This document shows, piece after piece, positions 1 through 64,000 of a stretch of DNA of 64,000 bases; the first letter of the stretch is position 1, and each line of letters opens with the position of its first letter. Origin of the DNA: Caenorhabditis elegans (lineage: Eukaryota > Nematoda > Chromadorea > Rhabditida > Rhabditidae); assembly GCF_000002985.6 (NCBI RefSeq), contig NC_003283.11, forward strand, positions 13,516,001 through 13,580,000. The letters run 5' to 3'. Both the position numbers and the translations under genes were made by a program. The notes under the pieces are model-generated. The model searched no databases. It was not told the DNA's origin and saw only the letters and a list, made by a program, of their open reading frames with translations.

Positions 1-3000
1 CATCGGGAGTGGATGTGAAACAATTTCTGCAATAGATAGGATGAGTTCCTAAGCCATCAAACAAAGAAAGTGTCACGAAGACCTAAAAGTTATTTATTTT
101 TGTAAATTTTCGTATCCTTGAAGTATTTTTTGTGGCGTGATTTTCCACAGAAGTTTACCTTGTAGGCATTTAGGCAACAATTTTTGTGACTACATGAAAT
201 ATTCAGTTTCTAAGAACTTTTACCCTATTAACATTAAAAGTATGAACCAAAACCCATCATTGGTTACTAGCAATGTTGTGGATATATATGTCTCAATATT
301 TCGCACAAACAAGGATTTGCTCTTTCGAACCATTGAATTATTTTTTATTCACCAGCTTTATGTGATACTTCCGATGCTTTATAGGATACTTCCGATGCTT
401 TACACGACAGCTGACATTTGTTTTGTTAAAATTGGAAGAAAAACATAATTACGGTTACAATACAAAGCGGAACCTATTTTCCATTAACATTTTATATACA
501 TATTTTCAGAAACTAATTTGATAACTATTCTCTACAGAAGTTCTATGTATTCCTCACACTTGTTCATAAATTTTATCGAAAATCATATGACCAAGTTTAT
601 TCTTTTAGGAAATGCGATACTTTGTCTTTATACATTTTTCATTTTTCGGTCCCGTTTCGCGTTATTCAAAAAACGAGCACAATTCGAAAAATGCATTCTT
701 GGAGAAGTTTCCTTCACACACACTCTTCAATTACTTTTGCCATTTTGCATTCATTTTGTAACTTTGAACTTCACAATTTTTCAGTTTGAACTATTTGCGG
801 TTCAGTGAAACAAGAATTACTCAACTGGATTGACTGTTTTCAATCTAAAAAATTTGAAATTTGAGCCAAAAAATTTCCCCTAGTGACCTTAGTCATGAAC
901 ATGTTTTTGGCTGATTTTTTATCTTAAAAAATTATTTTCACAGTGACCATTTTCAAAGGTCTTATTCAGAAGTCAGGATTTGAGTTCCAATAATTATGTA
1001 ACCAAACAATTCTCCTCTCGAATTACTGAGCTAGTATTATATTAGTATACTTTTGTACTTTTTGAACAATTTAGAACAAAACCCACGTCACTTTTACCAA
1101 GTTGGCATGATTTGCTAGAAATCCTTTGATTGCCACGCATTTTCCCAATAAAATTATTCCAACTTCCCCAATTCGCACATAAAGCCTCGATTTCTTTTTC
1201 CCATATTTTCCTACCAACTTCCAATTTGACTTCATATGTTTTCAGTTTCCAATCGGCATTTGGTTCCAATTACTTTATTCTCTTTTAATTCCCGTTTTCC
1301 CGATGAAATGTACATTCACTGTGACTCAATCACATTTTGATCCATGAATATCTTTGTGAGAACTTCCTATATTTTCCCACCCGTACAAAGTTGTATGTTG
1401 CCTAGCGGATCAAAAACTGGAGGACAATTTTAAATCTTTATTTGCACTCCAAAATTCTCAAGCTTCAAATATTTATCAAAGCTTGGGCTATTTTATCTTA
1501 TTTTTGGAAGATCTCCGATAAAGTATTTGTTTTCTCAAGAATACGCAAGATAACATAATTAAGTAAAAATCGAATTTCCCAAAATCTGATTTGTGATATC
1601 AAATTTTCCTGGAAACACTGTGATCAGAAATCCCAAAAAGATTATGTTCTTGAAAAATCACTGTGATCAAAAACTAGTAATTCCCTGATATTCTAATTTT
1701 TAATTCTACTTTTGAAATGTGCACCTTTTCTAGTAAATTATAGGTTTTTTTAATGATTTTTTGTCCGACTAATGATCAATACCAAAAGTGAATAATTACC
1801 CTGATTAGGATTTGAAGTTTTGAAAATATTTAGTTTTCTTGAATAATTTTTTAAATAATCTTGTGTGCAATGCGACTTTTCAACACTTTTCTACACTAGA
1901 ACAAAATATATTCAGAAATTAAATTTATTAACCATAGACAAGGATTTACCAAAAGTGCATATTCATTTGTATTTTTGGAAGAAAATGGCAAACCGTGGGA
2001 GCATTGATTTTTGATTACTCAAAATATTGATCTTGTGATAAAGTTTTGGACCCAAAGCTCTCAAAAATCATGCAACTTGAGGGAAAATGGAACTTGTTTA
2101 GTATAAATACCAATGATATCTCTATTGCAACATAGAGAACTCAATGTGGAAACAAAAAGTGTGGTTAATCAATTTAATCCGTGTTGAACCTCGAACCCGC
2201 GACAGTTTTATTTAAATGGGTTCAGAACTTCCGTAAGGCAGGAGACCGCTTTGACGTACTACCCAAGTTTTGAAAGTGTAGACCTTTTTGTTCTAAAAAA
2301 TTAGATCAACATATTTTACAGAGAACAGTTTTCCTCAACCCTATAGATATTTCATATTTCCGTTATTACATAGACGTATAATACAATTCATTTGCGAGAT
2401 TTCTTGCAAATTGAAAAAAAAAATGTTCAAAACAAGTCTGTCCCGTTCAGACACGGTTCATTGAAACAAATCTGTTTCAAAAAATTCGCGTATAGTTTTC
2501 TTTCTTTCTTTATATTTTTCAGTTTGAAAAAAAAACAACCCATCTAGATCTTTCATTATCGTAATATTGAAAGTTTGATTTTTTTACAGAAAACAAAATC
2601 ATGTAACGCCTAATGATAGGCTTTCAAATAGTGTTTATTGGTCTTACCACCAATAATTGTTTTTTTGAAATTTGAAATATTTTAAGTGGTCTTACAAAAA
2701 TCAGGTAAACAAAATTCAGGCGCAATCGTGACCAGGCAGACAGGAATTTTTGTGCCTACATGAAAACTACCTGTACGTAAAATCTGATCATATATTTATG
2801 ATTCATGAATAACTAGTGACCCATGTGTTCTAATTTTCAGTGTTCTTGATACTTGATCTGTACTTTTGATTAGGCAAAACCTAATGAGATGTAGCTGAAA
2901 AGGTTAGATTATTTTTTCTTCTACATTTAGCGGTATTTTTTTTTGTTTGATGCGAACTTGGAATTAATTTTACTTGTTTTGGAATTTCTTTTCCGAGTTC

Positions 3001-5281
3001 TGAAAATAGAGTTTTTGTATTTGTAATTAGAGTTTTTGTAATTAGCAAGTTTTCAAATAACAACTATCAAACGGTACCACGAATTATTGAAATTAACAAG
3101 AAATGAAAACAGTTTGTTTGTGTCTAGAATCAACATTTCATAAAGACCTGCTAACCAAATAAAACATATTCACTTGCCAAAATATACCTTGCCCCGAATT
3201 AATGATTTTTTAAATTTAAATATCATTTAATCAATTATTACCCCGTATTTTTTGTTGAATAAGGCTAATCTTTGCTGGGTATGTGAACATAATTTTACCA
3301 AAATTTGGCACTCATGACTGAAAAATAACTTTTATTAACAAAAAACACTTAATGAGCAACTCAAATATTCATTTAAAAAGAGCTTAAAAACTTGCCCAGG
3401 ACACTGTTGCCAAAATTTGAAAATCTAATTGAGAAATTCCTTAAATTTAATGGTTTGATCTCATTTTTCTGATTAAAATGTTTTCAAATACCAGATGAAG
3501 CAGGTTCTTTTTTTCAAAACAGCATCAAACATGATGACTAAAAAGAATTTGCATTGATCAATATCACAGACAAAATATATGGTCATACCTAATTTAAGGT
3601 TTCAAGAATGTCAAAATGTGACTGGAAATGTGCACAAGCGCGTGTGAAAGTGTACGTGGGTACCTTCTCAACTTTTCATTTAATTAAAATTTTGAAACTG
3701 AAAAAGCGCTGAAATTTTATAAATTGAAAGCGAAAAAAATAAGTCTGACCTTTTTTTTTAATTTTGAAATTTGAGCCAAAAAAAATGTGACTGGAAATGT
3801 TTTTTTTTTTTTTTTTTTTTTTAAACTTTAATATCTGCTTTATGTTCCATGTCCAACGATGACGCACTGTAATCTGCTCACCAGCTGAAATTTCAGACTC
3901 CTATTTCTGAAAAATGTAATGTTAACACATAATTTTAAATTAACCAACTTTGTTTTATTGGAGCTTTGAGAAAATAATGTTATAGCTACCAAACATGTTG
4001 CAGGCATGGCTCTTGATTTTTGGATGTCCTGAAGTTTTACAATTTGGTGAAAAAATTCGAAGGTGAAGTAAAGTTAGTGAATACTGTTCCCCAAACAACT
4101 TTTCAGAAGTTTTAGTTTCAAATTCAAAAAACAAGTTACTGTAGTTTGCAGCACACGGGATGAAAGGTTCAATATACCACAAGATTGCACTTTCATTGAA
4201 CATTCAACACTACTTATAATAGTTTCATGTTTTTTAATAATTGGATCTTTCAACTCCCAATTATTCATCTTTTCCCTGTGATATTTGCTTTACTTTACTT
4301 TTTCACATTCTTCAACCTCCTTCCATTCAGTTTTTAACATCTTCTTATTTCTCTCCGCTTCAGCTGCAATTTAAGCTTAAAAAGCGTGTCTTGTGTATTT
4401 GCTCTTGCTCATTTCCTCCGGGTGCCCCCACCAACACAAATAGCCAATCCCTCCGGTTTAATAATTGAGGTCCGTAGTCTCATTCCAGCTCAGATGAAAG
4501 CATTGGGGGAGACCACATTCACGCCCATTTGCAAACAACAAATGTTCTTTTTTGAGATTTTTTGATGTTTCAATCTTCTTTCAAATGAATTCTTGCATCT
4601 TTAAAGGCCTCGACCAGCGATGAAAGTTGAAAAATACTAAGAAGGATTATTTCTTTTTAAAAAATTGAATAAAATGAGAGCTGAATGTATCTTCTTTGTT
4701 TTAACGCTACTTAAAAGAAAAGGCAAATATGAGACATATCAGAAAGAATTAAAAAACCATTGCACTGAACTTGCAAATGGACTTTTTCGGAAAAGAAAAT
4801 CGAAAGTCACCTGTCAAAAAATCTTAATACTGATTGTGAATATAGCCTCCAGAGAGACATAGTTTTGCAAAATTGTGCTTTAATTCCATCTATTTTTACA
4901 ATAAATATGCAATTTGACAAATTTAACTTTGCGGAAAGTAAGTTTTTTGTCAGGACTAATTAAAAATTTATTTTAGCTTATAAAATGTTGCCTATTTTTG
5001 AATACCCTCAAAGTAATTTTAAGAACCGTTTAGCGCAAAGTTCACTAAAAAATTCAGATGATCGTTATGAGTTCAGAGTTGAGCTTCATCGCTTTAATTT
5101 TTGTGATTCTAGTCTAGAATAAAATCTCATTTTGAAGTTTGGTAGTGAGATTTTTGTCAGAATGACCCATCGAAAAATAGTCTTGTTTGCAATATTAATC
5201 TAGAAAAACGATAACTTTTTCCATGCTTATAAAAGTTTTAAGAAAATTGAATATAAATACAAATTTGAAAAAAGTTAAAGT
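1..5281. other. AT-rich gene-poor stretch
   Basis: No exon chain with consistent splice signals and reading frame is visible on either strand. The first ~60 bases contain short open frames ending in stops near 35 and 57 that could be the tail of a gene lying outside the window, but nothing supports this further. A homopolymer T run lies near 3800-3822. A tRNA-like remnant is listed separately at 2180-2270. Short open frames such as 4665-4862 have no recognisable content. Confidence 0.6.
2180..2270 (-). repeat. tRNA-like remnant (possible SINE or tRNA pseudogene)
   Basis: On the minus strand, 2261 to 2246 reads TAGTACGTCAAAGCGG, which resembles a tRNA D-arm/A box, and 2198 to 2186 reads GGGTTCGAGGTTC, a good B box. 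The spacing fits a class II tRNA-derived sequence. I cannot form a paired acceptor stem from the ends, so a functional tRNA is unlikely. A retroposed tRNA-like fragment is the simplest reading. Confidence 0.35.
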
Positions 5282-5663
5282 TACCGTATATTCTCTATTA
5301 GTAAGGCGTCTCTATTAGTTTTGCACCTCTAATAGTTTTGCACCGCTTAATTTGTTCCCTATCTTTAGGAATACAAAATTTGCATTATAAAATCGTTTTA
5401 CAAATCAGGAAAATTCTTACAGACTTGGTATAACAAGTCAAAATTGGCAAAATATGAGTACAACTCGGACAGTTTTTGCGTATCAGCCTTAAAATTCGTT
5501 CATTTTGGTCCATAAGGTAAATTGATGATATTTGCTATAACTTAATGGGAAACATGAGAAAAAACCTGTTTGAAAATTAGTTTTGCACCCTCTATTAGTT
5601 TTGCATCAAATTAGGTGTCCGAAAATTAGTTTTGCACGCCTTACTAATAGAGGATATACGGTA
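5282..5663. mobile_element. MITE with ~28-bp terminal inverted repeats and internal TTTTGCACC motifs
   Basis: The left end TACCGTATATTCTCTATTAG and the inverse of the right end (…CTAATAGAGGATATACGGTA) match apart from one base, and the match continues through AAGGCGT. Inside, the motif CTATTAGTTTTGCACC recurs in several degenerate copies near both ends. Terminal TA on both sides is compatible with a TA target duplication (Tc1/mariner-like), an inference. A related, truncated copy lies at 58550-58836. Confidence 0.8.
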
Positions 5664-7502
5664 CTAATTATGTATGTTATAATTTCTTAATTACAAAATA
5701 AACCTCAAACCCCGTTGAATATGAAGCCTCTTTAATTTTATCAGAAAATTTATCAGATCTTTTTGACACAAAATTGATTCAATATAACATTTGTACTTTT
5801 CTAGAATTAATTCTGATTTCTCTTTCCTTCAAAATTACAAAATAGATAACCCTCGAAAACATGAATGTTTTTGTCATTTGGCATGAAGATTAAAGAAGTG
5901 TTTTTTTGAATAGCTGTTTTTAACATGATAGCTCCATTTCTAAAAAATTCAAAATTTCCTCACCCCTTTTCAAATTAGCAAACAATAAGCTATTGAGTCC
6001 AAGAGAACTAGTACTTTGAAGGATAAAGTGTGACCGGAGGAATGTCACTGAAGTTGAGAGTTGTCGCGTGTTTCTTCATGTCATGAGAAAATTGTGGGCG
6101 AGTGGACCTTCTTTTGCACAATACTTACATGGATTATGGAGATGTGTTTACGATTTGTGTCAGCGAGTTCCTAGAAGTTTGCGGCAAAAAAAGGAGGTTG
6201 AAATTATATTCGCGGGTTTGAAGTTTCGATGCCTTCGGGACTAGTTTTTTTTTTCAAATGAACGAGTTGATTGAAGAGAACCCTTGAATTGGGTCTCAAG
6301 AAACATTCAAACATGCTAAGAATTAGATAGGCTTTCATCCCTTTGCAAAGTTTTTAATTCTGTCTGTTTCTTTTTAGTTTTCCGAATTGCTTATTTTTCT
6401 AAAACATTTTCTAAAGAATGCCTTATACCTACAGGTTTCCCAAGTCGAAACTAAGATTTTTGATCCCAAATGTCTTCATTATTGAATTGTTTAATTAGAG
6501 TTAAAATTTAATTCATGGAGTTTTGAATGCATAACTTGAGAAAATTAGGAATTTATGGATTATGGCAATTTTAGCGATTGAAGTAACTGGGAAATTGCGT
6601 TTTCTTTGAAACATCACGGTAACGTTTGTCAAAGTTCACACGAAATGCTCCATTTATAGTATATTTTTATATATCTCTAATGCCAGTATAAAAAAAATGA
6701 GGCTAGAATTTTTTTTATTATTTTTTCCCAGAATTACAAGAACTTAATATATACTTTTTTAGTTTGTTCTAGGTCGAGCATTTATTTATACTTTTTTTTT
6801 AAATTGGACTTTTTTAAAATTAGAAATTGGAATGAATCTATTCGATGTCGTGCGCTGTCCGCGTTTTTGTCGTGCGCTGTCCGCGTTTGCGTAACGCACT
6901 TACATTTTAGGAAATGTATTTTTGCTTAACACTGACTAGGTACTTTAATGGTACTGTAGGACATCACATGCCGTTACAGTGATTAAAGTTCTATTTCAGC
7001 CAGTAAACCCCCCCCCCCGCGTTTATCAAGAAAGCTTGCACTAAAACTACTGCTTGAGGAAAAATTCAGCACGTGATTGCGTATTCGGAAAACTTCAATT
7101 ATATTTTACAGCTCGAAATTTTCTAGAAACACTGAGCACCGTCATTTAGTATTTTTCCATAAATATCAAGTCTTCTTCAAGCGTTTCCAAAAACTTGTGC
7201 GTGCAAAATATGTCATCGTAAATATTTTCCTTTATTTTGGAGTTTTGAATGCATAATTTCACGAATTTTATGAATTATGGCAATTTTAGCGATTGAAGTA
7301 ACTGGGAAATTGACAAGAACCACTCTATGGTTTTACAAATATTCAATAAGAACAATATTCGCAAGATTCAGATTTCCTGTGAGAATTTTTTGTGACGAAA
7401 ACTTTATTTTCAGTTTTAATAGAATGCTCATTCCCATCCTGTTTATTCTAATATTCTAATAAAGTTTTATTCTAATATTCTAATGAAATTATTAAGTTTA
7501 CA
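5664..7502. other. Upstream region of the Sre receptor gene; no certain gene
   Basis: This stretch holds a plus-strand frame of 75 codons open from 6020 to a TAG at 6242-6244, with overlapping shorter minus-strand frames, none with convincing splice signals. It also has a tandem pair of GTCGTGCGCTGTCCGCGTTT near 6848-6890, a C10 run near 7011 and a long direct repeat listed separately. AT-rich tandem units (TTCTAATATTCTAATAAAG) sit at 7437-7490, just before the receptor's first recognised exon. Confidence 0.5.
6517..7312 (+). repeat. Direct repeat pair (~80 bp copies ~720 bp apart)
   Basis: Copies at 6517-6597 and 7239-7312 share GGAGTTTTGAATGCATAA near their start and then an exactly matching run of about 40 bases beginning TATGGCAATTTTAGCGATTG. 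The middle of each copy has diverged slightly. This is a local duplication or two copies of one dispersed repeat. Confidence 0.8.
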
Positions 7503-7529
7503 GGCGCATCGGACCATTCTAATGTCTCA

Positions 7530-10500
7530 ATGTTGGGCTTGGAAAGTAATTCCCCAAACTGCACATCAGAAGCTCAATGGTTTGTTGGCATCTACACTGT
7601 CGCCATTTACGCTCCATTGGCATTAATCTATATTGTGGTGGCCAGTCTTTTCATAAGACATCCCAATGTTTTTCATCCATTATTCGTGTAAGTTTTTCTT
7701 CTTTCATGGGATTTGCTAGTTTCCATTTAGTTTCCATAATTATTGAATATCCTGTAAACTTTCAGAATATCATTCTTTTTGGTTTTACTTGCCCACACCA
7801 CATCCAACTTTATCCTATTCTTTCGGAACCTTTTAGAATTCTTCTTCATTAATCAGCTATTATTTTCTATACTTGAATTCATTTTAATATCTGCTAATTA
7901 TTATACTCAACCAATTGTGATTCTGGCACTGTTGGAACGTCTAGCAGCTACAGTTTTTGTGTCAAATTATGAAAAATCATGTCAATGGGTACCTTATATT
8001 TGCGGTCAATTCATTTGTGTAAGTTCTCTTTTTATAAAACCTCAAAAACGAGCTAGAATTTCAGATTGTATTCGTAGTTCTTATGAGCCTATACCAACAC
8101 GAAGAATCATTTGTGAATAATATTCAAGTGGCTCTTTCATTTGTAATATGTTTGGTAAGTATGAAAAAGTTGAAAAAATATAATGATTTTTAATATTTTA
8201 CAGTGTCTCGTTGTTTTGTTTCTGGTGAACCGGTACAAAACAGCAAACTCAGTTGGAAAGTCGACTTTGACAACTAGATATCAATTGGCTGAAAACATCA
8301 AAGCATTGAGGTACAACATTTTGATGAGATTTTAAACACACAATTGCTTTCCAACTGTCACAGTTACAGCCGCAATTGTTTTTTTTAATTGTCAAATTAC
8401 CGTCGGAAAGTTGTAACAGGTTTTTCTGAATGTAGTTGAGTTCAGAAGCAGCTAGAAAATTGATTCTCAATAATTGTATAATTGCAAGCAAATTAAACTC
8501 GTTAGAATTTGCCACCTTTAAAAATGATTAAAGGACGATCCGTTCTTCAAGTGCTATGCATGCGGATCTGGGATTCAGGTACACTGCCTGGTGGTGATCC
8601 CTCTGGGCTGTAATTTAAGCCACGTCCTAGCCGGGGATGTGGCCGATAATCCATTGCTCCACTTCCCAATAGAGGCTGGGTGAACCTAGGGGGTGAGGCC
8701 GGACTTGAACTCGTGACCTCCAGACTGCTAGCGGCCACCACTACACAGGTAAACCGCGACATGCGAGCAACTGGTGAATAACGAACGAACAGCCGCTAAC
8801 ACGCGAATATCTGGTCAATTACTGACGAAAAACCGCAAACATGCGAAAAACTGTTCAGTACCGGACGAATTATTTTTGCTTGATTTTGAGAAGAACCGCT
8901 TCCGGTGAGGATTGCGCGAAAGTAAGATGAGTAATTGAAATGGGTGACAAAATATTTTCAGCAAACTTTTTCGAACCGGGACACAAGAATTTTCGGTGAA
9001 TATCCGGCCGCCGACAGACGAGCGTCGGATGAACCAAGTAGTAGCCTACGAAGAAGTTGGGAATAGATACTAACTAGTTCAACTGATGAATCCTTTCTTA
9101 GTACAAGTTGAACAAGTCTGTTCGAGTCTTTTTTTTTTGAAATTTCACTTTCACGATTTTTTTAAAATTTCACAAGTATGGTACGATTTCAAAATTCATA
9201 AGGGTACCCCCTTATGAAAAAAAAATTTGGTATTTTTTGGTATGAAAATTTTTTCCCAAAATTTTTGGAAATTTTTTGATTGTGTAGAAAATGTGTATTT
9301 TAGTATTTTCCACAGTTTTTATGGGTCAATCACACTTTTGGGCAAAAAAATACAACAGTCAATTTCGCTTGTTCATAGAAAGTGAGTACTTCCAAAGTGT
9401 TCTAGCTCCGCAGGCAGCTGAAATATGAAAAACTTTTCAATTAGAAAGTTATTAGGAATGAAGTGATTGACAAATTACATAGTGTATCTTTTTTCCATCT
9501 TGCATGGCTGAGCAGGTAGGAGCACCTAATTATGAGTCAAATATCACTAATTTTGACTGATGATATCTCCGTACTCTGCACAGAAAGCAATAAACTATTA
9601 AACATGAAACATGTTCCATAACAACTTGAACAAGTTTGTAGTTGACAATTTTTTGATATCTTGCTTGCCCGATGTGGGACATGACTTCGAAAAACTGTCA
9701 TAGTAGGTAGATCAGATAGAGGAATAGAGGTTTTTACAGTTTCTTAGTTTTCGAAAGCACCACATTTGGCAAGAAAGTACATAGATACAATTAGGAAAAC
9801 AAATTTTTACAATATCTGATGAATATTTGACAACTTTTGAAAAAAACATTTTTGGATTTTCTTGAAAAAAAAATCCATAGGGTCCCCCCTTATGAAAAAT
9901 TTCTAAAATTTTTTCGAAAATTTTTTTTTGAAAACTTTTCTTAATTTGTTTATATGTTATAGAAAAATGTAAATTTGATTGTTTTTTTTTAGTTTCGATG
10001 TTCAGAGCACGATTTCAGACGAAAACCTGGGGTTCAGTAGAACCCCTAAGTTCAAAAAACGCATTTCCTTTGGATGCGTATATCTTTGTTGAAAAATTTT
10101 TTCTGACAAAGTGATCAACTACAAAGTTGTTCATCTTAATCTAAAGTACAACTTTGTAGTTGATGGTATTTTTCAAAAAAATTGATGGCCGAGATATGAA
10201 CAGAAAAAGACGAAGAAAATACAGGCATGAAAGTGCCGCAATTAACACAACTTTATCTCGACCATCAAATTTTTTGAAGAAATATCAGCAACTACAAAAT
10301 TGTACTTCAGATTAAAATAAACAACTTTGTAGTTGATCACTTTGTCAGAAAAAATTTTTCAACAAAGATATACGCATCCAAAGGAAATGCGTTTTTTGAA
10401 CTTAGGGGTTCTACTGAACCCCAGGTTTTCGTCTGAAATCGTGCTCTGAACATCGAAACTAAAAAAAACAATCAAATTTACATTTTTCTATAACATATAA

Positions 10501-13500
10501 ACAAATTAAGAAAAGTTTTCAAAAAAAAATTTTCGAAAAAATTTTAGAAATTTTTCATAAGGGGGGACCCTATGGATTTTTTTTTCAAGAAAATCCAAAA
10601 ATGTTTTTTTCAAAAGTTGTCAAATATTCATCAGATATTGTAAAAATTTGTTTTCCTAATTGTATCTATGTACTTTCTTGCCAAATGTGGTGCTTTCGAA
10701 AACTAAGAAACTGTAAAAACCTCTATTCCTCTATCTGATCTACCTACTATGACAGTTTTTCGAAGTCATGTCCCACATCGGGCAAGCAAGATATCAAAAA
10801 ATTGTCAACTACAAACTTGTTCAAGTTGTTATGGAACATGTTTCATGTTTAATAGTTTATTGCTTTCTGTGCAGAGTATGGAGATATCATCAGTCAAAAT
10901 TAGTGATATTTGGCTCATAATTAGGTGCTCCTACCTGCTCAGCCATGCAAGATGGAAAAAAAGATACACTATGTAATTTGTCAATCACTTCATTCCTAAT
11001 AACTTCCTAATTGAAAAGTTTTTCATATTTCAGCTGCCTGCGGAGCTAGAGCATTTTGGAAGTACTGACTTTCTATGAACAAGCCAAATCGACTATTGTA
11101 TTTTTTTGCCCAGGAGTATGATTGTGCTATGAAAACTGTGGAAAATACTAAAATATACATTTCCTACACAATCCAGCAGTATTACAATTTTTTGGAAGAA
11201 AATTTTTTTCCCAAAATTTTTTCATAAGGGGTGACCCTTATCAAAATTTCAAAATTAATGGAAAATATTTTTAATTAAATTTTTATTGAATTCAATTTTT
11301 TTTCAATTATTTGTTGGTTTCACTCACAAATCACATTTACGACTCAAAGTGATTTTTTCTTTTCTACTACTTCAATATAAGAGCGAGAAAGCATTTCAAA
11401 AGAAGCTCCAAACGCAGATGGCAACGACACTCCGAAATAACGGTACCGCGCCCTCTTTACCGTAAATCCCTCTCATTTTCGAAATTATTTTTTCATGATT
11501 TCTTTTTCTTTTTCTTCGATTTTTCATAGTTTTCTTCAGCTATTCTTTGATTTTTTTTTGGCAAAAATAATTATTTTCCGTAAATATACTCGTGTTTCAG
11601 CATTTCCGACGTTGAGGCGTCGATTCATCCGCGGATCCGACACGGAATCCATCGGAACTGCTTCTGAAACTGATGCCAAGTAAGTTGCTGCCATTTTGAT
11701 ATTCTGATTTTATTAACTTGATTTTCAGCCAAACGACCTGGATAATTCTTCTCGATGCTCTTCCATTCGTATGCTCGCTTCCATGCTACAATTAAAGAAC
11801 GGAAGTCGGAAATTTGTGCTCAATTTAACAATGTAATCATTAATTTTTTAGCCCAAAGTTTTATCAACTCGAATTTTCAGAATTAGCAGCACACTCCCAT
11901 CCAAACTCCAGAGACGTCTAAAGTTTATATGGAATCTCTCACCGGAGTGGCTGTTTGCCAAGCATCTTAAATTGTGGCTCCATTCGATTTTCCTATGATG
12001 AAAATCCGCCAAATGCTCAACGGCATTGAGCGAATTTGAGCCCCAATTGGATGAACCGGAAAGCCCGCCGAAAATGAACGACATTATTGATTGGAAAACT
12101 TGGAAAACGGTTGGTTTTGTTGATAAAATATTCGAAAAGTTCCTGGATTCTCGATAACAAACTACAATTTTTCAGAGAAACTGTGAATCTCGTCGTAATC
12201 CCAGTTTTTATCGTCATCGTCAAGTAGCCGGGACAGTTGCACCGAAATCGCCTCTAATTCATTATAGTCATCACACTGGAGATGGATGCAATTCCAATTT
12301 GTGAATATATCTCCGAATGTGACTCACCGAGCAACAGTTAAATTGGGCAAATCAGGATAATGTGATCGACGAGGCTCCACCACTAAACACGCCCACGTGG
12401 ACTGTGCTATTCGTCAACTGGACGATTATTCATCACGTAAGAAAAATAGTTGAAACTTAATTAAAAACCATTTTTTGTTTTCAGCGGCTTCAACAATCAC
12501 CGACTCCTGCCGCCTCGTGGCCTCGAAACGTGTGAGAGAACAACGGAGAAGTGGACATACATCAACCAACCCGTCGCCATCCGATTAATTTTCGTTTTTT
12601 TTTTTCAAATTTTATTTTATTTTTTGTAAAATAAAAATTTGTATGAACTATCAATTGTTATTAATGAACCGCAAATTCCAAATATATGGCGAATAACGGG
12701 GTGGCAGCTAGCTGGGCATTCGCGCGTCTTCATCATTTACCGGTCCGTTTTTCGCCAGTTCTTCATCGAATAGCGGCCCGCGCTTCACCGAAGCCATGTA
12801 CCTTTTTCGCGAAATAGCGGCCCGTCACCCGACGAATATTCGCATGTCGCGGTTTACCTGTGTACCGACTGAGCTATCTGCCCACTAATGTCAAAAAGAT
12901 CAAAAACCTCAATGAACCGTGGCAATATTTGGCATCTATTTGGTAACTAATTTCATAAATTTTTACAGGTAAAATTTTACCTATTTCCAGGAAGTTGTAA
13001 TTTTTTATAACGCCATAACTGCATAATTGGTGAATTTCAGAAATTTTGACAATTCGCAATTTTCTGGAGTTGTAGTAAATTCCGCTTACCCCTTACTAAA
13101 TTTGATTTTTTTTATCTAATTTTTGTCACATAACAAAAGACCACGACATTCAAAGCATTCAAAAAAATTTTTTTTTTCAGGATATTTGTGCCATTTATTG
13201 TACTTGACAATGTTATATCATTGATGTTCGTAATCACTAGCTACACAATATCAATAGCTAGAAAGTTCGATGAGGACGAATGCAACAAAGATCCTCGTTA
13301 TGTGCCTATTTTTATAGTCTTCCGAACGGTTCGTCGCTCACAATTTTTCATTTTTATTCTCGTAAGCACTTCAGATAGCAATAATAATTCAAATCTCAAT
13401 GGCTGTAATAGTTGTCTACATGCATGAGTCGATGAAACTCTGGAGCTTCAAAGATTGTTACCGAAGTAATCGGTCACAAGACGTTAGTATCACAATGGTT

Positions 13501-13658
13501 AGACCTGATATACTCAAAGTGAGTCGTTCTTTGAACATTTAAAAAACACTTTTTTGTTTCATTTTCAGATAAAAAATGTACTGGGTAAAAACATTGTTGA
13601 ACAAGAAACTGGAGAAAATTATTTTGCACAATTGAGTAAGCAGTGGCAAAAGGTTTAA
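7530..13658 (+). CDS. Sre-family seven-transmembrane chemoreceptor
   Basis: Exons 7530-7687, 7766-8018, 8065-8154, 8204-8310, 13181-13328, 13375-13518 and 13569-13658 join in frame to 329 aa, a normal length for nematode Sre receptors. Family marks: ERLAATVFVSNYE after TM3, RYQLAENIKALR before TM5, LWSFKDCYR near the C-terminal tail and a final YFAQLSKQW. TM1 follows QWFVG. The start at 7530 is the first in-frame ATG of an open segment that begins after a possible acceptor at 7503, so an extra upstream exon is possible. Known role of the family: chemosensory GPCR in nematode sensory neurons; no ligand can be inferred. Intron 8311-13180 (4.9 kb) is loaded with nested mobile DNA, yet both flanking exons remain in frame (AG|G). 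AATAAA at 13707. The next gene converges tail to tail. Confidence 0.88.
8527..8743 (-). repeat. tRNA-derived SINE, distal part (B box and body)
   Basis: Read on the minus strand from 8743, the sequence runs GTGGTGGCCGCTAGCAGTC, then GGTCACGAGTTCAAGTCC, a tRNA B box, then CGGCCTCACCCCC and a ~150-bp non-tRNA body. The matching A-box part lies 4.1 kb away at 12863-12884, on the other side of an inserted element. Minus-strand order across the gap rebuilds a continuous tRNA-like head, so one SINE was split by the insertion. The exact 3' end of the SINE is not certain. Confidence 0.7.
8961..12588 (+). pseudogene. Decayed multi-exon gene fragment carried inside the transposon
   Basis: Exon-like pieces bounded by AG/GT sites occur at about 8961-9070, 11592-11680, 11730-11832, 11880-12100, 12174-12290 and 12366-12436 + 12485-12588. 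The last pair joins in frame and ends at a TAA at 12586-12588, with AATAAA at 12630. Readable content includes GSDTESIGTASETDA, CSSIRMLASMLQLKNGSRKF, KLQRRLKFIWNLSPEWLF and KRVREQRRSGHTSTNPSPSD. The joins between the second, third and fourth pieces do not hold one frame and internal stops occur, so it is not an intact gene. The palindrome at 9188-11258 lies between the first and second pieces. I do not recognise the parent gene; capture of a host gene is an inference. Confidence 0.5.
9188..11258. repeat. 2.1-kb near-perfect palindrome (~1-kb arms, ~57-nt loop)
   Basis: Left arm ~9188-10196 and right arm ~10254-11258 are inverse copies centred at 10225. Identity is near complete close to the centre (for example the run around TAGGGGTTCTACTGAACCCC) and falls to roughly 85-90% at the outer ends. 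Each arm ends in a CATAAGGG…CCCTTATG minipalindrome. Transcription across it would give a ~1-kb double-stranded RNA. No TIR motif of a named family was recognised. Confidence 0.9.
12863..12884 (-). repeat. tRNA-derived SINE, proximal part (A box)
   Basis: On the minus strand 12884 to 12863 reads TGGGCAGATAGCTCAGTCGG followed by TA. This is a textbook tRNA 5' half with an A box (TAGCTCAGTCGG). It joins the B-box part ending at 8743 once the 4.1-kb element and one TA copy are removed. Confidence 0.7.
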
Positions 13659-13737
13659 GGAGAAGAAAACAAATGGGCATTTGAATATATGTATTATTTA
13701 TATGTAAATAAATTGATTTTTTTGAATCGCTCAAAAT

Positions 13738-14740
13738 CTAGAAGCTATCTTCCTCATTGATGTACTGTTTTGGGTGATGACGGCGTTTTCTGGAGACAAT
13801 GAGCTCTCTTTCTTCTTTTGGGAAAATAGTTTCCAGGTTGAGAACTCCAAGATCAAATGTCTTCTTTGGTGTCTTTCCTTGGGTAATATACGACTTTGGA
13901 ATTAGAAATTTTACTTTGCGGTGGCCGGGCTGAAATATTCTTTGATGATGGAAAAGACATTTTTAAAATGGCTACGGTTTTTGGTTTCTTGAGCTTTTTG
14001 GTTTGATAAGACAAGGAAACAATTTTTATTTCAATCAAAAGGCAAAGTTCAAAAACATTTTTCAGATGGGAGTTCAGAGTTCAATTTTCGGAAAAGTTCC
14101 GATGATCCCTTTTTTCAGAAATTTTTGCCGACTTCTCCAAGCTTTTCAACGGAAAATAAATCAGGTTTCAGATTTGAAAACCTTAATCTTTAAAAAAAAC
14201 AAAATCCTCTCCGTAGCCGAAGTCACAACATTTTCTATGTTCCGTCACTAATCCTTACTAAAAATATTAGAACAATATACCGCTCATGTTTCAAATTTCC
14301 AAATGTCAATTGCTGCGAACGCCTGATTCAGTTCAGAAATTTTATATCTTTGGTCAGTGCAACTATACTACATGTACGTAATCTTACAGTAATCCAGTCA
14401 GACAAAGAAAGGAAATTAGAAGTACAGTGGTATTTTATGCATAGTCTTGCCTACGACTCACAATGTACTTATCATCACAATCGTGATAGACTTTGAAGAT
14501 AGGATCAATTGGTGTCAACTCAGCTTCTCCTCCGGACAATTGGAACTCTCCGTTGCTGTCAGTGTATCCAGCCTCCAAAAGATCATCTGGATCTGGTCCC
14601 GAATCCTCCTCCCACAACTTTATTCTGACATTGGCTGCTGGCTTGTCTCCACAGATCAGACGTCCCTTGACAGCAATCGACTGATCTCGCATTGCTTGGA
14701 CCATCGCCAATGAAAAAAGAGCTAACAGTAAAGTCTGCAT
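13738..14740 (-). CDS. ttr-44: Secreted transthyretin-like (TTR) family protein
   Basis: Two exons, 14740-14462 and 13929-13738, encode 156 aa. Residues 1-16 (MQTLLLALFSLAMVQA) form a signal peptide. The rest carries the nematode TTR-like core: VKGRLICGDKPAANVRIKLW, a DxGPDPDDLL stretch, GEFQLSGG, IDPIFKVYHDCDD, then PKSYITQGKTPKKTFDLG and a final FPKEERE. The open frame of exon 1 continues a few codons past the real donor (GTGAGT at 14461), so a naive model would end falsely as …QDYA. TTTCAG lies just before AACAATG, as in SL trans-splicing. The family is secreted and expanded in nematodes; some members act as bridging or signalling factors, but this one's role is unknown. The symbol is from memory of the locus (C56A3.2) and is less certain than the family call. 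Confidence 0.9.
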
Positions 14741-16026
14741 TGTTCTGAAAATTTTTAAATATTAAGAAAATAGAATATCAGACGGAATTGTGATCGTGCG
14801 TTTTCTAAAACAAAACTCTAAACAAATAAGCAAAAATAATTTTTCAAAACTCTTATCAGTTATATGTTTATCATTGGAGTTTTTGATGCTTATTTGTCCA
14901 GTCAACTAACACAATTAAACTGATAAGAAAAATGAATGTGACAGTTGTATAGAAGCCATTTTGAGAAAAAGAGAGTTAAGGATTAGAAGCAATGAAGGAA
15001 CTAACATAGTTTCAATTGACAAAAAAAAATATGTTTGAAAGAGATTAGATGATTGTTAAGAAACTAGATCTGACGTGTCCATGGATTATACTTTTCAATA
15101 GTTCAACAATGTTTATTCGGAATAACAACTCTCACTCGGGAATCTTGCCCAGAGAGTTATTAATTGAATTATATATTTTCTGAAAACAAACTAACACAGT
15201 GGAAATTCCTAATTCAAAATAAAGTCGTATAAAAACTTTTCCGTTTTAATTTTAAAACACTTACTGGAACATTGCCAAACAAGACTATTTAGTCAGAAGG
15301 AGCCCTAGATAGTGGATCTGCAAAGGAATAGGTTTTCCCCTGTTGGAAGATTTCGAAAGAAAGAAAACCTTCAACCACTTTCCCTTTCAGCCCTTTCAGT
15401 TTTCTGATTTTCAATTAGTAAAGTCTACGAAAATGAGTAAGATACTTTGAAATGTCTTCAAATTGAAAGTTATAATATCTGTGAATCAGCTGTGGAACCC
15501 AGGTTTTAAAATGTTCAACTACAAAACTTCGAAACAATCCAACTTTTGAGTGATTTTTCCACCAAAAACTTATTATTAGACAAATATTTTGAAGAACTTT
15601 TCTTGCCAACTGTACTATTTATCAGGCAGATCTGTCCAATTGAAAACAAAAATGTCGAAACAATAAAAATAATTTTTATAATGCAATCAAATTCAAATTG
15701 AACAAAACAAACCGAAAATACTTACAGAGTGTGAACACGTATTTCAAGTGGGCGGAGAGAAGAAATTTTGGGCATCGGGATGGGGGAAAAATATATTTGG
15801 GATGGAGACTAGATATGAAATATATTTTCAATATGAAAAATACAAAAAATGAGAGTGAGACTGAAATTTACTGAGATTGATCATTTACTAGCGTTCGAAA
15901 TTCAGTTTTATACAGAGGGGAATATGTTTTTTTCTGACTATTTTTTCATTTACCTGTAAATATTTTTATATTGAAGAAATGATCAAGCATCAGAATAATC
16001 TCAATTCTCAATGAGCAAATAAAAAC
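14741..16026. other. Intergenic: upstream of the TTR gene, downstream of the GPCR
   Basis: AT-rich sequence with no exon chain. It must hold the promoter of the minus-strand TTR gene. A GGGCGGAG-containing stretch near 15751-15790 stands out by base composition. No recognisable repeat or RNA gene is visible. Confidence 0.5.
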
Positions 16027-19000
16027 CTAAAGAGCAGTGATAGAGATTGTTTCATTATTTGGCAATTGATTCAAAGGACGAACATAAATTCTTGGATGTC
16101 TTCCATTCGATGATTCAACATCTACAATGTTCACCTCGGCAAGCCAACGTTTTGGTGTACGCGAGGAGATCTGCATTTTCATCTATATTGAAAAAAAGAA
16201 CATTGAAGATTAATTCTTTTGAGAAAGTATTATATTACCTGACTTCCATCATCCCATCCGGAATCTATGTCATCATCGATGTTTGGCCAATCAACATTTG
16301 GAAGGTTTCTCGTGGTTAAGGGTTGCCAGATTGGGGATGCTGCACTTTCAGATTCTGGGAAACAGATTTTTGCAGGAGATTTTTTAGTTTTGACAAAAAA
16401 ATCGGGTGACAAGAATCACATCTACCCGTAATGGGACGAGGGGCTTTTCTTTTCAGTCATTTTTCATTTCTCACCTGCAAAACTGGCTTGATCACTTCTA
16501 TTCAGATCAAGTGATGGTAGAATCAATTTTGTACTACTGCTTCCATTTTGACTCTGAAATCAATAAACAATAAAAACTCATTCCATTTCCTTGAAAATTT
16601 CTGTTACCTTTTCGATAACGAGTCTTGTGGAAACTGGCTGATAAGCTGAGTAGTTACGTGAGCCGGCTGGTACACAACAACAGCAATACTCCTCGATTAA
16701 AACTCTTTTCAGCTTCTTCCAGTATATTCTGAAAATATTTTGATTTGAAAGAGAAAAAATAAATGAAAAGTCTTACAGGAAAACATCTCTGTAGTCTGTG
16801 TTAAAAATAAAATAGATAATGCAATTGACTGAAGAGTTGAACACAACTAAGAAGTTACTGGTGTCTGACAAAAAGTTTAGCAGAACCGGCGATGGCTCAG
16901 TGAAGTTTTCGATAAAGTTTACTACAAGAGCCTAAAACGTTTAAATGTTTAAGAGAAAGTGAAACTCAAGTAGTAACTAACCAAAGTATTACAAGCCAAA
17001 AATAAAATAACAACCATGATCATTGTAATTGTATCATCAGATGTTCCTTCATTTTTTGGTGCCGATTCATCTGTTTTTGCCTTAGACTGCCTTTTCACAA
17101 TAATTGCATTGATACACAGTAAGAAGAAAAATGGTAAAAGTGTCATTAGGACCATGTACATATATCTGAAAATTACGATGTTGGGGATATAGTTTTTGAG
17201 GTCTACGATTTTGTTTTAAGTGTTTAAGGGAGGAGTAACTTTAGCAATACGTAGGTATGTTTTTTGAGTCTACGTAGATGGTTCATCTAATTTATCAGAA
17301 AAAATACTAAGTCCGGGTAATGTTCCTACTTCTCGACTCAACAAGTAATTGTTTTTTTTTATAGTTTGAAGTTTACTATGTATTTTTTTATCTTTGAAAT
17401 GGACCAATAAAAGGAATATGTCACTTTTTTCAACAAAATTTATTTCTAGATATAAATTTAATTTCGGTTTACCCATTTTGCTGACAAATAAAACTTACAT
17501 ATTGTAAACTGAATTAATTGTGACAAAAAGTGATGTTGGGCAAATCTCGATGACTTGTTCTTTTGTAATATCATTAAAACACTTTCGTAAATTGAACTGC
17601 GGAAAGCGTAATGAGTTGTACATAATTGAAACAACAACTATTGAAATGCATATTTGTTTGGCTCGACGAACGGTGCAATAATGTTTTGCTTGTTTTGCCC
17701 AGCATACCTGAAATTTCAGCGATTTTAAATTCTCAACTAGTCAAAAAAAAAATGAAGCGTACATTCACAAAACAATCGACAGCGGCAGCCACTGTGAAAT
17801 AGATACTGCAAGTTTGTGCCATATATCCAAATGGAAGTGTGTAAACAGTGGTGTAGGGAGCCTGAGTGAGCTCTGGAATGTACGATCGGGCAGAGTCGAT
17901 CCAGAATATGAAGAGACCGGTCACAATGACCATAAAGTCACTGCACGCCAGAAATAATAGGTACGTGTTTGCGGAGTTTTGTAATCGTTTTCTTGTGTAT
18001 AAAAATACATTGATTATGTTTGTGAGCACTCCGAAAACTGAAAGGACGGGGAGGGCAAGGATGATCGTCAGGTAGTTGGCCCTGAAAAAGTGATTTTCAG
18101 AGTTTTATTTGGAGAGCTATAACTCAAATTAAATCCGTTTTTATAGGTTTGTTGGCAAATGTAAATCGAGTTTTTGAAGTTGATCATGAAATTGATTGCA
18201 GATTTTTCAAAATTTTTTTTTGATAAATCGCAGTGGTATTCAAAGAGCATCCGCGTTGCACAAGTATGCTTACCTGCCTGCTTCAAATGTAACCTTTGCT
18301 CGTACCTACTACCAGAGTACACTTGTTAATATTTTATTTTCTTGCGATTCTCTAATAAATCGCAAAACTCAAAAAAATTAGGGAAGGTGAATTTGGATCT
18401 ACTCATATTTGAGTCGCAACGAACTATCAATTTCAAACAAAAATTCGTAAAAGTGATCGGTAGGCACGCACAAAGACATGAAGGCGTACCTGCCTACCAA
18501 TTTTTAAAACTTTTACAACATACCATTCGAAAAACGGTGAATAATCGTCTCTCTGAATATCGGAGCATAAACATTCTGTCGAGTTCTCGCTGCCTTCCCA
18601 CTCCAGAATCATGATGCTGAAACATGAAAATATTTAAAACTTTTGAATAAAAAAGAGCACATGAAAAGTATCATTTCTCTCCCTCCCCAAAAAAGTCTCG
18701 GAATCTGTGGGCGGAGAGATGACAAGAGGTCTCCACAGAAAGAATCAGATTTCTCAACTTTTTTGACGTTCTTCTAATTAACGCACATTGCTCTTTTTGA
18801 TACTTTAAGACACTCTAAAGTTCGAGTAGGTCAGACATTGGTTTAGGTCGTGAATACGTCAAGTTTATGGTTGACAAGGTTCATTTGCAAGTTGGCCCAT
18901 TTCATATTTAGAATTAAAATTTTCACAACTTTTTGGTCATTGATTTTGTGAATCACATTTTCTGAAATCTGACTCTTTTTTTCTCATTTTTTTTTCATTT

Positions 19001-20105
19001 TGAGGGCACAGCTAAAAATGTTTTTCCTTTTATTTTCTCTTTCAATACACCAAAGATAATTGGGTCGACGTCGGAAAAAAAAGAAGAAATTCAAAACACA
19101 AAGATTTTTAGATCTCAAAAATGAAAATGAAGGAAAACGTGCTTAAACTGCTGGAATTAGATGCTTATTGTACCCTTTTTAGTTCATTTTGTACTCGAAT
19201 GCTTTACGTCACAATTGTGCACACAATACCTCCGCTACAATTCAATTTTTAGAAACCGCGAGGTCAATGGAAGATATGTTTTTCAGTGCTTCATGAGCTC
19301 TCATTCATTCAACTTAGTTGAAAACGTAGTCATCTGGAAATCAATTAAACGAAAAATGAAATGAATGGGCTTTGATGTAGCTGCAGTTTTGAAGAAAAGT
19401 GGAAAAACTAAGGCAGACTATTTAATTTTTCAAAGATCAAGTGCTGATTAGTTTCGCTGTTTTTTTTCGCAGAATAAGTACGTCTAATGTTCTGAAAAAA
19501 ATTACATTCAATTTGCAAAAAAAAAATAAATTTAACTTTATAAGCGCTGAAGTCATCAAGTGACATTGTAGCTAGAATATAGCAAAACACGAATTCAAAA
19601 AAGAAGATTTTAGCTTAAAGTTTGGCTAAATTATATCTAGAAAAAAAGGTTACAAAATCTGTAACATATTAGTTAAAATTTTTATGAGAATTTTATGTTT
19701 ACTTTTAAAAATTAGTTAGATCAAAAATTAATATTTCATAAACCTAAACTGTTGGATTTTTTCTGAGTTTACAAAATTAAATCTGAAGCGTTATTAAATT
19801 CAATTTTCTATAACGGTAGTTTCTTCAAAAATTCTCCAAAACCAACTACATATAAATCCTACTTTTTTCAATAAAAATATCCTAATAGATTTTTGAAATT
19901 GGAAAATTTTCCGTACCCTATCATATTAATGATTCTTATTAGTTTTAAAAAGGAAAACAAATATTTATATTTGCGTTACTTGTTTTTTTGTTTTCTTGAA
20001 CCTAGTAAATATATACACATTTAACTTCAGCTGCAGTTTTTATTGAATTACTTACTCTGGTATCAATGGTATCATTCCTTCGAGTATAGTAGCCGTCCGG
20101 TTCAT
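16027..20105 (-). CDS. frpr-5: FMRFamide-peptide-receptor-like rhodopsin-class GPCR
   Basis: Ten exons (20105-20056, 18616-18524, 18081-17763, 17707-17499, 17165-16982, 16931-16777, 16728-16608, 16553-16475, 16354-16239, 16170-16027) join to 489 aa. The N-terminus has the sites NRT and NST for N-glycosylation. TM1 contains GVLTNIINVFLY; TM2 LLFLACSDF; TM7 NSSVNCIIYFIF. A short YWKKLKR helix-8 region and four consecutive Cys (EEYCCCCVPAG, possible palmitoylation) follow. The DRY position reads DCFVNV. The C-terminal tail is acidic and Ser/Thr-rich. The 50-nt first exon is inferred: it gives MNRTATILEG… and joins in frame to exon 2, where a second ATG at 18612 could start a shorter form. Likely a peptide receptor in neurons (family knowledge). 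Symbol from memory of C56A3.3. Confidence 0.85.
18262..18500. repeat. TAGGCAGG-type dispersed repeat inside a GPCR intron
   Basis: The intron contains ATGCTTACCTGCCTGC near 18267 and, ~200 bp on, GGTAGGCACGCAC and GCGTACCTGCCTACC (18459-18499). The paired GGTAGGCA / TGCCTACC motifs form a loose inverted repeat. The same motif family occurs at four other places in the window. Confidence 0.55.
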
Positions 20106-23100
20106 CCTTCAGAATTTATAAATTTAAAGAAAATCTAGCTTGAAAGTCAGAAATGAAAATCTTGAGAAAAATACTTGAGCAGCAAGACAGGAATAATTTC
20201 TTACAAACTAAGAAAAGAAAAAAACGGTGAAAAAATAAACTGGGGCGGAGTTTGGAAGCTGGAAAATCGGGGGAAAAGTTGAAAGCGGAGGAAAGGACCT
20301 CCCAAAGAAAATGGAAAATTGGATTCTAAATTTGAGTTTATGTGGAGCAAATTGATTGTGAAAGATAGATTGGATGGGTAATCTAATCTGAGAAAAGGAA
20401 ATAATTGGAAAGGTAAATTATGTTAAGTTGGTTGGAGATTTCTTAGAAAAAAAAGAAGTCGATGTAGGCTTGATGATCATTGAAAATGTTGTACTTTAAA
20501 TGGGTAATTATTTCGAGATTGGAAAAGGTATAGAAAATTGAGAAAGGAATCTTCTGGTGGTGACTGTCTAAATTCAATTTTAAGTTTTCAGTCTTCATAG
20601 CTTAAAATTGAAAACATGAATACATTAATAACTTAATGTATTTGGAAACCAGCCTATTCAATGGTTTTTTCCAATGATTTTTTGAACATTTTTCCATTAA
20701 CTTTCTTATTCTTTCAGAGCAAAATTATCACGTGTAAAATTTTTGCTACTTTCAAACTATTTTCTAACAAGAATTCCCGTTCTAGAGTAATGCAGAGTTG
20801 AAATACAAAGTAGTATGGAAAGGTTAGGCAGTGAAATAGAAAAAAAGAGCATCACGTCGCCGCGATGATCGTCGTCAAAATGACATGTGGAGTTGAGAGA
20901 GGAGGGAAGAACTGCTAGATTTCACACATTTTTGTGGTATGTCTTGTCGATTTTTTTTATTTTTTACATTACATTTGTTCATTAGTTTTTTTTTTCATTT
21001 CTTGGTGTGGTTTTAATCATTTTTCCGCTGTCTATTGAGACATAGAAAAATCAGCAGCTACAACATCATTAAAAATGAGGAAGCATGGCAAAAAAATATT
21101 CCGTTTTTCCAGATAATTGAAACTTGAATTGATATTTGATATTAAAACTACCTTTTTTTGAATTAAAACTACCTTTTTTGAATTATCAAGTTTCAAGTTC
21201 CCAGTCTTAAACAAGTATTCCAGCAGATTTATCTGCCTACCTACAAGTGGGCCTGGGTTTCAATAAATTGATTGGAATGAGAAAAAGAGGAATTTTTAAA
21301 TATACTTCACAAAAATGCAGAAAGCAGCAAAAGATAGGCACAGTGGGCAGGCACGAGGCAAGGTTATAGGCAAGAAGGGGTGCCTACTTCCCATGGAAAC
21401 CTTGCAATTAGTGTATGTACGTGAAAACGGAACATCTGAGAAATGGGTGCTTAGATAATCGGGATCTGGTTTAAAAAAAACCCTATTTCTTCCTATTTCT
21501 ATTCTAAAAATCCGACCGAACACCTCCAGTCTGTAAAAAGTGTGGGAGAAATAAATTAACTTATTTTTTCATCCAGTGCAAATTGAATTAACCAATAAGA
21601 CACAGTCCTAAGAAATTCTTCCACTTCAAAACGTCATTCTGATTTTTGAACTGAATAAGGACCATTTCAATATTGTCACTTGGATTTTCATCTTGCACTA
21701 GAGAGATGACGAATAGTCACTAGTTTGAAGATCATAAGGACATACTTTTGGAAGAAGAATAACTTTGACAATATAGAGAAAACAAGAACCAGCTTAAGTA
21801 TACGTCTGTTTCAGAAACAAAAAAGGTTCTTTGCCGAATGTAATGGCGGCGGCAAAGGCTTTGTGGGAATAATCTGGAGAGGAAACTGAAGGGAAGAAAA
21901 AGTTGGAGAAAAGAGGAAGTAAACTGAAAGAAAGACCGGATGAAGACGATATCGATAAATTAACTGAAAGTTTGAAGGGTTCCGCTTTTCAGATTAAAAA
22001 AATAAAAGATTAGGTGAATGCTCAATGAGCAAAGCACAATTTTAAGTAGGACGCTTTGCAGTCAAAACCAAGGTAAGACTATAGCAGAATTAATAATGTA
22101 TATTATTGGAAAGTTGTGATTCTTAATGGAGTCACAGAATTTTGTTTCTCAACAGGATAGAGAAAATGACCATTCGAATCTCTTACTATTAGAAGCTAAT
22201 TTGCACACTTTTCCCACCAATGTACTACATAGTTGGTCGCTTCACCCGTATAAACCGAGACTTCATTTTAATTTTGGAAGAATGTAAATTAGATCTCCGT
22301 CTTCATTTCTTTTTACTCAGTATTTAGTATTTACATGTGAGACAAAATGATGACAAAGTATGGACGTTGGCTTATTTTTGTCGGAGTGTATTTAATGAGA
22401 ATTCGTGTTACAATCTGAGTCCAAATTCTGGAAATGGTGGGTCTACACATGTGATCACATAGACAGGACAGGAAAAAGATCTTCAATTAAACTCGAATTT
22501 GTTGTAAAAACACAAAAGTTTAGAAAACCTTCCTGGTTCGTGACCAATGATCTAAAACCCAAAACACGAGGTAACCTACGTCTGCTGTGGGCATGTTTAA
22601 TGAAATTTTGGTGCTTAATTTAGCTTAATTTTTGAAATTTCATGGTAAAGAAATAAAACAAAGAAATCAATTGTATTTTGTCAATAGGCACAGTAGACAT
22701 AAGTACGGCCAATTGAGATATTTTTTCCTCCATGGATAGCTTGTTCCTGGTAAAAGAGACTGCTACTTTCTGAATAGGAGAAACCTTCAAATCCTTATCT
22801 AAAGCTCACGATCTATTGGAAACGTCAGAATCAAATATAACTTTTTGAAAATGAAACTAAAAAGAAGAGATCTCCGAAATCCAAACATCAAAATGAAGGC
22901 GAAACAGACAAATATGAAAAATCCAACTTGATCATTTTTAAATTTTAGAATTCAAAACCATGTTGAGTGGCCACGCATCCATCTTTTAAAATTGTCAAAT
23001 TCTTTTATTTTTCCCATTTCACACTACTTTTAACAAACGTGAACGTCTGGGAAGGTAAAGTCGTGAACTAAAGACGTGGTTTTGCCAAAAATGAGTGTTT

Positions 23101-26100
23101 TTCCCATGTCGAGAAATGTAAAAAAAATTGCGAATTTCGCGTCATTTCGCTGCTTACTTGCATTGCAAAAAAAATTGTCGAGAAATGTAGAAAAATTCAC
23201 TTGCATCATCCCATAAAAAATTGAAACCTCGCTGTGTTTCTCTATGGTAATTTTCAAGGATTAACCCGAGAATTCTTATATGTTATGATGAGTAGAAAAT
23301 GGAGTAGTAATGTAGATGTCAACACAAGAAGGACACAAAAGAAAATGAGTAGATGCTCCGAGGGAGGGGTGGATGGATAATTCAAAACATAATAACTGGA
23401 AACCAAAGGAACGAGGATGTTCCTTTTATTTTTTCTTTCTACGCAAACGGAAGACATTCGGAGAATTTCTTCGTTTTTACGCTTCTAGCGAGATTTATAG
23501 ACGATGATCTAGAAAAGAGTGACGAAAGTTATTTCAAAGTGGAATGGGAACGCTTGGAAGGATGTGACCCTGGTAGCTCACATTGAAACGAAAAAATATT
23601 TCCAATAAACACAGATATCAATTTTAAGGTGGAGTAGTGCCAGTGAATAAATTTTTGGAAACCACTCATGACCAAATATCATAGTAAAACTTCAAAAATG
23701 GTTTAAAAATTTTTAGTGACAAACAAAAAGTGGCAATTACTGAGTTTTTGCGACTTTTAAAAAAAAAACTATGGCGCTGTCACATGTTTGAAACCCTACA
23801 TTGTTTGAATATTAATATTTAAAATATAAATAGACCATAAAATCCGAAGGAAATCTTTTTTTTTTTTTGAATTTTTTCACTATGTTTTTTTTTTTAATTT
23901 TAGGTGAACTGAGATTCTTGTTTCGACAAGAAAACCTCTTTTTGGTGGGAAAACAGTTTATCTTTGGAACATGATTCCCTAATTTGTTTTTCTTAGATTC
24001 AAAATTTACCAGTTTTCCTTTGCCAATGAGCTTTATGAAATTTTTAAGAAACTTACAATAAATTCAATTGCGAAGTCTTTCAAAAATATTCAGATTTTCA
24101 ACAAAAGTGTTATGTTTTGAACTGTGTTTTTTGATTTATAAAGATGAAATGAGATCATGAGAAAAGATCTAGTCGTTCTTTCTCATGATCTTTGCCAAAT
24201 ATAAATCCCACGGCTCCATCTTTTTGTATATCAAGGCGTATGTGTCATAGTAGATATCACAAAAATTAAGGGCAACATAGATTCAGAAGCCATATATTTT
24301 TTAATCAAACGACGATGAGAAAGAACACGTGGCTCAGCTGGTTGAATCTCGGAGCCCGTCCGTCCCGATTCTCTAACCCTGAGGGAATGAGAAAAAAGTC
24401 AAAAGCATGAAGAATGTACACCGACTCATCATCGACACATTTGTCATAAGCTGCTCTCCTCAAGCTTCAGAGCCGCGAACATCTTGATGTTCCCTCTGGA
24501 GCCGCAGCCAGCGGCGTGACATTTTCTGAATTATGCGCTGGCTGGAGCAACTGAACGAAAACGACAGAAAAATTAAGAGGAGGATTGAACAAAAATGACC
24601 GGATGGGATTGGGTTACCGTATATGGTGGTACCAAGAGTTTTGCACATAAACTATGACGCAATGAGGATTTTGAACCGAAGTATTGGTGGGAACATAGGA
24701 AAATGATTGGGTGGTGAATAAAAAGCGAAATTTGATATTTAAGGAGAAGCTGCTGTTTTATTTTGAGACAAACAAACAACTGGAACTCGAGATGATGATG
24801 GAGATGTAAAAATGGTTGAGCAGATGACCAATTGGGACACCATCAAATGTTCAAATTAACAATAGGATGGAAAACAGGTTTGTGAGCTTCTGTTGCTAAA
24901 ATAAGTTGTGAGTATTCAATAAATTTTCAGATGATATGACTACCAAAGTTTTCAAATTTTTGTACACATCTATTGAAAATCTAATGATGTTAAAAAATTA
25001 GTTCACCTAGGTTGTAGAGTTCTCACGATATTGTTTCTCGCTTACTAATTTCTGAAGCTGATAGTTTTCAAATGTTAATTTTATTCGACGATTATAAAGT
25101 ATTAAATAAATTCAAGCAATTAGATTTTCGATACCTTTGTCTTCTCAGACGGGCTAAAACAGCAAAAATAGTAATTATCGAGATGAGCACGTGGTCAATG
25201 AGCTTGTATGATCAGTTTTATATATTAAATGATTATCAAAGAATCACAAGAAATGAAATACACATACATATGTATCAGAATTTTTTTTCCATATTCCCTT
25301 TTGATTTCTCATTGTTCACTCAATAAATAATACATAAATCAAGAAGTCAGCTGCGTGAATGGAAGGCGTTCGTAGAAGCTAGAATAAAAAATAAAATCGA
25401 ATTAGATTGGTCCTTACAAAAAATTGTTGAATCCAGACTTGCAGTTAAAATAAAGTGGTTGTAGAATAGGGAAAGCTGAATATTTTGAAAATTTATTTGG
25501 GAAGTTTCAGTCAATAGAATTCCGAAAATGTGCTACATTTTAAAAACAAAAAAAAACAACGTAATTTTCAAACGGAACTGAATCATTGTTAGCCGTTTTT
25601 GTGCCGAAGTTGATATCGGGGGTTGGAGGAAAGATGTAAGTGGATATGAGATGTTGTCATTGAGCAGGTTAAAATGAGACAATGGAGTTACAAAGAAAAA
25701 GTACAAAGATCTTCAACGTAATTTACATTCATTTTTTATTCCTGGAAATGTATCGGAAAACATTAGAAATCATATTAGACAAGAGACAACATACATACAA
25801 AATGTACCGGAAAGAGGCTTAATTAGAAGAATGAGAGCAATTTTTTTCAAATGTACTTATAATATTTAGCAATTCTCGCGGGAAACAAAACATAGTTGAA
25901 TTAAGTCACTTAAAAAGTTTCGAGTCAGAGAATTTGATATTTTTCACATTATAATTTTGAATGTCGAGCGGCAAAATACAACTTTTTCTACGATTTATAT
26001 ACACTATTATGTTTTGAATTCGTAATCAAACATTATTAAGTTTCAAGCATGCGATGCTGATCTAAATATTTTTGAAAATCCAATGTAGTATGTATTTGAA

Positions 26101-29100
26101 AAACATGGCAACCCCCCAAAACTACTACAGATAATTTTAAGAGTAATAATATTCCGTGAGACCTCTTGTTGCAGTTTTTTCAAAAGTTCTGCCCAATATC
26201 GTATCCCTGAACTTACTGTATTCATCCACGCCCAATCTCTCCCGGATGCAGACGAGTCGTGTGGGGATCCTCGCTAAAAAAACAAGTAAACTTCAAGGTG
26301 GTCTGATAAAACGGAAGAATAAGGAGCACGATGAGCAAAGAAATGAATATCATCAGAAGATAATATGAAAGGAAAAAAGAGACAGAAGAAGCGAAATGAA
26401 ACCTTGTTTTTTTGGTTTTCGGTACCAAAAGAAGGTCCGGTCTGAAGTGGATGAAGGATAGAACACAGACAGAGAACAGGGGAGGAACAGGGGAAAAGAA
26501 ATTGGAATCTGAATATTTAGAATGAAGAAGCTAACAAAACACGGCAGGAAAGACAATTTAAGAAGAGCCACTTGGAATTGAAGTTTTAGATGAGTCAGGC
26601 AGAAAACGTTGGCGAGTTGATCAAAGAGTATTTTGAGGTTTAGGGTTTTGATCTTTTTCTCCAAATGAACAAATCAATACGAAGGCAACATTAATTCTTT
26701 TAGGTGAACTGAAAAAAGGTAAACTCAAGTACAATTGTCTCAAAACTTGGTTATTAAAAAATAGAGGTTTATATAGGGGTGACAACTGGTCGAAGTGTGT
26801 TGCCAATTAAATTTGAATTTCAGATTTGACTTTGGAAGATTTTCGTTAAATTCATTAAATGAAGATTTTAATTAATTCTGACTGAGAATGTTCTCAGAAT
26901 AAGGTTATTTACTTACATTTTATTATGATTATTCGGAACTTTTTTCATCTTCTTGCCGTTAATTTGCACTGTAACATAACTTTAAATTGACTACCGAAAA
27001 TGGGAAACATGAAAAATTTATAACATAGATGGAAAATATTTTGAAACAACAGATGGGGGAAGTTGAGGTCAGAAGATTTTTTGTTAATGCGAAATCTAAT
27101 ACAGAATTCAATTAAAAAATACTTTTTTTCCAGCAACAAAAGTATGAGCATGGAAGAGTTTTTTTGAAATCCATCTGAGTATTTTTTTAAAAGTTTAGAT
27201 ATTGTTCTCATAGTTAGTTTCAAATTTAAAAGTTACTTCTAGAACTTCTAATTGGAAAAATTGGAAAAAAGAACAAAACAAAAATAAGTTGTGTCCATTT
27301 CTGGTTTGGTTCCAGTGGTCCGCACAAGGACATCACTAATTTATTTCATGATAATTAACAATTCACAAACTGCAAAAAAAATTATGAAGATGATGCTAGA
27401 AAAAAAATAATCCTAGTTTTCACAAATCAATCATCATCAAGTGAATATGTTGCACGTTTTACTGACATATTCGGATGGAAAGTTCATAAGTTCTAGGGCT
27501 AATTTCGGGGAGGAACATTTGAATACTTAAAGTAAACAAAAATAACCAGTAGCTAGAAATTTGTATCCTGTTCTCTCTTGAGCTCTAGCAAAAATACGAG
27601 ATGCGTGGATCTTCGATCTATCCCTAATCTTACTATTTTCATTCAGTTGGCACCTCCTTTTTCGTGAATAATAGCTTTAGGCGAAATATAAAATAAGAAA
27701 GAGTATAGTGAAAGGGTGAACCTAAGTTCGAGTATAAACTTCTGAAAACCTTTGGGAAGTTTTTTGATATTCTGAATATTGAACTTTTGTTTGATAGTTT
27801 TGCAAACAAGGTTTAAAATAGTATTTATGAGAAGGATAGTTCCTCTAAATTCAGTGTTTTCAATAAGAAGCTGGGAGACGCCACGTCTTAAAAGTGGCTG
27901 AACATAGAATTAATCAAGAGCGGAAATAATAAATACAAGATTGGAGATTTTGATATGATGACTCAGGTTGACCTCGTAATACGAGAAAAGAAGCTTGTGA
28001 TGATTTCAAGTGGAAGTTATATGAAGCAGAAGAATCGGGTGATTAATTGTTCAATTTTGCGTACTGAAAGGATTTTATGAGGAATAAAAAATGAAACATA
28101 AATTTTTCTAGAAAATTAATTATTTGATAGATAGTTAACGAACCGGTTTCAAACTTGCTTTTTAATAGTATTTTTAGTTATGAAGTTTTATAATGAAAAC
28201 GCGGCAAGTTTTTCAAAACGAATAAATACTGATCAAGTGTTTTTAGTTGACCATGGGAGCCTTTGAAAGAGCTTCTTGGAATTTATTCTTTGCAAAAGTT
28301 TTTTTGGAGTTTATTTATACATGTCGTTAATAAACTTTGTCATCTTCATTTTTTCAATGCTTTTTTTAAAAGAATGTTCAAAAATTAGCGTTTAGAGATA
28401 ATTTTTAAAAATTGGAAAGTACAGAAATACATACAACAAACTTGAAAATTGAACGAAAAACAAGAAAGAGGAATTTTCTTGAATTTTGACACCACTGGCT
28501 AATCTCATTGAACAAAAATAAGCATTCTTGACTGAAAGCACAACAAAACTGATTCATTGAATTATTCAACTGCCGGATCTTGTTTAAGACTGGTTTCCAA
28601 TCAATTCGAAATTCCAGCCATAAAACGAGTAAATCTTGAAATTTTCACGTCACAAGCCAAGATGGAAAATATCTATAAAAGTAACAAGATTATCTGATCA
28701 ACTAGTATATTCATTCCAGAAACCAATAATAATAAAAGACATTTGATATCCAATTTCCTGCCTATTCATGTTTGTAACCTTAAACTTTAAAAAAACTATG
28801 ATATTGAGATCGGATTTCTTGGAGGATTTCTGGTTTTCCTTTCGTTCTTGTGAATTACCATTCTTAAGTAAATGTCGTATCTTATTTGGAAAACGTGATT
28901 CGGGTTGGAATGAGGAAAATGTATGGAACAAATAAGGTGGTTAGAAGGTGTGTTGAGCTGAATAGAAAAAGATTGAAGCAATAGATTGGCGGAAAATAAA
29001 GAAAATTTTTGAAAGAGAGCAAGTGAGGTCAAACATCTGGCGAAACTATAAACTGGATACATGACATGTTCAAAATAGTTTTAGGTTTTATATAAAAGAT

Positions 29101-32100
29101 TTTTTGATGAAGAAAAACATTTTTAGACTGGATATTTTGGAGTGCGCGACTCAAGGAGGGCCTGTAAGAAGGCAAGATGAGCCCCCCTGACGCCTCGGAA
29201 AAAGTTTTAAAAATCATTTTGGCAGTTTTATTGAAAGAAAATTGAGGATGTTTTATTCAAATATCAACTTTTTTTTGAAAAAAAGGAAATTGAAACAAAA
29301 ATATTTAAAATAGCTTTCACTGTAAAACTTCAGAAACTCATAATTTCAAAAAAAACTATTGAAGATGCTATAAAACTTTATAAAGCATCTAAGAGTTTGA
29401 AAGTTGCAAAAGTAAAATGGGCGATACATTTGTTACCAATTGTTTGGCTAGGAAATCTTGAAAATGTTCTTTGCCATATGGTCTGAACTTTGTGGTTGCT
29501 TTTTATTATATTTGAATTCTCGATTATGATTCATAAAAGTAAAAGTTCGTGGGTCTTTGCATTTTGAAGATTTCTTCAAAATGTTCAGAATTATTTCAAC
29601 ATTTGAAAACATATTTTCACATTTTCACATTTCATCGAAGACTTTTTATTTCCTGAGTTTAGTCAATTATCTTTTGCTATTGAATAGATCCGACAATTTT
29701 GTTTTTGAGCATCTAGACGTAAGCTTTTCTTTCTTTAAGTGTTTTCTAAAAAAACTGGAACATTTTACGATAAGCTGGAAATTGGTATTTTCTAAGAAAA
29801 GAAGTACGATTTAGTTTTCTTTCTTAATATCCTGTCAACAAAAATTTATTCGGTTGAGATTGTTAACTTCAGAGTAAAAATTTGAACTAGAATGAAGTTG
29901 ATCTGAAAAAGTTTCAGGCAATTTCACCAAAATCGATATTTATACAGTTTCCCTAGAGATAATTTCTTCCGCATCTAATTTCGATGTTGTGATACCTTGT
30001 TGAATTTGAAGAGCTTTCAAGATTTATTTTGATCGAGTGAAAAAGATTCATATTGGTGTCAAAAAAGATTCCCAAAAAGTTTCTAGCTTATTTTTCTACC
30101 CTTCTCGGCATCACTGCCAACGTTGTGTTCAAGTTTGGTTCAAAAATATTAACTTGGTTCTGAAGTTGGCTAACCTTCAGTAACAGTTAAAAAGACTTGG
30201 TTTAGCCCAGGCCTATGTTTAGCCCAAGTTTGATCCAACTCATGCTTTGACTGTTTTCCTTGTGTCATTTTAATTTTGGGACAAATGATATTGGCAAGTG
30301 TTCGGCCAGACTTGGGTACTTGAGCGCGTTCTAAACCAAGTCAGAACAAGTTTTTGTCAAGTTTAAACTGCTCTAGAGCTCTCCTGCAGCTAATGAAAAC
30401 AGAGAATAATTTGTTAACGAAAAAATTCAAAAACAACTATTTTCAAAAAACTTCAAAAAGTTAAATGAATACTGAAAACAAAGTTCTTTGAAAACAACGT
30501 TTGAATACAACGTCATGAACAATTCAAAATTCATGGTAATGCGGTCGGATCATAGTCAGGTTAAAGATTCACCAAGTGCAAAACTACAAAATCGTAAACA
30601 ACTTATTCTTTGAAAGAACTCGAGAGCTAGCATAAAAGATTCTAAAAATAAAACGTAAATATGTATTACCCAAGATATTCTTACGTCTTCATTTTCCTAA
30701 ACGAAAAACAAACATAAGTAAGTGGTGATGGAAGTTGGTGAAAGCCGAGGAAAAAGAGAGTTCAATTTATCTTATTTTCGATGCCTTCTTCTCATTTTGC
30801 CTTTTCTCTTTTTTCCACTTAATCTATCCACCAATTCAAATTGGTATTCATTTTAAGTTAGTTTTTGGGATAGCGTCCATGATCGCAGTCGAGCGGGTCT
30901 CTATGATTACGGTAAATAAAATAGAATGCGTCAGAAGTTAGGACAAAGCTCAGAATTAAATTTGAAGCCAAACTTGACGTCATCAAAGAGAATTGCAAAG
31001 CAACGGAAATTCTGGAAAAGATAAAAAACTGGAAAGTCTATCAAAAATAGTGGAGCAAAGTGATAATACACATTGAGTGTTCAACTTTTTCTTGCTGTGT
31101 AGTAGAGAGAGTGATATTAAAAATTACGCTTTACGAAGAGTGCACTTCATTTTTTAACTTTTTTTTGAAAAAAGCTCCAACTCATAATACGAAGTAATGA
31201 AGAAGTCGGCAAATTTGAAGAAACGAAAAATGTGGGGGAGGGTTGTGGATTAATTAGGCGAAGATTCTTTGAAAGAGATTCATTTGGAGATCGAAATGTT
31301 ACATTTATGAAATAGTTGGAACTCAAGTTTTAAATATGGAAAAAATACAATATGAAAATGAAAGTAGTTCTTAACAAGAGTTTAGTAAGGCATAAACCAA
31401 TAAATGTTGGAAATGTGAACTGATATGAAAAGTTGTGATTCATTTTCAGCTGATTTTAAGTTATGTATGTATAATCGAAAATTTTAGAATTTAAATTTAG
31501 AAATTAACTTTAACTCAAGTTATGGATAATTTCTAACCTGGTATTTTTTTAATCCAAGAATTTGTATTTTAAATTTCAGATTCTGGTAAAGCTTTGTTGA
31601 GTACACTCAAGACCTGAAAAAATACACAACCTCAAAATACGTTTTTTCAAATTTTGAACCAAATGAAATGCGGCGTTTGTTTCCCTAGTTCTAGATATCT
31701 GAATGTATTCTGCGGGTTCGCAATATTAAAATAATAATTTCATTTATCTAATATTCAATTTTATTTGATCTAACACCGTTTTTAAATAGCTGGAATAACA
31801 GAAGAAAGACCAGAGTCTGTCTGGATTCTTTTTTCCCATTTTTTGAGAAAAGTCATTTCACAACTTTTTATGTTAATCCATTTTGCCTTCTCTTAGAAAC
31901 CAACACAAACCACTTTCGTAAATGTTCTATTTCAAATAAAAAGCTCATTTTTGAAACTATTATGAAACATAAAGAAAAGGCGGAATTGACAAACTATTTT
32001 TTGAAAGTAAATTTCTGAATTCCCCTTTTTAATCCTATCCTTTTTTCTGAAAATTTATGATGATCCGAACGAAAGGCTCTTTCATTTTTTACGCCTGACG

Positions 32101-33420
32101 TACCACAAAGATGACAGACATATTGCGACAATTTGCGATTAAAGTGAAAGAAAAAGGAATGAGGGGGTTTCTTGTGAATTGAAAAATATATGTGAAAAAA
32201 GGTACTTTCTAGTATTCACCAACATTTATTATTTCTCAGAAGGAAAAGGAAACGACGGCTAGATGGGACTTATTTATGTTTTGATTGACATGGTAACAAC
32301 ATCATACGTTCCATATTGCGTGAGCACTTATCAAGTAAATTGAGAAATGAAAGTTTATATTGAAGTCCTTGTAGATCAATTTATACGAAGATACTTGTGT
32401 TTTGGACTTCTAGAATTCTAAAAAAGGGGAAAATTCACAAAAGTGGGTCTCATTAGGAAAATTCAAATTTTTTGAATCACGCTGTAGCATGGAATTACCG
32501 CAGTAATTAAGTCACTAAAAATAATGCAACTTTTTCAATTTTTGAGATGTAGTGAGCATCTTGGAGCTCACAGAAACATGGCTCGTCAGGTACATCATAT
32601 AAATCTATAAATCATATAAATTTCCATTATATACACTTGTCGTATAATTTTTTGAAAGGTTTACTTGTTACATGGAGCTCCGTCTGTAAAAGTGAACATA
32701 TAGTTTCTAATTTAAGAATTTTTTTTTTAAAATTAGAAATACTTCCAAAATAAGTGAAAATGTGTGAAGAAATGAGCATATGAGTGAGTAAAACTTTAAA
32801 CAACTGAAAATGATAGTGAAAAATGTTCAACTTACAGTATATTTTTCATAACTTTCTAAATGTTTACATTCGTTTCAATTTTCCTCTTGAAGATATCGCT
32901 AGTAGGAAAATTGTTTCAAATCGCTCCTATAGTGCTAATAATGCCCAAATATCATAGTAAAACTTTATCAAACTTTTTTGTAATTTTTTATGTGCATTCA
33001 AAATTTTCTGCAAATTTTATATTTCAGTTTCGTTGCAGTTGTTCGTATTTTAACATTCTAAAAATTCGAAGCAATACTCGAGATTACTCGAAAAAAATCG
33101 CATTTTTGAAAAACTTGGCAATTTATCAAAACTTTAGCTAACAATTTTTTAAATCTAACAGTCAGAGTCTATTACATATATTGCTCAGTCATGTAGGATT
33201 TGTGTTTATAATTATAATACCCCACTTTAATCATGGTTCAAGGTACATATAAAATACGGTAACTGAATTTTGAGCCAAATTAAGTTTCAAAACAAGAAAA
33301 TAAAGTCAAAAAGTCTAGTGTACTAAGATAGTAGGAAAAATGAACAAGAAATTAACAGCGTCATCTCAATTTCATGGGAGAGAAACTAATCCGTCTCCTG
33401 ATGATGTTAGTCGTGTATTT
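20106..33420. other. 13-kb gene-poor AT-rich region upstream of the GPCR
   Basis: I find no exon chain here on either strand. Single open frames of 60-103 codons occur, but they lack ATG starts, splice signals or recognisable content. Points of higher GC and lower repeat content are 20815-20900, 24320-24560 (contains CACGTG beside GGCTCAGCTGG) and 26410-26480. A TAGGCA-type repeat lies at 21229-21396. The size suggests a regulatory domain for the GPCR gene, or undetected non-coding RNA genes; both are inferences. Confidence 0.5.
21229..21396. repeat. TAGGCA-type dispersed repeat
   Basis: Contains ATCTGCCTACCTAC at 21229 and, further on, GATAGGCACAGTGGGCAGGC, TATAGGCAAGAAGGGG and TGCCTACTTCC (21332-21391). 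The inverted TGCCTAC / TAGGCA arrangement matches the copies at 18262, 42897, 56577 and 60627. Confidence 0.55.
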
Positions 33421-33820
33421 CTAAAAGAGAAAAAAAAGTGTGTACGGACTGGAACAAAGTGAAGTATGTATGAAGTAAGTGTCGAAGAAGAAAAGCAGAG
33501 CCATAACAGGAGAAAATGAAGGAGAGACCGAACACGCGATCATATGTTAATCGGTCCATTGGGAACCGACCGGCGTGGGGACTTCGAGTCGATAAGTGGG
33601 GCGAGAAGAAGCATGAAACATGGTTCAAGAGTAAGAGAATAGACCGCCCAACTTTTTTTGTGCGGGGAGAGCTGGAAGCAAAAAACACTTGAGCGAACGG
33701 AATGAGACTGGGGGAATGGAAAAAAGAAGAAGCCACGTCATTATGCGGGGACGAATGGGATGTGAAACGAATTGAGCAGTGGATCATCGATGAGGGGAAC
33801 GGCAGAGCAGAGATCCGAAC
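33421..33820. promoter_or_regulatory. GC- and purine-rich island, candidate regulatory region
   Basis: Against the AT-rich background, this stretch is purine-rich on the plus strand (GAGA/GAAG runs) with CpG-containing motifs such as CGACCGGCGTGGGG and CATCGATGAGGGGAACGG. A minus-strand frame of 126 codons (33787-33407) is open, but it starts with a Ser/His-rich low-complexity sequence and shows no homology I know. Promoter or enhancer is an inference from composition only. Confidence 0.3.
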
Positions 33821-33832
33821 GCTATTATCCAG

Positions 33833-34360
33833 ACGCGAAATTTTGTGATTTTTTTGTGACTCAAATACAGTACAAAATTTTTTGTTGAATGCGAAAAGAT
33901 GTGCACCTTTAAAAATAAAGTACTTTCAAATTCTCGTTTCTGCGGAATTTTCATTCATTTTTCCCTCGATTTATTTTGAAAACTTAGTCTTTATTGAGTT
34001 TCTGAATAAATATATAATTGTTTATCGGAAAACAATGAGTAGTCGCACAGGCTGTCACATAACGGTTTGATCTACAAAAAATGCGGGAATTTTTTTTCCC
34101 AGATTTCGTCAGCACGCTCGAAACCATGCGAAATCAGTTGAGATGTCTGCGTCTCACCTCCCGCATTTTTTGAAGATCAAACCGACATGGGGCATTCTGA
34201 CACCATGGTGTACACCACGTGTAAATAGTCGCGAATAGTCGATAAAAGTTCTGCAGCCACGAGTTTGTAATTACAGTACTCTTTCAAGGCGCATACCTTC
34301 TTGTATTTAACAAAAAAATTGTCGTGTCGAGACCGGGAACTGTGTTTTAGCGCAAACGTC
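33833..34360. repeat. Degenerate palindromic element (GTCTCGACACGAC family) with a nested second element
   Basis: The left arm (33833-33990) has GCGAAATTTTGTG, GTGCACCTTTAAA and GCGGAATTTTCATTCATTTTT. The right arm (34240-34352) has CAGTACTCTTTCAAGGCGCA and TTGTCGTGTCGAGACCGGG. These are degenerate versions of the arms of the element at 38051-38402. A different inverted-repeat element sits between the arms. Confidence 0.6.
34064..34183. mobile_element. Nested small inverted-repeat element (GGTTTGATCT ends)
   Basis: The left end GGTTTGATCTACAAAAAATG (34064 on) and the inverse of the right end at 34159-34183 match over 25 bp with one mismatch (GGTTTGATCTTCAAAAAATG). Weaker similarity continues outwards to about 34035 and 34215. 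It lies inside the degenerate palindromic element, so it arrived later. Confidence 0.75.
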
Positions 34361-34713
34361 GTAAAAGTAATAAAATGGTTTTTTTCTCAAAAATTGTTTG
34401 AATTGTAGTTTCAGAACATTCATTTTGCTAGATAATGTCGCGATTACGCTTGTCTAGTTCAGGCATAGTTTTGACGTAAATCATCACCGACCATGCATGG
34501 CTTGTCAAACACACGAATTGACTCAAGATTTATTAGCTAATAGAGTTTCTAATTTTTAGATCAATATTTAACAGAATTGTCAGATAGGGAAAAGTCGTAC
34601 ACGCATCAATGAAAACTGGTAATGGAGAATCATGGGGATTTTAAAAGGTAGGCAGGTTGGAAAATGGATGTTTTGATTTAAAATATACAGAAATGTGTAA
34701 ATGGATATGATAA

Positions 34714-35707
34714 TCAGAAATGTACAATTTCAAACGACTGAACATGCATGTGGCATATTGGACATAGTAGAGGTATCTGCTTCTGGAAGGTATCATTGCA
34801 AGGTTCACAAAAGCAGAGATGATTGCATGGGCGGAGCAGAACACGTTTCTCAGTCAATTTACACAGGAAACATTGAAGTCGAGCTTCGTTGATAGAATCT
34901 TCAACCGATCTGAAAGTGACATATTGAAGAGGTGGGTTGAATTTTTTTTGATAATGAACTTTTTGATATTACATGGTAATATAAAATGTTAAATTACAAA
35001 AAAAAACTGATAACATTTTTTGAATAAGAACACATTAATTTTCACAGGTACATTTTTTAAATAATTTTTACTATTCGAACAACTTGATCATGTTCAAAAA
35101 TTCAAAAAAAAACCTACTTTACACCTGCTTTTGGTGGCTTTGGTCCGTGGATTGCTTCTACTGTGCGACGAATTGGAGCAGCTCTGGAAATATTAAAATT
35201 AATAAATTCAGTAGCAAACATTGTTTCGGAACTTACCGATTATCGACTTTTTCGATGAATCCCAGAATAAATTTGATTGGATGCAGGAGAACATCGATAA
35301 TTCGTGTGACAATTCGGACCTGAAAATGTGTTTTCTTTAGTTAAAATTTTTAAATAAAAAAAAGAAAATATATATTATTAACTCACTTGAGGGAAAATGA
35401 AACCAACAACTGTGTAGACGATGGACACTCCGTACGGAACCACAGTGTATAGAATATAACTGATAAAGCTTTCACGTGGTGTTGATGACAATCGCCTATA
35501 GACGTACAAAGTGATCAATACAGTAGCAATAAACAGGAATAGTGATAGGGATGAAAATACAGGAAAATTTGTGAAGAACCAGTTAGTAATTCGAACAGGA
35601 ATCGTCACAAAATAGTAAACTGGATAGAACAGCTTGAAAATGTAGTCAAATGCTGTTCTGGATGCTTGAAGAGCATCATCCGGTTCTTCTTGTTCTAATT
35701 CGGACAT
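34714..35707 (-). CDS. Multi-pass membrane protein with C-terminal RING finger (RNF26-like E3 ligase)
   Basis: Exons 35707-35387, 35319-35237, 35183-35118 and 34909-34714 join to exactly 222 codons (221 aa). The N-terminal half has hydrophobic segments at about residues 50-72 (FSSLSLFLFIATVLITLYVY) and 83-105, with another possible one near 20-40. Residues 170-209 form a RING-HC: C170-x2-C173, C185-N-H187, C191-x2-C194, C206-x2-C209. The RPCNHLCFCEPC core resembles the LPCRHLCLC type of RNF26, an ER membrane E3; homology is inferred. The RING exon has no start codon and the donor after exon 3 (GTAGGT) contains an in-frame TAG, so a model stopping at 35114 would miss the RING and give 157 aa. 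Divergent to the next gene (263 bp apart). Probably C56A3.4 in C. elegans. Confidence 0.82.
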
Positions 35708-35970
35708 TTTTATGGATTTTTACAGATGATTCACAAGTGAATTGACTGAGTTTACTCGAAAATGTCACGAGAAAATTGCGAAATTAGCCAAAAAGTGCCT
35801 AGAAAAACACAAATGGCTGGGAAACCCAAAACTCGTGTACTCCTCTCGGACAACTTTTATTTTTGTCTTTTTTCGCGAACTTATTCTTGTGATTGAAGTT
35901 CCAACGTTTTATTTTAGATAATTTTTGAATAAATATTGTTTAAAATATTAAACCATTTTTAAAAAGTAGA
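35708..35970. promoter_or_regulatory. Shared divergent promoter (RING gene / 378-aa protein)
   Basis: 263 bp separate two head-to-head start codons. The centre is slightly GC-richer (CTCGTGTACTCCTCTCGGAC near 35831-35850) and is followed by an AT-rich leader. The short shared interval implies one bidirectional promoter region. No TATA box or known factor site is certain. Confidence 0.5.
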
Positions 35971-37294
35971 ATGGCATCAACTCGACCAGATAACGTCCTA
36001 GTTTGGATGGCCAGCCGTGGAAGTTACGTTGAAAGTATGCCAGGAACCATCCTCCGAATAAAAAATGCCTCTAAATTTGGCGAAAATCTTTATGGTAAGT
36101 TTTTTGTGTTTTTAGGAAAGTATTTTTTATAATATAATTTTATAGGATTCAAAGATCAGCCTGGAGAATTGGTAGAAGTGACATGGGATGCAATGTTCAA
36201 ATTACGACCAACACTTGTTGAAGTAGACTTTGGTAGAAATCCTTGTGACGAATTGGTTAAAGTGATTGAAAAAAATTATAATAATGAACAGGTATCATTA
36301 TTTTAAACTATGTAAATTTACCAAAACTGGTTTCAGATCAGCCATTTCTTCGAGAAAGTAAAAGCCCTATCGCTTCATATGACAGATATCACATCGGAAA
36401 GTTTACTGAAACTTATGGATAAATTCACTTTACTGGCTGCATTCTCTTTTTCTGAAACAAAATTTTCCACACCGGAGTGGGCAACAATTTTGAAACGATT
36501 GTCAGAACTTAATCTGCGCGGAATTGATCTTTCCGATAATATTTTGAGTGAAGTTCAACAACACATCGATGTATCATTAATGAAATTGTCTGGAAATCCT
36601 GGAGTTGATGTTAATGAGTTCAAAAAAGGAATCGAATTTGTGACAGTGAAAGTTCTAGCGGTTCAAGAGCTGAAATTCCTGGGAGAAACGGACGCTGAGC
36701 AACTTCTCGAAGTTCTGCCCCAATCGTAAGTCTACAAAGCTTTTAGAATTGTAATATTTTGTGATCTTCCAGATTTCCACGTCTTGAAACACTCATCTGG
36801 GATTGGAATGTCGTTGATCCAGAGTTGAACTTCGATGAACGGACCAAGAAAGTTCTTGATCAGCTTCTCTTTGTCAATAAGCAATTGAATCTAGGATCTC
36901 TTGCCGTCGTTGCATATACACCAAATCCAGAAACTAAAACCGCAATCGAATCAGTTGCGAGGACACTGAAAGGAAGTATTAAAGATGTTCAACTGCACCA
37001 GTTTGCTACAAAAGGATTATCTGATGGAATGGCCAATTTCTCACTTATTGTTGCTGGAAATAATGAAAAAGCGATGAAAGAACTCATGGATATGTATATG
37101 GTAGATCGATCTACTATGCCTCCAATGGGGTAATAAAGCTCTGGAGTTTAGAAATTCAATTTTAATTTTTCAGAAAATTGCTCCGACTTTGCGAGGAAGA
37201 TATTGTTCCCATCTATCCAGCAATTACGATGGATTTTGGAGGATTCAATAAAAACCGTATTCGTCAGCTGTACACAGAAAGCCCCACTGACTGA
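35971..37294 (+). CDS. Unrecognised 378-aa nematode protein
   Basis: Exons 35971-36094, 36146-36291, 36337-36725, 36773-37129 and 37174-37294 join in frame to 378 aa. It starts MASTRPDNVLVWMASRGSYV; no signal peptide or membrane segment is visible. Segments such as LKRLSELNLRGIDLSDNIL and FPRLETLIWDWNVVDPELNF resemble single leucine-rich-repeat-like strands, but no regular repeat array is clear. I do not recognise a catalytic motif. An F-box-associated or LRR-related adaptor fold is possible but only a guess. AATAAA at 37356 ends the transcript. It shares a promoter with the membrane RING gene and is tail to tail with the MICU-like gene. Probably C56A3.5. Confidence 0.85.
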
Positions 37295-37478
37295 ACATAT
37301 TTCCTCTTTTTTGAATTGTTCAACTTGTTTTTGTTACCGTTTCCCTGTTGTTTCTAATAAATTGAGTTGTTTTAAAAGAAAAATTCTTATTTACACACAG
37401 GCAAGAAAAATAGCGACATATCTACAAGGCAAGCACGGGGATAAAAATACTTTTGTTTAAAAAAGTTTTAAAATTATA

Positions 37479-40384
37479 TTAGGCACGGGATACTTCACTT
37501 ATAACGCAATTCTTAAACGGTTTCCAGCCCCAAGGTTTTTCAAGTCGTCCTCGAAGCCCTCGATGGAGTCGATCACTCATTACAGCCAAAAACTCTGGAT
37601 AGGAAAGTGTTCCATCATTGTTCTCGTCAAAGATTCGAAATATCATTGAAACAACGACCGGATCCAATTCTTTTCCAATAGTACATCCAACAGCTCGAGC
37701 AAATTCCGGTTCCGAGACTGGTACATTACTGTTCACATACAAACGAACAGCACTTTGAAATTCAGCCAAATTATTCAGGAAACGACTGAAAGTTGCCCAT
37801 TGACTAAGACTGATGCCTGGCTCATCGTCATCTGATTTCTCTTGCACTCGTTGAAGATATTTGTGATAGTCATCAAAATTTACGATACTGTAACGGAGAA
37901 TGAGACGGGCGAAATCGACAGGTGAAATTGCGGTCTTGCCACGAGCGAATTCGTAGAACTCAATTTCCATTAGCTCTTCTTGTAGGTTTTCATAAAATCT
38001 GAAAAGAAAATCAAATTTCCTCTACGAAAGCTGGATTTTATGCTTTTAATTACCCTGACGCGAAATTTCGCGTTTAGAATATAGTACCCGGTCTCGACAC
38101 GACAATTTTTGTTAAATTCTAACTGTGTGCTTTAAGGACTACTGTAATTTCAAACTTCCATTGCTGTGGAATTTTCATCGATTTTTCATAGTTTTTTCTC
38201 AGACTATAATCTTCCTTTCAGTTTTTTTTTATTTAAAAGTATGTTTTGATGGAAAACTATGAAAAATCAATGAAAACTTCACAGCAACGAAAGTTTGCAA
38301 TTACAGTACTCCTTAAAGGCGCACACCAGTTTGTTTTTAACCAAAAATTGCCGTCTCGAGATCGGAAACCGTATTTTTGGCGCAAAATTTCGCTTCTGGG
38401 TAACATCAGAAAAGTGTACTCACTGCTGGAATTCGTCGAAGCTCAGCGTAGCATTTCCTCTCAAACCGAATAAATGTAAGAGCAACGTGGTATCTTGCTT
38501 TCGAACTTCTTCTTCACTTTTCTGAAAAGGTAATGGTTAGTAAAAGACACGTATCAAAGCTGGGGAGTTTGCATGAACATGAACGAGTCGGGTGCCTGAA
38601 AGTGTCGCAGCTTTTGAAGCAAACATTCGGGCAATCTGGAAAAATTGGAAAAGATTTGAGATATGGTGAAGAAGTTGGGATGATGTTTTAGTAGGAGAAG
38701 TGGGAGAGAAGAGAAGAAAAGAAGCGCGATATTCAACAACAAACAGGCGGGAAATTGGAGGATGGTAGGCACTGAAGTAATTTTTTTTAATTTTGAAGAA
38801 GAATCTTCAGTGCTTATCATACTTTCAAACTCTATGCATTTACACGACTCGGAACATGCAAACTTCCTGAATTAAATTCAATCTTACAGTGAACATAACA
38901 GCATACGAATCAGCTCCAGTGAAGAGACGATCAGCTCCAATGCGACTGACAGCGAAATGATAGTCGGCGGCGTCGAGTTGGCAAGACTAAACAACAGAGA
39001 AAAAAGAGAGATGAAGGAAAGTTAAAGCATCAAGTTTTTTGTAAGCATTTGTAGTGGAGATGAGTGTGTGTGTGTGTGAGTGTAAGTGTAAACGCTTACT
39101 TCTCGTCTATCCTCTTCATCTGAAGCTGTTGATGGTTGCACACGTGTCGTTGAACGCAGTGATGACGTTAGACTACGAATCTAAATTTATCAACATTCTA
39201 AATTCTAGGTTCTACATAAATATGATTTTTCTATTAAGATTTGAGTAGGGGATAGGGAAATTAGGAAAGAAAACTTTTCTGTTCTTCAAATGAGTACTAA
39301 AAAAATATTGAAAATCTAAAATTTAACATTTTTAACTGAAAAAAAGCAAAAAGAAAATGTTGAATACAAAATCCAAGAAACTAATATTACAACTATTCAG
39401 AAGCGGGTTGCATAAAAGGAGAGATACCATCGGCGCATGCTTTTTCTTCTTTTTTTTAATGTTTTTAACTGAAAAAATGTTTTCATCGCACTGAAACTCA
39501 CTCTATTAGAAACTTCATCGTCAATCGGGTTTTAAATCAAATCATATTAATGGGGTTAATATAATAAAACTTATTTGGGATGCAACTCACGCATTCGATT
39601 AATTAAAGTATTTTTTCATACAACAGCAAGCAAATATCGCACTTCTCTTTGCTTTTTCTCTTCAAATTTTGCAAACTAAAATATTAATTCAAAAAAACTC
39701 ACAAGCATAAATTCATCTCTATCGATGTTTCCATTGTCATCTTCATCGAACATCAAAAATGCTATTCTGAATGCAGCTTTTGACTCTGAAATTGAAATTT
39801 GATTGAAATTAGACTAAAATTAAAAACTAAAAACCGTACTTGTCAAAAGTGTAAGAAGGAATATGTATTCCGAGTATGAAATTATTCCGCTTTGATCCAT
39901 TGTTCGGAAAAAATGTTTTCCACCACTTCGGAATGGGGGTGTCTTTTTGAGAATTCGTTGAATATCCTTTTCCTTCAAAACCCTTCTATAAACTCGTTCT
40001 CTTGGAGCGTCCAGTGTTAGAGAATCGATGAAATCCATTGGGCTCATGTAGATAACATCATCATATTCAACTGAAGCAAATTGAAGAAATCTGAGTTCAC
40101 GTTTTGTGAGTTTATGGTCGGTTGTGACATTGTGGCGTGAAGCGTCGTCACTTCCATCTGTAACTTTATGAAAATGTTGAAGCAACGCTGTAATGAAGAA
40201 ACAAACCGAGAATTCCCGCTCTCGCCGTGTCAATTAATTGATAAGCACCAATTGATGTTCCGATTCCTGCGGCAGTTAATACGGCGACATTTCTAGCAGA
40301 TGTTCGTTCAACAATTCTTTGATTCAGAATATGCTGACGATGCTTCGTGGAAAATCCCCAAAATCGAGACAACACTCGCTTCAT
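37479..40384 (-). CDS. MICU2/3-like mitochondrial EF-hand calcium regulator
   Basis: Exons 40384-40249, 40187-39840, 39785-39703, 39180-39100, 38986-38888, 38521-38424 and 37998-37479 sum to 454 aa. The N-terminus MKRVLSRFWGFSTKHRQHIL is basic and lacks acids, as in a mitochondrial presequence; a hydrophobic stretch (AVLTAAGIGTSI) follows. Family core: YMSPMDFIDSL, KKTPPF, SYSEYIFLLTLLTK. Two canonical EF-hands: DEDDNGNIDRDE and DENNDGTLSYPE, with Ca-binding D/N/E positions intact. Known role of the family: intermembrane-space gatekeepers of the mitochondrial calcium uniporter. Weak point: the first intron (40188-40248) uses a poor donor, GTGCTT; the frame change there is real, but its exact site is inferred. 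Exon 39180-39100 (81 nt, phase 0 both sides) could be skipped without frameshift. Probably C56A3.6. Confidence 0.85.
38051..38402. mobile_element. Palindromic repeat element inside a MICU-like intron
   Basis: The ends are TACCCTGACGCGAAATTTCG and the inverse of GCGCAAAATTTCGC…GGGTA. Arms of ~160 bp pair imperfectly through CGGTCTCGACACGAC, GCCTTTAAGGAGTACTGTAA and GAATTTTCATCGATTTTTC. TA at each outer edge would fit a TA duplication. A degenerate copy lies at 33833-34360, and fragments of the CTCGACACGA motif recur elsewhere, so this is a dispersed family. Confidence 0.8.
39065..39078. repeat. Short GT dinucleotide repeat
   Basis: GTGTGTGTGTGTGT followed by GAGTGTAAGTG, lying in the intron just after exon 39180-39100 of the MICU-like gene (minus strand). 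Confidence 0.8.
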
Positions 40385-41159
40385 CGATTGTCTGAAATAT
40401 TTTTGATTGCAATTTCCGTTCTCTCGAAACGCCAACTGTTTTCAAGTGTTTGGTGTAATAAAAACAATTTCCTCTCACTGTCTCCCCTGTTACACGAAAT
40501 TTGTTCTTTCCGCTCTTTTAATGCTTAAAGTTTTACAACAAGAGTTTCGCTTAATGCTACGATTAAGTACTTTTCAATTTATCAATGAGACAGGTGTGAT
40601 CAAAAAATGATAAGAAAATAGTAAAATGGTTGAGAGAATAAATATTGGTAATAAAGTTTCTAGTGGTTTGGTGAAAAATTCAAGCTAAAATCTTTTGAAT
40701 ATAGAATGCAAAACATTTAGTTTGAAAAATAATTCAAAAGCAAGCAAAGAAAATGAAAAAAACTGAAATTGGAAAGCGGAAATCAACATTATCGGAAAAA
40801 AATATATTGTCTCATTTGTCTCTCTTCTCCGAGAGGAGTTCACAGGCGGAGTTTTCTAGGCCACCACTCAAGAAAAACGCGGCTGTTCAAATTTATTTTC
40901 CTTCATTAATGAGACGCCCGGCGCCAGCAGTCTTGTTTACCGCCCAAACACTACTATGGCATTGTTTCCGCTCTCTCAGTGTGCAAATTTCAATGACGAT
41001 GGTTGTTGGAATGCAAACGATAAGACGATGTGCGGTGTTATCTGAAACTGGGTAAGCAAGATTGGCACGTCCTAGGCCAAACACACACACACACACACAC
41101 CCATTTTACTCATTTCTGTCACCTGCTAAACAGGCAAAACTTTATTTTTTAACTGAAAA
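40385..41159. promoter_or_regulatory. Divergent upstream region of the MICU-like gene and cav-2
   Basis: 775 bp between two head-to-head genes. A 100-codon plus frame (40753-41055) is open and GC-richer around 40840-41040, but there is no acceptor linking it to cav-2, so I treat it as promoter sequence. A CA microsatellite occupies 41081-41101. ATTTCAG stands directly before the MICU-like start, compatible with trans-splicing. Confidence 0.45.
41081..41101. repeat. CA microsatellite upstream of cav-2
   Basis: About ten ACs in a row, 60-80 bp before the cav-2 start codon. Confidence 0.9.
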
Positions 41160-43801
41160 ATGACTCGTCAGAATACTTCCGAAAGTGACAACACACAACG
41201 ACCACCAATACCTCAATATGATACTGTTGACGTGAGGAATAGGTCAAATTAGACTCTAAAAATCAGTTTTTGTTCTAGGATATTGATGAGCTAACCGATG
41301 CTATGGATAAGGAAGATCATCACCATCATCACCACCATCATGAGCATCATCATCAGCATCAAGGCATTGCTCAATATGATACTGTAGAGGTAGGAGTACT
41401 GTAGTTTGTTTTGTAAATTGGTTTTTAGGAAGTTGAAACTTTGGAAACTGTACATCATCGAACCTCGTTGAATCAAGAAGTACCAACTCCTCAGAGACGT
41501 AGCCATCCACAATATGATAATCTAGATGTGAGAATAAATTATTCATCCTCTTCATATAATAAAAGTATTTTTAGGATATTGATGATCAAGAGTATATTAC
41601 TGAAGTTGAAGTGAAATCCAATAGAGGATCAACATTAACCACTCGTCCGCATGTTACTATCAAACAGGTCGAGAAATTGAGAAAAATTTCCAGAGTTTGT
41701 GATTTAAAAGTTATAGGATGAGATTGAGGATATTGGAGAAAGACAAGTTACTGTTATTGAAATCGCATCACAAAAAGGCTCAACAAAGAGGGTAGCACCA
41801 AGAAAAGTAAGTTTTTTTTCTATTTCACTCCTATCTATCTCTCTCACTGAAAAACTTCTATTATAATATTTTTGTCTTTCTTCCATTCTTCAAAATTTAT
41901 CTTTTGCATTCCAGTCTAGAAATGAAAACGATAATTTTTCTCATGTTTAATTGTAAAAAAACGCCTAGAGTTGCCACATTTTCCAAAATTGGAAGTTTTG
42001 AAAAGTGTACAACATTTATGTAGGTTAACCCTGTAGGCAATCTACAAATACAAATAGTTAAAATGTAATTAAAATATTAAAGTCTTAGAGTTAAAAGAAC
42101 GTCTTTTTGGTCAACTTCCAAAAATATGATAGGTGAAAACTGAGTAATTATCACTTTTGCTAATAAAAAGTTCAATTTTTTTGAGAATATTCACAAATTT
42201 GTTGTTATTTCAATTACATAAGAGTAGGAAAAATGTTTTTTAGAAAACTTTCACAGTGGTTTGGGAATAAAGTATTAATTTTCTGCAAACATGATTTATA
42301 ATAATCTATTTTTAGCTCACAGTGAAACATTCTTTCCCTCGAAAACAAAGAAAAACACTTAGTGTTATCAAATTCTTCTTGGCTTTATCTTTCATAGCTT
42401 TTCTGGTTTTTCTCAACAAAAAAAGGATTTTTAATATTCCTACAAAATCTGAAATTCTTGTTTTTTCCAGGACTACGCACCGTCAATTCCACTCCCAGAA
42501 CATCCTGCTCAACAATCTGCACCACCCACGCAACAATCTCGGTTTGATTTTCAGACTATTTTCTTCTTTTTCTTACTTTTGATGCCCGATATTTTTGTTA
42601 TGCTCTAATATGTAGAAAAATTTAAATATAACATAGATGAAATACATTATTTTGCAACTGAAAAAAAAAACCAAATTTTGAGTTTTTGCAATAGTATTGA
42701 GATATGTACATTTTCTTAAATTAAGAATTCTTCCAGCCCACAAACTACCTCACATAAGCCACCAAATCCTGAAATGGAATTTGACATTGGAGTTAAAAAT
42801 ATTGCTCCTGTACTTATTCATAAGATGAACATGGATGATCGAGACCCAAAAGATTCTGCACAGTATTTGAATGTAAGTTTTAAAACTGCAAAAAATGTAG
42901 GCCAAGTGTCTACGTCTGAGTGGAGACTACACTTACTACACACAAAATATGCCTACTAGTGCCTACTACCAAAAAAAGTGTGCAATTTTTTTTTCCAATT
43001 TCCAGTTGAATTGTTGAAAAAAATTGTGTTAAGAATAGCATTTTTCGGTAAGACGTAGGCATGCAGGCAGGCAGGGTAAGCATGCAGAAAAGAAGACGTA
43101 CCTATTTACATACTTGCCTTGGGTATAAGTTTGAATAAAAAACATGTAAGCCATAATGCGACCTAAGGCAGAGCTCTGCCTACCTCCACAAGTTGAAAAA
43201 TCAGGCAAGAAGACGTACCTACCTACCATGGCAGATTTGAGTTTTTTGAAATTTTGGGAAAAATAACCAAAATCTCGTTAGAATTTAATTTTCAAAATTC
43301 TTTGTTAAGTTTTCAATATTCAGACATCGTTCTTCGAAGTTTTCAACGAGCCAAGTGAGCAGTATCATAGTATTGCATGTGTCTGGACATTGTCTTTCAA
43401 AGTAGGTCTACTTGAAAGTTAAACTCTAATTGTTAATTTTTAGATTTTTGAAATAGTTCGAATCTACAGTTACAAGATTCTTACTCTTATTTTCGGACTC
43501 ATCATTGCATTTTTGGGCGGAATCTTATTCGCTTTATTTGCATTTTTGAACATTTGGATCTTCCGGGTAACCTTTTAAAAATCGATTTGATTTCATTATT
43601 AATTTCCTCAATTTTCAGCCAATCCTCATTCTGACCCGAATGGCTTTTGCACAGATTGTCTTGATTTGGCCAATGTTCTTAATTTACATAGTTCGTCCAT
43701 TCTTCTACTCAGTTGGAGCAATCTTTTCGACTGCACGACTACATACATCTCGTGGAGAACAAGTTGTGGAAGTATGGGAAAAACACATTCATCATGTTTA
43801 A
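41160..43801 (+). CDS. cav-2: Caveolin-2 homolog
   Basis: Exons 41160-41231, 41279-41389, 41429-41527, 41575-41667, 41717-41806, 42471-42541, 42737-42872, 43324-43401, 43444-43566 and 43619-43801 join to 351 aa. Caveolin features: the signature-like FFEVFNEPSEQYHS, an amphipathic scaffolding region, a long hydrophobic hairpin (residues ~265-300, LTLIFGLIIAFLGGILFALF…) followed by the conserved C-terminal membrane-attached domain (RMAFAQIVLIWPMFLIYIVRPFFYS). The long N-terminal extension holds an eight-histidine run (HHHHHHHHEHHHQHQ) and three QYD(T/N)(V/L)(D/E) motifs, each ending an exon. Caveolins shape membranes and support lipid and endocytic trafficking; worm cav-2 is linked to apical lipid trafficking in the intestine (established knowledge). 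Intron 42873-43323 carries a dispersed repeat. AATAAA at 43901. Confidence 0.95.
42897..43230. repeat. TAGGCAGG-type dispersed repeat in a cav-2 intron
   Basis: A cluster of GTAGGCCAAG, GCCTACTAGTGCCTACTACC, CGTAGGCATGCAGGCAGGCA, GACGTACCTATTTAC, AGGCAGAGCTCTGCCTACC and GACGTACCTACCTACC. Several halves are inverted, including the exact AGGCAGAGCTCTGCCT palindrome near 43165-43180. This is the largest copy of this family in the window. Confidence 0.65.
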
Positions 43802-43936
43802 TTTTATTTTTACCCCATGATCATTATTGGTTGTAACCGTTAACTGTATACATACAGTTTAACTCTGATACAAAACTGCGCCTTCCGTTTAATATTTTTA
43901 AATAAATTAATTCGATAGCATCAAACGCTGTACAGT

Positions 43937-44060
43937 CTTATATATATATAATAGAAAAACTATTAATTGGAACATTATCCCGGTGGGTCTCACCACGAGA
44001 CAAAGTTTATGGTAGCCACCGGCTTTCACCTTTGCCTTCACTATTATATATATATATATT
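43937..44060. repeat. Cruciform-capable element bounded by (TA)n arms
   Basis: The outer arms TTATATATATATAATAG and CTATTATATATATATAT are inverse copies. Between them, CCGGTGG (43980-43986) pairs with CCACCGG (44016-44022), and GTCTC (43987-43991) with GAGAC (43997-44001). The layout gives a nested stem-loop about 120 nt long between cav-2 and the PI4K gene. Its CCGGTGGGTCTCACCACGAG core resembles a dispersed nematode repeat motif; a structured RNA is possible but unproven. Confidence 0.5.
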
Positions 44061-44493
44061 TTTTTAATTTGTTGAAATAAAATATTCTATGTCTATTCTT
44101 TTAAATACGAATTTAAATACCTAACTTTTTTGTTGAAAGCAGAGAAAGAAAATTTTCTTTTTAAAAAGTATTTTAAAAAGTATTGCCAGATTTGCTGGTT
44201 ACGGTAAAAAAGTACGCAAACACCAAACGTGAAGTGCAGACATTGCGTTTTACCGTACTTCCGTGTTCTTTTTTTTTAATTAATTTATTTTTCTCTTTTT
44301 TACGTCACTTGTTGAATTTTTGCGATTTTTATTTATTTCTACATTTTCAATTGCAATCTCTTTGGATCAGATTGCGAAATTCTCTGCTACTAATGTAAAT
44401 TTTATTTATTTTCTGCAAAATTATTATTGTTCGTTTCAGAAGCCGCTACGATTACCTATCCGATTGCCGAAACAACGTTCTATTTGAAAATTA

Positions 44494-45958
44494 ATGGTAT
44501 TTTTCGTTTCCATGGTTAACCTTTCGTCTATTGTTATATTTTTCAGTCAGCCAATTCTACATTGAGTCATGTCGGGATTGATTCTGATAATGAATCTGTT
44601 TACGATCTGATGTCTTCGTTGGAGCATCGGAAGAAAGTCGATGATGAATTTCAATTAGTATTTCAAAAAGCGCAGGAAGCTATTAATAAAGGAATTCAAC
44701 CAAGTTTGATCCCCGAAGGCAGTTCTGGATCTTATTTTGTCTATGGATTGGAAGGAGAAATTGTTGGAGTTTTCAAACCAAAAGACGAAGAGCCATTCGC
44801 TTCTCTCAACCCAAAATGGCCAAAGTTTTTTCAAAGGTTAATATTTTTAAATTTTATAAACTTATAGCATTTTTTAAACCTTCAGAATGCTCTGCTTTTG
44901 CTGCTTCGGACGTGCATGCCTTATCCCTAACACCGGATACCTTTCTGAAGCCGCCGCTAGTATTGTGAGCGAGATGCTTCAGCTGGATGTTGTTCCAACA
45001 ACTCGAATTGTGAAGCTCGCGTCTCCATCATTTTTCTATTCTCGTTTCTTTGGTCATTATGATGTTCGTCCGAAAGAGGGAAGTTTCCAACTTTATGTCA
45101 ATGGCTATGAGAGTGGAAATACTGTTTTTGCTCGTTGGAATTATGACAAAAACTTGTTGAGTGATGAGGAAGGAGCTAAGTAAGCAAATTTGTGTTATTT
45201 ATTTCTAAATCTTTTAAAAGTATTTCAGGTTCCAACTTCTCTTCCAGAAAATGTGCATCGTCGACTACGTCATCAGAAACACCGATCGCCACATGGATAA
45301 TCTCCTAGTCAGACACGTTCCAGGAGAGGAGATCAATTTGGCTGCTATCGACAATGGATTGGCATTTCCAGTTAGACATCCGGAATGCACTTCAAGATTC
45401 CGCTCATTCCCGTTTCGTTGGTCCAATCTTCCATGGGCTCAAGGCGAGTTCGATCCGGTTCTCCGTCGTCACGTGCTTTCACTGCTCACTCCGCAGTTTG
45501 TTCATAGACTGTGCGTTGATTTGAAGGTAATCGAAAGTGATATTTCAAGAATAATTTTAAGGAAAAAATTAAATTTTTCAGAAACTTTTCCGTCACGGAA
45601 TCGCTAGCTCCAACTACATGCTTGTGAACAGCCAACTTCGTGTCGTTCGTGGACAAATTTGGAATCTCCGTCAGGCTATTCTCGCAAACGAATCGCCTGG
45701 TGAGATGGCTTGTCGTGATCCGATTATTGTCAGCCGAAGGTAAGATTTTCACTTTTCTCTAGAAAACTGCAATGCTACATTCTCATTTTCAGTTCAGACA
45801 TCGTAATGAGCAACCCACCACCGCCTCGTGGGATGATTGGTTTATTGTCAAGTCACCTAGCTACTCCAAACAACAACTCTTCTGATGTTACCATGAAAAC
45901 CGCCATTGAACACGAAAAAGAAAATAGCACGGTTCCAGAAAATCTTATAACATTGTAG
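44494..45958 (+). CDS. Type II phosphatidylinositol 4-kinase
   Basis: Exons 44494-44496 (only the ATG), 44547-44836, 44886-45179, 45229-45526, 45582-45739 and 45793-45958 join to 402 aa. The kinase is of the PI3/PI4 type: a P-loop-like GSSGSYFVYG, a Lys in GVFKPKDEEP (ATP-binding lysine), the Cys-rich CFCCFGRACLIPN matching the palmitoylated CCPCC region of the family, catalytic RNTDRHMDN, and the metal-binding AIDNG. Known reaction: PtdIns + ATP to PtdIns4P on Golgi/endosomal membranes. The coding start is inferred: the exon ending AATTAATG|GT joins to TCAGCCAATTC in frame, adding an acidic N-terminus; otherwise the first in-frame ATG is at 44610. AATAAA at 45972. Tail to tail with the ground-like gene. 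Probably C56A3.8. Confidence 0.93.
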
Positions 45959-45971
45959 TGAAGATGTGTTC

Positions 45972-45992
45972 AATAAAAACATTATTTTTATT
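45972..45992. terminator. Overlapping convergent poly(A) signals
   Basis: AATAAA on the plus strand (45972-45977) serves the PI4K gene. TTTATT at 45987-45992 is AATAAA on the minus strand for the ground-like gene. The two signals lie 10 bp apart, so the 3' ends of the two transcripts must overlap or abut. Confidence 0.65.
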
Positions 45993-46104
45993 ATTTACTA
46001 GTCTTGATTGGCACATAGTCGGAAAGTTTGTCGGTTTTTGGGGAAATGACAGATTGAAGCGGGGAAAATGATTGTAAACAATAAATTAACTATTTTTTGA
46101 GATT

Positions 46105-47913
46105 TTACAATGGACGCTTGTAAACAAAACATATGACACCATCCTTTTGAGCTTCGCAGTGCTCCGTCGTACTGACAAGATATGTGAAGCCTGTTGTTGA
46201 GCAGATGACGTCAACACTGCTATCTGGGAATTGTTGAAGAGCATTATCATGGATTGCTTTCTTCGAAGCCAAGGCATCATTTGCGGCAATATTCTGAAAG
46301 GATTTTTAATCTTACAAACTGTCATTCAAACACATACCGTAAGAACAAGCTTCTGTAGTATCTTGCTATTGCACTTTTCGTCGGTAACAGCAGTTTTTGC
46401 AGCTCGAGCCTTGAAATCTCCAGAACTGGCAGATTCATCGTCTCCATCATCTTCTGTTGCTGCTTGCTGTTGTGCTGCGATGTCTTCTCCTAGTTGAGCA
46501 TCCAATGGATTGGCTGTAGCTTCGACAGGTGGTGGTGGATTCTCAACTTGTTCCAATTCTTCTTCTACCAATTCTGTTGCACCTCCTCCTGGTACTTTTC
46601 TGCTTCGGAGCATGATATATTTAACTTGTTGTGTACATGGTTCCTTTGGTGAGTGGAAAACCTGATCGACCGGTGGCTCGCCTGCTGATGTCTCGGATGC
46701 TTCGTCAACTTGTGCAGCTGTGGCACCGGCTGCAGCGGCTCCACCCGCATATCCTCCACCACCACTACTTCCACCACTGGAATATCCTCCTCCACTGCTA
46801 CCTCCACTTGAGTATCCCCCACTTGGAGCATGTGAGAATGATGGAGCTGGTGGTGGTGGTCCACCGTATGATGGCGCCGGGAGAGATACTGGAGCTGATG
46901 CGAATCCTCCACTTCCTCCTGAAGCGTATCCACCGCCTCCTCCGCCGCCACCGCCTCCACATCCGCCACCTGAAACTCGAAGCTTATTGAATTTTCACCA
47001 AAGATCTGACGAAGCCTTACCTCCACCTCCTCCGCATCCACCGCCTCCTCCACCTCCACAACCTCCACCTCCTCCACATCCTCCGCCACCGCCTCCGCAG
47101 CCACCTCCTCCTGAAAATAGCAAATTTTTGGTTTAAGCTCTAGATACCTGACGTCAAAATTTACTTTGACGTCACATTTTTGGAGAGGAAGGTTGCCATG
47201 TTTTTCAGAGGTCAACTCGAGATCAGAACACTTTGAGTACCCGATACCAAAAATTATTGAGTTGCTAATTTCTCTAGGATTCGAAGTTGAAAAGCTTCTT
47301 ACCACAACCACCTCCTCCGCTTTGAACGTAGACTGGTTGAACTTGTGGACAATATGCTGCTGGTGGAGCTGGACATGGTTGTGGTGGGGGACACACTGGA
47401 CATGATGGTGCTTGTGGACACTGTAAATATATTTAATAACTGTGGGATGTCAAACTGCAATTTAGATTTAACTTTGGAAACTTGTTCGCCATTTCTCAAA
47501 AAATCCTAAACTTTGAGATCCTCAATTTCTATGTACATAGTTAAAATTACCAAAATATTAGAAAACGTCAAAATTTTAAGTTAAACAATTTGAGATTAAA
47601 ACAATTTTTAACTTATAGATATCTCGAGTTGAACATACCGCAGTCTTCTTTATTCTAGGTAAAGACCACGGTAGGTCGCGACAAGAAGACTAATTCATGG
47701 TTAGACGCTATTTAAATGAACACTAAAAATTAATAAACTAATATATTCGAAAATTCTTACCGCTGGAGCACATCCACAACTTGCTGGCTGTGGAGTTCCA
47801 CATCCACAGCAGCATCCGCCGCCGCCACCACCACCACCTCCACCCATTCCGAAGAATATCGCGTGACACAGTGTCAAAGTAGACACCGACAGTAATAAGA
47901 GTCGGAGCATCAT
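46105..47913 (-). CDS. grl-17: Secreted Gly-rich protein with ground-like (GRL) domain
   Basis: Exons 47913-47761, 47420-47303, 47110-47021, 46969-46338 and 46293-46105 join to 393 aa. MMLRLLLLSVSTLTLCHA is a signal peptide; upstream in-frame codons to 48015 are excluded for that reason. Then follow G10-CCCGCG, Pro/Cys-rich and GGGGCGGGG arrays, Gly/Ser stretches, an acidic linker and a C-terminal ground-like domain: DEKCNSKILQKLVLT…AIHDNALQQF…VDVICSTTGFTYLV…HCEAQKDGVICFVYK, with the expected Cys pairs. Family knowledge: hedgehog-related nematode proteins secreted to cuticle or extracellular matrix. The DNA repeats of GGN codons make open frames in all directions at 46565-47311; these are shadows. 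Divergent from the RRM gene by 1.95 kb. Symbol from memory of C56A3.1. Confidence 0.9.
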
Positions 47914-49864
47914 CTTGATGAGGATGCCTTGTTGGTTACAAAATGGATAAATATCTCTCGCGCTACGCCTGCTTCTCGCATATTTATACAGGAGATCCCG
48001 AGAATGCCTCCTCAAGTGACCCAGATAGCGGTTCAGCCACTCGGATGTCTAGTTTCGATCAAACTGGTAATGTAATGGATGATGATGATCGCAACGGGAT
48101 CAGATCTCTCTTGTGATGGAAATGTTCTTTCCTTGATGCTGCTTCCTCATTATTTACTCGCTTATCACTTTCGCTGCTTTGCGAAACAGAAGCATGCAAG
48201 GGAACAGCCAAGTGATTTATGGGATTAGTTGGAACAAATGGACAGATACTTTCTGAAATACATTACCAGTTATTGTAGTTTTTTGTTGTTCGGGTAATAA
48301 ATGATGAGTTGATGAGAATAGCATCTGTCTAATATCTCTTTTGTTCAAAATACCGGGATTTAGTCTTTCTTTTTTCAGTTTTTTTTTCAGATTTCCGAAT
48401 CAATTGGTTCCTGTTGTCTGTCTGATTGGCGTCATTCAATTTGTTGGTGGAAGGAACGCGACTAGAGACTGAAAAACAATAACATGTGTCAGTTTGTACT
48501 ATGCTCGATTATTCGTTGTGTTCCACATTCTTCAGTCTCTAATTTTTTCAATTCTAGGGCAGTATAAATTTAAAGCAAAATATCTCATTTCTAGCCTGAT
48601 TTTCGAAAATAAAACGATTTCGAATTTGATTTATCACTGAGATTTTATCGTTATCATGGTATGTTTTATGGTAGATTATGGTAGGATTGCAGACAGATAT
48701 GAAGTACAAATATGGAAAGCGTTCTGTAAGTTTGTGAGTTATGGTGCATCGTGACCGTCAGCAAAATTGAATTTGAAATCTTTCATTCATTTACAACTAA
48801 ATATTGATTGTTTTAATTACTGTAATCCCGCTCTTTTCTGAAAATCATAATTTAAGGCATGATTTTCAGTGTATGTTTTAAGTGTTAAGTGTATGTTTTA
48901 AGTGTTATTTCTTAAGTATTAAATAGAAAAAACAAAAGAAAACTGCTAAATACCATAAACTTTCCTCTCGCTGCGAGATCTATTCCAGTACATTTGTGAG
49001 CCTTTAAGTTTTTGTAGTGACATATTTTTATTTTTCTCGAAATTGAAGCTTTAAGATGTTATTCCTGTTTTATTTAAAGTCATTCCAATCTTTCTGCTAA
49101 CTTTTTCGTGATTTAAGAAATGTTTTAACCGAGTATCATTTGACGTATTCATGCCTTTCTCTTACTCGCTGATTGTTTCAAGATGAAGCTTTTGCTCCTC
49201 GATCCCCCTTCATATTCACTTTTTTACAATGATCATTTCGACGTCACAAATCATGTGATTGAACCCTGTCTAGAGACAGAGAAAACTTTAAAAGATACAA
49301 TGTCTCTGACCACTTTTGATAAAACCTTATCGTTCACCTTGTGTTCAGCCACGGGAAAATCAATCGTTCTTTTCTCACTCAAGTACACCCACTCTGAAAC
49401 GAGAGAGACTGTGGGAAAGTGAGAAACGCAGAGAAAAAGAGTGATGCAACTGCGCTCCAAAGTACATTTCGTACTGCTGCCATTCATTGTTGGATTCGAG
49501 ACAAAATCATATGATCTCGTTGCGTTCTCACTCTTTTTCCCGTTTTTTGAGATTTTTAATGTTTAAAAACCTTTCCTCGCTAGAAATTAGATTTTTGTTT
49601 AAAATGTCTGAAAACTCGATAAACTTTCAAATAAAATTGGAAATTGGAAATCACGTGACGCAATAATTTTGGGAAAAAACTCAAATTCTTAAATTTATTT
49701 TTGCTTTCTATTTATATTTTGTGCAAGGAAATATTAATAGTAAATATTCAAATCTAATTTACATTTAATTCTTCTATATTTTCGCGAATTCAGGGAAACA
49801 CTTTTCCTTTTGATTAAATTTCTTCAAAAATTATACTTATCCACGTAAATGTATATTTTCAGAG
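47914..49864. promoter_or_regulatory. Divergent intergenic region (grl-17 / RRM gene)
   Basis: The grl-17 side (47950-48250) is GC-richer and includes GATGATGATGATCG and TTATCACTTTCG. The 79-codon frame at 49183-49422 has an ATG start and begins MKLLLLDPPSYS, but shows no splice context or family, so I do not call it. ACGTCAC and CATGTGATTG near 49239-49261 resemble bZIP and E-box half sites. A tandem AAGTGTATGTTTT unit repeats at 48870-48905. Confidence 0.4.
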
Positions 49865-50638
49865 ATGAGATCATTAGCTAGAGGAGTCACCACGAATATT
49901 AGCAAACTAATCGAAGCTAGACCGAAGAATACCGGTCAAACTGTCTACTTGACGCACGTCAAATGGGTTACTGGAAAATCTCAATTAGAACACTATTTCA
50001 AGCGATACGGGTCAATTCAAAGTGTTAACATGTTCTACGTGAGTTTTTTATTTACGCCGAGAAAAAATCGCAATTCTTAATTTTACAGGATCCCGATACG
50101 GGCCTTCATCGTGGATTTGCATCGATAACCTTCGATTCAAAAGATGGTGCGAATAAGGCGATTGAACAACGACCGCACGTTATCGATGGAGATCGGGTAT
50201 GGCTTCTAAACTTGCTATAACTTCAAATAAGCATCGAAAAAGTTGATTTTACTTTTTGTTAGTCGCTTTCTGTGTTTGCTAGCGGCAAGTGAAAGTAAAT
50301 TAGTGACTCCTATCAACCGGTTACTTTCGCCGTTTTTTGAAACGAAAAACACATAAACGGTTTATTATGTTTGAGTTCCCGCGCAAAATTATGATTAAAG
50401 TTAAATTATCGATTTTTTTTGTCAATTTTGAAATTTTAGCGAATTTTTATCGGGTTATCAATACGGAAAAATGTCTAAAAATTTAACAAAAAAAATAAAA
50501 AAAATATATTTTACGAGTGAAATAAAATATTAATTTTAAAATCTGATTCATTTAACAAATGTTTCAAATTTTCAGGTAGACGTCGAGCCCTATATCCCGC
50601 TCATTTCAAAAAACAAGAAGAAGGATTTGATGCTATAA
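49865..50638 (+). CDS. Small mitochondrial-type RRM protein (SLIRP-like)
   Basis: Exons 49865-50038, 50089-50196 and 50576-50638 join to 114 aa. Residues 1-20 (MRSLARGVTTNISKLIEARP) are basic and acid-poor, as in mitochondrial presequences. One RRM fills the rest: RNP2 VYLTHV, the helix SQLEHYFKRYG, RNP1 HRGFASITF, and a short basic tail KNKKKDLML. Length and layout match SLIRP, which stabilises mitochondrial mRNAs with LRPPRC (family knowledge; assignment inferred). TTTTCAG lies two bases before the ATG, fitting trans-splicing. The 379-nt last intron is AT-rich. Probably C50B8.1. Tail to tail with nuaf-1. Confidence 0.88.
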
Positions 50639-51007
50639 GCACCTAATCATCGTGATCTCTCCTCTACAGTCTCTCTCGAATTTAGTCAATTCATTTTGCA
50701 TACTCTTTTTATTGATTGATTTTCCTATTTGTCACCTCTAATATCTTATTTCATTCTCTGTTATAGGTTTTCTGTCCTTAGCGTCGAACGCCTTCGGATT
50801 GTTCGAACAAACCTACCGGTTCGTCATTTTCGTCTCCTGTCTCCCCCTCGGTCCAATTTTTCTTTAGTTTCATCAGTTCTTTGATGAATTGTAAATACTA
50901 GCCTGTTGTTTTTCAAACAAGAAGAACGTTATATATATTTTCTTATTTTGAACAAAGGTCTAATATCGAAAAAAGAACAATCTATCAACACTTTAAAGAA
51001 CGCAATA
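50639..51007. other. Convergent 3' region between RRM gene and nuaf-1
   Basis: Holds both 3' UTRs. No clean AATAAA stands close to either stop. A pyrimidine-rich block, GTCTCCTGTCTCCCCCTCGG, lies at 50833-50852. Nothing else is recognisable. Confidence 0.5.
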
Positions 51008-52627
51008 CTAAAAACCGTGTGTGTTGAAAACCGGCAGCGTGTAAGTTTCATAGGCGAAGTCCTCCACATGTGTAGTATCATTATAAACTCCAATATAATC
51101 AATCTCGAGTCGGAAATCACCATCTATACGATCCATGAGTACAATTCCGATGGAGCTTGTATCTTCTAGATTCACTCTGTACTGTCTGTCTTGAATTCTT
51201 CCAGCGACAGTATGGAAAAACTTGGAAAATGGAATCTTCTCATATTGCCAATAAGGACCGCCGTGAGTGTGAAGAGGATGAGAAAATGAGTCGCCCCACG
51301 TGAAATCCATTGAAAGTGGTGAATGAAGCATGATTTTGTAACTTCGACCGTCTCCTCGAACCTGAAACAAAAATTATTAGGGGGTTTACAATTATTAAAT
51401 TTTATTGACTCCAATCGATTTTTAATTTTTAGATTTTTAAAACTTTGCAAAAATTGAAGAAATAGGAAAAAAAATTGAATTTCAGCGCAAATAAATAATT
51501 TAGTTTCAACATTTTTGCATTTTCTGTCTATTTATATTAATTGTTTTCCGAATCATTTTCATAATTTTTTGCCGAAAAATGTCTGAAAAATTGAGACATT
51601 TTTCAAATGAAATATTGAAGAAAAAATTAAGAAAATCCAATTACTACAGCTAATATCAAACAAAACTAATAGGTTTTTCATTTGCGCGCGAATTAACAAA
51701 AATTGCCTTTTTTTTAAATTTTCATAAATCAGTTCGGAAGTTCAGCTTTAGCTTTTGAATAACAATTCTCTTAATTTTTGGGAAGTTCTCCTAAAATAAA
51801 TAGTTTTATTACCAACCTTCAACAATAAATGAGAGAAATTTCTCCACTTTGACAAAAACTTTTTCCGATTAAACGCCTTCCGATCTTCTAATTTCATTGA
51901 AGCCCATCCAGCTCGTTCAACTCTTCCATCTTTAAGAACTTTTGTTGAAATATTTCCGCTGAAAACTGCAGTTCCTCGATCCGAATTTACAAGAGAACAC
52001 GTCGAGAAGCCTTCTTTCCAATCACTATCGCAACCGATTTTCCAAAGATCTAATTTCTGAATTATTTTTAATTATTATTTTTCTTTGAATTGAAATCAAA
52101 CCTCTTGAGTATCAAAACGATAATCAACACGAGCCTCGTTATGTCTCACAAATCCTATATCTTCCAGGAGTTCCGTTTTTTCGATCGAAACGCTGTTGAA
52201 AGCATTTTTTATCTCTTCAGAGAGCTTTGCTCCTTGTGTTTTACGCGTATTCGGAAGTTCAGCTACCAACTCTTTGATGGAAAAATCCGGATCGTAATCA
52301 ACTACTCCCTGTGAAACAAAAAAATATTAAAACAAAAAATTAAAATTATTACCTTTGGATTTGGAAAGTTAGTATTGATCGGCACGGTACTTGTTCCAAA
52401 AATGCCGACTTTCTTCTTTTCCAGTAAATTTGATTTTCCAGCAAACTTCTGAACACAAATAGTTATTAAATAAGAAAAAAAAATGAAAGAAATGTAAAAA
52501 CCTGAAGTTCTGATTCTTTCTTTTCTGCCACTGTCCCAGCTGCCGATGTTGATTCCTTTGAGAAAAATGCGCAAGATGTAATTGTTACCCGTGGTAAGAA
52601 ATTTCTCACTGGAAAACTAGTGATCAT
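51008..52627 (-). CDS. nuaf-1: NDUFAF1/CIA30 complex I assembly factor
   Basis: Exons 52627-52502, 52448-52353, 52308-52102, 52056-51817 and 51361-51008 join to 340 aa. The N-terminus MITSFPVRNFLPRVTITSCA is a mitochondrial presequence. The C-terminal two thirds form a CIA30 domain: DLWKIGCDSDWKEGFSTCSL, GTAVFSGNIST, RAGWASMKLED, VRGDGRSYKIML, FTWGDSF, WQYEKIPFSKFFHTVAGRIQ and SSIGIVLMDRIDGDFRLEIDYIG. Known role: chaperone in assembly of the membrane arm of respiratory complex I. TTTCAG precedes AATG directly (trans-splice-like). It shares a short divergent promoter with bir-2. C. elegans C50B8.3 by memory. Confidence 0.93.
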
Positions 52628-52852
52628 TCTGAAAATGTGTCAATTTAAGTTCAAAATGAAGAGAAAAAATGAAAAAATGCATTGCGGAATTTTTGTTCGA
52701 GAGGACTTCACGAAGTGCAATGGAGCGCGATTGCTCAAACTTTTTTGCGGGACTTTTCAGTTTTCGAATGCGTTTGTTTACTGCAAATTAATTTGCGAAA
52801 CTGATTTTTTTTAAATTTCTGCCATCAAAGTTTAAAATAATTATCTTTCAGA
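52628..52852. promoter_or_regulatory. Shared divergent promoter nuaf-1 / bir-2
   Basis: 225 bp separate two start codons that point away from each other, and both have TTTCAG immediately upstream, so the true promoter is shorter still. A central GAGCGCGATTGC (52723-52734) is the only GC-rich part. Co-regulation of the two genes is likely from geometry; the factor is unknown. Confidence 0.5.
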
Positions 52853-53916
52853 ATGCCATATACATTCGAGAACTCAGAAGCTCTGCTCAAAAACTTGAAA
52901 GACGCGGCTCCGTACATATCAGCTGCCGAACGCTTTGCATCTTTCAAAGGATTCGTTTATGATAAGAGAATTAACATCGCCTGTACTTCCGAAAAGGTAA
53001 CCGTATTGCGATTTCACGAATATAATTTGTTCTTGAGCTTGCACGTGCAGGATTCTATTCGACAGCCTCACCAGAATTCCCCGCTTCAGCCAAATGCCCG
53101 TTTTGTATGCTGGAAATCAATTTCGAACAGTGCGACGATCCATGGGAGAAACACAAATCAGGAAGCCCACACTGTGAATTTGTCATGATTGGAGAAATCG
53201 AAGAAAGTGAACTTTCTTTCCGAATCATATCCAATCTTGCGATACGACACGCAACAGTGAGACTTTACGAAGAGCTACTTGGAATCGTAGCGACATTGGA
53301 AAATGGAGACATTGCTAATGGTAAGTAGCATACATTTTTATATATTTTACTCTTAAAGAAAACTTTTCAGAAAACCCGATTACCCGCGCTGACGCCACCA
53401 GGAAATTGATTTCATTCCGATCTTCTAGCAAGCTTCTCACTTTTGATCATCGACTTGCCACATTCCAAAATTTCATTTTCGACAAAAAAAGGAATGTAAA
53501 ATGCACTTCAAAGAAGGTGAAGATAATGGAAGATTCAATTTTTGTAACGATCAAATTTTCAGCTCGCCAAAGCTGGATGGTTTTCTATTGCCAACAAAAA
53601 AGATAAAACTTCTGCAAAATGTCCATTCTGCCTTGTTGAGCTGGACTTTGACGAATCAGATGATCCGTGGGAAGAGCATCAGAAGTTCAGTGCATCCTGC
53701 GATTTTATCAAACTAGGCAAGCTTGATGAGAAAAAATGGACTGAAAATGAAGCATTAATGCTGGGAGCAAGAATCACGATTATGCAAAAATACGAAAAAG
53801 GAAGTTGGTTGATTGACGAACTCGAGAAAGAAAATAGAATTGATGAAATAATCAAGATTCGAAAAATTATGATCAAACCAAATCATGTTCTCAAACGACG
53901 TCGATGCAGTATTTAA
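52853..53916 (+). CDS. bir-2: Double BIR-domain protein
   Basis: Exons 52853-52996, 53038-53320, 53371-53516 and 53563-53916 join to 308 aa. Two BIR repeats lie at about residues 20-95 and 150-225. Each has RFASF-/RLATFQNF-type entry, LA(R/K)AGF/W, then zinc ligands C-P-F-C … H … C: AKCPFCMLEINFEQCDDPWE with H and C, and AKCPFCLVELDFDESDDPWE with H and C. The second exon starts at CTTGCACGTGCAGG, so the tempting later AG inside GTGCAG is not the acceptor. No RING or CARD is present; the tail is Lys-rich. Worm BIR proteins act in cell division rather than caspase block (established for BIR-1); the role of bir-2 is less clear. It has no good AATAAA. Confidence 0.95.
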
Positions 53917-56135
53917 TTTATATTTCGACTTTTTATCTGTAAACTTTTGCCTCCCTCCCCGACCTGTTTAACATCCGTAATTCATTCCAAAAATGTTCTA
54001 ATTCGAATGAATATGTTTTCCTAAACATTGAAATCTGTGTTTTCTTCAAATTTTACAGGTTACCATTTGAGACAGAATTTTGGATGCCGAGCTGGTTCGA
54101 ATCCTAGTCTATTAATTTGTTTTGAACTTATGATATTAGTTTAAATGTGAATGTGTTACTTTCCTTCTCGAAAAACGAAAAATAATAATAACAATCAAAT
54201 TTTTCTTTGTTTTGGCATATATAAAAATGACATGAACCGCCCATTTTTAAGGGAATTTTATTGTTTCCATTAGGGAACAAGATAAATTCCTGAAAGAATG
54301 TGGTGGCAGTGAATTGTTGCGGACACTCTTAGTCGTGATTCTGTAAATGCTATAAAACATTAAAACTTTCTTTCCATAAAAACGTTCAAAAAGATAACAA
54401 TCACAAGAATATTCCTGAAAACTACAAATTTTGTTACCTCATTTGTTGCACTCTCGACATTAGCCCGACAGCCTCGAAATACAAGTCCTCTCAAACTAGA
54501 AGTATAAGTGTCTAGAAAACTTGTAAAAATGAATACGACTTTTCGATAAAATCAGACTTTTCTTTTTGAAACTTACATAGTGTACGACTAACATTCGAGG
54601 CGTTCCAATTTTGAGAAAATATTTTACTTCCAATTAAAAAAAAAATTTAAAAACAACATCATTTGAAAATAGCTATTGTAAAATACGTATCTTATAGTTA
54701 AACCCTATAAATAAAAAAAAAATCTGTGAAAATTAGTAAATGTGATTTCGAAATAAATGAACTATTTCTAGTAAATGACTGGAAGTAAAAAAGTAAATAC
54801 GATCTTGAACTGAGTGAATCATTTTTAGTAACCAAAAAAATCAATATAAGTAGTAAATTAGACGTCGAAGTACATGAAACATCCACTATAAATGAGTTAT
54901 TTGGTAAATTAGACTATTGATGAATGAATTTTGTCAAATTTTAAATGTGTGTTTTTCTCAAATTTTACAGGCCAATTGTTTCATTCGACATTTTTTTGTG
55001 AGACATACGTACGTATCTTACAATTGGAAGCAAGTAAATTTCAAAGCAACAAAGGTTGGATTTCAGCAAGTCTCGCCGCGATCTTACTGTAGACTACCAG
55101 GATGTTTGAGACAGTTTGCCGAAATCAGCTTTTCCAGAAACAAATCTACGGAAAACAGGGTGGATTAAAATTTTTAATCACTTGCCACTGAAAGTTACTA
55201 CAAATTTTAATTTCAAAAACTGTCTAATTCGAAATTCTTTCATTAATGATTTTCCCAAAAATGTTAAAGTTTGTCATTTTAGACAGCATTTAATTTTTAA
55301 AGTATAAAACTCAAGGTTTTAGATTTAAGATTTAGAGATACGCGGACATTTAGAAAATATTATGGAAATATCAATCAAGAACCTGATATCTCGCCACGAT
55401 CCTACTGTAGGTTACAGTACCTCCAAGACAGATCTACTCTTGAACTCCACGAGGAGTAACTTGAACTTATATTTTTTAAAGATCTTACAATTTGTATTTA
55501 GCATTCAAAGTGGACAATCCATATTTAATTTGCAGTTTGTTATCTACATGAAACACTTTAAATAAAATGTGGATTGACCATTCTAAATATTGACTACAAA
55601 AATTCAAAAACTAACAGCAACTGTAAAAGCTCACCACTTCTTCTCGAGCTTGAGGAAAGAGCTCAGCATTATTAATCGCGCGACACCTTTTTTTTAAAAA
55701 ATATATTGTAAATACGAAAATCGAGAAATTATTATGTAGTTTCGTTCTTTAAAGTTTGGTTTTAGTGTGTTAATCCATTTTCAACGCAATACTTGATGAC
55801 TGTTTTTTGAAGCTAAACTAATCTGAAACCTTTTTTAAAATGTTGAGACAACAATAATCGTATGATCTCATTCTCAAACAACAAAAATCCCCGAACACTG
55901 ACTAATCTGACCAATGCCATCTCAACCTTTTTACCCTTTTTCCTCAACCACACCTCATGAAAACATGCGTCATGCGCGGAGGCAGAAGAGAGCAAACAAT
56001 GCGTCATGCAGCGGACTCCCTAGCGCCCGGTTATCGATTCTCGTAAGCAGTTTGTGTCTGTTTCCATCTCACCTTCCTCCATTTCACTATCAATTGCAAT
56101 AGTTGATAGTACGAAGCTTTTTTCCATCTATTGTC
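53917..56135. other. Intergenic region with TCTCGCCACGATC repeats and paired TGCGTCATGC sites
   Basis: AT-rich. Two related fragments, TCTCGCCGCGATCTTACTGT (near 55070) and TCTCGCCACGATCCTACTGT (near 55389), mark copies of a dispersed repeat. Near-repeats of AGTAAAT(T/G) are spread over 54730-54910. Just before the next gene, TGCGTCATGC occurs twice (55966-55975 and 56000-56009). No exon chain was found. Confidence 0.5.
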
Positions 56136-57329
56136 ATGTGGCAGAATCAACCACAACAATTCAATCAGTATGGTAATAATAACAACAATTACTATAATAT
56201 AATCGCTGAAACAACTACATTCAATCCAAATCCAAACGCTTCAATTGATTTTGTCGTGACTCAAGTGGATCGATTGTCCAATCAGATTAACAGTTTAGTT
56301 GCTGATGTGAGTTTATTTTTTACGATTTTGACAATTTTATCTAAACAATTTTTTTGCATATATTAATTCAGATTTTTGTAACCAATACCATAGTTTCAAT
56401 ATTTTTATATATGTTAAAAATCTAAAGATCTGACTCATTTCATAAACTAACAAAAACAACTCGCGTGACTATGTTGTGAAAAGGTCATTACAGAAATTAT
56501 AATCTGAAATAGAAAAAGTTGGGTTTCCCAATTGAACTTATTGCCTCATCAATTGTAAGCTTGCTTTTGTCCCTACAAGGTAGGCGTTACTTGCCTGCAA
56601 CGAGACTTGGTTCGACTCTTAACGGATGCGACATTACTCTTAACGGATGCGTAGGTGTAGGTCGTCTCAGCTTTCGAGGCGAGAAGGCACGTCAGGCAAT
56701 TTATTTGCCTGCATAAAAAACTTCTCGTAGTTAGTTGCGAGACATATCAGTTAAAAATTCATGTTTATTCAACAATTCGATTGTTGTTTTTATGAGTTTT
56801 GGCAAATCGATGATAATTTTGATAAATCTTATTAGATTTTTGAAATTAAAAAAAAAAGACTATAGATTTTTTTCGACCAAGTTAAACAACTTATATTATA
56901 ATCAATCTCTGTCTTCCTGTCTTGATTCTAATTCCAAATATTTCAGGGAGAAACAGCAGGTCTACAAATTGCTGATCGTGGGGTCGAAACTTTTAATCGA
57001 ATGTCAAATGCTTTCAATAATGGAACAATACAAAATATCAATCGAATCGGGGTACGTAGAAATATTTTAAAGATTCCTTTACTTAAATTACCAATTTTGC
57101 AGGACATTGCAAGTGAAAAGTTTCACAACTGGCCAGTAACAGAACTCATTATTATGGTAACTATTGGTGCAGTTTTGGTTGTGATAACTGTAAGTTTTAA
57201 TATTCTAAAATTGATTGAAACCTCAGAATTTTCTAGTTAATATTCCTCTTTGTCTTATGTGGAGAACGCGTCACTTTGTATCGGAATCGAAAGAAGTTGA
57301 CAACTGAAATGGATATTGAGACTATCTGA
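56136..57329 (+). CDS. Small single-pass membrane protein, Asn-rich N-terminus
   Basis: Exons 56136-56306, 56947-57051, 57103-57189 and 57237-57329 join to 151 aa. The N-terminus is Gln/Asn-rich (MWQNQPQQFNQYGNNNNNYY), followed by an amphipathic helical part (FVVTQVDRLSNQINSLVADG…) and one membrane segment at about residues 106-130 (ELIIMVTIGAVLVVITLIFLFVLC), then a short basic tail RVTLYRNRKKL. No signal peptide. I do not recognise the family. It resembles in layout the protein at 62973-63792. Its first intron carries a dispersed repeat. AATAAA at 57402. Confidence 0.85.
56577..56716. repeat. TAGGCA-type dispersed repeat with tandem ACTCTTAACGGATGCG
   Basis: Lies in the first intron of the small membrane protein gene. 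It starts AGGTAGGCGTTACTTGCCTGC and ends GGCACGTCAGGCAATTTATT followed by TGCCTGC, an inverted layout. Between them ACTCTTAACGGATGCG occurs twice in tandem (21-bp period), and GGTTCGACTCTT has tRNA B-box character. Confidence 0.6.
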
Positions 57330-57627
57330 AGACTTCATTCAATTTCCATATTATTATTGCTCGATCTCATTTTCATTTGTGTACTAAAAACTCCATGATT
57401 GAATAAAATAAAAGAAAAAGTGTATTTTGATTTGCATAATTCATAATTTCGTATAGGTATGTCCACTTGAAAAGGTGGCGTCGGGTTACCACACACACTT
57501 TCGTAACGGTCAAAAATATATTGTAACTACCAACTTTCTTCTTCCATGACTTCATTGCTACTACCACTTATTACAAGCAGGTTGGTCTAATTTTTCTGAT
57601 GTTTTGACTAGATTTCGAATTATCTAA

Positions 57628-58104
57628 CTAGGGAATGGTCAGCTTAGGGGTGAGGTACCTAGAGACGCCACATATGCCAAACGGAAGCTGAGATCATTGG
57701 CTACAAGAATATGCTTTCAAATTCTGCAACGGACCTCTGGGAGTCTGAAAATTCTTGTCTGAAATTATGCTTTTGAATGCTCGAAAGTGGTAAGAATTTA
57801 GAATTTATTACAGAAAAACGTGAAGTTGAATACCTTGAAAAGATGAAAATGTGTTTTGATACAGTGCATACAGTACTTATTTCAAGTATAAAACTAATTT
57901 TATTAATTAAACGTTTTTCTGTAATAAATTCTAAATTCTTACCACTTTCGAGCATTCAAAAGCATAATTTCAGACAAAAATTTCCAGACTCCCAGAGGTC
58001 CGTTGCAGAATTTGAAAGCATATTCTTGTAGCCAATGATCTCAGCTTCCGTTTGGCATATGTGGCGTCTCTAGGTACCTCACCCCTAAGCTGACCATTCC
58101 CTAG
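57628..58104. mobile_element. 477-bp foldback MITE, TAA target duplication
   Basis: Left arm 57628-57821 and right arm 57911-58104 are 194-bp inverse copies with very few differences, joined by an 89-bp loop. Outer ends are CTAGGGAATGGTCAGCTTAG and its inverse. TAA directly flanks both ends (57625-57627 and 58105-58107), typical of PIF/Harbinger-type insertion (inference). Twin open frames starting MLESGKNLEFITEK on both strands are by-products of the palindrome. Confidence 0.92.
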
Positions 58105-58549
58105 TAAATAACCTTAACCTGTTAACTAAGTTTTTATCGAATCATGTCATCTTCTTGAGGTTGGAATGTATTGTTATATAAATCTATGCGTGAAGGTGTG
58201 AGAAGAGCGTCTATCGGTTACATTGATGACTCAAACGTTGTATTAAAATGTTTGCTCCTTTTGATAATGGTCTACAATATGGATGTTTATTGGTTCAAGC
58301 TTGGTACATTTATAGGTGATATTCACTATTTTTTATGTACTTTTAATTTCAATTTCCCTAACTTTTTTACCAAAGTTCAAAACAAATTCGTTATACACTT
58401 TCCGGTCATGTTTTACCGAATTTATCTTATTTCCTTTGAAAATCTAAATATCCAAATTTTGACCATCAGACTTTTCTGTTAGACTGGCACGTTTCCAGGC
58501 CTACGTGCCTGCTTTATGCACGTATACCACTATCTCGAAATTTTTGATT

Positions 58550-58836
58550 GACCCCTAGTGGTGCAAGACTGTTAGAGGCTGCAATACTAATTTTCGAAGG
58601 TCCAAAAGCTTTGTAAAATTTACCATTTCTCGTCAAAGACTTGATTTGAAACAGTCTAAATCATACAAAATACATACGTTCCCTTAAAAAAAAGTTTTTG
58701 AAGTTTCCACAAAATATTGCTGGTCTGTCAGAAAGAGGGGTGCAAGAATATTAGAGACTGCAATACTAATAGAGGCTGCAAGACTAATTTTCAATTAGTC
58801 CGTAGAGGTGCAAGACTAATAGAGGAAATACGGTAT
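58550..58836. mobile_element. Truncated relative of the 5282-5663 MITE
   Basis: Motifs GGTGCAAGACTAATAGAGG, GAGGCTGCAAGACTAAT and ATACGGTATAT match the inverse of the internal and terminal parts of the element at 5282-5663. The right end (AATACGGTA) is present; I do not find the matching left TACCGTAT end, so this copy is truncated or decayed. Confidence 0.65.
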
Positions 58837-59206
58837 ATTTCTGAAAATGAAGAGATATCTAAACTGATTTTTCAAAACGAAAATATTTCATTGAAAAAGT
58901 CCCAAATCAACGTGGGCTCTTCCGCGGGATTTGAAAAAAGCAATTCCAATTTCAAAACTAAACAAGTGTGTTTTTTTTTTCGAAAATCTCAACATGCTCA
59001 GCTTCTTCTACCAAAACTCAATGCTCCTCATGTCTAAGATCAATTGCCTCCTATTGTGCTTCTTGTTTCTTCACCTATTTTCTCTTATTCTCGTGCTCCC
59101 GCGCAGCTCCCGCTCCTTCGTCTCACCGCTCGGCAAATAGGAGAGCTCAAATCGCAGCTCCTCTCTCTCATGGTATTCTCTTTTTGTCCGCATCTCTCAT
59201 TGATTG

Positions 59207-59228
59207 GTGTGTGTGTGTGTGTGTGTGT
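59207..59228. repeat. TG microsatellite
   Basis: Eleven GT units in a row within the promoter-like region upstream of the last gene. Confidence 0.9.
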
Positions 59229-60626
59229 TTCGGAAGGTGGAAACAGAAACAGATCCAGACACACACTGATCAAAAAGTGGCTCTAACCTTGCCAATATTC
59301 CACTTACCTGCGCACCTATTTGTTTTTTGTCAATGATTCCAAGTGATTCTGGTTTGCCGTGGGAATTATTGATATGGAGATTATAGTTCTCAAGGCAGGC
59401 TCAGATTGCTCGGATCAAATGGGCACTTGCGTCTAGGACTTTCTTCTCTTATTTTTTTTTGAATTTCTTTCATTTGTATTTTAATTTTAGTTTAGATTTG
59501 CCATGTAAGTTTTTCCAAAAGCACTCTTTAACTAAGCCACTACAAAACATTTTGCTGCAGAAGAGCACTTTGAACTAGAAAAAGTTTGTCTTGCAAACTT
59601 TGGATGTTTTTGAAGGTTTTTAGAGATAAGCATTCTGGAAGATTTTGGAAAATGCCACATTTAAAAAATCTGAAAAGTTTCTTGATCGAGGATGAAGAAA
59701 GTTTCAGATGTTTTCTAAATAAAAAACAACTAGATTAGCCAAAAAGCTTTCAAGATGTCTACTCAATACCCTTAAAATCATCAACAGTGATCCCACACTA
59801 AATTTTTAATGAAAATATTGGAAATTCTTTCCCTTGACTGAGTTCCGATTTTCAATCATAGTGGAAATGATGTAAAAACCTAATTTCGTTTTATTCTGAA
59901 CACCTTTGTTTCATAAATATGCATCTCCACTTTCATAATTGTATTTCTAAAATTCGAAACTAAATGACATCCGATCGGTTTTCATCTCGTCCCGAAAAGG
60001 TAAACAAACAAGTCTCTCTTTGCCTGTTTCTCGAATGTCCACGTGGATTTCCTCCGACTTCCAAGCATCGGCTACTATGAAGGAGAGAGAGTGACATACT
60101 GACTATGGTCGATCGCCACTTGAACAAATATTAACCCCCGGGCGGTACGCGGCGCCCTCCCACCCTGTCCGCAACTCACCGCGCGCGCGCAGAAGCTGCA
60201 GGAGATAGACGCAGACGCAGTGCGGAAAGCTCCTTTTCAATTCAACCTTTGCATGTTGTTCCACACATCTAGCTCACTTAATTTTGCACTTTTGTAACCT
60301 ATTTTTATTGTTTTTGAGAGTAATGGGTTTGCGTTCAGACTTCCAAGGTCCAGTCCATAACTAAAAAACTAAAACATTGTTATCTTGAACCTATACTATC
60401 TATTTATTGAAATTGGAAAGTAAAAGTACAACTGAAATGGGAAACATTATCTCTAAAAATATTTAATCAGCTCTGTTTTTACACTTTTTTTCGGAAACAA
60501 TTTGGTTCAAAATTATTCCGATGCTCTCAAATTCAGACAAAGCAGTCTGCCATTTTAGATTTGCCCAAAGTCATTCAGATGCTCAAATACCTAATTAGTT
60601 TTTGGGCTTTTAATAAGTATATGCAT

Positions 60627-60765
60627 TTATGCCCATCTGCCATCACGGCTTATGCCTATCTGTATGCCTATCTGCCTTCACGGTCACCTACTTCATAGCA
60701 TGATTTCATGAAAGACATGAAACATGCGGTAGGCAAGAAGGGAGGTACATAGGTAGGCATAATTT
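60627..60765. repeat. TAGGCA-type dispersed repeat
   Basis: Contains TGCCCATCTGCCATCACGGC, two TATGCCTATCTG units, TGCCTTCACGGTCACC, then GCGGTAGGCAAGAAGGGAGG and ATAGGTAGGCATAA in inverse orientation. Same motif set as the copies at 18262, 21229, 42897 and 56577. Confidence 0.55.
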
Positions 60766-60846
60766 AGCTCTTAGGTGTTTAGAATTTTTCATAAATACTT
60801 CCAAAACTTTTCCATCATGAGTAACATCAAATCTCCAAATGTTTTT

Positions 60847-60911
60847 CAAGTTGAAATTACGAATTCCATACTTATCCAGTGGATAAGTATGGAATTCGTA
60901 ATTTCAACTTG
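60847..60911. repeat. Perfect 65-bp palindrome (32-bp arms, 1-nt centre)
   Basis: Bases 60847-60878 and 60880-60911 are exact inverse complements around a single G at 60879. The left arm begins CAAGTTGAAATTACG and the centre reads CTTATCCAGTGGATAAG. No pairing continues beyond the arms. The exactness implies a recent origin or active maintenance. Confidence 0.97.
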
Positions 60912-62972
60912 TATAATATCCACTTGCTGACCCACTATGCATCCCACTATGCATCTGCTTCCATTTTCTTCCAACATTCCATTTCCGTTATCACTATGTC
61001 TTGTTGACTCTTTCAAGCAAATTTCGTTTCAATTCAGACAACAATTGATAAGGTTCAATTGGTGTTGTTTGCTTACATGCGTGATTTTCAATTCATGTAC
61101 AGTCATACCTCTCACTAGCTGCATAGTCTGTATATTCATTGAACAATAGCTAGCAAAAAAAGAGACGAGACATTATTTGCTTTACTGATGTTGCGGTCTT
61201 GGGGCTGAAATGGAGCTGAAATTCAGAAATTTCGGAAATAAATTTTTTAAATAGAAATTTGAGAATTGATAGTATGTAGTTGAACGAACATATCAGTTCG
61301 TTTATGCGTATTTTCAATTTGTTTTACAAAAAGTTCAGCTAGATGTTAAACCCCTCCAAAGGCGTTCCGATTTCTCAGTTTGTCAAACAATTTTGTACAT
61401 ATTCCTTATTTCCTCATGACTCAGATTTCTTTGGCTAACTTTAACTATGCTAACCCAATGATCCTTAAAAAGTTTGAAATCTTCAACCCCGCCTTCTCTC
61501 CAATCAATGACTCACAATTTTTCCCATAAACTTATCCAAACTTTTGACTCATCCCCCTTCCCTGCTCTAACTCTTCCCGCCATTCAGTTTTTTTTTCGTT
61601 TCCGTTTCATAATCACTGAAGTAAGCATACAATATCAAGAATGACGCGGCGAAAAACGAAGTTTAGACAGTATCAGTAGCTTGAGAATTGAAATATGAAT
61701 CGCAAATATTAAAGAAAAAGTAAGAGGAAGAGAGAAAGAGATTGATGCGCGAGAAGAGCTGATGAGTATACAGTTTCTGCCAATCAAGTATACTTTCCAT
61801 TTTGGACGTAGTACGGAATAGATACCCCGTCTGTTTTCATTTTCTTTCTGAAGCTTCTGGTTCTCTCAAATAATTTTTTTGTAAAAATTAAAAGAATTTC
61901 ATCTTTAATATTTGCTATTTCCTTTTTTTGGTTGTGGCACCTCCATTTTGAGTCATCAAAAGGAAAGAGTCAATCGAAAAGAATTCAGTTCAATCAAGGC
62001 TTTATAAATGAAAATTTCCAAGAATTTGCCAAAAATAAGTTTTTTTTGTTTAAGCACTGTTTGGTTACTTTGTAACAATGCTTTTGATTTCCATTGAAAG
62101 AGTTTACACATTTTTACCTTGTTTAGGCTTGTGCCTAATTTTTTCTTAAATTTAAGCGTCAATTTTTCATATGATTTTGCAATTTATATATGTTATTCAA
62201 TTTTTAAGTAAATGATTTTTTTTCTAAAAGTATAAACACGAATTTCTGATTTTATATATTTAAGTAAACAAATTTCAAAAGCAGGAGACAAATGCAGAAA
62301 ATTGTCCATTCCGGTATGATAACCCCAATTTTGCAGATCTGTCGAACTCTCTTACCCCTAATATTCAAGATTCTGACCGACTTTAATGTTTGTGATTCCG
62401 TTCCTGAAACTCTTTTATTTCGTAAATCTACCCTAAATGACATCACTTTATCATAATTTTCTGAACAGTCTGAATTCTGTGCTTGTCTTGTCCACCTAGA
62501 TAGAACCTCCGCCTCTTCGTTTTCCGGTGAATCTTCCGGCGTGTGCACAATGAGTCACACGGTGTCTTTACCTGTCTATGGGTTTCTCAGAACACTTCCC
62601 CCGTAGATCTCATTTCCATATTGTTTTTTTTTGAATATGATATTGCAAAGGCTTTCGATTGTTTCGTTTCTCTGTCAGAGCTATCATTATATTGACGATC
62701 GATGTGTCAATATTTTGAATACAAAACGCTTCTTCACTCCTCCCTTCTCTCCATTCTCTTGTATCGTACTCGTCTCCTTCTTCTCCTTTTTACTGCCTTA
62801 TCGATAAAACATGCGGGAGAATGGAAATGGATGCTTTTCCATCTTCTACAACAACTCTTTTCAACGTGTTACCATTCTTTCCATACTATTTCCCACACAC
62901 ACACACTGCCCAGTCTCTTTTTATCAGCATACTCTCGAGTTCATATTATTTATTTATTTATTGTTTTTCAGT

Positions 62973-63792
62973 ATGTCAGTGGATCAAACGATAACAGAGC
63001 TCAGTGGCACATTGTCTCAATTGAGCACATTAGTAGCACATATCAATGGACAGATTTCGGGTATCACGGGACGAGTCAATCAGACTTTGGACAATTTCGA
63101 TCAGGCTGTTGCGAACTTAGCGAAAGACGCGGGTTCCCTGACATATCAAGTTGGAAATACGGTACAACAAGTGAGTTTTTTTTTAAATTAATGTTCAAGT
63201 TTTTTATTAAATTTTGTCGTTGAGGGCCTGTCTATTTGAGCAGAAAAGTTTTTTTTCGATAACAATTAATTTGTTTTTTAGTTTAAAAAATGTTTGCCTG
63301 AATTTTAAAAAATGTCTGAAGAAGCACTAATATAAAATTTTGTAAAGTTATTTTCAGGTACCCAATGCTTGGATATTCTACTTCATCTTCATTACACTGA
63401 TAGTCGTTTTTATTTTATTATCAATTCTAATTCTTCTCAGCGTTGTTACAAAAGCCCAAGTGATCTATTCATTTATGAAAGGAGGTTCGGACGACAGTGA
63501 GTTCTATTTAAAATTTCCAAACATTTTTGACATGTAAATGTTGTGAAGTCCTTTTTGTCTCCCACTAAAGCCTTAAAGTTTTATTTTCTTTCAAAGCCTC
63601 ATTTCTTTTTTTTGTGTGCCATGATTCAGTCTGCCTTCCATTTCAGGTTCCAAACGAATGCTCGTCGAAAAAACACGACGAAGTACTGCGGATTTTGGAC
63701 CACAACGAATGAGAACGTCAATGAGGCATGTGCAGATTCCTATGGAGACTGAGCCAAGGAGACCCGGATTTCGAAGAGGTGTGAACTTCTAA
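62973..63792 (+). CDS. Small single-pass membrane protein with helical N-terminus
   Basis: Exons 62973-63170, 63358-63496 and 63647-63792 join to 160 aa. Residues 1-66 form an amphipathic, coiled-coil-like region (ITELSGTLSQLSTLVAHING … VNQTLDNFDQAVANLAKDAG). One strong membrane segment spans about residues 70-97 (WIFYFIFITLIVVFILLSIL…). The tail is strongly basic and Arg/Met-rich (KRMLVEKTRRS … RPGFRRGVNF). TTTTTCAG stands one base before the ATG, suggesting trans-splicing. AATAAA (63791-63796) overlaps the TAA stop, so the 3' UTR is extremely short. Function unknown; a tail cytosolic by the positive-inside rule is inferred. It resembles the protein at 56136-57329 in layout. Confidence 0.85.
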
Positions 63793-64000
63793 TAAAAGTT
63801 GTGATGTGATCGTTTTTGTAATAACCGATTATATTTGGTTTTAGTCAAAGTTTAAAAATGTCTTTAGATAATCTTGAGAACTACTAAAAATATTTGAGAG
63901 GACCGTAAAAATCTGACCGTTTTATATTATTAAAAGTGTTTAGATGGACTAACTGACTAATTCTTTGACTAATTTTCTGTTGTTGAACTGGTTCACAAAA
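63793..64000. other. Downstream flank
   Basis: AT-rich sequence after the last gene; nothing recognised. Confidence 0.5.

Follow-up and report, generated by a model that had tools for sequence, protein, structure and literature searches.

The window, a 64,000-bp stretch of Caenorhabditis elegans DNA, contains an Sre receptor gene whose seven joined exons match PF03125 (E 1.9e-11). One intron of this gene, which spans 8311-13180 (a small correction to the preliminary description), carries a tRNA-derived SINE and, within it, a DNA transposon; the exons on either side join in frame, as had been proposed. The features of the locus are listed below, with the evidence in brackets.

8204..8310, plus strand: Sre receptor exon 5' of the intron (splice sites, frame; joined protein matches PF03125)
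8523..8743, minus strand: tRNA-derived SINE, 3' part (B box side), ending with the TA copy 8742-8743 (alignment to 20 intact copies, genome matches; start by eye)
8744..12862, no strand: non-autonomous DNA transposon, 4,119 bp (ends, target duplication, other copies)
8744..8766, plus strand: left terminal inverted repeat, CACAGGTAAACCGCGACATGCGA (inverted-end comparison)
9195..11244, no strand: long palindrome, 92% self-complementary, with a core at 9288-11162 common to a separate long-palindrome family (self-comparison)
11240..11611, plus strand: conserved clan module, ending just past the intron-acceptor-like GTTTCAG/CATTTCCGACG (matches in two-ended elements)
11694..12386, plus strand: captured host kinase-gene pieces 11694-11736, 11746-12022 and 12036-12386, from a PKMYT1-like parent (79-88% to C2:9714368-9715613)
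12393..12539, plus strand: captured piece of a TRIM71-like NHL gene (75% to C1:9336391-9336534)
12584..12862, minus strand: conserved right module, a poly-A-signal-like stretch (by eye) and then the right end (match begins at 12584 in L009 and L018)
12840..12862, minus strand: right terminal inverted repeat, exact complement of the left (inverted-end comparison)
12863..12883, minus strand: tRNA-derived SINE, 5' part with the A box, starting with the TA copy 12863-12864 (alignment, A box; end by eye)
13181..13361, plus strand: Sre receptor exon 3' of the intron (splice sites, frame; joined protein matches PF03125)

The SINE runs from ~8523 to ~12883 (limits set by eye from the alignment to intact copies). 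It has an A box, TAGCTCAGTCG, and a B-like box, AGTTCAAGTCC, both on the minus strand, and many dispersed copies, as a tRNA-derived SINE should; its left part gave at least 40 genome matches among 333 first-look candidates. The inverted ends of the transposon are exact over 23 bp (25 bp if the TA is counted). Joining the flanks with one TA restored an empty site, ...GCGGCCACCACTACCGACTGAGCTATCTGCCC, whose junction agrees exactly with a 70% consensus built from 20 intact copies of the SINE. The ends, the TA copies and the junction thus bear out the preliminary description of a SINE split by a 4,119-bp element, and the empty site agrees with the order of arrival given there, the SINE and then the element.

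Other copies with the same ends are present in the genome, and we refer to the window element and its relatives as the clan. The module at 11240-11611 was matched over at least 100 bp in 18/32 two-ended elements, and 17 of these 18 matches reached the GTTTCAG acceptor (the exception is L061), downstream of which the DNA is variable. The segment 11606-11694 was found only in the window element and six other places, all of which we take as clan copies or fragments.

The preliminary description placed the palindrome between decayed exons; these are not a gene of the element's own. We observed that most of 11694-12539 is captured host-gene DNA and that none of seven transposase pieces matched the window element (tblastn, E ≤ 1e-3). 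On these results, we reject transposase remnants, and the element, with no transposase of its own and with host DNA whose parents lie elsewhere in the genome between its ends, is of the Pack type. Clan members often carry such fragments: pieces of PKMYT1-, TRIM71-, NUP210- or cyclin-A-like parents occur in 20/32 elements, among them a NUP210-like piece (98% over 1,881 bp) and a cyclin-A-like (cyclin-A2-like) piece. We take the parents to be wee-1.3 (PKMYT1-like), npp-12 (NUP210-like), lin-41 (TRIM71-like) and cya-1 (cyclin-A2-like), which are cell-cycle and germline genes.

We then asked what the elements had inserted into. A and B boxes at ≤2 mismatches were present at 23/34 two-ended element sites vs 9/319 flank windows taken 150-350 bp from the same insertions (Fisher P = 8e-21, approximate because the windows overlap), and at 21/32 sites vs 2/2000 random window positions. 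These counts leave out 16 single ends, among which L077, L079 and L088 are not tRNA-like by eye, and the sites are partly non-independent, since the SINE (the window copy, L066, L012), a tRNA-like repeat (L009, L049, L051, L062) and the L016/L063 site recur. A further 9/34 sites scored 3 or 4 mismatches, a level commoner in controls (20/2000 random positions reached ≤3 and 190/2000 reached ≤4), and L014 and L015, which have one flank in common, scored 6; therefore, some sites are not tRNA. ARAGORN called a tRNA across the junction in 13/34 joined sites (11/32 plus 2 more) with nine amino-acid types, an uncontrolled count in which L065, one base past the junction, is borderline. The window's subfamily alone accounts for Ser, Ala and two Gly tRNA genes (4/12 joined sites), plus the window SINE. 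The SINE is a tRNA mimic and was struck because of its likeness to a tRNA gene. That tRNA genes are the target had escaped the preliminary description.

Target duplications (n = 34; the search extended to 9 bp in 32 of the elements) were 2 bp in 27 cases, 3 bp in 4, 1 bp in 1 and absent in 2. The 2-3-bp duplications comprised 15 different sequences without a consensus, arguing against a fixed target word. The median insertion position was nucleotide 17, near the A box (KS vs uniform, P = 2.5e-5), within a range of 0 to 47, where 47 (L063) is probably mis-paired by score and the next is 44.

The clan, made up of DNA transposons that capture genes and target tRNA genes, is probably CACTA-like, judging from sequence features. 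Its termini are CAC..GTG, 31/34 elements have a duplication within the 2-5 bp of CMC (EnSpm-like) elements, and the transposase pieces of L050, which are collinear with L069 and L070, share with them a C(2)C motif (CSRC) and read by eye FNTDG...IWPVF...SVLDMDV. We saw no H(3-4)H motif by eye in these broken pieces and no Pfam family matched them, so the superfamily is unproven; a PF02992 search gave no match anywhere, controls included. No clan ends were found around L069 (6.0 kb) or L070 (5.7 kb), except for one 9/10 match inside L070. Membership of Dada is rejected on account of the 2-3-bp duplications, where Dada has 6-7 bp; nor do we see a family-specific small-RNA target, the window's subfamily being spread over several tRNA types and the SINE.

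Overall, our analyses, of insertions already in place, support, with a probability of roughly 0.8, a non-autonomous cut-and-paste C. elegans clan, often Pack-type, that prefers RNA-polymerase-III genes (tRNA genes, tRNA pseudogenes and tRNA-derived SINEs) and inserts mostly around the A box. A CACTA-like (CMC) transposase from relatives such as the 6.7-kb element C2:2018651-2025348 would move the elements, and targeting may be by contact with factors bound at the Pol III promoter, or with the promoter itself, and not by a fixed insertion sequence. More tentatively, TFIIIC or TFIIIB in the Pol III promoter complex might tether the transposase, and the host cell-cycle and germline pieces trapped after the constant acceptor could mark the elements as self and so protect them from small-RNA silencing; we hold this fuller version to be rather doubtful.

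A serious competitor on the mode of targeting, though less likely than not, is that the transposase reads the A-box DNA itself rather than Pol III factors, as argued for Dada, which is held to read primary sequence (PMC8869645, in the text available). Clustering near the A box would fit, as would identical positions in different tRNAs (position 9 in two Ala genes for L011 and L057; position 14, in Phe and Ile, for L058 and L067) and a SINE struck at nearly one place (the window copy and L066 lie two bases apart; the single end L084 was placed by eye). However, the scatter of positions and the lack of consensus in the duplicated bases speak against it. We consider it very improbable that insertion had no preference and that the surviving copies are simply those in multicopy tRNA genes, where they do no harm: tRNA genes are redundant, but introns, including the Sre intron, and intergenic DNA also tolerate insertions, and boxes were rare in the flank windows.

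The preliminary description instead saw a three-level nest, here taken as an ordinary element in a SINE with a palindrome that entered the element later. The 2.1-kb palindrome is real, being one self-complementary match that includes 501-bp arms with 100% complementarity, and its core lies inside 3.4-3.5-kb palindromes with different ends (L098, C3:4749300-4753000; L099, C3:6982000-6985700), which would suit a separate arrival. However, its sequence recurs in 27/32 two-ended elements that lie elsewhere and have different ends; the palindrome therefore predates the movement of the window copy, and its late insertion there is rejected. Only the SINE and the element within the Sre intron stand from that nest, which as a whole is improbable. 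Since another family of long palindromes has the same core, the clan's ancestor may have acquired the palindrome long ago.

Residence in tRNA genes far above the expectation from nearby DNA is a rare habit for cut-and-paste mobile DNA, and the clan offers a new account of tRNA-gene breakage and host-exon shuffling in C. elegans. As a lineage with short duplications and a loose choice of tRNA genes in a genetic model, it allows a test of whether the guide is sequence or a Pol III factor. We found no report of the clan in the paper listings searched. MIRAGE1 is also a C. elegans DNA transposon, of the CMC lineage Mirage by name (PMC5395297, PMC5850821, as far as available).

The comparisons that follow rest on the accessible portions of the cited papers. 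Dada elements are likewise cut-and-paste and sit inside small RNA genes, those for tRNA among them, frequently at nucleotides 8-13, but have 6-7-bp duplications, lack terminal inverted repeats in the U6/U1 types, and mostly keep to one RNA gene per family (PMC3706591, PMC8869645), whereas the clan has 2-3-bp duplications, 23-bp inverted repeats and nine tRNA types in 13 sites. In these two papers "nematode" is absent and "elegans" occurs 0 and 1 times, respectively. Where the text available describes small-RNA-gene targeting by cut-and-paste transposons, it is for Dada; the clan would be a second such lineage, and one that lives in the best-known nematode. CMC lineages, EnSpm/CACTA included, resemble the clan in their CAC..GTG ends, their C(2)C motif and their short duplications, which measure 3 bp in EnSpm and 2-5 bp in the CMCT group; no H(3-4)H motif or Pfam match was found in the clan, and the available text mentions no Pol III targeting for those lineages (PMC12730594). 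Plant Pack-TYPE transposons are likewise non-autonomous DNA transposons whose ends enclose pieces of host genes (PMC8903248); the clan differs in its nematode host, long palindrome and tRNA target. Retrotransposons of the Ty1/Ty3 and TRE groups are known to integrate beside, not inside, the tRNA gene, whereas the clan is a DNA transposon inside it. Homing to Pol III genes is nevertheless common to the clan, Ty1/Ty3 and the Dictyostelium TRE elements, and Ty3 and TRE5-A are blocked when box B is altered (PMC5911963). If tethering were true, the clan would be an animal DNA transposon with the Ty1/Ty3 way of life, reached by a separate route.

The preliminary description had placed an element of 4,119 bp, its inverted ends exact over 23 bp, inside a SINE, within an intron across which an Sre gene keeps its frame. 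We confirmed the element, and the joined Sre exons are in frame and match PF03125 (1.9e-11). The main features in the window (C5:13516001-13580000) are:

8311-13180, host intron of the Sre chemoreceptor gene
8744-12862, element of 4,119 bp, inverted ends exact over 23 bp
9195-11244, palindrome of the window copy, 92% self-complementary
9288-11162, palindrome core
11240-11611, stretch ahead of the captured part

When the element and one TA were removed, a check already proposed in that description, the flanks formed an intact tRNA-derived SINE, and over the junction the joined sequence followed the 70% consensus derived from 20 intact copies. The left part of the SINE, used as a query against the genome (100,286,401 bases, 7 contigs), gave at least 40 matches, scored among 333 first-look candidates.

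The same ends recur elsewhere: used as a query, they recovered 11 more two-ended copies (L009-L019), the kind of relative for which a search had been suggested. A search pattern of the first 14 bases that tolerated a single mismatch matched 98 times (50 forward and 48 reverse) against 10 and 14 for the reversed control, and these include related subfamilies with CACAGGTAAAGCGC, ..AACCCGC and ..AAGCCGC. We sampled 20 further two-ended elements of this clan (L049-L068) and both ends of two more (L071/72, L073/74). The resulting set of 34, picked by ends with no part played by the surroundings, covers part of the pattern matches; 16 single ends (L075-L090) and L020-L022 were inspected and excluded from counts.

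tRNA genes were recognisable in many element flanks. With the flanks joined without the duplication, ARAGORN reported a tRNA spanning the junction at 13 of 34 sites (11/32 plus both added pairs). Asn-GTT and Val-AAC were each found twice (one Val-AAC, at L065, borderline), and Ser-GCT, Ala-AGC, Ala-TGC, Gly-GCC, Gly-TCC, Thr-AGT, Phe-GAA, Ile-AAT and Pro-TGG once each. The control comparison applies to a second measure only, a mismatch score for the A and B boxes positioned with the insertion site inside the gene. Both boxes occurred at two or fewer mismatches at 23/34 sites compared with 9/319 windows from the same flanks, 150-350 bp off (Fisher P 8e-21, approximate, as the 319 control windows overlap), and at 21/32 sites compared with 2/2000 random window positions. 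The 34 sites are not fully independent, since several lie in the same repeat. The tRNA-derived SINE holds the window copy, L066 (displaced by two bases), L012 and, by eye, L084, which is a single end. L009, L049, L051 and L062 lie in a second tRNA-like repeat. A further 9/34 sites scored 3 or 4 mismatches, a range in which controls are no longer rare (190/2000 at four or fewer). Some clan sites do not fit the tRNA pattern: L014 and L015, with one flank in common, scored 6, and by eye the flanks of the single ends L077, L079 and L088 were not tRNA-like.

By eye, from the flanks of all seven loci, the second repeat is also present at the single ends L078, L080 and L083. Its A box reads TGGCCGAGTGG in L009 and L051 and TGGCCCAGTGG in L062; this repeatedly hit sequence is possibly a second tRNA-derived SINE. 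L014 (C2:2015499-2018573) and L050 (C2:2018651-2025348), of different clan subfamilies, lie 77 bp apart, and the left flank of L050 contains an A-box-like TGGCGCAATGG.

The 23 box-scoring sites fall at tRNA-numbering positions 0 to 47 (median 17; KS against uniform, P 2.5e-5), with position 47 (L063) probably mis-paired by the score; 14 are oriented one way and 9 the other. Duplications measured 2 bp in 27 of the 34 elements, 3 bp in four and 1 bp in one, with none in two, and no common word was found among the duplicated bases of the 34. We infer that a transposase that would be delivered to the Pol III promoter fits such positions and wordless duplications better than would one reading a fixed word.

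The "decayed exons" of the preliminary description proved to be gene-derived, captured from PKMYT1- and TRIM71-type host genes. They match, in order, the gene at C2:9714368-9715613 at 79-88% (its kinase exons match PKMYT1 structures, 1.9e-42) and then C1:9336391-9336534 at 75% over 147 bp, a locus encoding an NHL domain (TRIM71, 5.6e-91). No parent was found for 11606-11694. L009 instead carries 1,881 bp of the gene at C1:6449861-6451740 (NUP210, 1e-18) at 98.0% identity with 7 gap positions, L018 has the end portion of the NUP210-type gene, and the L050 subfamily has pieces of a cyclin-A-like gene (C3:9107554-9108618). DNA from these four parents, the only ones searched, was present in 20/32 two-ended elements: kinase in 10 (9 also with the TRIM71-type piece), NUP210 type in 2 and cyclin in 8. 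In L061, of another subfamily, the kinase-gene part is mostly different and partly overlapping; it was either captured a second time or is a further remnant of the original capture.

The stretch at 11240-11611 was matched over at least 100 bp in 18/32 elements. In 17 of those 18 (not L061) the match continues past GTTTCAG, which resembles an intron acceptor, and divergence follows soon after; in L009 the change to the NUP210-type gene comes one base beyond the common CATTTCCGACG. L009 and L018 alike begin to match the right module at 12584. Judged from this shared start and right module, the frame looks like a fixed start and a fixed end with swappable host exons between.

The palindrome does lie inside the element, but not as an arrival specific to the window copy: it predates the move of that copy, because 27/32 elements share its sequence. 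Self-complementary stretches of at least 100 bp occurred in 24/32. Its core also sits within 3.4-3.5-kb palindromes with very different ends, TGGGATGATGCAAG.. (L098, L099), so the palindrome may have come long ago from another family, or may have gone the other way; a third place, L100, has only about 1 kb of the core. L098 (C3:4749300-4753000, 98% self-complementary over 3.5 kb) and L099 (C3:6982000-6985700) form a separate long-palindrome family, and window 23106-23213 has ~80% identity to its outer end.

No transposase match was found in the window element. L050 combines clan ends, palindrome-related pieces and cyclin pieces with broken candidate transposase pieces collinear with loci L069 and L070. 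The pieces contain FNTDG, IWPVF, SVLDMDV and C(2)C, motifs with a by-eye likeness to CACTA-like enzymes. No H(3-4)H was found in them, and Pfam gave no transposase match. A PF02992 search matched in no genome, controls included. L063 (C4:16261591-16268307) and L066 (C6:2166262-2172608), of one clan subfamily, have long reverse-strand open pieces; one of those in L066 is reverse-transcriptase-like (RVT_1 4.4e-5, under the curated cut-off), which suggests a retrotransposon piece lying within the transposon.

Among the matches listed (titles and abstract openings), we found no report of a nematode DNA transposon targeting tRNA genes or capturing genes. Earlier notice of the clan is possible, since this mainly title-level search had Repbase reports and most subscription journals outside its scope. 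Targeted DNA transposons listed in the introduction of PMC8869645 are Pokey, CryptonV, CRISPR-associated transposons and Dada; nothing there resembles the clan. According to PMC3706591 and PMC8869645, Dada transposons enter tRNA genes. Their duplications are 6-7 bp with mostly one target each, whereas those of the clan are mostly 2-3 bp, at tRNAs of nine amino-acid types. The CAC..GTG ends and 2-3-bp duplications of the clan agree with the description of CMC in PMC12730594.
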